Assembly (NCBI GenBank): GCA_024275565.1
Contig: JAJRYY010000178.1
Coordinates: forward strand, 1-50,283
Source of the DNA: Planctomycetota bacterium
GTDB lineage: Bacteria; Planctomycetota; Phycisphaerae; UBA1845
Reading direction: 5' to 3'
Length of the DNA: 50,283 nucleotides
Below, piece after piece: positions 1 through 50,283 of this stretch. Below the pieces are notes generated by a model. The model saw only the letters and a program-made list of their open reading frames with translations, had not been told where the DNA came from and did no database searches. A program made the translations under genes and the position numbers. How positions within the stretch are numbered: the stretch's first letter is position 1; every line of letters starts with the position of its first letter.

Positions 1-55
1 GCCGACGCCAGCAACGCCGACGCCAGCAACGCCGACGCCAGCAACGCCGACGCCG
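1..55 (+). repeat. 15-bp tandem repeat in the rpsI 5' region
   Basis: The unit gccgacgccagcaac occurs three times exactly (1-15, 16-30, 31-45), followed by a partial fourth copy, and may continue outside the window. A 15-bp unit preserves the reading frame and encodes PTPAT in the rpsI frame. Confidence 0.9.
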
Positions 56-553
56 GAAGCACCGCCAGCCGTTGTGGCGATGGGGACACCCATGCCCGGG
101 TTTGCGACCGGCGGACTGTCGGCGACGCCTGCCACCGATAACGTCGTAAAATCCAGAGGTCCGAAGTACGGATATTACTGGGGGACCGGTCGTCGTAAGG
201 CTGCCGTCGCCCGCGTCCGCATCCGTGAAGGTTCTGGCAAGTTTGAAATCAACAAGCGTCCGCTCGACAATTTCTTCTGCGTCACGCGTGACCGCGAGGA
301 CATTATAAAACCGCTCCTCGCCGCCGATTGCAAGAAGAATATCGACGTGTTCGTAAACGTGGGTGGAGGTGGAACCACGGGCCAGGCTGGCGCGATCGTG
401 CTGGGTCTTGCCAGGGCGCTGATGAACTTCAATCCTGACTATGAAACATCCCTGCGTGAAGGCAAATTCCTCACGCGTGACAGTCGACGCGTAGAGCGTA
501 AGAAGTACGGTCAGCGTGGTGCGCGCCGTCGCTTCCAGTTCTCCAAGCGTTAA
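2..553 (+). CDS. rpsI: 30S ribosomal protein S9 (uS9), 5'-truncated by window edge
   Basis: Small-subunit ribosomal protein whose C-terminal tail reaches toward the P-site tRNA. The uS9 fold begins near the YWGTGRRKAAVARVRI stretch (about nt 170-230). It continues through the glycine-rich VNVGGGGTTGQAGAIVLGLARA segment in two parts and ends in the hallmark RRRFQFSKR tail. The reading frame stays open leftwards to the window edge. A GTG at 74 is therefore only an internal candidate start, and the gene probably begins outside. Upstream of the domain the frame encodes tandem PTPAT repeats followed by an Ala/Pro/Gly-rich linker, an N-terminal extension absent from the roughly 130-residue bacterial norm. 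A perfect intrinsic terminator follows the stop codon. Whether the repeat extension is translated, or translation starts at 74, cannot be settled here. Confidence 0.95.
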   Translation, partial: PTPATPTPATPTPATPTPEAPPAVVAMGTPMPGFATGGLSATPATDNVVKSRGPKYGYYWGTGRRKAAVARVRIREGSGKFEINKRPLDNFFCVTRDREDIIKPLLAADCKKNIDVFVNVGGGGTTGQAGAIVLGLARALMNFNPDYETSLREGKFLTRDSRRVERKKYGQRGARRRFQFSKR

Positions 554-568
554 GCGATACGAATCTCA

Positions 569-607
569 AAAGACGCACAACACCCCGCGTGTTGTGCGTC
601 TTTTTTT
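569..607 (+). terminator. Intrinsic terminator after rpsI
   Basis: A 15-bp perfect stem (aaagacgcacaacac / gtgttgtgcgtcttt) with a 5-nt loop is followed by an unbroken run of T residues. It starts 15 nt past the rpsI stop and should end that transcript. The T-run ends immediately before the next ORF. Confidence 0.95.
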
Positions 608-628
608 ATGCGCGGTATAGTGACGTTT

Positions 629-1687
629 ATGCAACCACCACCGCCGAAACACGAATCGCTCACCCACACCATCGCCCAGTTTGCAAACCAGAACGACCGC
701 GACGCACGCTGGCCGGCTGAGTCCGTCGACCTGCTCAAAAAATCCGGAGTCTTCCAGGGGATCATCCCAGAGCAGTACGGCGGAGCAGGACACAAGCCAA
801 CAGAAATGCTGCTGGCATACGAAGCCGTCGCCCGAGGATGCCTCTCGACTGCACTGGTTTTCACCCAGCACGATGCAGCCGCAGACATCATCATCACCGG
901 CGACAATCAGGACCTGAAAGATCGACTCGCTCCACAGCTCGCCAAGGCAGAATTGCAGCTTACGGTCGGCATCAGTCAGCTCACCACTTCGCATCAGTCC
1001 GGAACGCCAGCCATGTCCGCGACCTGCGACGATCAATGCGTCACATTCTCAGGACTCATGCCATGGGTCACCGCCGCAGCAAAAGTAGACATGATCGTGA
1101 CAGGCGGCGTCACGCCCGACCGGAAGCAAATCCTGGCAGTCATCCCCACCGACGATCCCGGGATTTCGATCGATGCTCCTATGGAAACCGCAGCCGTACA
1201 GTCCAGCTACACGACAGCCGTCCATTGCAAGGGCGTGATCGTCTCGACTGCTGACATCATCCGAGGACCAGCCGAAAAAGCGCTCGCCATCCGATCGACC
1301 GTTCGCCCACTCGTCGTAAGTGCGACGGGAATGGGGTTGGCAGGTGCGATGGTGGACGCGCTCGACGACATCCTCCCCCGCCGATCGCCCGAGCTGGCCA
1401 GCTTTGGTACGAAATGCCTCGATCAATACCACGCCGTCCGCCAGAGACTTTACGCAGCCGCAGACGCACTGTCAGATTCCAAGGCGGAACCCTCCAACGC
1501 CGTCGTGCGGTCAGCCGTGAACGACCTCGTCATCCGCCTGGCCATCACGCTCACCACGCTCGCGAAGGGTTCCGGCTACCTCCGATCGCACCCTGCCCAG
1601 CGACTCGCAAGGGAAGCCATGTTCTTCCTAGTCTGGTCCGCCCCCGAATCCGTCCAGACCCAGACCCTCCACAACATCCTCGACTAA
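629..1687 (+). CDS. Acyl-CoA dehydrogenase family protein (short form)
   Basis: A flavoprotein-like enzyme of the acyl-CoA dehydrogenase superfamily, about 352 residues. The N-terminal helical domain shows the family pattern (GVFQGIIPEQYGGAG, then LLAYEAVARGCLSTALVF). A middle beta domain follows (GISQLTTSHQ ... FSGLMPWVTAA), and a helical C-terminal domain ends in HPAQRLAREAMFFLVWS. The usual C-terminal catalytic-base segment is not evident, and the protein is shorter than typical ~380-residue dehydrogenases. It may therefore be a non-canonical oxidase, hydroxylase-like or desulfurase-like member, and the substrate is unknown. The frame also allows an ATG at 608, directly abutting the rpsI terminator. 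I prefer the ATG at 629, 9 nt after a TATAGT box (614-619), which could give a leaderless or near-leaderless message. Confidence 0.75.
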   Translation: MQPPPPKHESLTHTIAQFANQNDRDARWPAESVDLLKKSGVFQGIIPEQYGGAGHKPTEMLLAYEAVARGCLSTALVFTQHDAAADIIITGDNQDLKDRLAPQLAKAELQLTVGISQLTTSHQSGTPAMSATCDDQCVTFSGLMPWVTAAAKVDMIVTGGVTPDRKQILAVIPTDDPGISIDAPMETAAVQSSYTTAVHCKGVIVSTADIIRGPAEKALAIRSTVRPLVVSATGMGLAGAMVDALDDILPRRSPELASFGTKCLDQYHAVRQRLYAAADALSDSKAEPSNAVVRSAVNDLVIRLAITLTTLAKGSGYLRSHPAQRLAREAMFFLVWSAPESVQTQTLHNILD

Positions 1688-1690
1688 AAT

Positions 1691-1757
1691 GTAGCCAGCC
1701 CCTTTTTCAAGTAGCCCAGCCACTTTTTCACGTAGCCCAGCCGCCCCCGGCTGGGGA
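1691..1757 (+). repeat. GTAGCCCAGCC tandem/hairpin repeat
   Basis: Three roughly 21-bp units begin gtagcc(c)agcc (1691, 1711, 1732). The first two end in ctttttca. The last ends in a cccagccg/cggctggg hairpin. It lies just after the acyl-CoA-dehydrogenase-like gene and could also act as a weak terminator. Confidence 0.7.
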
Positions 1758-1822
1758 CGCTGAGGCCGGCACGTCTATGCCCACTCACACTCGATGGAGC
1801 CAGGTAGGGTCCGCTGTGCCGT

Positions 1823-1864
1823 GTTTAAGGGGACATGTTTAAGGGGACATGTTTAAGGGGACAT
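1823..1864 (+). repeat. Three 14-bp tandem repeats (gtttaaggggacat)
   Basis: Exact units lie at 1823-1836, 1837-1850 and 1851-1864. The last runs into the aaggggacattctacttta motif that is repeated again at 2170. Confidence 0.9.
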
Positions 1865-1918
1865 TCTACTTTATTATGTATTATGGGCCGTCGAATATGT
1901 GTGGCATGCAGTTACACC
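1855..1918 (+). repeat. Direct repeat copy A (ggggacattctacttta element)
   Basis: This copy matches 2170-2226 almost exactly over about 57 bp, except for a 7-bp slippage insertion (tattatg) near 1879. Copy B overlaps the 3' end of the asparagine synthetase gene, so copy A carries a second copy of that gene's stop-codon region. Confidence 0.85.
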
Positions 1919-1927
1919 CCGTACACC

Positions 1928-2023
1928 GGGTGCCACTGGCGGCATGCCCGCCGGTACGTTTCTCGAAGGAAACAGGTAGGGTACGCTGCGCCGGGTGCCA
2001 CTGGCGGCTTGTCCGCCAGTGCG
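1928..2023 (+). repeat. Paired GGGTGCCACTGGCGG hairpin elements
   Basis: Two related palindromic elements lie at 1928-1958 and 1993-2023. Each begins gggtgccactggcgg and closes with ccgcc(a/g)gt. In the second, cactggcgg pairs with ccgccagtg across a 5-nt loop. Both are followed by a tcgaagga motif, so the larger unit is about 65 bp. I read them as REP-like intergenic repeats. No gene is evident in 1688-2219. Confidence 0.7.
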
Positions 2024-2096
2024 TGTGTCGAAGGAGTGCCAATACTGAGTCACTGCACAAACCCAACGTATGGCAGATCGTTCTTACGCAGTGTGG

Positions 2097-2116
2097 CCCA
2101 CCTCTTCAGAGGTGGG
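2097..2116 (+). repeat. Palindrome shared with 5400-5419
   Basis: The stem cccacctct/agaggtggg has a 2-nt loop. A closely matching inverted copy, including the flanking gtggc, occurs at 5400-5419 in another intergenic gap. The two lie on either side of the asnB and GT4 genes. Confidence 0.75.
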
Positions 2117-2169
2117 GAACCCGAAGATCAACGATCACACCTGCAATAACCGTAATAACAAAGGGAAAA

Positions 2170-2226
2170 AAGGGGACATTCTACTTTATTATGGGCCGTC
2201 GAATATGTGTGGCATGCAGTTACACC
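2170..2226 (+). repeat. Direct repeat copy B overlapping the asnB stop codon
   Basis: This is the second copy of the 1855-1918 element. It spans the TAA stop of the minus-strand asparagine synthetase (2220-2222), which places the 3' end of a gene inside a repeat. Confidence 0.85.
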
Positions 2227-4127
2227 TTGTACGCCCGACACCAGTGCTCGAAGACCAGCAGCGACCATATCTTCCGACTCAAATCACGCATCCCGCGCTG
2301 ATGGCCGTCGATGATCCCCTCCACCACCGACCGCTTGAAATAAACCGAACTCCGAGACGACGGTGATAGCAGCATATCCCGCGCCATCCCCTCCATGCCC
2401 CCACGGAACCAATGCTTCGTCGGCAGACCAAAACCCGTCTTCTTCCGCTCGATCACCTCACGCGGAATCCGATCCGCCAGCACCCGCTTCAAGATCGCCT
2501 TGCTCACCCCGTCACCATCCAGCTTCAGACCGGCAGGACACCGATTCGCAAATTCGATCACCTTGTGATCCAGAAACGGCGGCCTCGTCTCAAGCGAATT
2601 CTGCATCGACATCCGGTCAGCCTTCACCAGAATATCATCCGGCAGATACGTCTTCTGATCCGCATACTGCAACGTCGAAACAATGTCCCGCCCATCCCCG
2701 CCAAAATACGGATCCAGAAACGCAGTCATCGCACGATCACTCTCCCGCACATCCCCAGAGAGAGTACGCATCGCATCAGCCACAGAAAACACACCCACAG
2801 AATCCAGATACCGCCGCGCCCCGTCAGAACCGACCCGACCCAGCAACCCCTTTCCCCACATCGCCTGCGGCATGACAGCCGAGACCGACCCGCACAACAC
2901 CTTCCGCACGCCAGCCGGCGCCCAGTCCGTATAACGATAGCTCAACGCTTCGCGATACCGCGAATACCCCGCGAAGGCTTCGTCCGCTCCATCGCCCGTC
3001 AGACAAACTTTTACGTGCTTGGCAGCCTCACGACACACATAAAACGTCGGCAACGACGAGGGATCGGCAAACGGCTCATCCAGATGCCAGACCACATCGG
3101 GCAAAACCCCAATATCATGATCCTTCACCGTGATCTCATGATGCTCCGTCCCATACCGCTCAGCCGACAGCCTCGCCACGCTCAGCTCGTTCAAGTCCCC
3201 CTCCGCGAACCCAACGCTGAACGTCTTCACCGGCTTGTCGAGCGCCAAACTCGCCAGCGCCACCATGATGGCTGAGTCCACCCCGCCGCTCAGCATCACC
3301 CCCACCGGCACATCCGACCGCAGGTGCAGACGCACTGCATCCTGTAGCACTTCATCAAGCTCTGCTTCATAATCTGCATCAGTCCGGGTGCCCCCCTCCT
3401 GGCACTCCATCTCAACATCCCAATACCGCCGAATCGTCACACGCCCATCCCGCCACCGCATCGTGTGTCCCTGCGGCAGCTTCTCGACCCCCTTCAGAAT
3501 GCACCGATCCCCCGGAATGTAGCCATATGTCAGATACTCACCCAAGACCCGCGTATCCACCTCGCGCTTTACGCCCTTGTCGCAGACGACTGCTTTCAGC
3601 TCACTGGCGAAGATCAGTCGGTCGCCCTGCGATCTGTCGCCGTGCGATCGAGCATTGTGCGATCGATCATTTTGCGTCCAATAAAACAGCGGTTTGATCC
3701 CAAGTCGATCCCGCGCCAAAAACACGCTCTGGTCGTGGCCATCGTAGATTGCGAATGCGAACATACCGCGCAATTTTTCTGCGCACGCCTCGCCAAATTC
3801 CTCGTAGGCGTGAAGTATCACTTCAGTGTCGGAACTTGTCTGGAAGGTGTGGCCTCGGGATTTGAGGTCGGCCATCAATTCGACATAGTTGTAGATTTCG
3901 CCGTTGAAGACGATGCCGATTTTTCCGTCCTCATTGTAAATGGGTTGATCGCCCCCCTCGAGGTCGATGATGGAAAGTCGGCGATGCCCGAGTCCGATAT
4001 TCCCTCGGATGAGATATCCCTCGCCATCGGGTCCGCGGTGGGTGAGCGTATCTGTCATCTCGCGAAGGAGCGATTCGGATACGGCTGCACTTGAATCTGT
4101 CATGCAAATTCCGGTGATGCCACACAT
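2220..4127 (-). CDS. asnB: Asparagine synthetase (glutamine-hydrolysing), copy 1
   Basis: A class-II glutamine amidotransferase. The N-terminal Ntn domain hydrolyses glutamine, and the C-terminal PP-loop domain adenylates a carboxylate and transfers ammonia to it. The catalytic Cys2 follows the initiator Met (MCGITGI). The glutaminase motifs THRGPDG and FNGEIYN are present, and the ATP PP-loop SGGVDS sits at residues 280-285. The length, 635 residues, suits the family. Residues about 153-170 form an Arg/His/Asp-rich insertion (RSHNARSHGDRSQGDR) just before the conserved LIFASELKA segment, where relatives have a short loop. In a locus with UDP-glucuronate genes, the acceptor could be a uronic acid carboxyl rather than aspartate; this is inference. 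The stop codon lies inside a repeat. Confidence 0.93.
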   Translation of the reverse strand: MCGITGICMTDSSAAVSESLLREMTDTLTHRGPDGEGYLIRGNIGLGHRRLSIIDLEGGDQPIYNEDGKIGIVFNGEIYNYVELMADLKSRGHTFQTSSDTEVILHAYEEFGEACAEKLRGMFAFAIYDGHDQSVFLARDRLGIKPLFYWTQNDRSHNARSHGDRSQGDRLIFASELKAVVCDKGVKREVDTRVLGEYLTYGYIPGDRCILKGVEKLPQGHTMRWRDGRVTIRRYWDVEMECQEGGTRTDADYEAELDEVLQDAVRLHLRSDVPVGVMLSGGVDSAIMVALASLALDKPVKTFSVGFAEGDLNELSVARLSAERYGTEHHEITVKDHDIGVLPDVVWHLDEPFADPSSLPTFYVCREAAKHVKVCLTGDGADEAFAGYSRYREALSYRYTDWAPAGVRKVLCGSVSAVMPQAMWGKGLLGRVGSDGARRYLDSVGVFSVADAMRTLSGDVRESDRAMTAFLDPYFGGDGRDIVSTLQYADQKTYLPDDILVKADRMSMQNSLETRPPFLDHKVIEFANRCPAGLKLDGDGVSKAILKRVLADRIPREVIERKKTGFGLPTKHWFRGGMEGMARDMLLSPSSRSSVYFKRSVVEGIIDGHQRGMRDLSRKIWSLLVFEHWCRAYKV

Positions 4128-4143
4128 TTAGCGTGATCCTCCG

Positions 4144-5334
4144 CTATGCATACTTGGCCTTGGGTGTCACCGGTCTGGTGGGTCCATGACTTAGGGTCAA
4201 TTCCTTAAAGAGCGCTTCGTAGGCATCGACGGCTGCTTTTACGGTGTGGTTCGTGCGAAAGTATGCGTGGCCAGCGTCGCCCAGTCTGGAGCGTAAATCA
4301 GCGTCGCCGCAGATTTTCTGCACTGCTTCCACTGTTTCGGAGACCGTGTTGCATGCGATGCCCAGCCCATGCTCAGCGGTGATGCCATCTGGGTCGCAGG
4401 TGGTGATGACGGGTATTTTTCGGGACCATGCTTCCAGGAACGTGTTTGGGAAGCCTTCTGACTGGCTGGTGTTTATGAGGACGTCTGCGCGCTCGTAGTA
4501 GGCTCCCACCTGCCGATGCGGGATGTATCCGTGGAGGGTTACATTTTTCAATCGAGCAGCTCGTTCCTTGAGTGCTATTATTGAGTCGTTGAGTCCGTCA
4601 CCGAGGACATCGAATGTCACATTTTGTATTTTTTCGTCTGATTGTATTTTCTCTGCCACGTCCAATAAAAACCCAAGTCGCTTTTCGGTGGCGAACCGAC
4701 CCAGCCAGAGAAGTCTTCGGCCACTGCGCTCGACAGTGTTGTCCACTGGATCGGGTTCTGGAATGCAACTTCTGATGATCGTGGATGGGACGCTGAAGTT
4801 TCTGGTGAGCATCTGCACCTGCGACCGTGTCTGTGCGACGACGGCGTTCGCATGGTGCAAGCCCCATTTGAAGGGTATTCGTTCTCTAAGGGATGGACAA
4901 TGTGGTAACTCCGGGATGCACTCTTCGTCATGCCCCACACTGTATACGAAGGGTCTTCCGTGCATACTGCTGAATGCTGCCACGACGCCTGTCACGGTGT
5001 CGCAGGTCCGCTGGTAATAGATGTCGGCGTCTGCCCGACGCATCGCCCGCCAGAGGCCTGATGCTCTTGGATGGAAGAAACGCATGAGCGGCAGGCCTGC
5101 ATCCTCGGGGTATGCCCGGAAGACGCGTATGCCGTCGATCTCCTCGGCGTCTGGCTGACCGTGGTCCAGTGTGACGAACCGTATGGGGTATCCACGGCGT
5201 GAAAGCTCCCTTGCGATTCGGACCTGCTGTACCTCTGCGCCGCCGATGTGACTGATGTCGTCTCTGCCTGATAGGCAGGCGTATGCTTTTACAGCGACGA
5301 AGCAGATACTTGGTTGGTCTGAGTGCTGGGACAA
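4144..5334 (-). CDS. Glycosyltransferase family 4
   Basis: A GT-B fold retaining glycosyltransferase of 396 residues. The N-terminal half has the acceptor-side GGAEVQQVRIARELSRRG motif. The C-terminal Rossmann half contains RRLLWLGRFATEKR, and the nucleotide-sugar-binding EX7E element is SEGFPNTFLEAWSRK. No membrane segment or signal peptide is apparent, so it should act at the cytoplasmic face of the membrane on a lipid-linked glycan. It lies 16 nt upstream of asnB copy 1 in the direction of transcription. Donor and acceptor cannot be read from sequence. Confidence 0.88.
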   Translation of the reverse strand: MSQHSDQPSICFVAVKAYACLSGRDDISHIGGAEVQQVRIARELSRRGYPIRFVTLDHGQPDAEEIDGIRVFRAYPEDAGLPLMRFFHPRASGLWRAMRRADADIYYQRTCDTVTGVVAAFSSMHGRPFVYSVGHDEECIPELPHCPSLRERIPFKWGLHHANAVVAQTRSQVQMLTRNFSVPSTIIRSCIPEPDPVDNTVERSGRRLLWLGRFATEKRLGFLLDVAEKIQSDEKIQNVTFDVLGDGLNDSIIALKERAARLKNVTLHGYIPHRQVGAYYERADVLINTSQSEGFPNTFLEAWSRKIPVITTCDPDGITAEHGLGIACNTVSETVEAVQKICGDADLRSRLGDAGHAYFRTNHTVKAAVDAYEALFKELTLSHGPTRPVTPKAKYA

Positions 5335-5369
5335 TATTCTAACATTCTCTCATGATGCGTTCATTGCTT

Positions 5370-5387
5370 GGCAGGCAATAGCCTGCC
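5370..5387 (+). repeat. GGCAGGC/GCCTGCC hairpin
   Basis: A 7-bp perfect stem with an AATA loop lies in the 169-bp gap between the GT4 and sulfotransferase genes. Read on the minus strand it starts gtagggcagg, like the element at 50069. Confidence 0.7.
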
Positions 5388-5399
5388 CTACGGAACTTC

Positions 5400-5419
5400 C
5401 CCACCTCTGAAGAGGTGGG
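5400..5419 (+). repeat. Palindrome shared with 2097-2116 (inverted copy)
   Basis: The stem cccacctct/agaggtggg here has a GA loop. With its flank it matches the reverse complement of the 2097 element. Downstream, degenerate units (ggtgaggtggg, ggtgaggcggg, ggtgaggcg) extend the repeat to about 5475. Confidence 0.75.
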
Positions 5420-5503
5420 CCACCCAAGGTGAGGTGGGGTACGCGTGGTGAGGCGGGCCACCCGTGGTGAGGCGTGGTCCGTACGCGGAGTCTACCTTTG
5501 CTG

Positions 5504-6478
5504 CTAAACTACGCCAGCCAATGGTTGCGGGACGGTCGCCTGGATTTCTTCTACCATTGATGAGAATTTCCTCAGTACATCATTTACAGATTTTTGTTCT
5601 GCTTCGCTCAGGTTCTTCTTCCATTTGTTGCGGGTGGAACTGTCCATCTGCTCGGGGACTGCCTGTAAATCCACATCCGTCACGCCCCCAAATTCCGCGA
5701 TCCGAGAGACGACGCCTCGCGGGTCGTCGCAGAAGTCGTGGTAATGGATGGTCATTTTCATATCGTCTGGTGTGTCGCGTAAATCTGTGACGATCATATG
5801 GTTCAATCGTACCCAGGACTCCGGAATTCTGGCAAAGCCTTCGCCCGGATAGTATCGCGACGCGTCTGTGTGCTCCTGGTGAAAGGCTTTCGTATCTGCA
5901 TGCTCGAGGCAGCCGGGCATGAGGCGTGGGCGTTTGATGAGTCCGCCGAGTCGCTTTCGGGGTGCATAGTTCGGAAGGTTGTCTGGATCGACGGGAATGA
6001 CGGACCAGCAGGGTCGCTCGCAGTCTGGCCAATAGGAGTGGAAGGGGACTTCGTAATGCGGATCTGCCTTGAGTGCGGATTGCATGACGAGTTTTGTGCT
6101 TGCGGCTGTGCCGTGACAGTCTCGTATGATGTGTATGATTTTTGCGTTCGGGAGCATCGCGCGTACGAATGAGGTTTTGTTTGCCAGGTGCGGACACTTG
6201 CTGACGATGTGTTTTCCTGTGCTGGTGCGATTTGCGACATATTCCGCGATGCGTTTTTTCAATTCAGGCGTTGCGTCGTCGGCGGTTGCCCCCTTGCAGT
6301 ATGTTCCGCTTTTGGCGCTTCCCATCCAGCATCCGAACTGCTGCCAGAATGTACGGGCTTCGAAATCCAGGTCGTCAAAATCGATTGACGACCGATAAGC
6401 GTCCCGCAGGGTATCGGCCAATATCGTTGTTCCTGATCTGATACAGCCGATGCAAATGATTGGTGCTGGTGTTGACAT
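5504..6478 (-). CDS. Sulfotransferase family protein 1
   Basis: A predicted PAPS-dependent sulfotransferase of 324 residues. The 5'-phosphosulfate-binding loop is CIGCIRSGTTILADTL near the N-terminus. The 3'-phosphate-binding element is KIIHIIRDCHGTAAS about 115 residues later, the usual order and spacing. I chose the ATG at 6478 because GGAG sits 8 nt upstream and the P-loop should be close to the N-terminus. The frame allows earlier starts up to 6526 (TTG). Likely role: adding sulfate to the polysaccharide made by the locus. A glycolipid acceptor is possible. Confidence 0.82.
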   Translation of the reverse strand: MSTPAPIICIGCIRSGTTILADTLRDAYRSSIDFDDLDFEARTFWQQFGCWMGSAKSGTYCKGATADDATPELKKRIAEYVANRTSTGKHIVSKCPHLANKTSFVRAMLPNAKIIHIIRDCHGTAASTKLVMQSALKADPHYEVPFHSYWPDCERPCWSVIPVDPDNLPNYAPRKRLGGLIKRPRLMPGCLEHADTKAFHQEHTDASRYYPGEGFARIPESWVRLNHMIVTDLRDTPDDMKMTIHYHDFCDDPRGVVSRIAEFGGVTDVDLQAVPEQMDSSTRNKWKKNLSEAEQKSVNDVLRKFSSMVEEIQATVPQPLAGVV

Positions 6479-6556
6479 CACAGATGCTCCATACACTATC
6501 CGTCCGTAGTTCATACGATCTTCCAAGGTACTATCGTCACGATCGGTGGTGCGACG

Positions 6557-8185
6557 TTACGCGCCGCGACTTCTTATCTTGCCCACGATTTTGCACTTTA
6601 TCTCATCGGGTAATGCGAAGAACCAGTATACGATGAGTAATATCGGTCCTCCAGCGCCCACTCCTGCCAATAGAGAGGTGAGGGGCTGGTCCTGGAACTT
6701 CCATCTTGCTGCGAGCAGGATCGCGATGAAAGGCATGCCGGCGATGGCGGGTCGGACGATACTCTGCAGGGCATAGGTTCCTATTGATGCGCTGGTGGCG
6801 CGACATCCTGCGAGGGGGAATACGATTCCATGCACGATTGCGAGTGGGATTACCATGGCGTAGGCAGCTCCCTCCACGCCCCATTCCCAGTGGTATACGA
6901 AGAGGACCGATAGTGCGACTGTGAGGAATGCTCCTGCCAGTGATGCGATCGATGCCAACCCATGTGCTCCGACGCCCATGAGTATATGCCACGTTCCTCG
7001 CTGGGAGAGGAAAGGCAGGAATCCCAGCCCCAGGATCGTCAGGACTTTCTGGTCTGCGTAGTCCGGTCCCATCCATACCGTTAATAGTGGTGATCCCAGG
7101 CAGAGGAATACACTCACGATCGGCAGGACGAGAAACAGTCCGCCGCGTGTGCCGCTGATGAGCAGGCGTCCCAGTTCATCCTTCGATCCGGATTCGTAGA
7201 GTTCGCCTGCTTTGGGGACCAGTACGCGTGCGAAGCCCATGACGAATCGCGTTGCGAACTGGATCAGTGCTCTGGGGCGGGCCAGTAGTGGGACCACACC
7301 GATGCCACAGACTTTGGTGAGCATGATGATGACTGCCTGGTATGTGATGAGAGTGGCCAATGTGTTCGCCATGGTTTTGGTTCCATATCCGGCGATTTCC
7401 TTCATGACGGGCCAGTCGTTCCATCGGGGTGTGAATTTTATTTTCGGGCAGAGTCTTCTTGCGATCATGCGTTTTGCGATCATGTCTCCAAGCTGTCGTA
7501 GAACGACCAGGCCGCCCATGATCTCCAGGCCTCCGCCGCACAACAATGCTACGAAGAACCCTGAGACCATCAACACGTCCACAGCGATTTCCACCTTGTT
7601 TAGCAGATCGAACCGATGAACGCCTACAATCACGCCTCCGAAAAGCTGTATGAACATCTGCAATGATGCGGCGAATCCCATGGCGAGTACCATCAACTGC
7701 GTCAACTGTTGAATTTCAACGGTTTCCTTGCTGGTCATCCATGGTGTGTAGTATGCGGCGCCCAGGGTGATTGCGGCTGCTAGAGTTGAGGTGATGATTA
7801 CCAGCGAGGATGTCGATGCAATTTTCCGATTCAGCTCGGTCCAGTTTTCTGATGCTCTGAAGCGCGAGACGTAATGCCCTACCGAGGATGCCATGCTGAA
7901 AGAACTCATGGATATCATTGAGCGAATCATCCATGCGAAATCCCAGACGCCGAGCTGGACCTGTCCGAGCGTATCGCCGAGCAAGCGTGGTAATACAAAT
8001 CCGCTGGCGACCACTACGAACTGACCTGCCCAGTTTGCGAGGACGTTTTTTGCGAAGCGTGCTGACTCTGCACCCTTTGCAGTGTTCTGATTGACGGGTT
8101 TTGATGCTCCGCCTGGACCTGCTTCCGGGGATGGCGTATCCGGGGATGATGCACCTGAGGCTGATCCTGCTACCGGTGTCAACAT
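6557..8185 (-). CDS. Polysaccharide flippase (Wzx/MVF-type membrane protein)
   Basis: An integral inner-membrane protein of 542 residues with about 12-14 hydrophobic segments spread over its length. The first, WAGQFVVVASGFVLPRLLG, begins near residue 52, after a soluble Pro/Ser/Gly-rich N-terminal tail. The pattern fits the MATE/MVF/polysaccharide-transporter superfamily, which flips undecaprenyl-linked repeat units to the periplasm. Its start overlaps the asnB copy 2 stop by 7 nt (ATGTTGA), indicating translational coupling. With the Wza/Wzc pair and an O-antigen-ligase-like gene it completes a Wzx/Wzy-type pathway. Confidence 0.85.
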   Translation of the reverse strand: MLTPVAGSASGASSPDTPSPEAGPGGASKPVNQNTAKGAESARFAKNVLANWAGQFVVVASGFVLPRLLGDTLGQVQLGVWDFAWMIRSMISMSSFSMASSVGHYVSRFRASENWTELNRKIASTSSLVIITSTLAAAITLGAAYYTPWMTSKETVEIQQLTQLMVLAMGFAASLQMFIQLFGGVIVGVHRFDLLNKVEIAVDVLMVSGFFVALLCGGGLEIMGGLVVLRQLGDMIAKRMIARRLCPKIKFTPRWNDWPVMKEIAGYGTKTMANTLATLITYQAVIIMLTKVCGIGVVPLLARPRALIQFATRFVMGFARVLVPKAGELYESGSKDELGRLLISGTRGGLFLVLPIVSVFLCLGSPLLTVWMGPDYADQKVLTILGLGFLPFLSQRGTWHILMGVGAHGLASIASLAGAFLTVALSVLFVYHWEWGVEGAAYAMVIPLAIVHGIVFPLAGCRATSASIGTYALQSIVRPAIAGMPFIAILLAARWKFQDQPLTSLLAGVGAGGPILLIVYWFFALPDEIKCKIVGKIRSRGA

Positions 8186-10089
8186 GCCGATACCGCTCCA
8201 TTGGTCAGTAGTTTTTCTGGTGGTGATACCTCATTTTGCGTTGAAGGGTCGTCCAGGAATCTGCGTTTCCACATTTCAAAGGCGAGCAGAATCCAGAGGT
8301 CTTCCGCATGGTTTTGCGAACCGCCTGTATGCTCGTCGATCATACGTCGCACGCCTTTTGCGTCCATGAAATCGAGTATGCTGCTGTGTGCGTCGGTCAG
8401 GATGGACAGCCGCGGATATAACCCGCCCTTCTTGCGGAACCAGTGCTCCAGTGGGATCGGGAAGCCCATTTTGGGGCGATCTATGATTCGATCCGGGATC
8501 GCGCCGCGCGCTGCCCGCTTCAAAATCATCTTCCCGTTTTCGCCATCGAGCTTGTCTGTCCAGGGGATCTGGTTTACGCATTCGACCAAGGTGTGGTCGA
8601 GGAATGGGACGCGTGCTTCTACGGATGCTCCCATGCTGACGCGGTCCTGACGGTGCAAGATGGAGACGAGGTATGCCTGCTGGTCCAATCGTAACAATGC
8701 GTCGATGGCTGAACTGTCTGAATAGCGTTCGATCAACGATTCGCGGACGCCTAAATCCAGGGTGACTGTGTCCGCCAGCATCCCGAGCATGGCGTCGCTG
8801 CCGAAGCGGGAGTTGCGTATGGCCATGCCGGTTGGTCCGAATTTTGACCACTGTTTGACCATGCGGATTTTTCGATTGGACAGTCCTTGCGGAGCCAATC
8901 CCATCGCCCCCTTCAACATGGATGGTAGTGCGAAGTATTTATCCATGACGCGGCGGTAATATGCGTATCGTTCATAGCCGCAGATTAGTTCGTCGGCGCC
9001 TTCGCCGGTGAGGAGGACGGTGACATCCTGCTTGGCTCGTAGGCAGAGGAGGTATAGGAAAATGCTGTTTGGATGGTCGATGGGGGCGTCCATGAACCAG
9101 ACCATTTCGTCGAGGGATGCGTCGAATTCGTCGGCCAGGACGCCGATCGCACAGTGGTCCGTGCCGACATCCTTAGCGACCAGGGATGAGTATTCCTGCT
9201 CGTTGTAGTTTTTGATGTCGATCCCGATGGAGTAGGTTTTTAGCGGGAAGGGCGAGAGATCATTTGCCAATCGCGTTACGAGACTTGAATCCAACCCGCC
9301 GCTGAGCTGCGTCCCCAGAGGGACATCGCTCATCATCCGTCGCCTGACACTTTCATCCAGGAGCGAACGCAGGGTGTCGGGTGTTTGAGATTCCCCCTCG
9401 CCTCTGCACGCCTCGACGCCCCAATATCGCGTCGGTTTTCCCTTCAATCGATTATCCAGAAGGAGGTAGTGTGCTGGTTCGAGATGATCGATGCCGCGCA
9501 CCATCGTTCGAGACCCCGCAAGGTGACGGAACATCAATTGCTCAGCCACGACTTCCGGACGCATCTCACGCGGACATTCGGGGTGCCGGAGGAGGGCTTT
9601 TGTCTCTGATGCGAAGACGATTGTCTCGTCCGTTCTGAAGTAGACGAGCGGTTTGATTCCTATTCTATCGCGTGCGAGAAGGGTACTCCCCCGTCGCTCA
9701 TCGACGATGCAGAATGAGAACATTCCGTTCAAACGATCCAGAATACCAATGCCCCACTCCTCCCATCCGTGAAGGATCACCTCTGAATCTGTGTGCGACC
9801 GGAAGACGTGGCCAGATGATTCCAGCTCCGGGCGGATGTCGAGATGGTTGTAGATTTCACCGTTGAATGAAATCCACACGGTACCATCTTCGTTGCACAT
9901 AGGCTGACGCCCTTTTTCGGAGAGATCGACAATGATGAGTCGTCGGTGCCCGAGTGCGTACTGCTTCCCGATGCGTACCCCCGCCCCGTCAGGGCCACGG
10001 TGGATCATTGTGTCGCGCATTGACACCACGACCGACTCGGCGTTGTCAGCCACAGGATGCGTCTGCACAAATCCGCAAATTCCACACAT
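8179..10089 (-). CDS. asnB: Asparagine synthetase (glutamine-hydrolysing), copy 2
   Basis: The second AsnB-type amidotransferase of the locus, 636 residues. It has catalytic Cys2 (MCGICGF), IHRGPDG, FNGEIYN, and the PP-loop SGGLDSS at about residues 263-269. It lacks the Arg/His/Asp-rich insertion of copy 1. The two copies differ substantially outside these motifs, so they look like ancient paralogues rather than a recent duplication. Two AsnB genes in one polysaccharide locus favour amide transfer to sugar carboxyls or to another precursor over housekeeping asparagine synthesis; this is inference. It overlaps the flippase start downstream and follows sulfotransferase 2 by 15 nt. Confidence 0.93.
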   Translation of the reverse strand: MCGICGFVQTHPVADNAESVVVSMRDTMIHRGPDGAGVRIGKQYALGHRRLIIVDLSEKGRQPMCNEDGTVWISFNGEIYNHLDIRPELESSGHVFRSHTDSEVILHGWEEWGIGILDRLNGMFSFCIVDERRGSTLLARDRIGIKPLVYFRTDETIVFASETKALLRHPECPREMRPEVVAEQLMFRHLAGSRTMVRGIDHLEPAHYLLLDNRLKGKPTRYWGVEACRGEGESQTPDTLRSLLDESVRRRMMSDVPLGTQLSGGLDSSLVTRLANDLSPFPLKTYSIGIDIKNYNEQEYSSLVAKDVGTDHCAIGVLADEFDASLDEMVWFMDAPIDHPNSIFLYLLCLRAKQDVTVLLTGEGADELICGYERYAYYRRVMDKYFALPSMLKGAMGLAPQGLSNRKIRMVKQWSKFGPTGMAIRNSRFGSDAMLGMLADTVTLDLGVRESLIERYSDSSAIDALLRLDQQAYLVSILHRQDRVSMGASVEARVPFLDHTLVECVNQIPWTDKLDGENGKMILKRAARGAIPDRIIDRPKMGFPIPLEHWFRKKGGLYPRLSILTDAHSSILDFMDAKGVRRMIDEHTGGSQNHAEDLWILLAFEMWKRRFLDDPSTQNEVSPPEKLLTNGAVSAC

Positions 10090-10104
10090 GATCTTACCTC
10101 TCCG

Positions 10105-11055
10105 CTAAACGCCCGCGCCCGCTGTGACTGGCGGAGCTGCTTCGTTTTTGTCATACGCCAGTCGCCGGTTCAAAGCTCCACCGACGCGGTCGAATACCTG
10201 CAGATGCTCAGGTGTCAGCATGGTCTTCCATTTGGTATCCAGTACGATTTCTGAGGAATTCTGAAACCGCATGGGATTGCCCAGAATATGATGCTCCACG
10301 GAACGAAAATCCCGGACAGCCTCCGACGGTGACACGCCCAAAAATTCAAAGACTCGCCCCAGCACGCCGTCCGGGTCAAGGCATAAATCCTCATAACGGA
10401 TGCTCAGTACCTGCGACGGATCGAACCAGTTAAGGGCTGTTGCGATTTCTTCCTGAGCGACGACCCATTCTCGGACAGCCTCCTCGGGGGACAATGTGTG
10501 ACGCTTCATCATCGAGTTCATCACGCCGCGTCCATCGCGAACGATGCTGAGTACTTTAATCCGGAATTCCGGAATTCTCCGCAAATATTTCAACCGGATC
10601 GGGTCTTTCGACGCGTCCAGGAATATCGGTTTCCCGCTCAGTTCGCAGACTGTTTCCACAAAAGCTGCATTTCTCCGCCTGATTTCCGGGAACGCACGTC
10701 GGCAGGCTGGTGCAAGCCCGATAAACGCCTCCCGCGCGACCTCAAGGGGAAGACTGCGCACGCGATGGCGTACGACCTTGTTGGCGAAATGATCGTTCGG
10801 GAGTTTGAATCCGCATTGTGTCGCCACATCTGCCAGGTCAAACCCAAACCCGCGTTCGCGCATATTCTCCACGACCCTGCCCCAGAACGAGCACTTCCCG
10901 ATCGGCGATCCGCAGGAGCATGCGTATTGCTCCAGGTCCATGCTGTCGCCCTTCATCTCGCCGATGGTGGCGATGCTCGGGTGCGTGTTCAACAGGAAGG
11001 TCAGGAGCGTCGAACCTGAAAAACTGGCAGATGTCAAGAATACAAAATCCCTCAT
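10105..11055 (-). CDS. Sulfotransferase family protein 2
   Basis: About 316 residues. The N-terminal phosphosulfate loop is FLTSASFSGSTLLTFLLN, with a 3'-phosphate motif at KVLSIVRDGRGVMNSM. A CSCG...GKCSFW cysteine cluster follows about 60 residues after the loop, a pattern seen in some bacterial sulfotransferases. The ATG at 11055 is preferred: TTGAGG lies 5-10 nt upstream, the P-loop then falls at the N-terminus, and the gap to the preceding gene becomes 14 nt. The longest frame starts at 11181, inside the preceding gene. It probably sulfates the same glycan as sulfotransferase 1 at a different position. Confidence 0.82.
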   Translation of the reverse strand: MRDFVFLTSASFSGSTLLTFLLNTHPSIATIGEMKGDSMDLEQYACSCGSPIGKCSFWGRVVENMRERGFGFDLADVATQCGFKLPNDHFANKVVRHRVRSLPLEVAREAFIGLAPACRRAFPEIRRRNAAFVETVCELSGKPIFLDASKDPIRLKYLRRIPEFRIKVLSIVRDGRGVMNSMMKRHTLSPEEAVREWVVAQEEIATALNWFDPSQVLSIRYEDLCLDPDGVLGRVFEFLGVSPSEAVRDFRSVEHHILGNPMRFQNSSEIVLDTKWKTMLTPEHLQVFDRVGGALNRRLAYDKNEAAPPVTAGAGV

Positions 11056-11069
11056 GGTTTCCTCAACGC

Positions 11070-12482
11070 TTATTGTGTTCTCATGTGGTAACGTGGTCGA
11101 ACCTGCACTGGGACAGGTCGGCGCACAAGCGATTGTTTCGCTACACCATAAAGTCGCCCGCGCCCCGCCCAGAGTCGACACGACAGGAAGAAACTACACA
11201 GCATTCCCAGCATTCCCTGATCCGGGAACAAGATTCCCCCCGACATCGCATTGATCAATAAGGACAACGATGCGACCACCCCCATGCCACCGACTGTCTG
11301 CATCAGGGGGTCCGCGTCGCGCATCAATGCGAACGATAATCCGGCGATCCCGAGGAAAAACGCGCTCGTGATGGCCAATCCCAGGAACCCCGTATCGATC
11401 AGAACCTCCAGGTATCCGTTGTGCGGCGTGCTCGGGCAGTTGCCCTCAAGGGCCATGATTTTCCCATACGCGTCCGTCCGTAAGATGGAGAGTCGCCCCT
11501 GCCCCAGAAATGGTGCATTACCAATTTCCTCGATCGTTGGAGGCCAGAGATTGCCTGTGCGTCCGGCGGTGATTTCGTTGAGATCCGGTGAACCTCCACC
11601 AGCATAGTTTGACTCGAACCCCATCAGCGATCGTTCGACAATGGATGGAAAGACCAGGCAGAAGATCACCAGCGCAAAGGGTCCAATCAACAACAGCTTT
11701 CGCCATCGCACACACGCCATAATCAACCCCACGCCCAGAAACGTCGCATAACCCGCCCGTGAATAACATGCGGCAATTCCAACCAGCGCAAACCCCGACA
11801 TAATCACGAATCCGAACTTCTGTAGAGTACCCTTCCATAGATGATGGGCTGCGACGATACTCCAGAAGGTGACGAGCAGGACTTTCGACATATCGTTGGC
11901 GTGCAAACCGACTTCGTTGTCGATTTTCTTTCGGACCAGCATCATCCGTCCGCTGTCGATCAACGTCCCCAATGGGACCACTTTGACGACCATCACGCCA
12001 TATGCGACGCCCAAAATAATGATGGCCAGAATCGCAGTTTTCGCCCGCTGTCGCGTGTTGGCGCCATCCCCCAATAAAAACGCTGCCCACATGTATTTGA
12101 ATGGGTTGATGAAATCATCCGCCAGGACACCTGAAAATGTCCCCTTGGGATGACCCGGCGGGAAGGAGCCAAGATCGGTTATCTCGCGTAAAAACGCGAT
12201 AAGCAAATTCCCCGCGTAAGCGATAATCACCAAAGTCGGCAATGCACCAAGCTTCCACGGTCGGTTCTCCTTCGTCCTCTGGATCAACCACGCAAGCGTC
12301 ACCACAACAAGCGTCAGGTTCCACGGGTTCAAACCCTGGATGCCCATCATCGTTGTCGGCATGTCGTCCATCTGCGTCAAGACGGTCAGCACGATCAGCC
12401 CGCACAGGGATATATACCAGTCGCGGAACGCGTACAACCAGATCGCCATGATCAGAATAGCAAATACTGAAAGTCGGATCAT
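11070..12482 (-). CDS. O-antigen ligase/polymerase-like membrane protein
   Basis: A polytopic membrane protein of 470 residues. Many hydrophobic segments start at residue 1 (LSVFAILIMAIWLYAF), and a large periplasmic loop precedes the last helices. That loop contains PPTIEEIGNAPFLGQGR and CPSTPHNGYLEVLIDTGFLGL. The HNGYLEVLIDTG motif is typical of the Wzy_C/WaaL family, which joins or polymerises lipid-linked glycans in the periplasm. Its ATG overlaps the upstream CapK-like gene stop as ATGA. It could be the Wzy polymerase of the pathway or a ligase; sequence alone does not decide. Confidence 0.82.
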   Translation of the reverse strand: MIRLSVFAILIMAIWLYAFRDWYISLCGLIVLTVLTQMDDMPTTMMGIQGLNPWNLTLVVVTLAWLIQRTKENRPWKLGALPTLVIIAYAGNLLIAFLREITDLGSFPPGHPKGTFSGVLADDFINPFKYMWAAFLLGDGANTRQRAKTAILAIIILGVAYGVMVVKVVPLGTLIDSGRMMLVRKKIDNEVGLHANDMSKVLLVTFWSIVAAHHLWKGTLQKFGFVIMSGFALVGIAACYSRAGYATFLGVGLIMACVRWRKLLLIGPFALVIFCLVFPSIVERSLMGFESNYAGGGSPDLNEITAGRTGNLWPPTIEEIGNAPFLGQGRLSILRTDAYGKIMALEGNCPSTPHNGYLEVLIDTGFLGLAITSAFFLGIAGLSFALMRDADPLMQTVGGMGVVASLSLLINAMSGGILFPDQGMLGMLCSFFLSCRLWAGRGRLYGVAKQSLVRRPVPVQVRPRYHMRTQ

Positions 12483-13915
12483 GACGGTTGTTTCACCATT
12501 TCGCGATTTGGGGCTGTCACGGAACCGCCGCCCTTCATATTGCAGACAATGAATCGGAATTTTCCCTGCTCCGTGGGCGGGATGGCGTCCACGCGACGCA
12601 CGTCAATGTCAGCCTGCGCTCCAAGGTACAACCTGATGCGTGACAGAAGCGTTTCGATTTCGCTTTCACGAAAATCGGACGCCGGTACGATCTTCAGCAC
12701 ATAACTGTCGTAATCGTTCTGAATGAGTTGGTATTGCTGGATAGAATCGACACCGTAGAACAGCAGGGTCAGCGACGGACCTGCAATATAATTGCCATCA
12801 CGCCCGAGGAAAAAATCGGTGGTTCGTCCGGTAATGGTGCCAAGTCGCTGCGTCCCACGCCCACAGGAACACACGCCAGCGAGCGGCGTCGCCCGATCAC
12901 CGATTTCATAACGAATGAACGGCATCGCGTAATTGCTGAGATTCGTGACCAGAAGTTCGCCTTCGCCAGCGGCGTCAGATGCACCGCCGTATTCAGATGC
13001 ACCCCCGCTTCTGTCGATTTCGACCACATTCACGAGCATGTGGACATGGTATCCATCGTGGGCACTGCACTCGGACGCAATCGCTCCCACCTCGCGACAC
13101 GCATATCGGTCGAAGACACGCGTCGGAAATATCTCCTCGATCACCTCACGCATTTTCGGATACAACATCTCTGCCGAGGTAATGACACCCTGAGTGGGAT
13201 ATGTGGCGCGTCTCCCTGCACGCTGAAGAAAGTCAGCCATTCTATATGCGGCCGATGCGTAGCATACGAGGATGGTGGGCCGAATGCGTGATAAGCATTT
13301 GTCGTAGTACGCGAGCTTCTCGTCCGATAGCTCGAACGCGTTGAACTGATGGTTGTTGTAGAGATAACAACGCACCTTCGCTCGAAACGAATCATACTCA
13401 GCCATGTCTCTGGGAGCGCCCCAGAGTCGCGCCTGCGGTTTCCCAGGACGCCACCCCGCCATGGCGTTGCTGAAGGCTGACGCAGCGCCCCCCTCCGCCA
13501 GGTAATTATTGTCCTGATAGAACGCCATTGCGGTTCCGGTGGATCCACCCGTGAAATTTTCGAGCAGATCGCGCTTGTCGAGGTTCTCGTCGATGAGATC
13601 GTCTACGCGCTGGCGGATGATGTCCTTCGTGAGTTTCGGCAACTGCTCCAGCTCGCTGACGTCTTGAATCCTGCTCGGATCAAAGCCGATCTTTCGGAAC
13701 AACTCACGATAATAAGGCACGTTGGTTCCTGCATGCACAAGCAACGCACGCAGGCGATCGCACTGGGCGGATCGGAAGTAGTCTGGGCTTTGATATTCGG
13801 ACGCGACGAGCGATCGATAGAATGTCCCGATGCTGCGGTTGAGGGCGACGCGATGCTGCATCACGCCGTAACCGAGCGTCTGGGAAACCAGATTTTGAAA
13901 GCCCTGAGCGAGCAC
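12479..13915 (-). CDS. CapK/PaaK-type adenylate-forming enzyme
   Basis: 478 residues of the phenylacetate-CoA-ligase/CapK (coenzyme F390 synthetase-like) branch of the adenylate-forming superfamily. The N-terminal region has HAGTNVPYYRELFRKIGFDP, followed by the P-loop-like FTGGSTGTAMAFYQD and FDRYACREVGAIASEC. The acceptor-site part MPFIRYEIGD precedes a Cys/Gly motif CSCGRG, and the C-terminal small domain ends TEQGKFRFIV. CapK homologues are common in capsule loci, but their substrate is not established. Carboxylate activation for acyl or amide decoration is plausible. A paralogous module is fused into the 1446-residue protein of the same locus. Confidence 0.85.
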   Translation of the reverse strand: MLAQGFQNLVSQTLGYGVMQHRVALNRSIGTFYRSLVASEYQSPDYFRSAQCDRLRALLVHAGTNVPYYRELFRKIGFDPSRIQDVSELEQLPKLTKDIIRQRVDDLIDENLDKRDLLENFTGGSTGTAMAFYQDNNYLAEGGAASAFSNAMAGWRPGKPQARLWGAPRDMAEYDSFRAKVRCYLYNNHQFNAFELSDEKLAYYDKCLSRIRPTILVCYASAAYRMADFLQRAGRRATYPTQGVITSAEMLYPKMREVIEEIFPTRVFDRYACREVGAIASECSAHDGYHVHMLVNVVEIDRSGGASEYGGASDAAGEGELLVTNLSNYAMPFIRYEIGDRATPLAGVCSCGRGTQRLGTITGRTTDFFLGRDGNYIAGPSLTLLFYGVDSIQQYQLIQNDYDSYVLKIVPASDFRESEIETLLSRIRLYLGAQADIDVRRVDAIPPTEQGKFRFIVCNMKGGGSVTAPNREMVKQPS

Positions 13916-13985
13916 CGCAACACTCCTGCCCTGCTAAACAATGCTAATAACAGACCGCGACACGGCAGTCCCAACCGACATATGC

Positions 13986-16154
13986 TTACGACAGTATGAC
14001 CGGCTGCCCACTTCTGAGCGATTCGGCGATGGCGAAGGTACACAGCGTCGTTCCAACCGCCTGATCGAAGGGTAGTGGCCAAGCTCCTCCCTCGCGTATC
14101 GCATCGATGAAAGCTGCCATTTCGTTTTTGTGTCCCTTGCCCGTGGCTGCGGGTTTGACCTTTTGCGTCTTCCCGCCGCTGCTGAGTCGCGCTTCACGCC
14201 AGTTGTCAATGACGCCGGCGCGGGATTGACCAAAGACTTCGATTCGCTCTTTTTCGTAGTATGGATCGCCATTGGCTACATAGATGAAAGTAGCAATGGT
14301 TCCGTCCTCCATTTTGAGGCTCGCCTGACAATTGTCATTTTGCAGACCGGCGATGTCGCCACCAACCATCTCGGCGAACACGCGTACCGGCGGCGAGCCG
14401 CAGATGAAACGGATGAGATCGATGAAATGACACCCCTCGCTGATGATTCGCCACCCACCCTCCTCGGGATCCTGATACCAGGAGTCAGATTTGATTTCAC
14501 CAGCGTTGACGCGACATACAATTTCGATCGGGCTGCTCCGTTTTGCGAAGAAATCTCGGAGGGCGACGGATAGCGGGCTGAAACGGCGATTGAACCCGGG
14601 CATGACGAGCTTACCGGTTTCTGCCTGAGCGACCATGACATCGTCGAGTTGCTCGGAGGTCAGCGCGATGGGTTTTTCGACGAAAACGTGTTTGCCAGCG
14701 CGGAGGGCGTCGCAGGTGAATGTCGCGTGCGTGTCATGGTGCGTGGCGATGATGACGGCGTCTATGGAATCGTCGTTCAGCAATTCCTGGTAATCTGAGG
14801 CTGCGTATTCAAATCCGTGGCGACCGGCTGCACTGGCAGCAGTCAGACCAGCCGCAGAGCAGATGGCGGTGAGCTTCGCGCCCTGTGCAGCTTTGAGGGC
14901 AGGGATCAACGTGGCTGTGGTGAAGTTCCCCGCACCAATCATGCAGACGCTGACGCTGCCACCACCGCTCCGGGCGGCGACTTTGGAGCTGTTCGACGGG
15001 ATGTTGATACGCCGCTCGATGGGCGTGTCGGTCTTGTATTTGAAGAGCAAACCGGTGGCGTGCTTGCCGGGTGCTTCGTGGAGTTGCCCGTAGGCTTCTG
15101 CAGCTTGTTCGAATGGGAAAACTTCAGGCGTGAGCAAACCTGGTTCGACAGCCCCGATCTTCAGGAGGCGGAGGAATTCCTCCATGTTTCGTTTTTCGGT
15201 CCAGCGGACATACCCGATGGGGTAATCGATACCTTTTTGCTCGTAGTTTCGGTCGTAGCGCCCTGGCCCGTAGGACCGGGACATGACAACGGAGAGTTCC
15301 TTGTTGTAATAAAGCTGCCAGTCCGCTTCGACGGGAACCATCCCGACAACCACGACGCGTCCACGATCGCGAAGAATTTCCCCAGCCAGCGCCATAGGAT
15401 CGCTGCTTTTGGTGCTGGCTGCGATGTATGCGATGTCCGCACCAGCCCCACCGGTTTCTCGCAGGATCGTGTCAAGGAGGGATGGGTCGTCACGCCGGAG
15501 AGCAATATCTGCGCCGCAGGTTTTCGCCAGATCGATTTTTGCAGGATCGAGATCGACGCCAATGACACGACAGCCAGCCGCCTTCAAAATCTGCACACCA
15601 AGCAATCCGACAAGCCCAAGCCCAATCACCAGAGCAGTATCGCCAAGGGTCACCTCAGCCTGGCGTACGCCATTCATCGAGATCGCACCAACCGTGCTAA
15701 AGGCTGCGTCGGAGAGTTCGACCCCCTCTGGTATTTTCGCACATAGATTACGCGGCACGAACACATATTCGGCGTGGCAGGCGATACCCTCTCCCGCGCA
15801 AGCGACGAGGTCTCCGACGGAAAATTCATCGACACTGCTGCCGACTTCGACCACGGTCCCAGCCAGGCTGTACCCGAGCGGCGTCAGCGAGTCGAGTCGT
15901 TCCCGGACCTTGTTGTAGGTCTCCATAATACCGACTTGTTTCGCACTCTGAATGACCTGCTTGACCTTGTCGGGTCGCGCTTTCGCCATCTGCAGTTTGC
16001 TCATTCTCGCCTGGCTGACCTTCATACGCTCGGTACCAGTGCTGACGAGTGAATAGTGCGTTCGGACCAGAACCCCGCCGGATTTACAGATCGGAGTGGG
16101 CACATCCTGGAGCTTCAGCTCCCCGCTGTTGTAGTTCTGAACAACCTGCTTCAC
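13986..16154 (-). CDS. Bi-domain oxidoreductase (MDR alcohol dehydrogenase + Gfo/Idh/MocA)
   Basis: A 722-residue fusion. Residues 1 to about 370 are a zinc-type medium-chain dehydrogenase/reductase with nucleotide fold VIGLGLVGLLGVQILKAAG. Residues about 395-722 are a Gfo/Idh/MocA sugar dehydrogenase with CMIGAGNFTTATLIPAL and the conserved FVEKPIALT. The architecture recurs in exopolysaccharide clusters and is thought to oxidise or epimerise a nucleotide sugar; the exact reaction is unknown. The start is GTG, overlapping the stop of the giant fusion gene as GTGA, so the two are translationally coupled. A 70-bp gap separates it from the CapK-like gene. Confidence 0.88.
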   Translation of the reverse strand: MKQVVQNYNSGELKLQDVPTPICKSGGVLVRTHYSLVSTGTERMKVSQARMSKLQMAKARPDKVKQVIQSAKQVGIMETYNKVRERLDSLTPLGYSLAGTVVEVGSSVDEFSVGDLVACAGEGIACHAEYVFVPRNLCAKIPEGVELSDAAFSTVGAISMNGVRQAEVTLGDTALVIGLGLVGLLGVQILKAAGCRVIGVDLDPAKIDLAKTCGADIALRRDDPSLLDTILRETGGAGADIAYIAASTKSSDPMALAGEILRDRGRVVVVGMVPVEADWQLYYNKELSVVMSRSYGPGRYDRNYEQKGIDYPIGYVRWTEKRNMEEFLRLLKIGAVEPGLLTPEVFPFEQAAEAYGQLHEAPGKHATGLLFKYKTDTPIERRINIPSNSSKVAARSGGGSVSVCMIGAGNFTTATLIPALKAAQGAKLTAICSAAGLTAASAAGRHGFEYAASDYQELLNDDSIDAVIIATHHDTHATFTCDALRAGKHVFVEKPIALTSEQLDDVMVAQAETGKLVMPGFNRRFSPLSVALRDFFAKRSSPIEIVCRVNAGEIKSDSWYQDPEEGGWRIISEGCHFIDLIRFICGSPPVRVFAEMVGGDIAGLQNDNCQASLKMEDGTIATFIYVANGDPYYEKERIEVFGQSRAGVIDNWREARLSSGGKTQKVKPAATGKGHKNEMAAFIDAIREGGAWPLPFDQAVGTTLCTFAIAESLRSGQPVILS

Positions 16155-19100
16155 GATGCTGAGACCTCCAATTCAAGCAGCGCATCGATATCGATATGCT
16201 GATCAACATATGTGCTTTTACCGCTCTTTGTGAGCGGTATGTCGCGAACTATCTGCACCTCGAAGGTGATGCGACCTTCCAGTTTTTTATTGAGATTGCG
16301 GTGAATACGGTCAACATCCTCCACCCCGAATCCGGCGGTCGGTACGATACGCAGAACAACCTCGCCCGGCGTTTCCTGTTGAAACTGGAACTGCCGGACA
16401 CGGACAAATGTGTCATCGTGCATATTGATTGCAGCCCAGGATATTATGCTGCGGTCAGCAGCGACAAGCACCTCCTGTGTCCGATGTCCACGTAAATGAT
16501 TGATGATCGGATGCGCCCGTCCGCACGCCTTACAATGGTCACTAACATAGGTTGCGAAATCTCCAGTCCGATAACGTATAAAAGGCGTGATCTCGTTAAT
16601 GAACCCGGTCCCAACGATCTCACCAGACTGACCGGGTGTATTGATGGGACGGTCATCCTTGTCGAGGAGTTCAAAATATCCGTACGTTGGAAAGACATGG
16701 TAGTCAGTTGATTCAGCACATTCGGAGGCCATCACGAGCTTTTCCGAGTGACCATACCAGGAATAGTAACGAACGCCGAAGGTGCGCTCTGCACGTCTGC
16801 GATCTTCGTCGTAAATGTTTTCAGAACCCGCTAAAATTCCCAGAATGTTCGCCGGAACGTCTACCCCGCTCCGATCGATAAAACGGGACAGTGCTGCAAT
16901 GCTGGATGGAAAGACGTGCAGGAAGCACGGTCCAATCGTCGCAATATGCTGTAAATATCGCTCCATATGTTCATCGGTCATATGAAAATTGCTGTAATAG
17001 TGGCGGCGAAGGATGGGGTCATACTCATGGAACAACCCATTCCGATCAGCCTGGACGAGCTGCCCACGAATCACTGCCAGCGGAATGTCCATCCGGTAGG
17101 AAGCACGCTCCCACGCAGCCACAAGATACGCGTATTCAATCGCAGAACGATCGCTTGATGTGTAAAATCGAAGTGGCATCCCGCTGGAACCACTCGTTGA
17201 TACAAGGTCAACATGCGACATCCCAACGTCTGTCGTCACCATGTCATCGAGGTGTTCCAGGATAACCTTTTTGTCGATGATCGGAAGATCATGCAGGTCT
17301 TCAAGCGACTTGAGGTCGCCTGGCTCGAATCCGATATCGGCAAACGCGTCGCGATAATATCCACTCTTATCATATGCGAGTGAGATGAGTCGCTGGAGGC
17401 GCTGGAGTTGATACTCCGCGGATTGATCTGCACTCCAGGTATCTACGTCATTCACGAACTGGCGGTTCTGGCGAAATTTTGCACCCAGTAAATATTGCGG
17501 TGGAATGTGAGAGGGAAGTGCTCCGAGTGCACGACGCAAATAGGGCGGGGTCGCTTCCCACAGATTTTTTTTCGACAACGCACTCTTCTTGGTCACAAGG
17601 CGTTTCTTCGACACCTGACCATTATCTAACTCACAACGAAGGCTCGTTGATGCTTTAGACGTCAAAGCACCATCAGCATGAAGCCAACCGGGAAGTAAAC
17701 GATCCCATCGACCCGCGATGGCAGTGATGCTGTTCGTTTCGGTGGCGCGCTGTTGTGCAGCATGTGACATGGCTTGCAGGCGTATTTCGTCGTCAAGAAG
17801 ATCTGCGATGCGTCGTGCAGTGTTTTCAACATCGTCGGGATCGATGAAAAATCCATTTTCTCCATCCACCACCAGCGATCCAAGATCGCCCACGTTCGGC
17901 ACGAGTACAGGAAGACCCGCAGCCATCGCTTCGATCATGGCGATCGATAAACCTTCAGTCTGCGAAGTGAGAACGAAAAGACTGCTTGCGGCAAGCACCT
18001 CATCGACACGAGCAAGCTTACCAAGAAAGAGAACGTTTCGCTGAATACCAAGTCGCTTCACCTGTGCTTTCAACTCGGTGGTCAGTGGCCCTTCGCCGAC
18101 AAATGCAGCTCGCACATTTGGACGGTACTTGCTGATGGCATGAGTGATGTCCACAAATCTTGATGGCTGCTTTTCTGATATATGTCTCGCAACCATGACG
18201 AGGTCGAACTGCGGCTGAATCCGATTCAATAGCGCAGGGTCAATGTGAATGCTGCCAGTGATGATCACAATGCGCTTGGCGAGGCGATGCTCAGCCATAA
18301 AATCAACCGCCTTCTGACCGCGGACAACCACAAGATCGAACTGGCGCACGAGATGATAGATGAGTCGTTCGAGTATCCAGGACTCACGCCGAAGACGACA
18401 GAGCAGTGCGTTCTCGCTGCCAGGTCCACCACCGATGATCTGAATGGGACCACCCGTCATCTGATACACGCTGCGCCCGCCAAACAGGCTGGACGCCAAC
18501 AGACAAAGCAACGCATTCGGCATGATATGGTAGCCCATGAGAATGTCGGGATGGTATTTCATGGAACACTTGAAAATCATGTAGGCACGGGTGAGTACAC
18601 GTCCGAATACCTTTTGAGCCCAGCGAGGAGGACAGACGTACGTCACCTTGTCAGTCTTGGAAAGAGGTTGATCCGTAACAACATAAACGTCGGAAATACC
18701 CTCAGTACGGGTCAGAGGAAGTACATGAGAGCGGAACCAGTTCTCATTGTAGAAGGTACCGGCAAGCAGAAGCCGAACTTGACCGAACCGGCGCGGCTTG
18801 AATCGAGCAAATGTGACAAAATGCAGCAAACGGAAGCTGGCGACTACAAACGCGGTACTGGCAAACAGAACGAAAACAACGCAAAACGCGAGAACCGCTG
18901 AGATTGCACGCACGATCGATGATAGTGCGCGACCAGCAGCACCCCTGGATTGCGAAGCCACCGATGCCACATCGGAATCAATTTCAACATGGCCCGTCCA
19001 ACCGAAATGGGGTTTAAACGCAAAACACGATCCTTCCCATTCATAAAGAGCACCATCAAAATCCGGGTCATTGGATCGACATTGAATGTCATCATAAAAT

Positions 19101-20491
19101 ACACCGTTCAGGGCAAACCTGTGCGGCGTCAGAGCATTGCGCAATGTCGGGATGCGCTGATAGTCGAATCCCATCAGACGTGCACACGCCAGATCGACAG
19201 CCACAGGATCGGGACCAGCCACAATAACGCCCGTCTGCTTCACATCGCCGCCCATCGGACCATTGCCCTCAGCCCCCAGGATACCATCGACAAACGAAAA
19301 ATAACGCCGTTGCGGTGTCTCGTGAAGATTCCCTTCGCCATCACCATAGCGCAACGCACGGTTCAGGTCGAGAACCATACGCCACGTCGTGTTGTTTCCG
19401 TACCAGTTCCCAGAGCGGATCCGATCGGTGTTCGTGTCACCAAAAGTCTTACGACCCGCGCTCTTCATGAATGCAGCCATGTGTTTTCGAGCACGCCCCA
19501 GTTTGGGAAAATGACGCTTGAAGGTCGCAAGCATGACCTGTTCAAAACGCTCAGAGAACCCGGATGCAGCGTACTGATCACCACCGGTGCAAGGCACGCC
19601 TTCGAGATGATGAGGCAACCAGTTCTTATTGCCATTGATACCAACGAGGTTCTTGAGATTCAGCGTGACCCCGACCTTCTTATGCGTCTTGAGCTTGGGA
19701 AGGTTAATGAAAACGTCCGCGTCAAGAATCGTCCGGGAGATCAGGTATTCATGCACATCACCATTATGATGCTTCGCAACCTCGGAAATGTCGTATTCAC
19801 TTCCGTGCAACCGATGGTTGAGATGGTTGATGGGGGTAAACTCAGAATCACGCCCCAGATTGATGCTGGTATAACCAGCCGGGTCGCCAGGCAACACACG
19901 ATGCCCGATAATAACGCCGTCAACCTTCTCGGTGAATTCTGGTCGAAGGTCGATGATGTCAACCGGCACGGACGTCCGCTCTTTGCAAAACGCCTGGATC
20001 TCCCGCAAACCAGTGATTTTGCAGATATTTTCAAAGGAAGCTTCACACTGCGGAGCATCAGCAACAACAACCCGCCCTTCCCCCTTCAAGGCGATCATCA
20101 CATAGTCCAGAACAGCCCGGATCACTGCACCCTGTGTGATGATGCACGAAATGTCACCATCCGGGTCGTCATGGAAATCACGGATAAAATTCGGCTTCAA
20201 AACAACGGTGTCACCAGGTGTCACCAGATCGCCAAGCGGGTTCCAGTCCGACGTCCCATAATGAGCGCCATCGTATCCAAGCTGATACAGCGAACCGCGG
20301 ACAGCCTCATAGACGTGATTGGACTGACCACCAGCGCTGCCGTTGGAAGCACTCGCACCACCAACAGTCTCTGTCCACGGATATTCCGGATACGCCGTCG
20401 AAGGCGAATAGGGCGGCGTGGACGGGTAACTACCTTCAACGCGATAAATACCCACATGGGCTGGATTCAGTGTGTTCACATGCTCGCTCAT
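16151..20491 (-). CDS. Three-module fusion: DUF362 + membrane-anchored GT4 + CapK-like adenylate-forming
   Basis: A single open frame of 1446 residues. Residues about 90-470 resemble DUF362 (TVVLKPNFIRD, VFINLPKLKTHKKVGVTLNLKNLVG, GNGPMGGDVKQTG); no ferredoxin-type cysteine cluster is seen. Residues about 525-556 are strongly hydrophobic (VLAFCVVFVLFASTAFVV). Residues about 571-935 are a GT4 glycosyltransferase (GTFYNENWFRSHVLPLTR, YQMTGGPIQIIGGG, EX7E element TEGLSIAMIEAMAAG). A Lys/Ser-rich linker follows. Residues about 980-1446 are a CapK/PaaK module (AYDKSGYYRDAF, STSGSSGMP, MPFIRY-equivalent TPFIRYRTGD, DVDRIHRNLNKKLEG). The GT part, including its membrane helix, is paralogous to the whole neighbouring protein at 20545-21909. 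The CapK part resembles 12479-13915. It may activate, transfer and anchor one substituent in a single polypeptide; this is inference. Confidence 0.88.
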   Translation of the reverse strand: MSEHVNTLNPAHVGIYRVEGSYPSTPPYSPSTAYPEYPWTETVGGASASNGSAGGQSNHVYEAVRGSLYQLGYDGAHYGTSDWNPLGDLVTPGDTVVLKPNFIRDFHDDPDGDISCIITQGAVIRAVLDYVMIALKGEGRVVVADAPQCEASFENICKITGLREIQAFCKERTSVPVDIIDLRPEFTEKVDGVIIGHRVLPGDPAGYTSINLGRDSEFTPINHLNHRLHGSEYDISEVAKHHNGDVHEYLISRTILDADVFINLPKLKTHKKVGVTLNLKNLVGINGNKNWLPHHLEGVPCTGGDQYAASGFSERFEQVMLATFKRHFPKLGRARKHMAAFMKSAGRKTFGDTNTDRIRSGNWYGNNTTWRMVLDLNRALRYGDGEGNLHETPQRRYFSFVDGILGAEGNGPMGGDVKQTGVIVAGPDPVAVDLACARLMGFDYQRIPTLRNALTPHRFALNGVFYDDIQCRSNDPDFDGALYEWEGSCFAFKPHFGWTGHVEIDSDVASVASQSRGAAGRALSSIVRAISAVLAFCVVFVLFASTAFVVASFRLLHFVTFARFKPRRFGQVRLLLAGTFYNENWFRSHVLPLTRTEGISDVYVVTDQPLSKTDKVTYVCPPRWAQKVFGRVLTRAYMIFKCSMKYHPDILMGYHIMPNALLCLLASSLFGGRSVYQMTGGPIQIIGGGPGSENALLCRLRRESWILERLIYHLVRQFDLVVVRGQKAVDFMAEHRLAKRIVIITGSIHIDPALLNRIQPQFDLVMVARHISEKQPSRFVDITHAISKYRPNVRAAFVGEGPLTTELKAQVKRLGIQRNVLFLGKLARVDEVLAASSLFVLTSQTEGLSIAMIEAMAAGLPVLVPNVGDLGSLVVDGENGFFIDPDDVENTARRIADLLDDEIRLQAMSHAAQQRATETNSITAIAGRWDRLLPGWLHADGALTSKASTSLRCELDNGQVSKKRLVTKKSALSKKNLWEATPPYLRRALGALPSHIPPQYLLGAKFRQNRQFVNDVDTWSADQSAEYQLQRLQRLISLAYDKSGYYRDAFADIGFEPGDLKSLEDLHDLPIIDKKVILEHLDDMVTTDVGMSHVDLVSTSGSSGMPLRFYTSSDRSAIEYAYLVAAWERASYRMDIPLAVIRGQLVQADRNGLFHEYDPILRRHYYSNFHMTDEHMERYLQHIATIGPCFLHVFPSSIAALSRFIDRSGVDVPANILGILAGSENIYDEDRRRAERTFGVRYYSWYGHSEKLVMASECAESTDYHVFPTYGYFELLDKDDRPINTPGQSGEIVGTGFINEITPFIRYRTGDFATYVSDHCKACGRAHPIINHLRGHRTQEVLVAADRSIISWAAINMHDDTFVRVRQFQFQQETPGEVVLRIVPTAGFGVEDVDRIHRNLNKKLEGRITFEVQIVRDIPLTKSGKSTYVDQHIDIDALLELEVSAS

Positions 20492-20544
20492 ATTCTATCC
20501 ATCACACAGCTCGGGCCCTGGTCCTGATCACAAACGCGTGCTTC

Positions 20545-21909
20545 TCAGATCGGCTCTATCCGATCGACATCCTGTTCATCAACTTCCAGCAACCCCCGCC
20601 AGCGCTCAGCCACAGCATCGCGCGACGCGCGACGTTCAATCTCAAATCGAGCAGCCAGCGACATCTCCCGCCATCTGGCATCATCGCGCAACAGATCCAA
20701 AATCCGCTCCGTGAATGCCTCAACGATCTCAGACGAGGCAAGCACCTCGCCTGACGGCACAAGCCCGCCTGTCACACCATCTACGACAAAATCACACAAC
20801 TCACCAATATCCGGAACCACCGGCACACAACCACACGCCATCGCTTCCAGCATCGAAATCGACAACCCCTCAGATTTCGAGGTCAGCACGAACACCCGCG
20901 CATCCCCCAGACACTCTATTACGTCGTCTCGGTGACCGAGGAACGTCACATTATTCGCCAGACCAGCATCCCGACATCGCCTCTCGAGGCATTCCTGCAA
21001 CGGACCAGACCCGATAACAACCGCCCGAACGTCCGGAAACGATGCCCGAACCGATCCAACAACATCAAGAAACAGACCCGGCTGCTTGATCTCGCTCAAT
21101 CGCCCCACAAACACCAGATCAATCGAACGCGGCACATTCTCCGCATTCGCGCCCGCATCCGATTCCGTATCCGCGCCCGCATCCGCATCAGGCCGGGGCA
21201 TCTCAACGCTCCCGGTCAAAATCGCCACATTGCGAGCACCGCGCGATTTCATCTGCTCCAGAGCACGCCGACCACGCACAACCACAAGATCAAATTCACA
21301 CGCAACAGCAAATGCCAGCTTTTCCAGCACCACTGAAGGACGACCAAGACCACGCATCACAGGGTTCTCAGCCAACCACCCACCACCGACAAGCTCAACA
21401 GGTCCGCCGGTCATCTGGTAGCAGGCCCGACGACCCAGCAATCGCGCGACCAGAAGCGCAGATACTGCGCCCGGAAAAATGTGATACCCCATGACCATCG
21501 TCGGCGACATTTTCAACCCGGTCAGTCCCATAACAATCAGCTTGGAACCGGCGCGTCCGAAAAGCTTCCTCACCCATTTCGAAGGACAGACGCACCGCGC
21601 ACCAGCCAGCGGCGGCGACGGCGGCTCATCGACCACGAACACGATTTCCCCGAGATTGCTTCTAACCAGTGGAACAGCGTGAGACAGATACCAGTTGCGG
21701 CTGTAAAACGTCCCCGTAACTATTACAGTGCTGCTTGCGCCTCCCCCAGACCTGGTAGCCCTCACAACGCGTGCGACGCGCGAAAGGATCAGCACGGATG
21801 CGTAGACGATCAGCAGGAAAACCCACGACAACCACACCCGTACGAGGGGTAGGCCTCGCGTTTCCGTCCGTCCCGCTGCTTGAGACACCGTGTCGTCGTT
21901 TTCGCTCAT
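20545..21909 (-). CDS. Membrane-anchored glycosyltransferase family 4
   Basis: 454 residues. A hydrophobic anchor lies near the N-terminus (VWLSWVFLLIVYASVLILSR), followed by a GT-B glycosyltransferase: VIVTGTFYSRNWYLSHAVPL, CYQMTGGPVELVGGG, DLVFVGRLSEIKQP and the EX7E element SEGLSISMLEAMACG. It is closely similar in motif order to the middle of the 1446-residue fusion downstream, so the two are likely duplicates. A short Asp/Ala/Glu-rich low-complexity stretch (near DADAGADTESDAG) sits between the two Rossmann lobes. An ideal TATAAT lies 2 nt before the ATG, which is probably fortuitous. Confidence 0.87.
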   Translation of the reverse strand: MSENDDTVSQAAGRTETRGLPLVRVWLSWVFLLIVYASVLILSRVARVVRATRSGGGASSTVIVTGTFYSRNWYLSHAVPLVRSNLGEIVFVVDEPPSPPLAGARCVCPSKWVRKLFGRAGSKLIVMGLTGLKMSPTMVMGYHIFPGAVSALLVARLLGRRACYQMTGGPVELVGGGWLAENPVMRGLGRPSVVLEKLAFAVACEFDLVVVRGRRALEQMKSRGARNVAILTGSVEMPRPDADAGADTESDAGANAENVPRSIDLVFVGRLSEIKQPGLFLDVVGSVRASFPDVRAVVIGSGPLQECLERRCRDAGLANNVTFLGHRDDVIECLGDARVFVLTSKSEGLSISMLEAMACGCVPVVPDIGELCDFVVDGVTGGLVPSGEVLASSEIVEAFTERILDLLRDDARWREMSLAARFEIERRASRDAVAERWRGLLEVDEQDVDRIEPI

Positions 21910-21925
21910 GTATTATAGGACATTC

Positions 21926-23161
21926 TTATAGCTGGGGAAAGACCAAAGGATCCCATCGCACCGATACAATTGTCCGGCCATCCACCTCGAAGCGATCGCT
22001 TGGGAGGACTTTCCCATCGGCATCGCGGATTTCTACGTCGCCACAACGGGGCAGTTCAAAAGTTAAACCACGAACGTCGTTTTTATCCGGACCACGCTTT
22101 CCAGAGATCGGATCGTCCACGGACTCCAGGACGATCGTTACCAATCCCCCCTGCTCGGAAATACGGTATTTCAGGTGGTCTCGAGCGGTGAGGTAGCGGA
22201 GCAGGCGATGGGTCGTGGTGACCAGAATTTGACCCTCGTCGCGGTATTGAGCGAGGCGGCGAAAACCAGCCTGGCCTCGTGCGTCGAATGGACACGCCGG
22301 ATCGATCACTTTCCCGAGGTGCGTATACCAGATGCAGACGCCCTGCCGTCGCACGAGGCGATTCAGGATACGGGGGGTCAAAACCTCACCAATCCCGGAA
22401 GCATCTGCACCGATGGCAGCCCCGCCCCAGTGCGGATGGGATCGGAGGAATTCCCAGATTTCGTTCCCGTCACGGAGCGTGGATTGTCGCAAAACGTCGT
22501 TGGCAGCGTACATTTCCCAACGCGGATGACCCTTGCGCCCCAGGTGGATTTTGACGGATTCCTTGAGCACCGTTCCTGCAGATGCGATCGGGTGTCGCGG
22601 GTTCCAGATGCTCGCGAGCGAACCGAAGCCAACTGGCGTATTCTGGGCGGTGACGACGGTGGTGCGGCCTCTCCAGATGTAGCGGATGCCGTACTCCAGT
22701 GTGAGGTCGGTGTGGTAGACGTCAGCCTCGGGGAGATCACCGCTGCCGACCATGATATCCGGACCTACGTTGGAGGGTGCTTTGGAGTGATCCACCCATA
22801 CTTCTATTTTACAATTGTGACTGGATAAATCGTCGAGTGCTCGTTTTGCATGTTCGCGGGTCGTGGCGAAGTCGCCGTAGGAGTGGATGCAGTCGATGTG
22901 GCCTGAGTGGATGAGGGCGTGGGCCATCTCGCGTCCTGCGTCGTCCGTGCCACGGTAGGAATACTGGTCGGTGGGCATGTCGAAGTAAATGGTGTTTCCG
23001 ACCTCAAGGTTCACGCCCGGTCCCATGATGGTCGTCTGGTCGGTGTTCAGATATTTAGCTATATCGAGATAGACGTTTCGGTCCGGCGTTTCGTCGAGGT
23101 CGCTGCAGATGGCCAACATTGCTCTGAAGGGGTGGGGATAGGTTAGAAGTTTCGCGTCCAT
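21926..23161 (-). CDS. Unassigned protein, possible NodB-like polysaccharide deacetylase relative
   Basis: 411 residues, no signal peptide. I do not recognise the family firmly. The N-terminal half has CSDLDET near residue 20, HIDCIHSYGDFATTREHAKRAL near residue 110 and KIEVWVDHSKAPSNVG. This order of acidic and histidine motifs recalls NodB-type deacetylase barrels. A later ICIWYTHLGKVIDP-like segment adds another histidine (VCIWYTHLGK). The C-terminal about 100 residues look like a beta-sandwich accessory domain. The gene sits tightly between two GT4 genes (3-nt and 16-nt gaps), so a role in glycan modification is likely. Deacetylase, hydrolase or phosphoesterase activity all remain possible. 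Confidence 0.5.
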   Translation of the reverse strand: MDAKLLTYPHPFRAMLAICSDLDETPDRNVYLDIAKYLNTDQTTIMGPGVNLEVGNTIYFDMPTDQYSYRGTDDAGREMAHALIHSGHIDCIHSYGDFATTREHAKRALDDLSSHNCKIEVWVDHSKAPSNVGPDIMVGSGDLPEADVYHTDLTLEYGIRYIWRGRTTVVTAQNTPVGFGSLASIWNPRHPIASAGTVLKESVKIHLGRKGHPRWEMYAANDVLRQSTLRDGNEIWEFLRSHPHWGGAAIGADASGIGEVLTPRILNRLVRRQGVCIWYTHLGKVIDPACPFDARGQAGFRRLAQYRDEGQILVTTTHRLLRYLTARDHLKYRISEQGGLVTIVLESVDDPISGKRGPDKNDVRGLTFELPRCGDVEIRDADGKVLPSDRFEVDGRTIVSVRWDPLVFPQL

Positions 23162-23164
23162 GCG

Positions 23165-24412
23165 TCACCGACCCACATTCCCGCGCCTGGCTGACCGCTT
23201 CCGCTGGAGCGAAGACTTTCTCTTGAGGACTGTGCGGTAGACGTCGAGCGTTTTGTTGCGGAGGGCTTCCAGGGAAAATTCATGCTCGACCCATGCACGG
23301 GCGGCGGTCCCCATCGCCTGCCGATGCGTCTCATCCGTGAGGAGCTTTGTGAGGTGCTTGGCCATGGTCTTGTCATCGTCATAATCAACGATATGCCCGA
23401 CCTTTGCGTCGGGGACGACGATGGCATTGTCTGCAACGTCGGTTGCGACGACCGGGACGCCACATGCCATTGATTCGAGAAGCACGTTCGGCGTCCCCTC
23501 CCGCTCTGAGGTCAGTACGGTGACGTCGCATGCATTGTAGACATCGACGATGTCGTCGCGATTTCCGAGGCACATCACGGTGTCGGTGAGGTGCAGCTCT
23601 TTGACGATTTCGTCCATGCGTGTGCGGTAGTCGTCCGACCCCTGCAGTCCCTGATGGAGCGCACCGCCGACGCACAGGAACACGGCTGGTACGCCTTCAT
23701 CGAGTACGCGGCGAGCGGTTCGGAAGTACATTGCGTGGTTTTTCTGCTTCTTGAAGCTGCAGAACATGCCCACGATGCGGTTTTTTTCGGGAATACCGAG
23801 TTCTGCTCGGACGCGATTTTCATCAGATGGCGAGAAACGCTCTACATCCACGCCATTGTGTACGACGAAGAGTCGTTCGTCGGAAATGCCCAGCGTTTTT
23901 TTCTGGAATCGCTTGCCGGCGTGCGAATTGGCGATGACAGCGTCGAAGCAGCGGTGCGTCAATTTGAGGGCTGCTGTGTGTCGCCATTTTCGGATGTAGT
24001 CGGCATTTCGCTCCGAGCCGATGATGGCGACTCGTCCTGAAAGCGTCCCTGCGAGGCGTGCTGCGATTTCCGCATCGAAGAGGAATGCGTGGACGATGTC
24101 TGCGTTCAGATGATCTATCAACCGTCTCAATCGTGGGACCACGCTGAGGTCGAATTTGGATTTTTTTGTGATGATATGTAGGCGTGCGTCTGCCTCGTGC
24201 AGGGCTGTCTTCAGGGGTACATAATCGGATAGGCAGCAGACGTGCGTTTCGATACCGGCGCTGTTGAGTTGATTGGCAAGCTCGATGACCTGCCGCTGTG
24301 CTCCGCCGTATTCGAGATTGCTGATGAGCAGGAGCACCTTTTTCGGACCTGCCTCGGAGAGAGTGTCAATACCTGTCACTTTTGTATCCGACTGGTCCAT
24401 GACACTCTGCAT
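23165..24412 (-). CDS. Glycosyltransferase family 4
   Basis: 415-residue soluble GT-B enzyme. The acceptor lobe starts VLLLISNLEYGGAQRQVIELANQL, and ADIVHAFLFDAEIAARLAG lies in the N-terminal domain. The donor lobe has RLFVVHNGVDVERFSP and the EX7E element REGTPNVLLESMACG. It most resembles the capsule glycosyltransferases that begin with a GGAQR motif. The ATG sits inside a direct-repeat unit (tgcatatcccga) that recurs at 24501. A later internal start near the domain is therefore possible, but the first 24 residues are not conserved-looking. Confidence 0.88.
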   Translation of the reverse strand: MQSVMDQSDTKVTGIDTLSEAGPKKVLLLISNLEYGGAQRQVIELANQLNSAGIETHVCCLSDYVPLKTALHEADARLHIITKKSKFDLSVVPRLRRLIDHLNADIVHAFLFDAEIAARLAGTLSGRVAIIGSERNADYIRKWRHTAALKLTHRCFDAVIANSHAGKRFQKKTLGISDERLFVVHNGVDVERFSPSDENRVRAELGIPEKNRIVGMFCSFKKQKNHAMYFRTARRVLDEGVPAVFLCVGGALHQGLQGSDDYRTRMDEIVKELHLTDTVMCLGNRDDIVDVYNACDVTVLTSEREGTPNVLLESMACGVPVVATDVADNAIVVPDAKVGHIVDYDDDKTMAKHLTKLLTDETHRQAMGTAARAWVEHEFSLEALRNKTLDVYRTVLKRKSSLQRKRSARRGNVGR

Positions 24413-24562
24413 ATCCCGACCTCAATCCTGTTCAATCGGAGCATTTTCCGGAATCACACCTGTTCCCAATCAATGGTCCGCACAGCGGACCCTACCTGAC
24501 TGCATATCCCGATCTCAATCCCGTTCCCAATCGATGGTCCGCACAGCGGCCCCTGCCTGGGA
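24409..24562 (+). repeat. Intergenic direct repeat carrying GTAGGGTCCGC-type hairpins
   Basis: The motif tgcatatcccga(c/t)ctcaatc occurs at about 24409 and 24501. Each copy is followed by cccaatc(a/g)atggtccgc and a palindrome ggtccgc...gcgg(a/c)cc reading gtagggtccgctg on the minus strand. The same hairpin recurs at 45143-45163 and partly at 1805. The 173-bp gap between the GT4 and uxs genes is essentially all repeat. Confidence 0.75.
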
Positions 24563-24585
24563 TGTAGTACATCGCACTCGGCGAC

Positions 24586-25524
24586 CTACACATTCAGCAA
24601 TTCCCGAAAGAAATCGACGGTTTTGCCCAGTCCTTCAGGGAGCTTGATGGTCGGCGACCAGCCCAGCAGTGATTTTGCGCGTGAAATATCCGGACATCTT
24701 CGCTTCGGATCGTCCTGCGGCAGCGGGTGGTTTTCGACAATCAGTTTTTTCCCCACCACGTCTCCGAGGCAGTCTACGAGCGATTTGATGCTGTATTCGT
24801 CCGGGTTTCCGATATTGACCGGATCGCAGCAGCCCTCGCCTTCGTAGGTCATCAGCTTGATGAACCCATCGATCAGATCGGATACATAGCAGAAGCTCCG
24901 CGTCTGCACGCCGTCGCCGTAGATCGTGACTGGTTCATTCCTGAGTGCGCTGCATACGAAATTGGAAATCACACGTCCGTCGCCGACGGCCATCCTCGGT
25001 CCGTAGGTGTTGAAAATTCGAACGATCCGAACGTCCACATCGTTCTGAATGTGGTAGTTCATCATGAGCGTTTCCGCCACGCGTTTTCCTTCGTCGTAGC
25101 AGCTTCTCGGTCCGAGTGTGTTTACATTTCCCCAGTAGTCTTCGCGTTGTGGGTGGACTTCCGGGTCGCCGTAGATTTCGCTCGTGGAAGCCTGCAGGAC
25201 GCGGGCGTTGATGCGTTTGGCCAGCCCGAGCACGTTGAGCGCTCCCATGACAGAGGTTTTGACGGTCTTCACGGGGTTGTGCTGGTAGTGGATGGGTGAT
25301 GCGGGGCAGGCGAGGTTGAAGATCCAGTCGACTTCCAGGAGTATTGGCTGGACGACGTCGTGGCGGATGAATTCGAACTCCGGGCGCTCGAGCAGGTGCG
25401 CGATGTTCTTTCTTGACCCTGTGAAGAGGTTGTCCAGGGCGATCACTTCATGCCCATCGTTCAGCAATCGTTCACAGAGGTGGCTTCCGAGAAATCCGGC
25501 TCCGCCGGTGACCAACGTACGCAT
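24586..25524 (-). CDS. uxs: UDP-glucuronate decarboxylase (UDP-xylose synthase)
   Basis: An SDR-extended nucleotide-sugar enzyme of 312 residues. It oxidises UDP-glucuronate at C4, decarboxylates it and reduces it to UDP-xylose. It has the NAD-binding motif [11 protein letters not shown], the UXS-typical [17 protein letters not shown], active-site TSE (residues 114-116) and YDEGK with Tyr143 and Lys147, plus [13 protein letters not shown] set the start at 25524, where GGAG lies 8 nt upstream and the Rossmann motif follows at once; the frame is open to 25674. The neighbouring ugd supplies its substrate, which strengthens the assignment over a dTDP-glucose dehydratase. Confidence 0.92.
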
Positions 25525-25573
25525 CCAATCCACTCCAGTCTGATTTTTTCGATTTCGACCCCGATTCGCAGTG

Positions 25574-26893
25574 CTACGAGGCGGGAACGACGGGCGGTTT
25601 TCCGATCGCGTGATACTCAATTCCGTGCCGCAGCATGGCAGACGGTTCGTACAGGTTTCGCCCGTCAAACACAATTTTCTGCTTCAGCAGGCCGCACAAC
25701 CGTTCGTAGTCCGGGCTGCGATAGTCGTTCCATTCTGTGCAGATTGCAAGTGCATCGGCCCCTTCGATGGCTGCGTAGCTGTTGTCGCAATATTCGATGT
25801 TGTCGCCGAATTCATGCTTGAGGTGTCGCAACGCCTCAGGGTCATGTGCGCGTACCTTCACGCCCGCCTCCAGCAGGCTTCGGATCAGTGTGAGCGACGG
25901 ACCTTCACGGATGTCATCGGTGTTGGGCTTGAACGCGATGCCCCAGACCGCGACGGTCATGCCCGAAAGCGCATCCCCGAATCGATTCTGAATTTTGTTG
26001 AACATGACGCGTTTCTGGCGTTCGTTCGTCTCGTGCGACGCGGTGAGCATCTGCGGATCGACGCCGTGTTCTCTGGCGGTGTGCATGAGCGCCCGCACAT
26101 CTTTCGGGAAGCAGCTTCCACCGTACCCTGCTCCGGGATAGAGAAACTGGAACCCGATGCGACCATCTGTGCCCATGACGCGTCGGACGTCGTCCACGTC
26201 GATTCCGCACGCGTCGCAGAGGCTTGCAATTTCGTTGATGAAGCTGATCCGCGACGCCAGGATACCGTTACACGCATACTTCGCCATCTCGGCAGCTTTG
26301 CGTCCCATCATCAAAATCGGCTTATTATTCCGGACGAACGGCATGTACAGCTCGCGGATGATATCTGCAGCCGCTTCGTTCTCATATCCCACGACGACAC
26401 GTTCGGGGCGCTGAAAATCCCGGACGGCTGACCCCTCTTTGAGGAATTCCGGGTTGCTGACCAGATGCACGGGATGGGCTGCTTTCTCCTTGACGATTCC
26501 CTCGACCCATTCACCGGTACCGACCGGAACGGTGCTCTTGATCGCCATGGGGATCATTTTGGTGACATGGGGAGCCATATCTCGCGCGAACGCACCAATA
26601 CCTGAAAGATCGGCTGATCCGTCCGGCAGTGGCGCGGTTCCGATGCAGATGAAAATCACCTGGGCGTGCTCCATGGCTGCTTTGAGATCTGTCGTAAATC
26701 GTAGCCTGCCCGCTTTGCGATTCTGTACGATGAGTTCGGTCAACCCCGGTTCGAAAATCGGGATTTCGCCATCGTTGAGTGCGTCGATTTTCGCTTTATC
26801 GATATCGTAACCGATGACATCGTTTCCAACGTCTGAAAGGCATGCACCCGCCACCAGTCCGACATATCCCGACCCTGCCACCATTACACGCAT
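25574..26893 (-). CDS. ugd: UDP-glucose 6-dehydrogenase
   Basis: 439 residues. Oxidises UDP-glucose to UDP-glucuronate with two NAD. The N-terminal Rossmann motif is [17 protein letters not shown], followed by [11 protein letters not shown]. The central helix carries the conserved Lys205/Asn209 region ([20 protein letters not shown]), and the catalytic cysteine is Cys261 in [10 protein letters not shown]. The C-terminal UDP-binding Rossmann domain contains [20 protein letters not shown]. It sits directly upstream of uxs in the direction of transcription, giving a UDP-glucose to UDP-xylose module. The product is also the likely precursor of uronic acid residues in the polymer. Confidence 0.95.
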
Positions 26894-26949
26894 GATTCTT
26901 CATCTCCCAGCAAGCCAACAGGCCGGTCCATCCGTCAAAATCCAGTGTA

Positions 26950-27744
26950 CTATTCCACTCGTGGCTGCTTGCCCGGCCACAATCGAGCAAACCATTCCCG
27001 AATGAGCATCCAGCCGAACAGTGTATTCGTAACGAGGTAGCGACGCCACATGCGGCGTGGTTCCTGTACTACGCGGTACAACCATTCCATGCCCATTTTC
27101 TGCCATAACTCCGGTGCCCGACGCACCTTGCCAGCCATCACGTCAAACGACCCGCCAACGCCATGGCAGACCGGAATATTCATTTCCTTCGCCCACCGCC
27201 CCATGAACTGCTCTTTTTTGGGCGGACTGATGGCCACGAACAGCATATCTGCACGCGAAGCCTTGATGTTTTCGACGATCTCTGCCTCGTCTTCCGGTTT
27301 GAAGTAACCATTGCGATAACCCGCCACCTCCACGCCTGGGAAATCTGATTCGATCCTGGCGACCACCGTGCTGACCACCTCCTCCGATGCACCGAGGCAG
27401 TAGACGCGATACCCCCTGGACTGTCCGCGTTTGAGCATCCCGAACATCAGATCGATCCCAGGTACCCGTCCCGGAAGACGCTTTCCAAGAATCCGCAACG
27501 CCCAGACAACCGCCATCCCGTCCGCCAGAATGATGTCCGATTCGAGAACGGACTCTCGCAGCAACTCGTCCCGGCGCATGTTCACAAGCTTGGCAGCGTT
27601 GACCACGCCAATGTGCAGCGTATCGCGGTTGCCAATGACCCGATCGATCAGATCGAGCGTACCATCCACCGACAGCACGTCGATCGGGACGCCGAAAAGG
27701 GGATACTGCTGCCAGTTTCTCTGCTCGTTCACGCCCTGAATCAT
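26950..27744 (-). CDS. WecG/TagA/CpsF family glycosyltransferase (GT26)
   Basis: 264 residues. This family adds N-acetylmannosamine(-uronic acid) or a related sugar to a lipid-linked acceptor at the cytoplasmic membrane. Motifs visible are GVVNAAKLVNMRRD, DIILADGMAVVWA, RVPGIDLMFGML and the late PPKKEQFMGRW. The ATG at 27744 overlaps the upstream stop as ATGA and gives the normal family length; the frame is open to 27795. Presence of wecB at 43982 in the same window (UDP-ManNAc synthesis) is consistent with a ManNAc-type donor; this is inference. The C-terminus holds LPRRMWRRYL-like basic residues typical of membrane association (EPRRMWRRYLVTN). Confidence 0.9.
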   Translation of the reverse strand: MIQGVNEQRNWQQYPLFGVPIDVLSVDGTLDLIDRVIGNRDTLHIGVVNAAKLVNMRRDELLRESVLESDIILADGMAVVWALRILGKRLPGRVPGIDLMFGMLKRGQSRGYRVYCLGASEEVVSTVVARIESDFPGVEVAGYRNGYFKPEDEAEIVENIKASRADMLFVAISPPKKEQFMGRWAKEMNIPVCHGVGGSFDVMAGKVRRAPELWQKMGMEWLYRVVQEPRRMWRRYLVTNTLFGWMLIREWFARLWPGKQPRVE

Positions 27745-28907
27745 CCGCAACCCCAGCGCTGCAACCGCTGAGGCGTCCATGCATGGAAAATCCACCCCAT
27801 GTGATAGGGGCGGGTTTCAAAATCAATGCGTCCCGGTTTGAAGACCGTGTCGATGCCCGGTACGCGGAAGGAAGGGTGCACGCGACTGGCGATGGCTTGT
27901 ACCCCGCGAGACGCCTTACCCGGCTCGTGACGGGCGATCTTTCGCCAGATCAGGTCAGCCCCGGTGTCAATCAACGACTCGCCACCGATCTCCGGCGATG
28001 TACGCAACCACGCCAGACCCCTGGCAATCGCATCGCCACTGTCCACGCCGCAGGCATCCTGCAAATCGAACAACGCCATCGGAGCCATGGAATCCTGATG
28101 CACGGAGTACACCGGGAAAGACTCAACGATTTTGCCCGTCCGAGAATCGAAATGCCACCACCACTGACCGTCCGAACCCTGTGTCTCACACATAAACGCC
28201 CCGCAACGCCTGGCTGCCTCGGCAGATTGCTCATCGCCCGTAGCAATATAGTGATGCGAAAATGCCTGCGTCGGATAGACAAGATCGGCGAAACACGCGA
28301 CATGACCGCGCAACGTCGACTGAGGTGCATCCACAGGCCAATGTGGAAATACACCACTGGACATCTGTGAAGCTGACAACCTGGATGCGATGGCATCCCG
28401 CATTCCGTCGTCACCTTGCAAATCAGACTTCACCGATAACGCAGTCAGCGCCCATGCAACCTCCACCGTCGGGTGGTCGCCGTGTACAGGGTCATGCTTG
28501 CGAAGACAATCCAGCGCACGATCGGCATATTTATGGTTCAGCAGACGCGCAACCCAGAGCGTCAACGCGACATCGCCCATATTGCTGACTTCGCTGACGT
28601 CAGCCAACAACCGCTGACAGACCGTCTCGCAATCGTGGCCTTTCATGGCGGCGGCGGCGATCTCTTCAGATTCTCCCGCCAGACCCAGCAGCGTGATGGC
28701 AGTGTACCGCCGACTGACACCTTCCGGCTTGTCTCCATCTGCACCACGACGAATGCAATGTACGAACATCTGCTCATCGGGCAGGTACATGCGATCCAGG
28801 GAGCGGACCGAAATATCGCGCATCAACGCAACATCTTTCGCAAGCGCTGACCGGGAGACAGCCTGTTTATTTACCGAAGTCATTTTCTCTGCCGAGGTCA
28901 CGGTCAC
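27741..28907 (-). CDS. Protein with alpha/alpha-toroid features, function unknown
   Basis: 388 residues; not confidently recognised. It consists of regularly spaced amphipathic helices with recurring motifs typical of an (alpha/alpha)6 toroid (terpenoid-cyclase/prenyltransferase fold). Examples are YTAITLLGLAG, VEVAWALTAL, ARGLAWLRTSPEIGG and the aromatic GSDGQWWWHFDSRTG and YSVHQDSMAPMALFDL. No signal peptide is seen. It starts at GTG (28907), overlapping the export gene stop as GTGA, and ends with an ATGA overlap onto the GT26 gene. Production is therefore coupled to export and glycosyl transfer. It could be a glycan-processing enzyme or lipid-binding protein. The sequence gives no proof of catalysis. 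Confidence 0.6.
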   Translation of the reverse strand: MTVTSAEKMTSVNKQAVSRSALAKDVALMRDISVRSLDRMYLPDEQMFVHCIRRGADGDKPEGVSRRYTAITLLGLAGESEEIAAAAMKGHDCETVCQRLLADVSEVSNMGDVALTLWVARLLNHKYADRALDCLRKHDPVHGDHPTVEVAWALTALSVKSDLQGDDGMRDAIASRLSASQMSSGVFPHWPVDAPQSTLRGHVACFADLVYPTQAFSHHYIATGDEQSAEAARRCGAFMCETQGSDGQWWWHFDSRTGKIVESFPVYSVHQDSMAPMALFDLQDACGVDSGDAIARGLAWLRTSPEIGGESLIDTGADLIWRKIARHEPGKASRGVQAIASRVHPSFRVPGIDTVFKPGRIDFETRPYHMGWIFHAWTPQRLQRWGCG

Positions 28908-30334
28908 GGGTTCAATCCTGGTGATCCGACAATCTGATTCAATGCGGCGTTCCGAGACAGGAAGCCCAGCGGATCAAACGAATCTGCAAGATTTCCGCCA
29001 GCACCACCAAACCGTCTCATCTGGAGCGACTTCCGGTTGAGGTATTCAAGCCCGGTCACGTTGTAGTTCACGCTCACACCAGCCCGGATGAAGATGTTGC
29101 GATTCAGGAAGTCGATGAACCGCGTCTCCAGCGTCTCGGGAACCCAGAGAATATCGCCTGCCGCCATGGTGATGTTCGGATCTTCACCACTCTGGACCCG
29201 GCGAAGATTAAGCTTCACATGCACATCCGTTACATCAGGCAACCGCCGAATCAACGTCCCCTCACGCGGAAGCACGTCTTCGCGCAATCCACCCGCCGCA
29301 GCAATCGCCTGAAGCAGCGTCACCTTCACACCCGTCGGATATGCCTGAGGACGAGGATTGTTCAGCAACCCACCCACATAGACCGTATTCGGAGGCGCCG
29401 CCTCGGCGATGACCCGATCGCCATCCTGCAGCGGTTCCTCAGCCAAAGCAGCCTCAAACTGAAGCGTGTCGGTCAAGTCATACACAACATCCGGACCAGA
29501 CCGCCGCGCACGGCGGATCGTCACCTTGCCAGACGCCAGGTCCGACACGCCACCGGCAGCCAGCATCGCATACAGTGCATTCCGTTCAGTCCGACGAAGC
29601 GACACCAGGCCCGGAGCAGTCACCGCACCCGAAACCACAACATCCGTCGTATCAAACGAGAGTACCTCGAGATGAACCGTCAACTGCTTGACCACGCCGG
29701 GTACGAACGCCGACTTGATCGAATGCTCCGCCTCCGACTCGCTCATCCCTCCGACCTCCACCTTACCCGCCAGTGGAAGGTCAATCTGACCGGTATCATC
29801 CACGCGCGCACGGATCTCCATGGTCGCCGTCGGAGCATCAATCCCCGTCAGCGACAAAGACACAACGTCCGCAGGTCCGAGAACGTAGTCGTGGAGGTAT
29901 TGATCGATCTGCGGAGCGGGCGCTTCTGCAGCAGCCGCCGTCATCGACTGGGAACGCGCTTCCTGCATCTCAAGAAACGTATCCATGCTGACGCGCGGGT
30001 CATGCCGACACCCCAGAACCAGCGATAGAAAAGCCCCCGCAAAATAGAGACTTACGCCTGCCCGCCGGGTGAAACCGATTCGGTGGCTGACGCTGCTTCG
30101 CTGGCGGACGCCCCCATCAAGCGACGCGACGACGGATCGGGAGGAGGCGTTTTCACCCGCTCCGCCCGGATCAGCCAACCGTGAGGCACGCACCACGTCC
30201 CCGCCAGGCTGCACACCGTCGCGAGAATGATCTTGACGTCCAGCCAGAATGACATGTGACGAACGTACATTATGTCGTATGCTATCCATTGATGAAAATC
30301 TCCCTCTGACCGCTGATCTCGGCAAATCTGCCAC
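28904..30334 (-). CDS. Polysaccharide export outer-membrane lipoprotein (Wza-like)
   Basis: The C-terminal 360 residues match the Poly_export/SLBB family that forms the outer-membrane capsule channel. A Poly_export domain starts at YVLGPADVVSLSLTG, and SLBB-type domains include VVVSGAVTAPGLVSL and TVYVGGLLNNPRPQAYPTGVKVTLLQAIAAAGG. A lipobox, LSLVLGC, ends at Cys109 of the longest frame, preceded by a short hydrophobic stretch (SLYFAGAF) and arginines. The start is uncertain. No ATG, GTG or TTG lies close to the lipobox. The candidates are GTG at 30196/30193 or ATG at 30289, all inside the sugar transferase gene, whose 3' end (stop at 30052) this frame overlaps. Confidence 0.87.
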   Translation of the reverse strand: MADLPRSAVRGRFSSMDSIRHNVRSSHVILAGRQDHSRDGVQPGGDVVRASRLADPGGAGENASSRSVVASLDGGVRQRSSVSHRIGFTRRAGVSLYFAGAFLSLVLGCRHDPRVSMDTFLEMQEARSQSMTAAAAEAPAPQIDQYLHDYVLGPADVVSLSLTGIDAPTATMEIRARVDDTGQIDLPLAGKVEVGGMSESEAEHSIKSAFVPGVVKQLTVHLEVLSFDTTDVVVSGAVTAPGLVSLRRTERNALYAMLAAGGVSDLASGKVTIRRARRSGPDVVYDLTDTLQFEAALAEEPLQDGDRVIAEAAPPNTVYVGGLLNNPRPQAYPTGVKVTLLQAIAAAGGLREDVLPREGTLIRRLPDVTDVHVKLNLRRVQSGEDPNITMAAGDILWVPETLETRFIDFLNRNIFIRAGVSVNYNVTGLEYLNRKSLQMRRFGGAGGNLADSFDPLGFLSRNAALNQIVGSPGLNP

Positions 30335-31866
30335 AGACCTGTAATACCGGGCCTAACTGATAATCGGGCCCTACGCCACGGAACACAAATTTGGTTCTCG
30401 CGAAACGGTGAGGGACGGGGGCCTACAAGGCTCATCTGACCCAGAAATACGTTGATAAGCTGGGGCAGTTCGTCGATATTCGTCGCCCGCAACCACGCTC
30501 CCACACGCGTCACGCGGGGGTCATTATCCAGCTTAAACTGCGGTCCGTCGAGGGCATTGGCTTCATAGAGGGCACGCTGCATTTTGTGAGCGTCTTTACG
30601 CATCGTCCGAAATTTCCAGCATTTGAATATTTTCCCGTCTTTCCCCTCCCGCTCATGACCAAAAAATATCGGACCACTCGATTCCAGGCGAACTGCAAGG
30701 GACACGACCAGAAACAAAGGGGCTAACACAATGAGTGAAAGGGCCGCTATCAAAATGTCGGCCAGCAACTTCACCTTCGAATCGTCACGCGGGGACTGGC
30801 TTCCAGCCACGGACGCATCAGCAGCCAACCTCACAAAATCAGTACTCGTCAGCTCGAACGACCTCGGTGTGCTTGCAGGATCTTTCTGGGGGCATTCCTC
30901 GGTCGCGTGATTTCGACCCACGGCAACCTTCTGGCGGATGATGCCACCTGCGGGCACTTCAGTACGACTTACCAGGACCGATTGCGACACTGTCGCACCA
31001 CGGCGGACGGTGCAATCCCGACCGATCACAGTGGGACCGATGATCGTCGATCCCTCTTCGATGGTGGCGCCACCCTGCACGATCACCGGTCCGATCATCC
31101 GGCAGGAGGGATGAATCCTGCAGCCCTTTGCTACGAATATCCCGGGCGTACCCTGCGTGAATCTCGGATCAGCCCCACGCGTCTCCAGTCCAATGGCAGC
31201 CTGTTCGTTGACCGCCAACATCCCAAGTTCCTGCGAAATATCTATCGTACCACTCGAAACGGGCAGGTCTCGACTTAAAAGCCCGCGGCGCGACAGCTCT
31301 GCTCGCAGATCTGTGAGAGACGCGAACGGGATGCCATCCACCGATGGGAGCGGAACCAGCGAATAAGCGATCGATTCCAGACGCGACAAGGTCACCTGAT
31401 GGTAGTATCTCCCGATGCGCCGAACCACGCCTTGATCGTCGCAGTGGACATATTCACGCATCCCATCCTGCGAAGAACCAACAGCCACACCATGCAACGC
31501 CCACCGAGCGTCGCCATCCCGCTGTATCAACGAAGACAGATCCAACCCACCGATCGGCCAATGCCGGGCGTCAATAATCAGCAGTGCATCGGAAGGTTCA
31601 TGATCGTGAACAATGGTGTGCAGTGCATCGGAACCAATGACTTCCACATGCGCCTCCACCCCCTCAGACACATGGTGCAGATAGGTATCATCATGTTGAA
31701 AGGTCGGCAGAACCCGGAACCGGTGTTCTGATATATCTTCCGTGCAGCGGGCGATTTCACTCAAAACCGTCCCACACCCCATCGGAGTCGAAAGGAGCGA
31801 CAACGAAGAGGAAGCCCCGTGCAGGTAATCAGGACGGCAATCGAGTATGATCGTTATGACGGACAC
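30052..31866 (-). CDS. Polyprenyl-phosphate sugar-1-phosphate transferase with N-terminal beta-helix region
   Basis: 604 residues, starting at GTG. Residues about 364-560 form the bacterial sugar transferase (WbaP/PssY) domain that starts the repeat unit on undecaprenyl phosphate: a membrane segment ILIAALSLIVLAPLFLVVSL, KCWKFRTMRKDAHKMQ, DELPQLINVFLGQMSLVGPRP and RPGITGLWQI. Residues about 240-318 are hexapeptide repeats of a left-handed beta-helix (VIVQGGATIEEGSTIIGPTV). Residues 1 to about 215 look like a diverged nucleotidyltransferase fold without catalytic signatures (ITIILDCRPDYLHG, DALLIIDA). The usual PglC/WbaP N-terminal helices are absent. The beta-helix front may sense nucleotide sugar or tether partners; this is inference. 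The Ser/Ala-rich tail overlaps the export gene. Confidence 0.88.
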   Translation of the reverse strand: MSVITIILDCRPDYLHGASSSLSLLSTPMGCGTVLSEIARCTEDISEHRFRVLPTFQHDDTYLHHVSEGVEAHVEVIGSDALHTIVHDHEPSDALLIIDARHWPIGGLDLSSLIQRDGDARWALHGVAVGSSQDGMREYVHCDDQGVVRRIGRYYHQVTLSRLESIAYSLVPLPSVDGIPFASLTDLRAELSRRGLLSRDLPVSSGTIDISQELGMLAVNEQAAIGLETRGADPRFTQGTPGIFVAKGCRIHPSCRMIGPVIVQGGATIEEGSTIIGPTVIGRDCTVRRGATVSQSVLVSRTEVPAGGIIRQKVAVGRNHATEECPQKDPASTPRSFELTSTDFVRLAADASVAGSQSPRDDSKVKLLADILIAALSLIVLAPLFLVVSLAVRLESSGPIFFGHEREGKDGKIFKCWKFRTMRKDAHKMQRALYEANALDGPQFKLDNDPRVTRVGAWLRATNIDELPQLINVFLGQMSLVGPRPSPFRENQICVPWRRARLSVRPGITGLWQICRDQRSEGDFHQWIAYDIMYVRHMSFWLDVKIILATVCSLAGTWCVPHGWLIRAERVKTPPPDPSSRRLMGASASEAASATESVSPGGQA

Positions 31867-31945
31867 AACACTCTACTCGCTGACAAGTAATTCGCCACCT
31901 GCAATCGCCCACCACCCGCTAACAATCCACTACCTGAAAAATCCA

Positions 31946-34264
31946 CTATTTGGTGGTACTCACGATCGCGGTGGCAGCATACCCACCGTACCCGTAGTTG
32001 AAGTGGTCGCCCTCGCGACCCCCGTCCGTTCCCACCAGAATCGAACCATACGACACGCCACCACAAAGATACAACAAATTCGCAGCCTCAATCGCATCAC
32101 CTCGACGGCAATGCGCCGCACGAAGCGTCAGAATCGATCCATCCACCTGGGCAGCCATGATCCGTGCGTCAGCAACGGGAAGTATCGGCGGACCATCGAG
32201 TACGACATAATCGTACTCCTCTTTCCAGGCCTTCATCCGATCACTAAAACAACCCGTGGCGAGAAGCTCCATATCTTCTTCCTCATGCGTCGCACCAGAT
32301 GGAATCACATCGACCCGCGGCAGACGATTGCAAACCTTGACCTCCGCGTCGCTGCTCTTCCCCGTAAGCACATCCATCAGCCCGGTCGAAGTATCAATAT
32401 CCAACCGCCGTGTCAATCCGGAACGGCGGAAATCAGCATCCACGAGCAACACCTTCTTACCCAGACCGGCGAGACTCTTGGCGAGCAAAATTGAAACACT
32501 CGTTTTCCCAGCACCCTCACTGGGACTCGTGATCAGAACCGAGCATCCAACCCCCTTCTCAACACGATCCAGAAACGCCGTACGAATCATACGCATCCGC
32601 TCGTGCAGACCCACACATTCGTCGTCCAATATCTCAGACTCAAACCGAACCTTCGGTAGCGTACCCAGAAACGGCATCTGAACAACACGCGTCACATCAC
32701 CACCACGACGCATCGAGGGATCAAGCACTGCACGCAAAAACGCCAGGCCAACACCACCCGCAAACGCTCCAACAATCGCCATCAGGGACAGCATAATCCT
32801 GCGATCCCGAGACGGCTCGGACGGCATCATCGCCTCAGCAGCAACCTCAATACGTCCAGGAGACTTACCCTCGATCTCCAACGCATAGACACGTTCCTGC
32901 AACTGCTCCTGACGCACAATCCCATTCGATATATCACGAGCAAGCTTCTTCATCATCACAGCCCGGTCACTCACAGAATCCATCTCTGCAATCTTCTCAG
33001 CCACAAGCTGCTCCAGCGCTCCAGCTCGAACACGCTGCTCATCAAGCTGGTGTGCAAGCGTCTCAGGGTCAAGCACAATCGCACCCTCAGCATCACCCGC
33101 TACCGCCAACTGAATCGTCACAGGCCCCATCTCTGCAAGCTGAGTTTCACGCTCTTCAAGAAGCTGCTCGCTGTAAGTCACCTCACGCTCCAGCTGACGC
33201 ATCACCGGATGAGAGGAACCATACTGCTCCAGAGCATTCTCAAGATCATGCTTTGCACGATCCAGAGACCGCTTCAAATTACGCCATTCCACATCAGAAG
33301 CAAAACGAACAGAATCCGGAGAATCCGAAGCCTCATCGCCTTCAGGGTTGTCAGACCTGCTCGCTGCCCGACTCTCCAGGTCCGCAAGACGCCACTCATT
33401 GATCTGCATGTCAAGACGCAAATCAGACAGCGCACCCTTCTTCTCCTCAATGTAGGTGCGAAGCTGAGAACGAAACTCTTCCGGCTCATTCGTTCCCATC
33501 ATCTTGGAAGCATTGTCCAGAGAACGCTGCTTGCTTTTAATCGAGTGCTCAAGATCAGACAGAGACCGGTCCAGAGTCTCCTTACGAACAAGCGATGACT
33601 CTTCCTCTCGCGACTGGGCGTAACCGAAATACTCATGCACCACAGCGTCGGCGATCACCTTCGCATCACGCGGATTCTTCGCCTGCACCGAAACGTCGAT
33701 CAACTCCGACTCACGACGTGTCCGCACCGACACCGCTTTCAGAAGACGCTGAATATTCGGCACAGGATTGCCAAATCCGAACATCGATCGACTTTCTTCC
33801 TGATACCAGCTCGTCGCCTGAACAGCCGGAAGATCGAGAACACGACGAAGAACACGGGAACTCCGAATCTCAGATACCTGAGTGTTCAGAAACGACTTGA
33901 ACAAAGGAAGCATCCCGTTCTCTTCCAGCTTGTAGATGTAGCGAGACAACACCGGCTTGACACGAACCACGGCAGTAGCGTTGTACTGCGGTACGATCGT
34001 CAGCCAGATCAGAGGAATACTCGTCGCAACGATCAACAGAAAAGTAAGGATGATCGTCCATTTACGCTGAATCAACATCCCAATATTAAACTGGAACTGG
34101 GCAGCGGCAGCGTCAACAGGCGGACTCGCAAGATATCCAAGATCATCAGGAAGCACGCCGGCAGGTGCAATGTCCATGCCCCGGGGACTTGCCATCAACG
34201 CACCTGACCCATCATTCGGCCGACTCGAAATCTGATTGTTATCATCTACCATGCGATCATGCAC
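31946..34264 (-). CDS. Wzc-like chain-length determinant / BY-tyrosine kinase
   Basis: 772 residues of a co-polymerase kinase controlling polymer length and export. A first membrane helix (about 68-90, IILTFLLIVATSIPLIWLTI) and Wzz domain are followed by a long periplasmic coiled-coil region to about residue 480 and a second helix (about 490-512). The cytoplasmic kinase domain has Walker A SPSEGAGKTS (580-589, Lys587), Walker A' VLLVDADFR and Walker B-like YVVLDGPPILPVAD. The C-terminus holds only a small tyrosine cluster, NYGYGGYA, instead of the long cluster of E. coli Wzc. Three Tyr may be the autophosphorylation sites. It is the first gene after the 389-bp gap. Confidence 0.93.
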   Translation of the reverse strand: MHDRMVDDNNQISSRPNDGSGALMASPRGMDIAPAGVLPDDLGYLASPPVDAAAAQFQFNIGMLIQRKWTIILTFLLIVATSIPLIWLTIVPQYNATAVVRVKPVLSRYIYKLEENGMLPLFKSFLNTQVSEIRSSRVLRRVLDLPAVQATSWYQEESRSMFGFGNPVPNIQRLLKAVSVRTRRESELIDVSVQAKNPRDAKVIADAVVHEYFGYAQSREEESSLVRKETLDRSLSDLEHSIKSKQRSLDNASKMMGTNEPEEFRSQLRTYIEEKKGALSDLRLDMQINEWRLADLESRAASRSDNPEGDEASDSPDSVRFASDVEWRNLKRSLDRAKHDLENALEQYGSSHPVMRQLEREVTYSEQLLEERETQLAEMGPVTIQLAVAGDAEGAIVLDPETLAHQLDEQRVRAGALEQLVAEKIAEMDSVSDRAVMMKKLARDISNGIVRQEQLQERVYALEIEGKSPGRIEVAAEAMMPSEPSRDRRIMLSLMAIVGAFAGGVGLAFLRAVLDPSMRRGGDVTRVVQMPFLGTLPKVRFESEILDDECVGLHERMRMIRTAFLDRVEKGVGCSVLITSPSEGAGKTSVSILLAKSLAGLGKKVLLVDADFRRSGLTRRLDIDTSTGLMDVLTGKSSDAEVKVCNRLPRVDVIPSGATHEEEDMELLATGCFSDRMKAWKEEYDYVVLDGPPILPVADARIMAAQVDGSILTLRAAHCRRGDAIEAANLLYLCGGVSYGSILVGTDGGREGDHFNYGYGGYAATAIVSTTK

Positions 34265-34395
34265 CCCATTTATTTCTACGCCGCCCTTGCAACATCGATC
34301 TGCAACTTTCCCATTCCAATCCCGATTCCAGAACCCGGATTCCCCGGGCCGCTTCAGGAGGTCTTACTCAAGCAGACACCGCCCGATAAATCAGA

Positions 34396-34477
34396 CACTG
34401 CCATATCAATCAAGCCAACCAAGCACTGCCATATCAATCAGGTACTGCCTGTTAAACCAGCACTGCCAGACAATACC
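34396..34477 (-). promoter_or_regulatory. Repeated 17-18-bp motif upstream of the wzc-like gene
   Basis: The sequence cactgccatatcaatca(a/g) occurs at 34396-34413 and 34424-34441, 28 bp apart. A weaker third copy, cactgccagacaatacc, is at 34461-34477. They lie 132-213 bp upstream of the wzc-like start in the only large gap of the locus (34265-34653). Tandem binding sites for a regulator are possible. I could not identify a convincing -35/-10 pair or any gene in the gap. Confidence 0.45.
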
Positions 34478-34653
34478 GCATACAATCTACCCTGCTCATC
34501 ATGACAATCGACCCTGCAGTTCATAACAGACAGCCCTGCAGTCCACCGATGCTGCCGCCAACTGCTACTTCAGAAAGCTGTAACCTCTATAGACACACAT
34601 CAAAAAAAACACGTCGCCTCAATGACAGTCGCGACCAGCCATCACACATCTCC

Positions 34654-36084
34654 CTACGAACGGAACGCCGAATAGGGACTACCAGACTTTTTCAGGCGAC
34701 CCGATCCTCCCATGCGCTTCAACCCACTCCGACGACGCGACCGGAAACACCCCACCGATCCAAGACGACCCCGGCGCGAATCACCGGTAAAAACAACATA
34801 CCGGCAGGACGAACCGGATACAGTCTCCGATCCATGTGTCATGATGCACGAATCAAGTACCGTACCATCATCAATATCACACGCGTCCCAGATCGCCGAT
34901 CGGCATATCACAGCCTCCACACCAATACGACATCCAGCTCCGACCGTTGTGGGTCCGACAATCGTCACACCACGACCGATAACACTGCCAGCACCTATCT
35001 GAACAGGTCCGATCAGTCGCACCGTCTCATCGATCTCCGCGGATGGATCAACCATCAGCATGGCCGCATCAGCAAAAACGTCGCCATCAGCCGAGACCTT
35101 GGCATCAGCTGAAAGGATGGTTGCAGCAGAAGTCCCCGCACGACCAGAACCACCACAGACAGCACCACCATCTGAAATCAGGGCACCAGCAGGCGCCAAC
35201 TGTGTCAACACCCAGGCATTCGCAGCCAGGTACGCGTCAACACCGGTCACACGCGGCGGCATGACATCCGAACGATACGTCAACACAGGTATCCGATCCG
35301 CATACAACCGCGGAATCAGCGTCTCCTTAATATCCGCATAGCCCGCCGCAGGAATCCTCTCAAGCGCCGAACGACTAAATACATACACACCAGTCGGTGT
35401 CATTCCTGCATCTTCAAGGTGACCATTCCGGGACTCTCGAGACACAACAACAGTCACACCCGCACCAGAGCGATAGTGCGCATCCAGCAATCCGCCCGCA
35501 TTCACGCACGGAATGATCGTTCCCTCCACAACCAGAAACGTGTCGCAACCACTGTCAATCCCAGCGTCGCGAATCGAACCAGCAGGACCACGCGGTGCAA
35601 CATCCTCGTAGTAGTCCAGAACCATACCTTCCGGAACCACCGAACCGCAATCAAAACCATCCACACCAGCTGTACGACGACCAGACAACACTCGCCGCAT
35701 CGTCTGCGTGTTGCGACTCCCGCAAATACTCGCACGACCAACGCCATAACGACTCAACCAGTCAAGCGCGTGCGACACCAGAGGCCTGTTCGCAAGCGGA
35801 ACCAAAGCACGAGGAATCACGCGCTCCAGAACACAATCGCCCCACGTCTGTGCACCAGCCAGAATGATCCCGGAAACATTGGAACGCACAGCAACAGCAG
35901 GCCCGGATTCGCCAGAACCCGGACACGCATCAACAAACGAGAACCCGGCCCCATCGCCTCGTTGAGCTTTATCAACTCGCATAGACCTATCCACAGCCAA
36001 CCAGTCCCTGATTGACCACTCCTCGAGGTCCATCTCTTCCCAAAATAACGTATAAAATAGGGTGAATACCCCGGTTGCCTCCAT
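34654..36084 (-). CDS. Degenerate nucleotidyltransferase + left-handed beta-helix protein
   Basis: Up to 476 residues. The core at VSGIILAGAQTWGDCV...IPRALVPLANRPLVSHAL aligns by eye with sugar-1-phosphate nucleotidyltransferases. However, the GGxGTR signature is replaced by GAQTWGD, the PK of PKALVP is PR, and the GD metal site is altered (FLVVEGTIIP). Catalysis is therefore doubtful. The C-terminal third has hexapeptide repeats (VRLIGPVQIGAGSVIGRGVTIVGPTT in two parts) and a basic Ser/Gly/Arg tail. The start is uncertain (36084, 36033 or 35982), because the first 70 residues are not domain-like. It may be a regulatory or scaffolding pseudoenzyme, paired with the similar front end of the sugar transferase. 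Confidence 0.75.
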   Translation of the reverse strand: MEATGVFTLFYTLFWEEMDLEEWSIRDWLAVDRSMRVDKAQRGDGAGFSFVDACPGSGESGPAVAVRSNVSGIILAGAQTWGDCVLERVIPRALVPLANRPLVSHALDWLSRYGVGRASICGSRNTQTMRRVLSGRRTAGVDGFDCGSVVPEGMVLDYYEDVAPRGPAGSIRDAGIDSGCDTFLVVEGTIIPCVNAGGLLDAHYRSGAGVTVVVSRESRNGHLEDAGMTPTGVYVFSRSALERIPAAGYADIKETLIPRLYADRIPVLTYRSDVMPPRVTGVDAYLAANAWVLTQLAPAGALISDGGAVCGGSGRAGTSAATILSADAKVSADGDVFADAAMLMVDPSAEIDETVRLIGPVQIGAGSVIGRGVTIVGPTTVGAGCRIGVEAVICRSAIWDACDIDDGTVLDSCIMTHGSETVSGSSCRYVVFTGDSRRGRLGSVGCFRSRRRSGLKRMGGSGRLKKSGSPYSAFRS

Positions 36085-36152
36085 GCTGACGCAGCCCGTC
36101 TGCCCGTGAACTCACAGCCCCGTCCTTGCGCATCATAGACATTCCGATAACA

Positions 36153-38366
36153 TTATGAAACACCTTTCCAACAAAATCGCGTAATAATTGAGTTATTACC
36201 GGTCCCGCGAATCCGTGATACCAGTGTCGCACAAGGTGTTTTTCGGTGATACCCCTCACTGAACCACCCCCGGCATGGCACTTTCCCACAAGGCGATGCC
36301 TCACCGTGGTACACCGATGACGACAGCCCACACTCAGATGAACACGCACCCCTGCCTGTTCCAACAGATCTGCCCGCTTCACCAGACCTGCCCGCTTCAC
36401 CAAACACGTCTGTTCCACTACCCCCGCCTGCTCCACCACAATCCACCTCGATCGTACCACCGCCACCGGGAAATTCCACCCCGAAACGGTTTTCATCCCC
36501 CATTTCTACAGCGCAATGGGGGGAAAAATGCCACGAAATCTCATATTCATGCTCTTTTTTCGCCGTAAACTCATCAACAACAATAACTTGCGACGTTTCA
36601 CCATCCAAAGATACCGTCCGGCGATGCATCACAGGGTCCGATAGCCTCAGAAATCCGTCATGCTCACCCACAACATGACCACCCACAGCGGACAAGGATA
36701 GTTTTCGACATGTCGACCCAGCCCGACTCCCCCACAAAAACAGACCCTGCATCTCCGACTGATCCCTGCCGTCCACCATCACAGTGTTGTGGGCAGCCGT
36801 ACTCCTAAAGTACTGTCGCCACTGAGGATAGGTGAAATAATCATAGGTCCCGGGGTCCACCAGCACATCCTGACCCCCGACGCGAATCAGCACGCTCAAC
36901 GCATCCGCGTGACCATGAGCAGCGAGGGAACCAAATCCCAGCGGACCGCAATCAAACACCACGCTTACCGACCCCGGAGCACGCATATTCCCGGATTGCA
37001 GCAGATAGTACCCCGTATCCTCAAAGGCCCTGGATATCAGCTTTCCCGACTCCGGCTTACCCGATTCCAGCTTCCCCGATTCCAGCTTCCCCGATTCCAG
37101 CTTCACGGTGGCGGCTGACGCGTTCGAATCGTGCTTTTCGCAGAATTTCCGCCCTTTTTCACCCAGCAACCACAGGACCGGTTCGTGGAAACCGTCGGAT
37201 ACGGGCAGAAAATCGTCCCGCTCGAAGATGGCTGCCCCCAGCGACATCATACGCGTGGCGCCCCGACCACCGAGGTCGAGGACGATTCCGTCGTCGGCGT
37301 CCCCGAAATTCGGCGAGCTGGCAGCCCCCTCCCAGAAACCGGCTACAAATTCAAACATTTTCTCGACAATCGACCAATAACCCTCCGAAAAGTCGTCTCC
37401 CTGATTCCGACCCGTCAATCCGGAGAAGAGGTAGAACTGCAGCACGAACAGGTGGTATCCGAATGCCTGCTCCTTGTTCCCCCCGTCGGCGTGGACCTGC
37501 TCGCGGATCTCCCGCTCGAGAATCGCCTTGGCTTCCGCTCGCCACGCACCTGCACCCTTGAGGCCTGCGAAATAGCTGCACCCGATGTAGACGCCGGCTG
37601 CCTCGCCGATGAGGTGATTGTTCGCGGATGAGTATTTTGAGTATTTCCGGGCGACGTCCCATAAGTGGCGATGCGCGAATCCATAGATCCGGTCCCACTG
37701 CTCGTCACTCAGCACGTTGGCAGGGCGGATCAGCTCCAGCGCCCAGACCCAGTTGATCAGGCGGATCCCCAGCTCCAGGGGCGATCGCCACTGCATCCCC
37801 ATCCCGAACGGACATTGCTCCATCCAGGATTCAAGCTGAGCGACCAGCTCCACCGCATAGCTCGGATCGCCTGTCAGACGATACGCACGCCCGAGCGTGA
37901 CGAACTGGTGATGGCGACTGGGTTCCCATGCGAATTTGCAATCGCCAGCCACCGAAATAACACGGTAGTCGATGTCGGGCGCAAAAGTTCTGGGTGATTC
38001 CTTGTGGTTCTTGAACTCATAATTCCACCGGATCGGATCACCAAGATCGACATCTTCCATATCGAACAGACGGAGGCGATGGGCTTTGACCCGGTCTGCC
38101 TCTGCGATCAGCGCAGTCTTGTCCTCATCCGGGAGTACTGCAAGCTGTTCGGCGTTCAATGACGCGAAGTGATCGCCGAACATTTTCGCGTCCAAGACAT
38201 GCTCGCGTCCGCGACCGTTGACCACTTCTGAGACTGGCTGAACTTTCAGTCGTTTCTGGTAGGAGAGGCGGTCGGTAAGATCGCGGACCTTCCCCTGCAC
38301 TCGCCATACGACCTCGGGTGCGGACATCGAACTCAGCCGCTTTCTGTACCATGTCAGTGATTGCAT
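36153..38366 (-). CDS. Heparinase II/III-family polysaccharide lyase-like protein
   Basis: 737 residues. An N-terminal (alpha/alpha) toroid contains SPLELGIRLINWVWALEL, SANNHLIGEAAGVYIG and SPNFGDADDG. A C-terminal beta-sandwich follows with the family motif AAHGHADALSVLI (His484, His486) and DPGTYDYFTY. Lyases of this type cleave uronic-acid-containing glycans by beta-elimination. In capsule loci they probably trim or release the polymer. No signal peptide is seen, which is odd for a periplasmic lyase. Residues about 422-442 are an in-frame Lys-Leu-Glu-Ser-Gly tandem repeat lying between the two domains, and another low-complexity stretch (GEAGRSGEAGRS) lies near the C-terminus. It is the first gene of the locus; a GAGGG Shine-Dalgarno sits 6 nt before the ATG. 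Confidence 0.88.
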   Translation of the reverse strand: MQSLTWYRKRLSSMSAPEVVWRVQGKVRDLTDRLSYQKRLKVQPVSEVVNGRGREHVLDAKMFGDHFASLNAEQLAVLPDEDKTALIAEADRVKAHRLRLFDMEDVDLGDPIRWNYEFKNHKESPRTFAPDIDYRVISVAGDCKFAWEPSRHHQFVTLGRAYRLTGDPSYAVELVAQLESWMEQCPFGMGMQWRSPLELGIRLINWVWALELIRPANVLSDEQWDRIYGFAHRHLWDVARKYSKYSSANNHLIGEAAGVYIGCSYFAGLKGAGAWRAEAKAILEREIREQVHADGGNKEQAFGYHLFVLQFYLFSGLTGRNQGDDFSEGYWSIVEKMFEFVAGFWEGAASSPNFGDADDGIVLDLGGRGATRMMSLGAAIFERDDFLPVSDGFHEPVLWLLGEKGRKFCEKHDSNASAATVKLESGKLESGKLESGKPESGKLISRAFEDTGYYLLQSGNMRAPGSVSVVFDCGPLGFGSLAAHGHADALSVLIRVGGQDVLVDPGTYDYFTYPQWRQYFRSTAAHNTVMVDGRDQSEMQGLFLWGSRAGSTCRKLSLSAVGGHVVGEHDGFLRLSDPVMHRRTVSLDGETSQVIVVDEFTAKKEHEYEISWHFSPHCAVEMGDENRFGVEFPGGGGTIEVDCGGAGGGSGTDVFGEAGRSGEAGRSVGTGRGACSSECGLSSSVYHGEASPCGKVPCRGWFSEGYHRKTPCATLVSRIRGTGNNSIITRFCWKGVS
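37038..37106 (-). repeat. 15-bp in-frame tandem repeat inside the heparinase gene
   Basis: On the plus strand, units of the type cttccccgattccag recur four times with small changes. They encode KLESG repeats (one copy reads KPESG). The frame is kept, so copy-number change would lengthen or shorten an interdomain linker without disrupting the protein. Confidence 0.85.
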
Positions 38367-38808
38367 ATCTGTCCCTCTACCCTCTGTTCTCTGACGTCGG
38401 GCAGCGCCCGACCCACATCGGCTACGACCATTTCAATCGCCCGATAATTCTGCATATGACGTCTCACCAAGTCAGTGCATACACCTCAATTGTCTATACA
38501 CCTACCTTGTACCCGCAATCGACCCGATTACAATCGGTGTTCAATTACCGAGTATGTTTCAACCACAACACGCATATTATCGAAACCCAATGACCTTGGT
38601 TGTAGGCTGGATGGTGGACATAGCCCCATACTCGCAACCATCCCTCCCACCTTGACGCTTCACTCAGTGATGAAGCACGATCGCCTCAACAACAGAACTC
38701 GCGGTCTCGCCGGTCGCCACGCTTGTATCGGACGTTTCGTTTGGATACGATCGCAAACCGAGCCATTGATTACTTGAAAGTGACGTCCCAATAAGAGGAA
38801 ATGTTACC
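38367..38808. other. Divergent intergenic region between the polysaccharide locus and the VCBS genes
   Basis: This 442-bp gap holds the 5' regions of the heparinase gene (minus) and the first VCBS gene (plus). I see a perfect hairpin gtcgggc-agc-gcccgac at 38396-38412, about 30 nt upstream of the heparinase ATG. From about 38725 onward it holds the segment duplicated ahead of the second VCBS gene. No small gene is convincing. Promoters for both directions should lie here, but I cannot pinpoint them. Confidence 0.6.
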
Positions 38809-38811
38809 ATG
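38725..38811 (+). repeat. Duplicated 5' region of VCBS gene 1
   Basis: This matches 40272-40361, with the conserved core acgtcccaataagaggaaat and a preceding attacttgaaa. The AGAGGA is the ribosome-binding site. The two tandem genes therefore share promoter-proximal sequence and are probably co-regulated. Confidence 0.85.
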
Positions 38812-40146
38812 TGGACACTTACCCTGCGCCGTATTGCCATCCTCTCAGCCATGCTGCTGACTGCCACCACGGCTGACGCCCAGCCAACCTTCACCCCCAT
38901 CCAGATCAACAACGAATTCGTCGAAGTCGTCAGGTCAGTGTACGCGGCCGACCTGGACGGCGACGGTGATAAAGACGTCCTCGCAGCACAATGGAACACA
39001 ATCACCTGGTACGAGAACGACGGCGGACTGTTCCCGACCTTCACCAGTCATGAAATCTTTTTCGGTGGCTCGTTTTTGACCAGTGCCACCGCCATGGATG
39101 TCGACAGTGATGGTGATCTCGACGTTATCTCCGCGAGAGGGTCGGACGGGTTGATCCAATGGCATGAGAATGATGGCGCATCACCTCCATCATTCACCGA
39201 GCATTTCCTCTCCAACGGCGCCAGCGGAACCCCAACGCTCTTCCTTGCAGACGTTGACAGCGATGGCAGCACAGACCTTCTTGTGACCAGCAATAACGGG
39301 GTTCAATGGTTTGACAACGACGGCGCGGGGAACTTTACCGTCCATGGAATATCGACAGTGCCCGAACAATCCGTGTACGCCTTCGCTTCCGATATGGACG
39401 GTGACGGCGACATCGATGTTGTCTCTTCAGACCCCAACAATGGAACGATCCGGATATACGAAAACGATGGCGCCAAAACTCCATCTTTCACCACGCGCAT
39501 CGTTGCGTCAACGTTAAGCAGGGCTGTCTCCGCTGCCGACGTGGACGGTGATGGTGACACAGACATCCTCTCCAGTGAAACTGACGCAGTCCAGTGGTAT
39601 GAAAACAACGGTGCGACGCCGCCTTCCTTCATCCCTCACGATCTGTTCCCCGGAGTTGGTAGTGCTAGAAGAATCATCGGTGCAGACCTGGACGATGATG
39701 GGGATACTGACCTCATATCCACGCATTCCTTCCCAAGTCAAAACGATTCTTTTGTATGGCTGGAGAATGATGGAGCCAATCCGCCAACTTTCACAAACCA
39801 TCTCATCACCGACCAGGGGATGTTTATCACTACTTCGATCGTGGCTGAGGACATGGACGATGATGGTGATGTCGATCTGCTCACTGGTACCGGCGAAGGG
39901 ACCAGAAAAGTCTCATGGCATAGGAGCGATTTTATCCCCGAGGGAGCGTGCTGCATCCCGACCGGTAACTGCCTGATCGGTACCGAGCTCGCCTGCGCCG
40001 CCAGCCACGGAACTTATCAGGGTGATGGAGTGGCTTGCGAGGAGATTTCATGCCCACCAGCCATCCCGGCGGACTTCGATTTCGACGGCGACGTCGACCT
40101 TGTCGATTTCCAGAGATTCCAGGAACTCTTCACCGGCCAGCAGTAG
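38809..40146 (+). CDS. Secreted FG-GAP/VCBS-repeat protein 1 with dockerin-like tail
   Basis: 445 residues. A Sec signal peptide (RRIAILSAMLLTATTADA) is cleaved before QPTF. About seven FG-GAP/VCBS repeats follow, each with a calcium-binding loop such as DLDGDGDKDVL and a WYENDG motif, consistent with a beta-propeller. Near the C-terminus is a cysteine-rich segment (GACCIPTGNC ... CEEISCPP), then DFDFDGDVDLVDFQRFQELF, an EF-hand/dockerin-like element common at the ends of planctomycete exoproteins. It probably acts as an extracellular or surface binding protein. It has a close tandem paralogue 213 nt downstream with a near-identical 5' leader. Confidence 0.9.
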   Translation: MWTLTLRRIAILSAMLLTATTADAQPTFTPIQINNEFVEVVRSVYAADLDGDGDKDVLAAQWNTITWYENDGGLFPTFTSHEIFFGGSFLTSATAMDVDSDGDLDVISARGSDGLIQWHENDGASPPSFTEHFLSNGASGTPTLFLADVDSDGSTDLLVTSNNGVQWFDNDGAGNFTVHGISTVPEQSVYAFASDMDGDGDIDVVSSDPNNGTIRIYENDGAKTPSFTTRIVASTLSRAVSAADVDGDGDTDILSSETDAVQWYENNGATPPSFIPHDLFPGVGSARRIIGADLDDDGDTDLISTHSFPSQNDSFVWLENDGANPPTFTNHLITDQGMFITTSIVAEDMDDDGDVDLLTGTGEGTRKVSWHRSDFIPEGACCIPTGNCLIGTELACAASHGTYQGDGVACEEISCPPAIPADFDFDGDVDLVDFQRFQELFTGQQ

Positions 40147-40210
40147 ACAGCCTTCAACACGGTTTAGATTCACCCGTCCATGATTCCTTCGTCAGCGCGA
40201 TCGAGGCGGC
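40147..40210 (-). pseudogene. Relic of the subtilase 3' end between duplicated VCBS genes
   Basis: The about 60 bp after the first VCBS stop (cacggtttagattc...) closely match the sequence after the second VCBS stop at 41721, running into the subtilase C-terminus. On the minus strand the relic reads ASIALTKES, where the intact gene ends SITLTKE-stop; the stop has mutated to TCA. It marks the downstream boundary of the tandem duplication. Confidence 0.75.
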
Positions 40211-40271
40211 TTTTGCACGCCCGCATCGAATCCCCCACCGCATCGCATCGCAACAAACTGTACGCCACACT

Positions 40272-40361
40272 TGAATCGATCGTTTCATCTGGATAAAATC
40301 GCAGGTCAGGCCATAAATTACTTGAAAAAATAACGTCCCAATAAGAGGAAATGTTGCCATG
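40272..40361 (+). repeat. Duplicated 5' region of VCBS gene 2
   Basis: The counterpart of 38725-38811, ending in the same ataagaggaaatgtt(a/g)cc before the ATG. Confidence 0.85.
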
Positions 40362-41720
40362 TCGATACTTACCCCGCGCCGGAATGCCATACTCTCAGTC
40401 CTCCTGCTGACTGCAACCCCGGCTGACGCCCAGCCGAATTTCACAGCCATCCCCATCGACGTGGATGGCGGTACGAACGCAAAATCCATCGATTCGGCGG
40501 ATCTGGACGGCGACGGAAACGTCGATTTCGTTGCGTCACGCGGGATTGCAGTCCGGTGGTATAAGTACGACGGGATTGGAAACTTCACCGCACAGGACAT
40601 CGTCACTGGGTCTGGGTATGCGACAGTCTTCGCAGCCGATGTCGATGGCGACGGTGATATCGACGTCATCTCCGGAAACGAACAGACCGACACCGTACAA
40701 TGGCACGAGAACGACGGAGCTTCAACACCAACCTTCACCACACACACCCTGTTCACCGAAGCGGACCTCGTCACCTGCGTCTTCGCAGCCGACGTGGACG
40801 GCGACGGCGATACCGACATCCTCTCTGCTTCTGTGTTGGATGAAACCATTCGGTGGTACGAGAACGACGGGATGGAGAATTTCACCGCCCATGACCTCGC
40901 CACAGGCAACGACATCTTTTCCGGCGCGGGAGCTATCTTCGCGAGCGACGTGGACGGAGACGGCGACATCGACGTCCTGGCTGCAAACAGAAGCGCGATC
41001 CAGTGGTTCGAGAACGACGGTTCAGAAAATTTCACCGCCCGCGACATCAACACCAGCATCGTGAACGGATATTCCATTTTCGCAGCAGACATGGATGGTG
41101 ATGGCGACACCGACGTAATCTCCGCATCGTTCTTTTCGGTTCCCGGTGACGACCCCAACCCGATTTTCCAATGGTATGAGAATGACGGCAACACCCCACC
41201 TTCCTTCGTCACCCGTGTGGTCCTCAACAGCAACTTCGATCCCACCTCCGTCTACGCAGCAGACGTCGATCAGGACGGCGATCTCGACATCGTCACAACC
41301 ATGAGCGACTTCAGCAATGGCGAAGACGAGACAATTTGGCATGAAAACGACGGCGGATCACCACCGGGCTTCACACCGCATATTGCCTACGATGTGATCA
41401 CGATTACACCCTGGGATATCATCGTGGCCGACGTGGACAATGATGGAGATGTCGACATACTCACAGCAGCCGCCAGCGGACTGGTCATGTGGCTGGAGAG
41501 CGATCTGGTGCCCGACGGAGCATGTTGTCTTCCGACCGGTAGCTGTGCTGTGAATTCAGAACCGAGCTGCCAGAACGCCAACGGAACCTACCAGGGCGAT
41601 GGCGTAGTGTGCGGGGATGTCTCATGCCCACCAGCCATCCCGGCGGACTTCGATTTCGACGGCGACGTCGATCTGATCGATTTCCAGCAGTTCCAGCAAT
41701 ACTTCACCGGCCAGCAGTAG
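40359..41720 (+). CDS. Secreted FG-GAP/VCBS-repeat protein 2 with dockerin-like tail
   Basis: 453 residues, the tandem paralogue of the preceding gene. The signal peptide (RRNAILSVLLLTATPADA) is nearly identical. The repeats have DLDGDGNVDFV-, DVDGDGDIDVI- and DVDNDGDVDIL-type calcium loops. The cysteine-rich stretch GACCLPTGSCAVN and the dockerin-like DFDFDGDVDLIDFQQF end follow. The repeat bodies have diverged much more than the leader and the tail, suggesting an old duplication with selection or conversion at both ends. It ends 33 bp from the convergent subtilase gene. Confidence 0.9.
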   Translation: MSILTPRRNAILSVLLLTATPADAQPNFTAIPIDVDGGTNAKSIDSADLDGDGNVDFVASRGIAVRWYKYDGIGNFTAQDIVTGSGYATVFAADVDGDGDIDVISGNEQTDTVQWHENDGASTPTFTTHTLFTEADLVTCVFAADVDGDGDTDILSASVLDETIRWYENDGMENFTAHDLATGNDIFSGAGAIFASDVDGDGDIDVLAANRSAIQWFENDGSENFTARDINTSIVNGYSIFAADMDGDGDTDVISASFFSVPGDDPNPIFQWYENDGNTPPSFVTRVVLNSNFDPTSVYAADVDQDGDLDIVTTMSDFSNGEDETIWHENDGGSPPGFTPHIAYDVITITPWDIIVADVDNDGDVDILTAAASGLVMWLESDLVPDGACCLPTGSCAVNSEPSCQNANGTYQGDGVVCGDVSCPPAIPADFDFDGDVDLIDFQQFQQYFTGQQ

Positions 41721-41753
41721 ACAGCTTCGACACGGTTTAGATTCGCTCGTCCA

Positions 41754-43658
41754 TTATTCCTTCGTCAGCGTGATCGATGTCGTCGACTTGTTCCGAGAGG
41801 AATCCTCCACCCGCACCGCGATAATATGATCGCCACGCGACACCGACGTCGCGTCCCACAGGAAGCTCACGACCTGACGCGTCCCGCTGATCGTCGAGGA
41901 ATCCACCCGTACGCCGTCCACCAGCCACTCCACGCGACGCAGGGCTTTGTTGTCCGTCAGGGTCGCTTGCATGCCGACGCTGCTGAACACGCTCGATCCA
42001 TCGACCGGGAAGTTGATGACAGCCTCAGGAGCAATATCATCACCCGTACTGATGCTCAAACCACCGCCGATGGACCCGGAACCGCTCCCACCTTCAACCC
42101 GAATCCGAACGCGCGTACTCTCCGACACATTGCCATACACGTCCGACGCGACGGCGGTCAGCGTGTGAATACCGTTCTCAAATCCACGCGTGTTAATCGC
42201 AAACGAATAGGGCTTGGCAGTATCCGTCGCAAACGGTACACCATCAACACTCAGCACAACGTCCGCCACCTCCGTATCATCAAAAACCGACACAGATGCA
42301 CGAACATACCCGGACGCTGTGGACAGATCCGCAGGCCTCGTAAAACGAACGCTCGGCGGGTCGTCGTCAATCCTCTCAATCGTCTCCAACGCTTCAGCAA
42401 CCGCCTCAGCCGCATCCACAAGACCCTCACCGTAAAAATCATCCCGCCCAGACGATCCAAGATCGACGGCGGTCGACATCAGAATATCCTGCACCGTCGA
42501 GGGTCGAAAATCAGGATTCACAGACCAGACCAAAGCAGCCACACCCGCAACGATCGGACTCGCAAACGACGTACCATTCACATTCCCATAAGACTGACCC
42601 ATCTTCGTCGTACGAATCCGCGTTCCCGGTGCGACAATGTCCACATACAAACCCGTATTCGAAAAGGATGCCAACTCATCCCGACCGTCCACAGCCCCAA
42701 CGAAAACCGCATTATCATTCCGCGTGGCCGAAAACGCCCGCCCATTATTGCCCGTACTGATGAACACAAGCGAACCACTGCTACGAGCATAGGCAGCCGC
42801 CGCCAACACCGTCTTGTCCGATGCGATTGGAGCAAAACTGACATTGATGACCTTGGCTCCACGATTCACTGCCCAGATGATCCCTGCTGCGATGCGACGA
42901 CTCGATGCCCGACCGCGCGAATCCGACACGCGAACCGGTACAATCGGATTCTCCCACGCAACCCCGGCAACACCAGTCCGATTATCACTCACAGCAGCCG
43001 CACTACCCGCAACACTCGTCCCATGCCCGAAAACGTCCCGCGAATCATTGTTCTTGTTGTAGATATTCCATCCAGGAAGCAACTTATCAACCAGGTCAGG
43101 ATGGTCCGGTTCAACACCAGTATCCACAATCGCGATCAGCATGTCCGCAGACCCCGTCGTGACGTCCCAGGCACCCTCCGCCTCAATCTGACTGAAAAAC
43201 CGCTGAGACCCAAAGTCAGGGTCGTCCGGAGTCTGCTCAACCTCATACTCATAACTCTTGCTCACGTCCTCAAATACATCCATCTGAGACGCAGCACGCG
43301 CCACCATCGCAACATCCTGACCATCCGTATCGAGCACAACAGACTGAACCTCCGCAAGCTCCTCAACCACCGTCACGCCCAGCATCCCATACGCCTCTTC
43401 CAGGTCAGCCACCTCAGCACCTGGAAAAATCCGTGCGATCAGCATCCTCGATTCAAACGGAAGCGCAGCAATCTCCGGATCAGCGTCAGCCTCAAACGCA
43501 AACGTCGAATCGGAACCCACAACCTCGGAATCGTCCTCCACTGGCACCATCTCATCGCGAGCGGTATCAAGCGGTACACACGCGACAAGCCTTGAAAACA
43601 CCACGAAGGCAACCGCAATGCCCCACGTTTGTCGATTCCATCGTCCAGCGATGCGCAT
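41754..43658 (-). CDS. Subtilisin-like (S8) serine protease, probable lipoprotein
   Basis: 634 residues from the ATG at 43658, which has a G-rich ribosome-binding stretch upstream and gives a proper signal; the frame is open to 43712. A lipobox SRLVAC places the lipidated cysteine at residue 27. An inhibitor-I9-like propeptide spans about 75-135. The catalytic triad is Asp179 (IAIVDTGVEPDHPDL), His212 (FGHGTSVAG) and Ser364 (NGTSFASPIVAGVAAL), with oxyanion Asn304 (STGNNG). Two Ig-like beta-sandwich repeats (about 430-525 and 545-634) each hold a V.W.VDG or VLSVDG motif. Likely role: a surface protease maturing or degrading exoproteins. The convergent VCBS proteins are possible substrates or partners; this is inference. 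Confidence 0.92.
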   Translation of the reverse strand: MRIAGRWNRQTWGIAVAFVVFSRLVACVPLDTARDEMVPVEDDSEVVGSDSTFAFEADADPEIAALPFESRMLIARIFPGAEVADLEEAYGMLGVTVVEELAEVQSVVLDTDGQDVAMVARAASQMDVFEDVSKSYEYEVEQTPDDPDFGSQRFFSQIEAEGAWDVTTGSADMLIAIVDTGVEPDHPDLVDKLLPGWNIYNKNNDSRDVFGHGTSVAGSAAAVSDNRTGVAGVAWENPIVPVRVSDSRGRASSRRIAAGIIWAVNRGAKVINVSFAPIASDKTVLAAAAYARSSGSLVFISTGNNGRAFSATRNDNAVFVGAVDGRDELASFSNTGLYVDIVAPGTRIRTTKMGQSYGNVNGTSFASPIVAGVAALVWSVNPDFRPSTVQDILMSTAVDLGSSGRDDFYGEGLVDAAEAVAEALETIERIDDDPPSVRFTRPADLSTASGYVRASVSVFDDTEVADVVLSVDGVPFATDTAKPYSFAINTRGFENGIHTLTAVASDVYGNVSESTRVRIRVEGGSGSGSIGGGLSISTGDDIAPEAVINFPVDGSSVFSSVGMQATLTDNKALRRVEWLVDGVRVDSSTISGTRQVVSFLWDATSVSRGDHIIAVRVEDSSRNKSTTSITLTKE

Positions 43659-43981
43659 ACAACCACCCCCATACCGTCCACCGTCTACCGCCTCCAAACT
43701 GCGGATGACCACTCACAGCATACGATTCACTCGCCGCCAGCAAACGGACTTATCGAGCATTCCACGGCACAAAATCACGCAATCGCACACCCAACCGCCC
43801 ATAACACGATCCCACCGACCCCATAACCCAAGCTACACATCAAGACAGTCAGCCATACGTCCGAATCTGACGCTATACAACACGGCGCCACTGGTCGAGG
43901 GCGGCTGCGTCCGGTAATGTTCGGACACGAGAAATGCAAGCACCACAACGTGAGACTTCAGAACCACTGGGAATAAGCCAT

Positions 43982-45073
43982 ATGAAAATCATCAACGTCT
44001 GCGGCGCAAGACCAAACTTCATGAAAATCGCACCGCTGATGCACGCATACAAAGCGGCAGGCGGCTTCACACCCATCCTCGTCCACACAGGCCAACACTA
44101 CGACGACAAGATGAACCACTGGTTCTTCAACGATCTCCAGATCCCCCCGCCCGACATCAACCTCGAAGTCGGAAGCGCATCACACGCAGTCCAGACAGCC
44201 AACATCATGAAGGGCTTCGAAGCCGTCATGCTCGAACATCAGCCCGACGCTGTCCTCGTCGTAGGCGACGTGAATTCGACCGTCGCCTGTGCGCTGGTCG
44301 CCTCCAAACTGTGCGTCCCGGTGATCCATGTGGAGGCAGGCCTGCGATCCGGCGATCGAACCATGCCGGAGGAAATCAACCGCCTCGTCACCGATACACT
44401 ATCGGACCTGCTCTTCGTCACAGAACCCAGCGGCGTCGAAAATCTCAAACGCGAAGGCATCCCGGAATCAAAAATCCACTTCGCCGGCAACGTCATGATC
44501 GACACGCTCCACAAATTCCAGGCACGGGCAGAGGAGTCCAAAATCCTCGATTCGCTCGAACTCTCGAAGAAAGCATACGCCGTCCTCACGCTGCACAGAC
44601 CATCCAACGTGGACGACCCCGAGACCTTTGAACGCCTGCTTTCCGTGATCGACGAAATCCAAAGCGAAATGCCGGTCATCTTCCCGATGCATCCACGCAC
44701 CCGGGCCAACACAAAAGGGACACCTGTCGGAAATCGTATGGAGGGAATGCAGAACCTGCGCCTCATCGAGCCGCTGGGCTATCTCGATTTCCTGCAACTA
44801 ACGACACACGCTGCCTGCGTATTGTCCGATTCCGGTGGCATTCAGGAGGAGACGACCATCCTCGGCGTCCCCTGCCTCACGCTACGAGAAAACACCGAAC
44901 GCCCCGTCACCATCGACGAAGGTACGAATCAACTCGTGGGGAGCGATCCGGACAAAATCCGCAAAGCATTCCGCCGCGCAATCGACAACCCACCCAAGGG
45001 AAAAATCCCACACCTCTGGGATGGCAGAGCAGCCGAGCGAATCGTAGCAACATTAAAAAAGTGGAACCCATAA
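43982..45073 (+). CDS. wecB: UDP-N-acetylglucosamine 2-epimerase (non-hydrolysing)
   Basis: 363 residues. Interconverts UDP-GlcNAc and UDP-ManNAc. Family motifs are NVCGARPNFMKIAPLMHAY, TGQHYDDKM, VVGDVNSTVACAL, HVEAGLRSGDRTMPEEINRLVTD in two parts, ILTLHR-like VLTLHRPSNVDD, and SDSGGIQEET. I start at 43982, where KIINVCGARPNF begins directly; the frame opens at 43934. It is apart from the main locus and on the opposite strand. Its product is a likely precursor for a ManNAc-containing glycan and could feed the WecG-type enzyme at 26950. Confidence 0.95.
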   Translation: MKIINVCGARPNFMKIAPLMHAYKAAGGFTPILVHTGQHYDDKMNHWFFNDLQIPPPDINLEVGSASHAVQTANIMKGFEAVMLEHQPDAVLVVGDVNSTVACALVASKLCVPVIHVEAGLRSGDRTMPEEINRLVTDTLSDLLFVTEPSGVENLKREGIPESKIHFAGNVMIDTLHKFQARAEESKILDSLELSKKAYAVLTLHRPSNVDDPETFERLLSVIDEIQSEMPVIFPMHPRTRANTKGTPVGNRMEGMQNLRLIEPLGYLDFLQLTTHAACVLSDSGGIQEETTILGVPCLTLRENTERPVTIDEGTNQLVGSDPDKIRKAFRRAIDNPPKGKIPHLWDGRAAERIVATLKKWNP

Positions 45074-45142
45074 AGATGGGTAGATCAGATTTGTGGACTT
45101 ACCGTGAACCCGTACGACTCTTTGCAGGCTTATCGCGACCCC

Positions 45143-45163
45143 GTAGGGTCCGCTGTGCGGACC
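45143..45163 (+). repeat. GTAGGGTCCGC hairpin repeat
   Basis: The stem ggtccgc/gcggacc has a TGT loop and is preceded by gta. It is the same element as the minus-strand copies near 24474 and 24536. It lies between the convergent ends of wecB and rplU, followed by imperfect repeats (ggcgttggcccatttc, ggcgttggaccattctc). Confidence 0.75.
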
Positions 45164-45211
45164 ATTTCCAGGCGTTGGCCCATTTCTCGGCGTTGGACCA
45201 TTCTCGATACG

Positions 45212-45526
45212 CTACCCCTCGATCTTCTCGATCGTGACGCGGAGGAAATTCTGGCGGTGACCCTGTTTGCGGCGATACCCCTTGCGGCGTTTGAATTTGA
45301 TGACGTCGATCTTGGCACCCTTCAGCTCACCGCGAACCTTGGCAATGACCTTCGCACCCTCGACGTATGGCTGACCGATCTTGCTGGCAGCCCCATCGCC
45401 GATCATCAAGACCTTATCGAACTCGAACGTCTCCTGCCCATCGTCGAGGTCATGACGCTGAATCTCGAAGGTGTCGCCTTCGCTGACTTTATACTGGTGA
45501 GCCCCGTCTTCAATAATCGCGTACAC
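45212..45526 (-). CDS. rplU: 50S ribosomal protein L21 (bL21)
   Basis: 104 residues. Binds 23S rRNA with L20. It begins YAIIEDGAHQYKVSEGD after a GTG initiator and ends KRRKGYRRKQGHRQNFLRVTIEKI, the conserved L21 C-terminus. The start at 45526 is fixed by AGGAG 9 nt upstream and by normal family length. The frame continues to 45631 without family similarity. rpmA (L27), usually the next gene, is not found downstream: the space to wecB is 138 bp and contains only repeats. Confidence 0.95.
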   Translation of the reverse strand: MYAIIEDGAHQYKVSEGDTFEIQRHDLDDGQETFEFDKVLMIGDGAASKIGQPYVEGAKVIAKVRGELKGAKIDVIKFKRRKGYRRKQGHRQNFLRVTIEKIEG

Positions 45527-45793
45527 GCCTGACGTCTCCTCGATGAACCGCTTCCCGGATGCCTTACTCTGATGAATCGCCTTATTCCAATGAATCCTCG
45601 CAGACCACCAACATACACAGACCACCCCCAAACCGGGGCAGGCAATCGCGCGAGTCGTGAATTATGTCCACCACGACCCCATGCGTCAACCCCACACCAA
45701 ATCTGGACTCAACCGCAGGATTCGGGTCCAATGGCGGTCCGTGCGAGCAAAAGAACCGAAACAATACAGAAATCCAACCCGGAGGACCCCGAA

Positions 45794-46375
45794 ATGTATC
45801 TCCCAGATGTCCAGAACGCAGAAGGCGACCCCTACGGCGAGACCATTCGCCAGTGTCGAGCGGCTGGCATGCCGGTCCCCGAGCTTGCCAACCTCCTCGC
45901 ATTCAAACCCGAACGCAACCAGTTCCTGTCACGCTTCACACACGAGGTCTTGCGCGGACCATCACCCCTCTCCACCGGGCTGCGAGAACTCATAGCAGCC
46001 TTCGTCTCACGCCGCAACGAGTGCTTGTTCTGAACCGGTTCTCACGCCGCGGTCGCGGCTGAACTCCTCCAGAATCGCACCATGGTCGACGCCGTACTCG
46101 AAGACCACACATCCGCAGACATCGACGAGAAAGACCGCGCCCTCTTCACACTCGTCGCCATCGCCACAGACGACCCCACAAAGGTGAAACAGGCAGACAT
46201 CGACGCAGCCAAGTCAACGGGCTGGACGGATGAAGCGATCTATGACGCCATCACCGTCTGCGCACTGTTCAAATTCTTCAACACATGGGCAGACGCAACG
46301 GGCGTAGCCGACCTCCCAGCCGCAATGTACGAAATGTCAGGAAAACGACTGGCAGCCGGCGGATACGCGAGCTGA
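45794..46375 (+). CDS. AhpD-like/carboxymuconolactone-decarboxylase-family selenoprotein (in-frame UGA)
   Basis: A 193-residue AhpD-like peroxidase-related protein. It starts at ATG with GGAGGA 7 nt upstream. Codon 80 is TGA (46031-46033), and the same frame continues without shift to 46375. The motif across the TGA is C77-L-F-U80-T-G-S-H84, which matches the family's redox motif CxxCxxxH with the second cysteine replaced by selenocysteine. Sequence on both sides belongs to the family: RELIAAFVSRRNE before; AAVAAELLQNR and ALFTLVAIATDDPTKV after. A hairpin with G residues at the front of its loop starts 3 nt past the TGA, as expected for a bacterial SECIS. Predicted role: thiol/selenol-dependent peroxide reduction. 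A TGC-to-TGA mutation or error is the alternative. Confidence 0.87.
46037..46065 (+). promoter_or_regulatory. Candidate bacterial SECIS element
   Basis: The lower stem ggttc (46037-46041) pairs with gaact (46061-46065, one G-U pair). An asymmetric internal loop tcac/t follows. The upper stem gccgc (46046-46050) pairs with gcggc (46055-46059) across a ggtc apical loop. The loop guanines lie 18-19 nt after the UGA, matching the distance and the G-in-loop rule for SelB recognition in bacteria. Fold drawn by eye. Confidence 0.7.
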
Positions 46376-46593
46376 AACCACGCCCACAACCGACGAACCC
46401 GCCGTTAAACTACGGCTTTATCGGACCCACACCCTCCGACCCCATTCGCCACCACGGGAACAACTCTGAGCACACTCAGCGTTTCCGGGGCGAAACCGGC
46501 TGTTTCCCCACCCCGATTTCGTCATTTATTGTCGATGAATGTCATCTTTGGGAAGAATTCGGCTTATCGCAACATCTAACATCATAGGGCGTG

Positions 46594-46599
46594 TATAAT
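46594..46599 (+). promoter_or_regulatory. Candidate -10 box for the Gly/His-rich gene
   Basis: A consensus TATAAT lies 71 nt before the ATG at 46670, in the 294-bp gap after the selenoprotein. The -35 region is poor (TTATCG or AACATC, depending on spacing), so this is tentative. Confidence 0.4.
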
Positions 46600-46669
46600 G
46601 GATTGCGTCACGGAGCAGGCGTTGGGAAATAAATGTTCCAGCAGCAGTTGTCCAGAATGGAGGTGCATC

Positions 46670-48385
46670 ATGAGGCTGAGATCGAGGTTCAACACATCAC
46701 TCACCATCGTCTCAACATTCGCATTCCTCCTCTCGGGGGCAACACCCGCCTACGCACAACATGGCGGCGGCGGACATGGTGGCGGTGGCGGACACCGCGG
46801 AGGCGGACACAGTGGCGGCGGCGGGCATCGCGGAGGCGGGGGTCACATCGGCGGCGGATCGCGCGGTGGACACGCATCATCCAGCATAGGACGCAGCCGC
46901 TCAGGAACGCGCAGCCACTCCATTGGTAGAAGTTTCACAGGGCGTTCCCGAGGAAGCAGATCGCACAGCAACGCCAGTCGCGGAATCAGCCGTGGACACA
47001 ACCAGACAAGTCGCAGATCCAGCGGAATCAGCAGAGGCCACAGTGCTGGCACCAGAGGACACAGTGCTGGTAGCAGAGGACACAGTGGAACAAGCCGTGG
47101 GTACGGTACAGGCAACCGTGGTCGCGCCGGGCATTCCGGGTCTGGTTCTTCAATCCGAAACCTGGGATACAATTCACTCGGACGAGGCGGGCATGCTGGT
47201 TCCAGCGGTCGAATCAGTACAGGACATTCCGGGTACAGCACAGGACGTTCAGGGTACAACGCAGGACACTCAGGGTACAACGCAGGACACTCAGGAAACA
47301 GCACCGGGCACTCAGGGTACGGGTCTTCCCTCCGAAGCGGCAGCCACAGTTCACCGGGACGAAGCAGTTCACTGGGACGAGGCGGGCATAGCAATGCCAC
47401 AGGAGGGGGTCATCAGTTCGCTTCACGCGGCGGCGGCGGGCATGCAGGCTCGGGCGGACATAGCTCATCGTTCGGAGGTGGACATGGTTCATCGTTCGGC
47501 GGCGGACATAGCTCATCGTTCGGCGGCGGGCATAGCTCATCGTTCGGAGGCGCTTCGCACGGCTACGGGTCCGGACAGGGATACAGCATAGGTCACAGCT
47601 CCGGCATCGGGCACAGTTCCGGCATAGGACACAGCTCAAGCATAGGCCACGGTTCAAGCATAGGGCACAGCTCAAGCATCGGTCACGGTCTAAGCCATTC
47701 CGCCGGATCGGGCATCAGCCATTCCTCCAGCATAGGTCTCGGACATGGTGGTTACGGCCTGGGACACAACACTTACGGCCTGGGTCACAGCGGTTACGGA
47801 CTGGGGCACAGCGGTTACGGACTGGGGCACAGCTACGGTTCGTACGGATTCGGACACGATTACGGCTACGGCGGATATGGCCTCGGACACGGTTACGGGT
47901 ACGGCGGATACGGCCTCGGTCATGGCTACGGTTACGGGCACTATGGTGATTACTACGGAGGATTCGGCATAGGCCTCTACGCCGGATATGGGGTCTACGA
48001 TCCATGGTACTACGGTTCGTATTCGAGCTTTGGATACGCACCCTACGGATATGGATACGATTCTCAGACCTACTACGACAACTCATACACATACGCCCCG
48101 GTCATCATCAACGACGACGAAGAAGAGGACGAAATCGATCGCATCTCCTACCGCAGAATTGTCCCACAACCCCAGACATCTCAATACCAGCATCAGCACG
48201 AAACCGACGATCCCTCGAACCGCAGCAGGTTCATCCAGACCCCACGAATCATCCGTCCGGAAGGCGCACCCGAAGTCCTGCCGCCTCTGAACGAGGACAA
48301 CGCACCAGACCATTCCCACGACCATGGCAGCAACAATTCAAATGAAACGCAACCGACGCCCACCAGACAGGCAACACCAGCATGA
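46670..48385 (+). CDS. Secreted Gly/Ser/His/Tyr-rich repeat protein
   Basis: 571 residues from the ATG at 46670, with GGAGG 6 nt upstream. A Sec signal peptide (LTIVSTFAFLLSGATPAYA) is cleaved before QHGG. The mature protein is low-complexity in zones: Gly/His-rich (GGGGHRGGG), Gly/Ser/Arg (RGHSAGSRGHSG), GHSGYNAGHSGYN, SSFGGGHSSSFGGGH, then GIGHSSSIGHGSS and GYGLGHSGYGLGH. A Tyr-rich section (YDPWYYGSYSSFGYAPYGYG) and an acidic DDEEEDE tail follow. No catalytic domain is visible. Regular histidines could bind metal, and Tyr/Gly blocks could form adhesive or silk-like assemblies; both are inference. It overlaps the next gene as ATGA, so the pair is co-translated. Confidence 0.82.
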   Translation: MRLRSRFNTSLTIVSTFAFLLSGATPAYAQHGGGGHGGGGGHRGGGHSGGGGHRGGGGHIGGGSRGGHASSSIGRSRSGTRSHSIGRSFTGRSRGSRSHSNASRGISRGHNQTSRRSSGISRGHSAGTRGHSAGSRGHSGTSRGYGTGNRGRAGHSGSGSSIRNLGYNSLGRGGHAGSSGRISTGHSGYSTGRSGYNAGHSGYNAGHSGNSTGHSGYGSSLRSGSHSSPGRSSSLGRGGHSNATGGGHQFASRGGGGHAGSGGHSSSFGGGHGSSFGGGHSSSFGGGHSSSFGGASHGYGSGQGYSIGHSSGIGHSSGIGHSSSIGHGSSIGHSSSIGHGLSHSAGSGISHSSSIGLGHGGYGLGHNTYGLGHSGYGLGHSGYGLGHSYGSYGFGHDYGYGGYGLGHGYGYGGYGLGHGYGYGHYGDYYGGFGIGLYAGYGVYDPWYYGSYSSFGYAPYGYGYDSQTYYDNSYTYAPVIINDDEEEDEIDRISYRRIVPQPQTSQYQHQHETDDPSNRSRFIQTPRIIRPEGAPEVLPPLNEDNAPDHSHDHGSNNSNETQPTPTRQATPA

Positions 48386-50052
48386 AATGCACAAACGGAC
48401 GCAGATCCAAAGAGCATGGTTCCAATGGGCACGGCCTCAAAAGGCGTGAACGCCGACTAAAACGGGACGTCCTCATCACGCTCATTCTCCTGCCAGTAAC
48501 ACTCCTGGGCTGCCGGTCCGCAAACCAGAACCACGATCAACTCATTACAAGTCCGCCCCCCACCCTGCCGGAAGTCGCACTCGTAGCCTTCTCTGATGAC
48601 AACACCCCCCCTGACAACACCAGCTCAGACAACACCAGCTCAGACAACAAGCAAAACCACCCCTCCGATCCACCCGCTACTCACCCGTCCCCTGCAACGC
48701 AGACATCCACCATGCAACAGGCTGCCGAGATCATCGCAGACGACATCACAATGCGTGCAGCGCTCAGTCACGCAAATTTCACCCGGTCCATCCCCGACCA
48801 CCTCATACTCAAGGTCGATCTCAGCGCAGCCTCCACAACCCCACGCACACGAAAACCACTCAACCTCGCACTCGTCTTCGACCGCTCAGGGTCGATGGCA
48901 GACGATCGAAAATTCAACCACGCCATGCGAGCAGCAAACATCGTCTTCGAAAACCTCTCAGACCACGACATCGTCTCGCTCATAGCATTCAACCAAAAAC
49001 CCTCAGTCCTCTCTCCAGCAGGACGCGCGGTCAACAAGGATTTCCTAAGGTTCCGACTCCGACAGTTCGGACCAACAGGAGACACAAACCTCAGTGCAGC
49101 CATCCTCGAAGCATTCGCACAGATCGAAAGCAAAAACGCCGAAGGGCAGATGAAACGCGTCATCCTCCTCACAGACGGACTCGCAAATCGCGGAATCACT
49201 GACCCCGAAAAGCTCCGGAAACTCGTCGCAGCAGCACACGAACGGGGTATCGGCGTATCAACACTGGGCTGCGGAACAGAATTCAGCGAAGAAGTACTTT
49301 CCAGTCTCGCAAAAGCGGGCGGAGGACGTTACACCTACGTCCGCTCCGGAGAACAGATCCCAACAGCAGTATCAGCCGAGCTGAACGGACTACTCGATGT
49401 CCTCGCCCAAAACGCCAAAATTGACGTCCGCGCAACCGCAGGAGCAAGCATCACACGCGTATACGGACGCTTCCTCACCACCCCGACACCGTCCTATTCA
49501 TTCGAACTGGGAGACATGCGCGACGGAGAACGGGGTTCCTTCTTACTGGAGCTGACACCAGGATCGTTTGACACAGATTCATCAGCCGGCGCAGACATCA
49601 CCATAACCCTCGACAACCCCGAAACCGGCAAGCGAAACAAATACACCATCCATGCCGAATCCACATTCACCGCAAACCCAGAAGACGCCAGAAGCAGCAC
49701 AAACAAAAACGTACAGGTCTACGCAAATATAATCAACGCAATGGAAAAAGCAGAGGAAGCCATACAAGGCAGAGACATCCAGCGCTTCAAGGAAGCCCAT
49801 GATTTATTCGGACGCTACTACGAAATTGCACGCAAACACGCCATACAAACACGCGACCAGCAGTTGTTGAATCAGACTTTCCTGCTCAGACACTTCATGG
49901 CAGACCTCTCGGATGCAAGTGCCCAAACCCCAATGCACGGACACGACGACGCACAAAAGCAGCTACGCAAAGGCGCAGACTACAGGCGATACCTCCTCGA
50001 ACACCACCGACCCCAACCAGCACCACAACAACCGCACCAGCCACAACCGTAG
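48382..50052 (+). CDS. VWA-domain lipoprotein
   Basis: 556 residues. A basic N-terminus and hydrophobic stretch end in the lipobox VTLLGC (lipidated Cys44), followed by a Pro/Asp/Asn/Thr-rich linker with DNTSS repeats. A von Willebrand A domain spans about 155-345 with an intact MIDAS: DRSGSM (Asp167, Ser169, Ser171), Thr235 in GDTNLS and Asp265 in LTDG. A beta-rich region follows, then a helical C-terminus (AMEKAEEAIQGRDIQRFKEA) and a Pro/Gln/His-rich end. Such proteins bind partners or substrates at the cell surface in a metal-dependent way. The ATG overlaps the stop of the Gly/His-rich protein, which is the obvious partner candidate. Confidence 0.9.
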   Translation: MKCTNGRRSKEHGSNGHGLKRRERRLKRDVLITLILLPVTLLGCRSANQNHDQLITSPPPTLPEVALVAFSDDNTPPDNTSSDNTSSDNKQNHPSDPPATHPSPATQTSTMQQAAEIIADDITMRAALSHANFTRSIPDHLILKVDLSAASTTPRTRKPLNLALVFDRSGSMADDRKFNHAMRAANIVFENLSDHDIVSLIAFNQKPSVLSPAGRAVNKDFLRFRLRQFGPTGDTNLSAAILEAFAQIESKNAEGQMKRVILLTDGLANRGITDPEKLRKLVAAAHERGIGVSTLGCGTEFSEEVLSSLAKAGGGRYTYVRSGEQIPTAVSAELNGLLDVLAQNAKIDVRATAGASITRVYGRFLTTPTPSYSFELGDMRDGERGSFLLELTPGSFDTDSSAGADITITLDNPETGKRNKYTIHAESTFTANPEDARSSTNKNVQVYANIINAMEKAEEAIQGRDIQRFKEAHDLFGRYYEIARKHAIQTRDQQLLNQTFLLRHFMADLSDASAQTPMHGHDDAQKQLRKGADYRRYLLEHHRPQPAPQQPHQPQP

Positions 50053-50068
50053 AATGGAGCACAGCCAG

Positions 50069-50114
50069 GTAGGGCAGGTCGTTCTTTCGCCTCAAGGCGA
50101 AAGGTTGACCTGCC
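50069..50114 (+). repeat. GTAGGGCAGG double-stem repeat
   Basis: Nested inverted repeats pair ggcaggt with acctgcc, and inside them ctttcgcc with ggcgaaag around a 4-nt loop (tcaa). It starts gtaggg like other intergenic hairpins of the window and follows the VWA gene stop by 17 nt. Confidence 0.75.
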
Positions 50115-50156
50115 GCCACCATCCGCAGCCGTGTAACTTCGAACGCACCAGCGTAG

Positions 50157-50186
50157 GGTGCGTCCCGGACGCACCTTCTTTTTTTC
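50157..50186 (+). terminator. Intrinsic terminator after the VWA gene
   Basis: The stem ggtgcgtc/gacgcacc has a CCG loop and is followed by ttcttttttt. It should end the transcript of the low-complexity/VWA gene pair. The remaining bases to the window end show no gene. Confidence 0.8.
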
Positions 50187-50283
50187 CGGAAGAGTAGAGG
50201 GCTGCAAGCCGAACCGATGGTGTAGTGCCATGGAATTAGCGATGTTTTTGTTTCCAAGCCGTGACCCTGAAGGCGACCAATAC

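Follow-up and report, generated by a model that had tools for sequence, protein, structure and literature searches.

An AhpD-like gene with an in-frame TGA at its redox motif in a Planctomycetota genome, a probable CxxU selenoprotein

Introduction

Can two adjacent reading frames, each half of an AhpD/CMD-family protein and separated by a single TGA, be one intact gene? The question is raised by positions 45794-46375 (plus strand) of a 50,283-nucleotide contig, analysed here over its whole length as the window. It belongs to a Planctomycetota draft genome (G000) of 4.40 Mb in 236 contigs that is 95% complete. The first-pass annotation of this DNA had proposed that the split-looking gene is probably a selenoprotein with CxxU in place of CxxC and had pointed out that AhpD-like selenoproteins are already known in other bacteria. 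The latter point agrees with the literature. In the Sargasso Sea set, selenoproteins of the AhpD-like CxxU kind were described (PMC1088965), and this kind has been catalogued since 2005. The Global Ocean Sampling (GOS) set contains the AhpD-like 1 and AhpD-like 2 selenoproteins (PMC2398784), and a 2026 review lists an "AhpD-like protein, TIGR01926, CxxU" (PMC13188914).

Results

Reading frame and protein family

The frame at 45794-46375 is interrupted by a single TGA (46031-46033); its translation has 193 residues, with this TGA at position 80. A second TGA forms the stop, and both ends of the gene agree with those of the orthologues. The sequence GGAGG is present at 45781-45785, 8 nt 5' of the ATG, and may function as a ribosome-binding site. 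The read-through translation was matched by the Pfam model PF02627 with 44.9 bits (cut-off 23) and by TIGR01926 (peroxidase-related) with 98.7 bits (cut-off 81.8), and both matched stretches crossed the TGA. The homology is continuous across the TGA, and the two half-AhpD frames make up one CMD/AhpD protein, as the first-pass annotation had proposed.

The motif of the protein reads RELIAAFVSRRNE-C77-LF-U80-TGS-H84, with the codon of Cys77, the first residue of CxxU, at 46022-46024 and the TGA at the second cysteine of C-x-x-C. Frame and alignment thus agreed with the earlier placement of the TGA exactly at the second Cys of the family redox motif (Cys-Leu-Phe-TGA-Thr-Gly-Ser-His). The site spacing was that of TIGR01926 and the CMD family, a Glu followed by Cys-x-x-Cys/Sec at +12 and by His at a further +4. 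By alignment Glu65 (45986-45988), 12 residues ahead of the first Cys, is the equivalent of the proton-relay Glu of AhpD, and His84 (46043-46045), four residues after Sec80, was invariant.

Selenocysteine and cysteine at position 80

Orthologues with 56-60% identity were found in two genomes of the same family (G042 and G031), in Pyxidicoccus caerfyrddinensis and Citreicoccus inhibens, and in one Gemmatimonadales genome. All of these carried TGA at the exact codon of Sec80. In the Acidobacteriota orthologues (49% and about 41% identity) the same codon was TGC or TGT. More distant paralogues from the same order, with motifs such as CHYU, CYYU and CLYU, also had TGA at the Sec position. Over 39 aligned rows of orthologues and paralogues, minus-strand loci included, position 80 was Sec in 33 and Cys in 6, and no other residue was seen, as expected from the first-pass annotation.

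Two CMD genes were found in the source genome, each with an in-frame TGA: the window gene and one on contig C155 (23804-24223; locus L077:4568-5248). The second gene is AhpD-like with 137.6 bits to TIGR01926, and its single TGA is at the same CxxU position.

In a draft of so many contigs in which selC was not found (see below), an ordinary CxxC AhpD-like gene broken by an early stop codon or a wrong base call might be suspected. However, TGA occupies the same codon in independently sequenced genomes from at least two other phyla as well as in many further relatives, conservation of the residues on the 3' side of the TGA is as good as on its 5' side, and besides the window gene the one CMD gene found in the genome likewise has a single TGA at this point of the motif. 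The recurrence of the same-codon TGA in several phyla refutes a pseudogene or sequencing error for the gene as a class, and we consider either very improbable for the copy in the window.

The hairpin 3' of the TGA

A candidate apical hairpin of a bacterial SECIS is present at 46046-46059, with the layout 5'-UGA, 12 nt, GCCGC-GGUC-GCGGC; the loop GGUC spans 46051-46054. Counting from the first nucleotide after the TGA, the two guanines of the loop (46051-46052) are nucleotides 18 and 19, as had been noted earlier. The folding energy was unremarkable when taken alone (z = -1.65, with 12 of 200 shuffles as good), and 10% of synonymous recodings folded equally well.

Comparison between orthologues gave a different picture from the energy. 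Codons +5 to +8 (GCC GCG GTC GCG) were identical at the nucleotide level across six Sec orthologues in 4 of 4 cases, compared to an invariant codon in only 1 of 41 amino-acid-invariant four- or six-fold columns elsewhere in the gene (Fisher p=3.4e-5, a value that rests on six related Sec orthologues and serves as a guide only). The same 14-nt hairpin was found in the three members from the order, in Myxococcota and in Gemmatimonadota, with the protein diverged to about 57% identity. In the Cys orthologue L064 the loop reads CGUC instead of GGUC and the stem is mismatched, and the remaining Cys orthologues have not kept the hairpin. It is thus the comparative evidence, not the energy, that places the hairpin above chance, and the SECIS-like hairpin of the first-pass annotation stands on conservation in Sec orthologues together with absence in Cys orthologues.

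In L034, a diverged Sec relative with ~39% identity, both partners of the second stem pair have changed (C-G to G-U) with the stem kept, and the encoded residues are altered from A to G and from A to S. Only one such event was seen, and its count was equalled in 66 of 500 shuffles. The two-sided change supports, but does not prove, pairing in the hairpin.

In the CHYU-type paralogues a different hairpin lies more distant from the UGA, by about 8 nt compared with the window gene; its loop is often the same GGUC, and a change from C-G to T-A was seen in two members with a full stem. At these positions the CHYU-type hairpin was absent in L050, L052, L053, L055 and L058, and their SECIS would therefore lie elsewhere or be of another form.

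Distribution of the CxFU subclade

In the tree the window gene fell within a CxFU subclade that is split from the CHYU-type paralogues. Close orthologues were present in 3 of 114 genomes of the order, namely this one, G031 and G042. The Gemmatimonadales copy adjoined these three CxFU copies, and the Myxococcota copies were placed near. Such a patchy distribution fits horizontal spread of the gene, although ancient and patchy retention would be an alternative. When viral contigs were searched for relatives of the window protein, none were found. A more far-reaching reading, which we hold only tentatively and regard as rather unlikely, is that the CxFU gene travels between phyla together with its own decoding hairpin, the hairpin being a recoding module that is portable and is maintained across phyla through its recognition by SelB.

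Selenocysteine machinery of the genome

The first-pass annotation had predicted that this genome encodes a selenocysteine machinery, and this was borne out for the three protein genes. On contig C91 selB (349 bits including the neighbouring stretch) adjoins selA (551 bits), and selD (369 bits) is located on contig C180. The tRNA-Sec gene, selC, was not found in the draft, though it is present in close relatives.

The selD frame (L020:1531 on C180) itself contains an in-frame TGA, within YASCAGU-AGKLP, at the position of the catalytic Cys in other SelD proteins. SelD, which makes the selenium donor, thus seems to be a further selenoprotein of this genome. Its TGA is followed by a hairpin, CGCGCAG-GTT-CTGCGCG.

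When the genome was searched for tRNA-Sec with the Rfam model RF01852, only other tRNAs (Ser, Leu, Cys and Trp) were retrieved, all below the cut-off. A search with the 95-nt tRNA-Sec of a relative and a T-arm pattern returned only a Thr tRNA, a Cys tRNA and chance pieces. In the window, ARAGORN called a 99-nt "tRNA-Ser (tga)" at 6031-6129, which was considered as a misread tRNA-Sec; it is without Rfam support and lies antisense in a sulfotransferase gene (5504-6526), and it is probably false.

Among 30 genomes searched, the source genome included, 24 had a tRNA-Sec over the cut-off. The gene was present in each of G031, G042 and G037, the carriers of the nearest family homologues, and ARAGORN gave the anticodon TCA in 13 of 13 tRNA-Sec loci checked in relatives. 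As selC and selAB showed no linkage in the relatives examined and tRNA-Sec is present there, the simple reading is that selC of the source genome was lost in an assembly gap, and we infer that the genome has this gene.

The missing selC could also mean that the gene has been lost from the organism, so that translation mostly halts at the TGA and the window gene is decaying or poorly decoded. This would account for its absence from the assembly, but selA, selB and selD are intact, the SelD of this genome itself requires Sec decoding, the assembly reaches only 95% completeness, and selC is present in the nearest members of the family; we therefore find such a loss highly unlikely. A selenium-free, genome-wide reading of TGA as Trp or another amino acid would explain the in-frame read-through but can be practically dismissed, since the window gene stops at a TGA (46373-46375) with homologues ending at about the same place, the internal site is Cys in homologues and never Trp, TGAs within genes were found only at redox or catalytic positions (the two AhpD-like genes and SelD), and in the genes looked at none was seen at a Trp site.

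Taken together, Sec/Cys exchange at position 80, conservation of the hairpin and the presence of selA, selB and selD support a selenoprotein with CxxU rather than a split gene, selC being the gap in this evidence. We conclude that the window gene is almost certainly an intact gene for a SelB-decoded selenoprotein, with insertion of Sec in vivo inferred from these comparisons.

Predicted structure and genomic neighbourhood

An AF2 model calculated from a six-row alignment (pLDDT 79.7) showed an all-helical AhpD fold. Foldseek matched it with probability 1.00 to 3C1L, 6K40 and 2PRR (TM about 0.66-0.69), and the solved peroxidase-related proteins 3C1L, 6K40, 2PRR, 2PFX and 2OYO matched the window protein by both structure and sequence. 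The rmsd of the model to these proteins was high overall (about 10 A), with parts differently placed. Against the PA0269-type AhpD it was 2.2-2.6 A across about 140 columns. In the AhpD of M. tuberculosis the relay residues are Glu118, Cys130, Cys133 and His137 (PMC3141380), to which Glu65, Cys77, Sec80 and His84 of the window protein correspond with the same spacing.

Upstream of the gene are an exopolysaccharide cluster and wecB, and downstream a VWA gene. The cluster is large (2220-38366, minus strand) and contains two asparagine synthases, several glycosyltransferases, a Wzy_C ligase, sugar dehydrogenases, polysaccharide export, Bac_transf and heparinase II/III-like genes. A frame of 595 amino acids at 46598-48385, without a Pfam or NCBIfam match, overlaps the VWA-domain gene (48382-50052) by 4 nt. 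No ahpC, whose product AhpD proper reduces as an adaptor, was detected among the neighbouring genes scanned, and no shared gene was found in the neighbourhoods of the Sec orthologue loci.

Discussion

We propose that SelB and Sec-tRNA would decode the UGA at 46031 as selenocysteine, directed by the GGUC-loop hairpin that begins 12 nt 3' of it. The product would be a 193-residue, all-helical protein of the CMD/AhpD fold and of the TIGR01926 "peroxidase-related" kind, with Cys77/Sec80 as the redox pair and Glu65 and His84 as putative proton-relay residues. Because the fold matches and the AhpD relay residues correspond, we suggest a thiol/selenol peroxidase or reductase in which Sec80 is the nucleophile, and hydroperoxides or protein disulfides would most likely be reduced. 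From what is known of the family, we consider a peroxidase or reductase role reasonably likely.

With the known TIGR01926 AhpD-like CxxU proteins (PMC1088965, PMC13188914) the window gene shares the NCBIfam family, the CxxU position and a SECIS-like hairpin with a loop G, but it differs in belonging to the distinct CxFU subclade and in the position of its hairpin, which is nearer to the UGA by about 8 nt. With the GOS AhpD-like 2 (pfam02627, PMC2398784) it has in common the Pfam CMD family, CxxU and known Cys homologues, whereas it comes from another environment and lineage. The alkylhydroperoxidase-related (seleno)protein family NF041238 (AhpD_rel_CFYUT) has a homologous AhpD core and C-x-x-U (CFYUT), but the window protein is a non-member, scoring 53 bits against an equivalog cut-off of 175 and aligning only to the C-terminal third of the 357-position model. 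The solved structures 2PFX, 6K40, 2OYO, 3C1L and 2PRR share the family and the CxxC site by sequence and the fold by structure; they have Cys where the window protein has Sec, and the identity is about 25%. The AhpD-like CxxU kind is thus already catalogued, the window gene adds another member and its novelty is low. Novelty could at most lie in the reading of the CxFU subclade as a cross-phylum module.

Standard gene callers would break both the window gene and the second CMD gene of this genome into truncated pieces. In the sampled genomes of the order nearly all closer relatives among the matches listed have TGA, and therefore annotation that is unaware of Sec would miss most of the order's peroxidase-related proteins. 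The set of Sec and Cys orthologues, together with a hairpin conserved at synonymous sites, offers a clean natural experiment on how bacterial SECIS elements are recognised.
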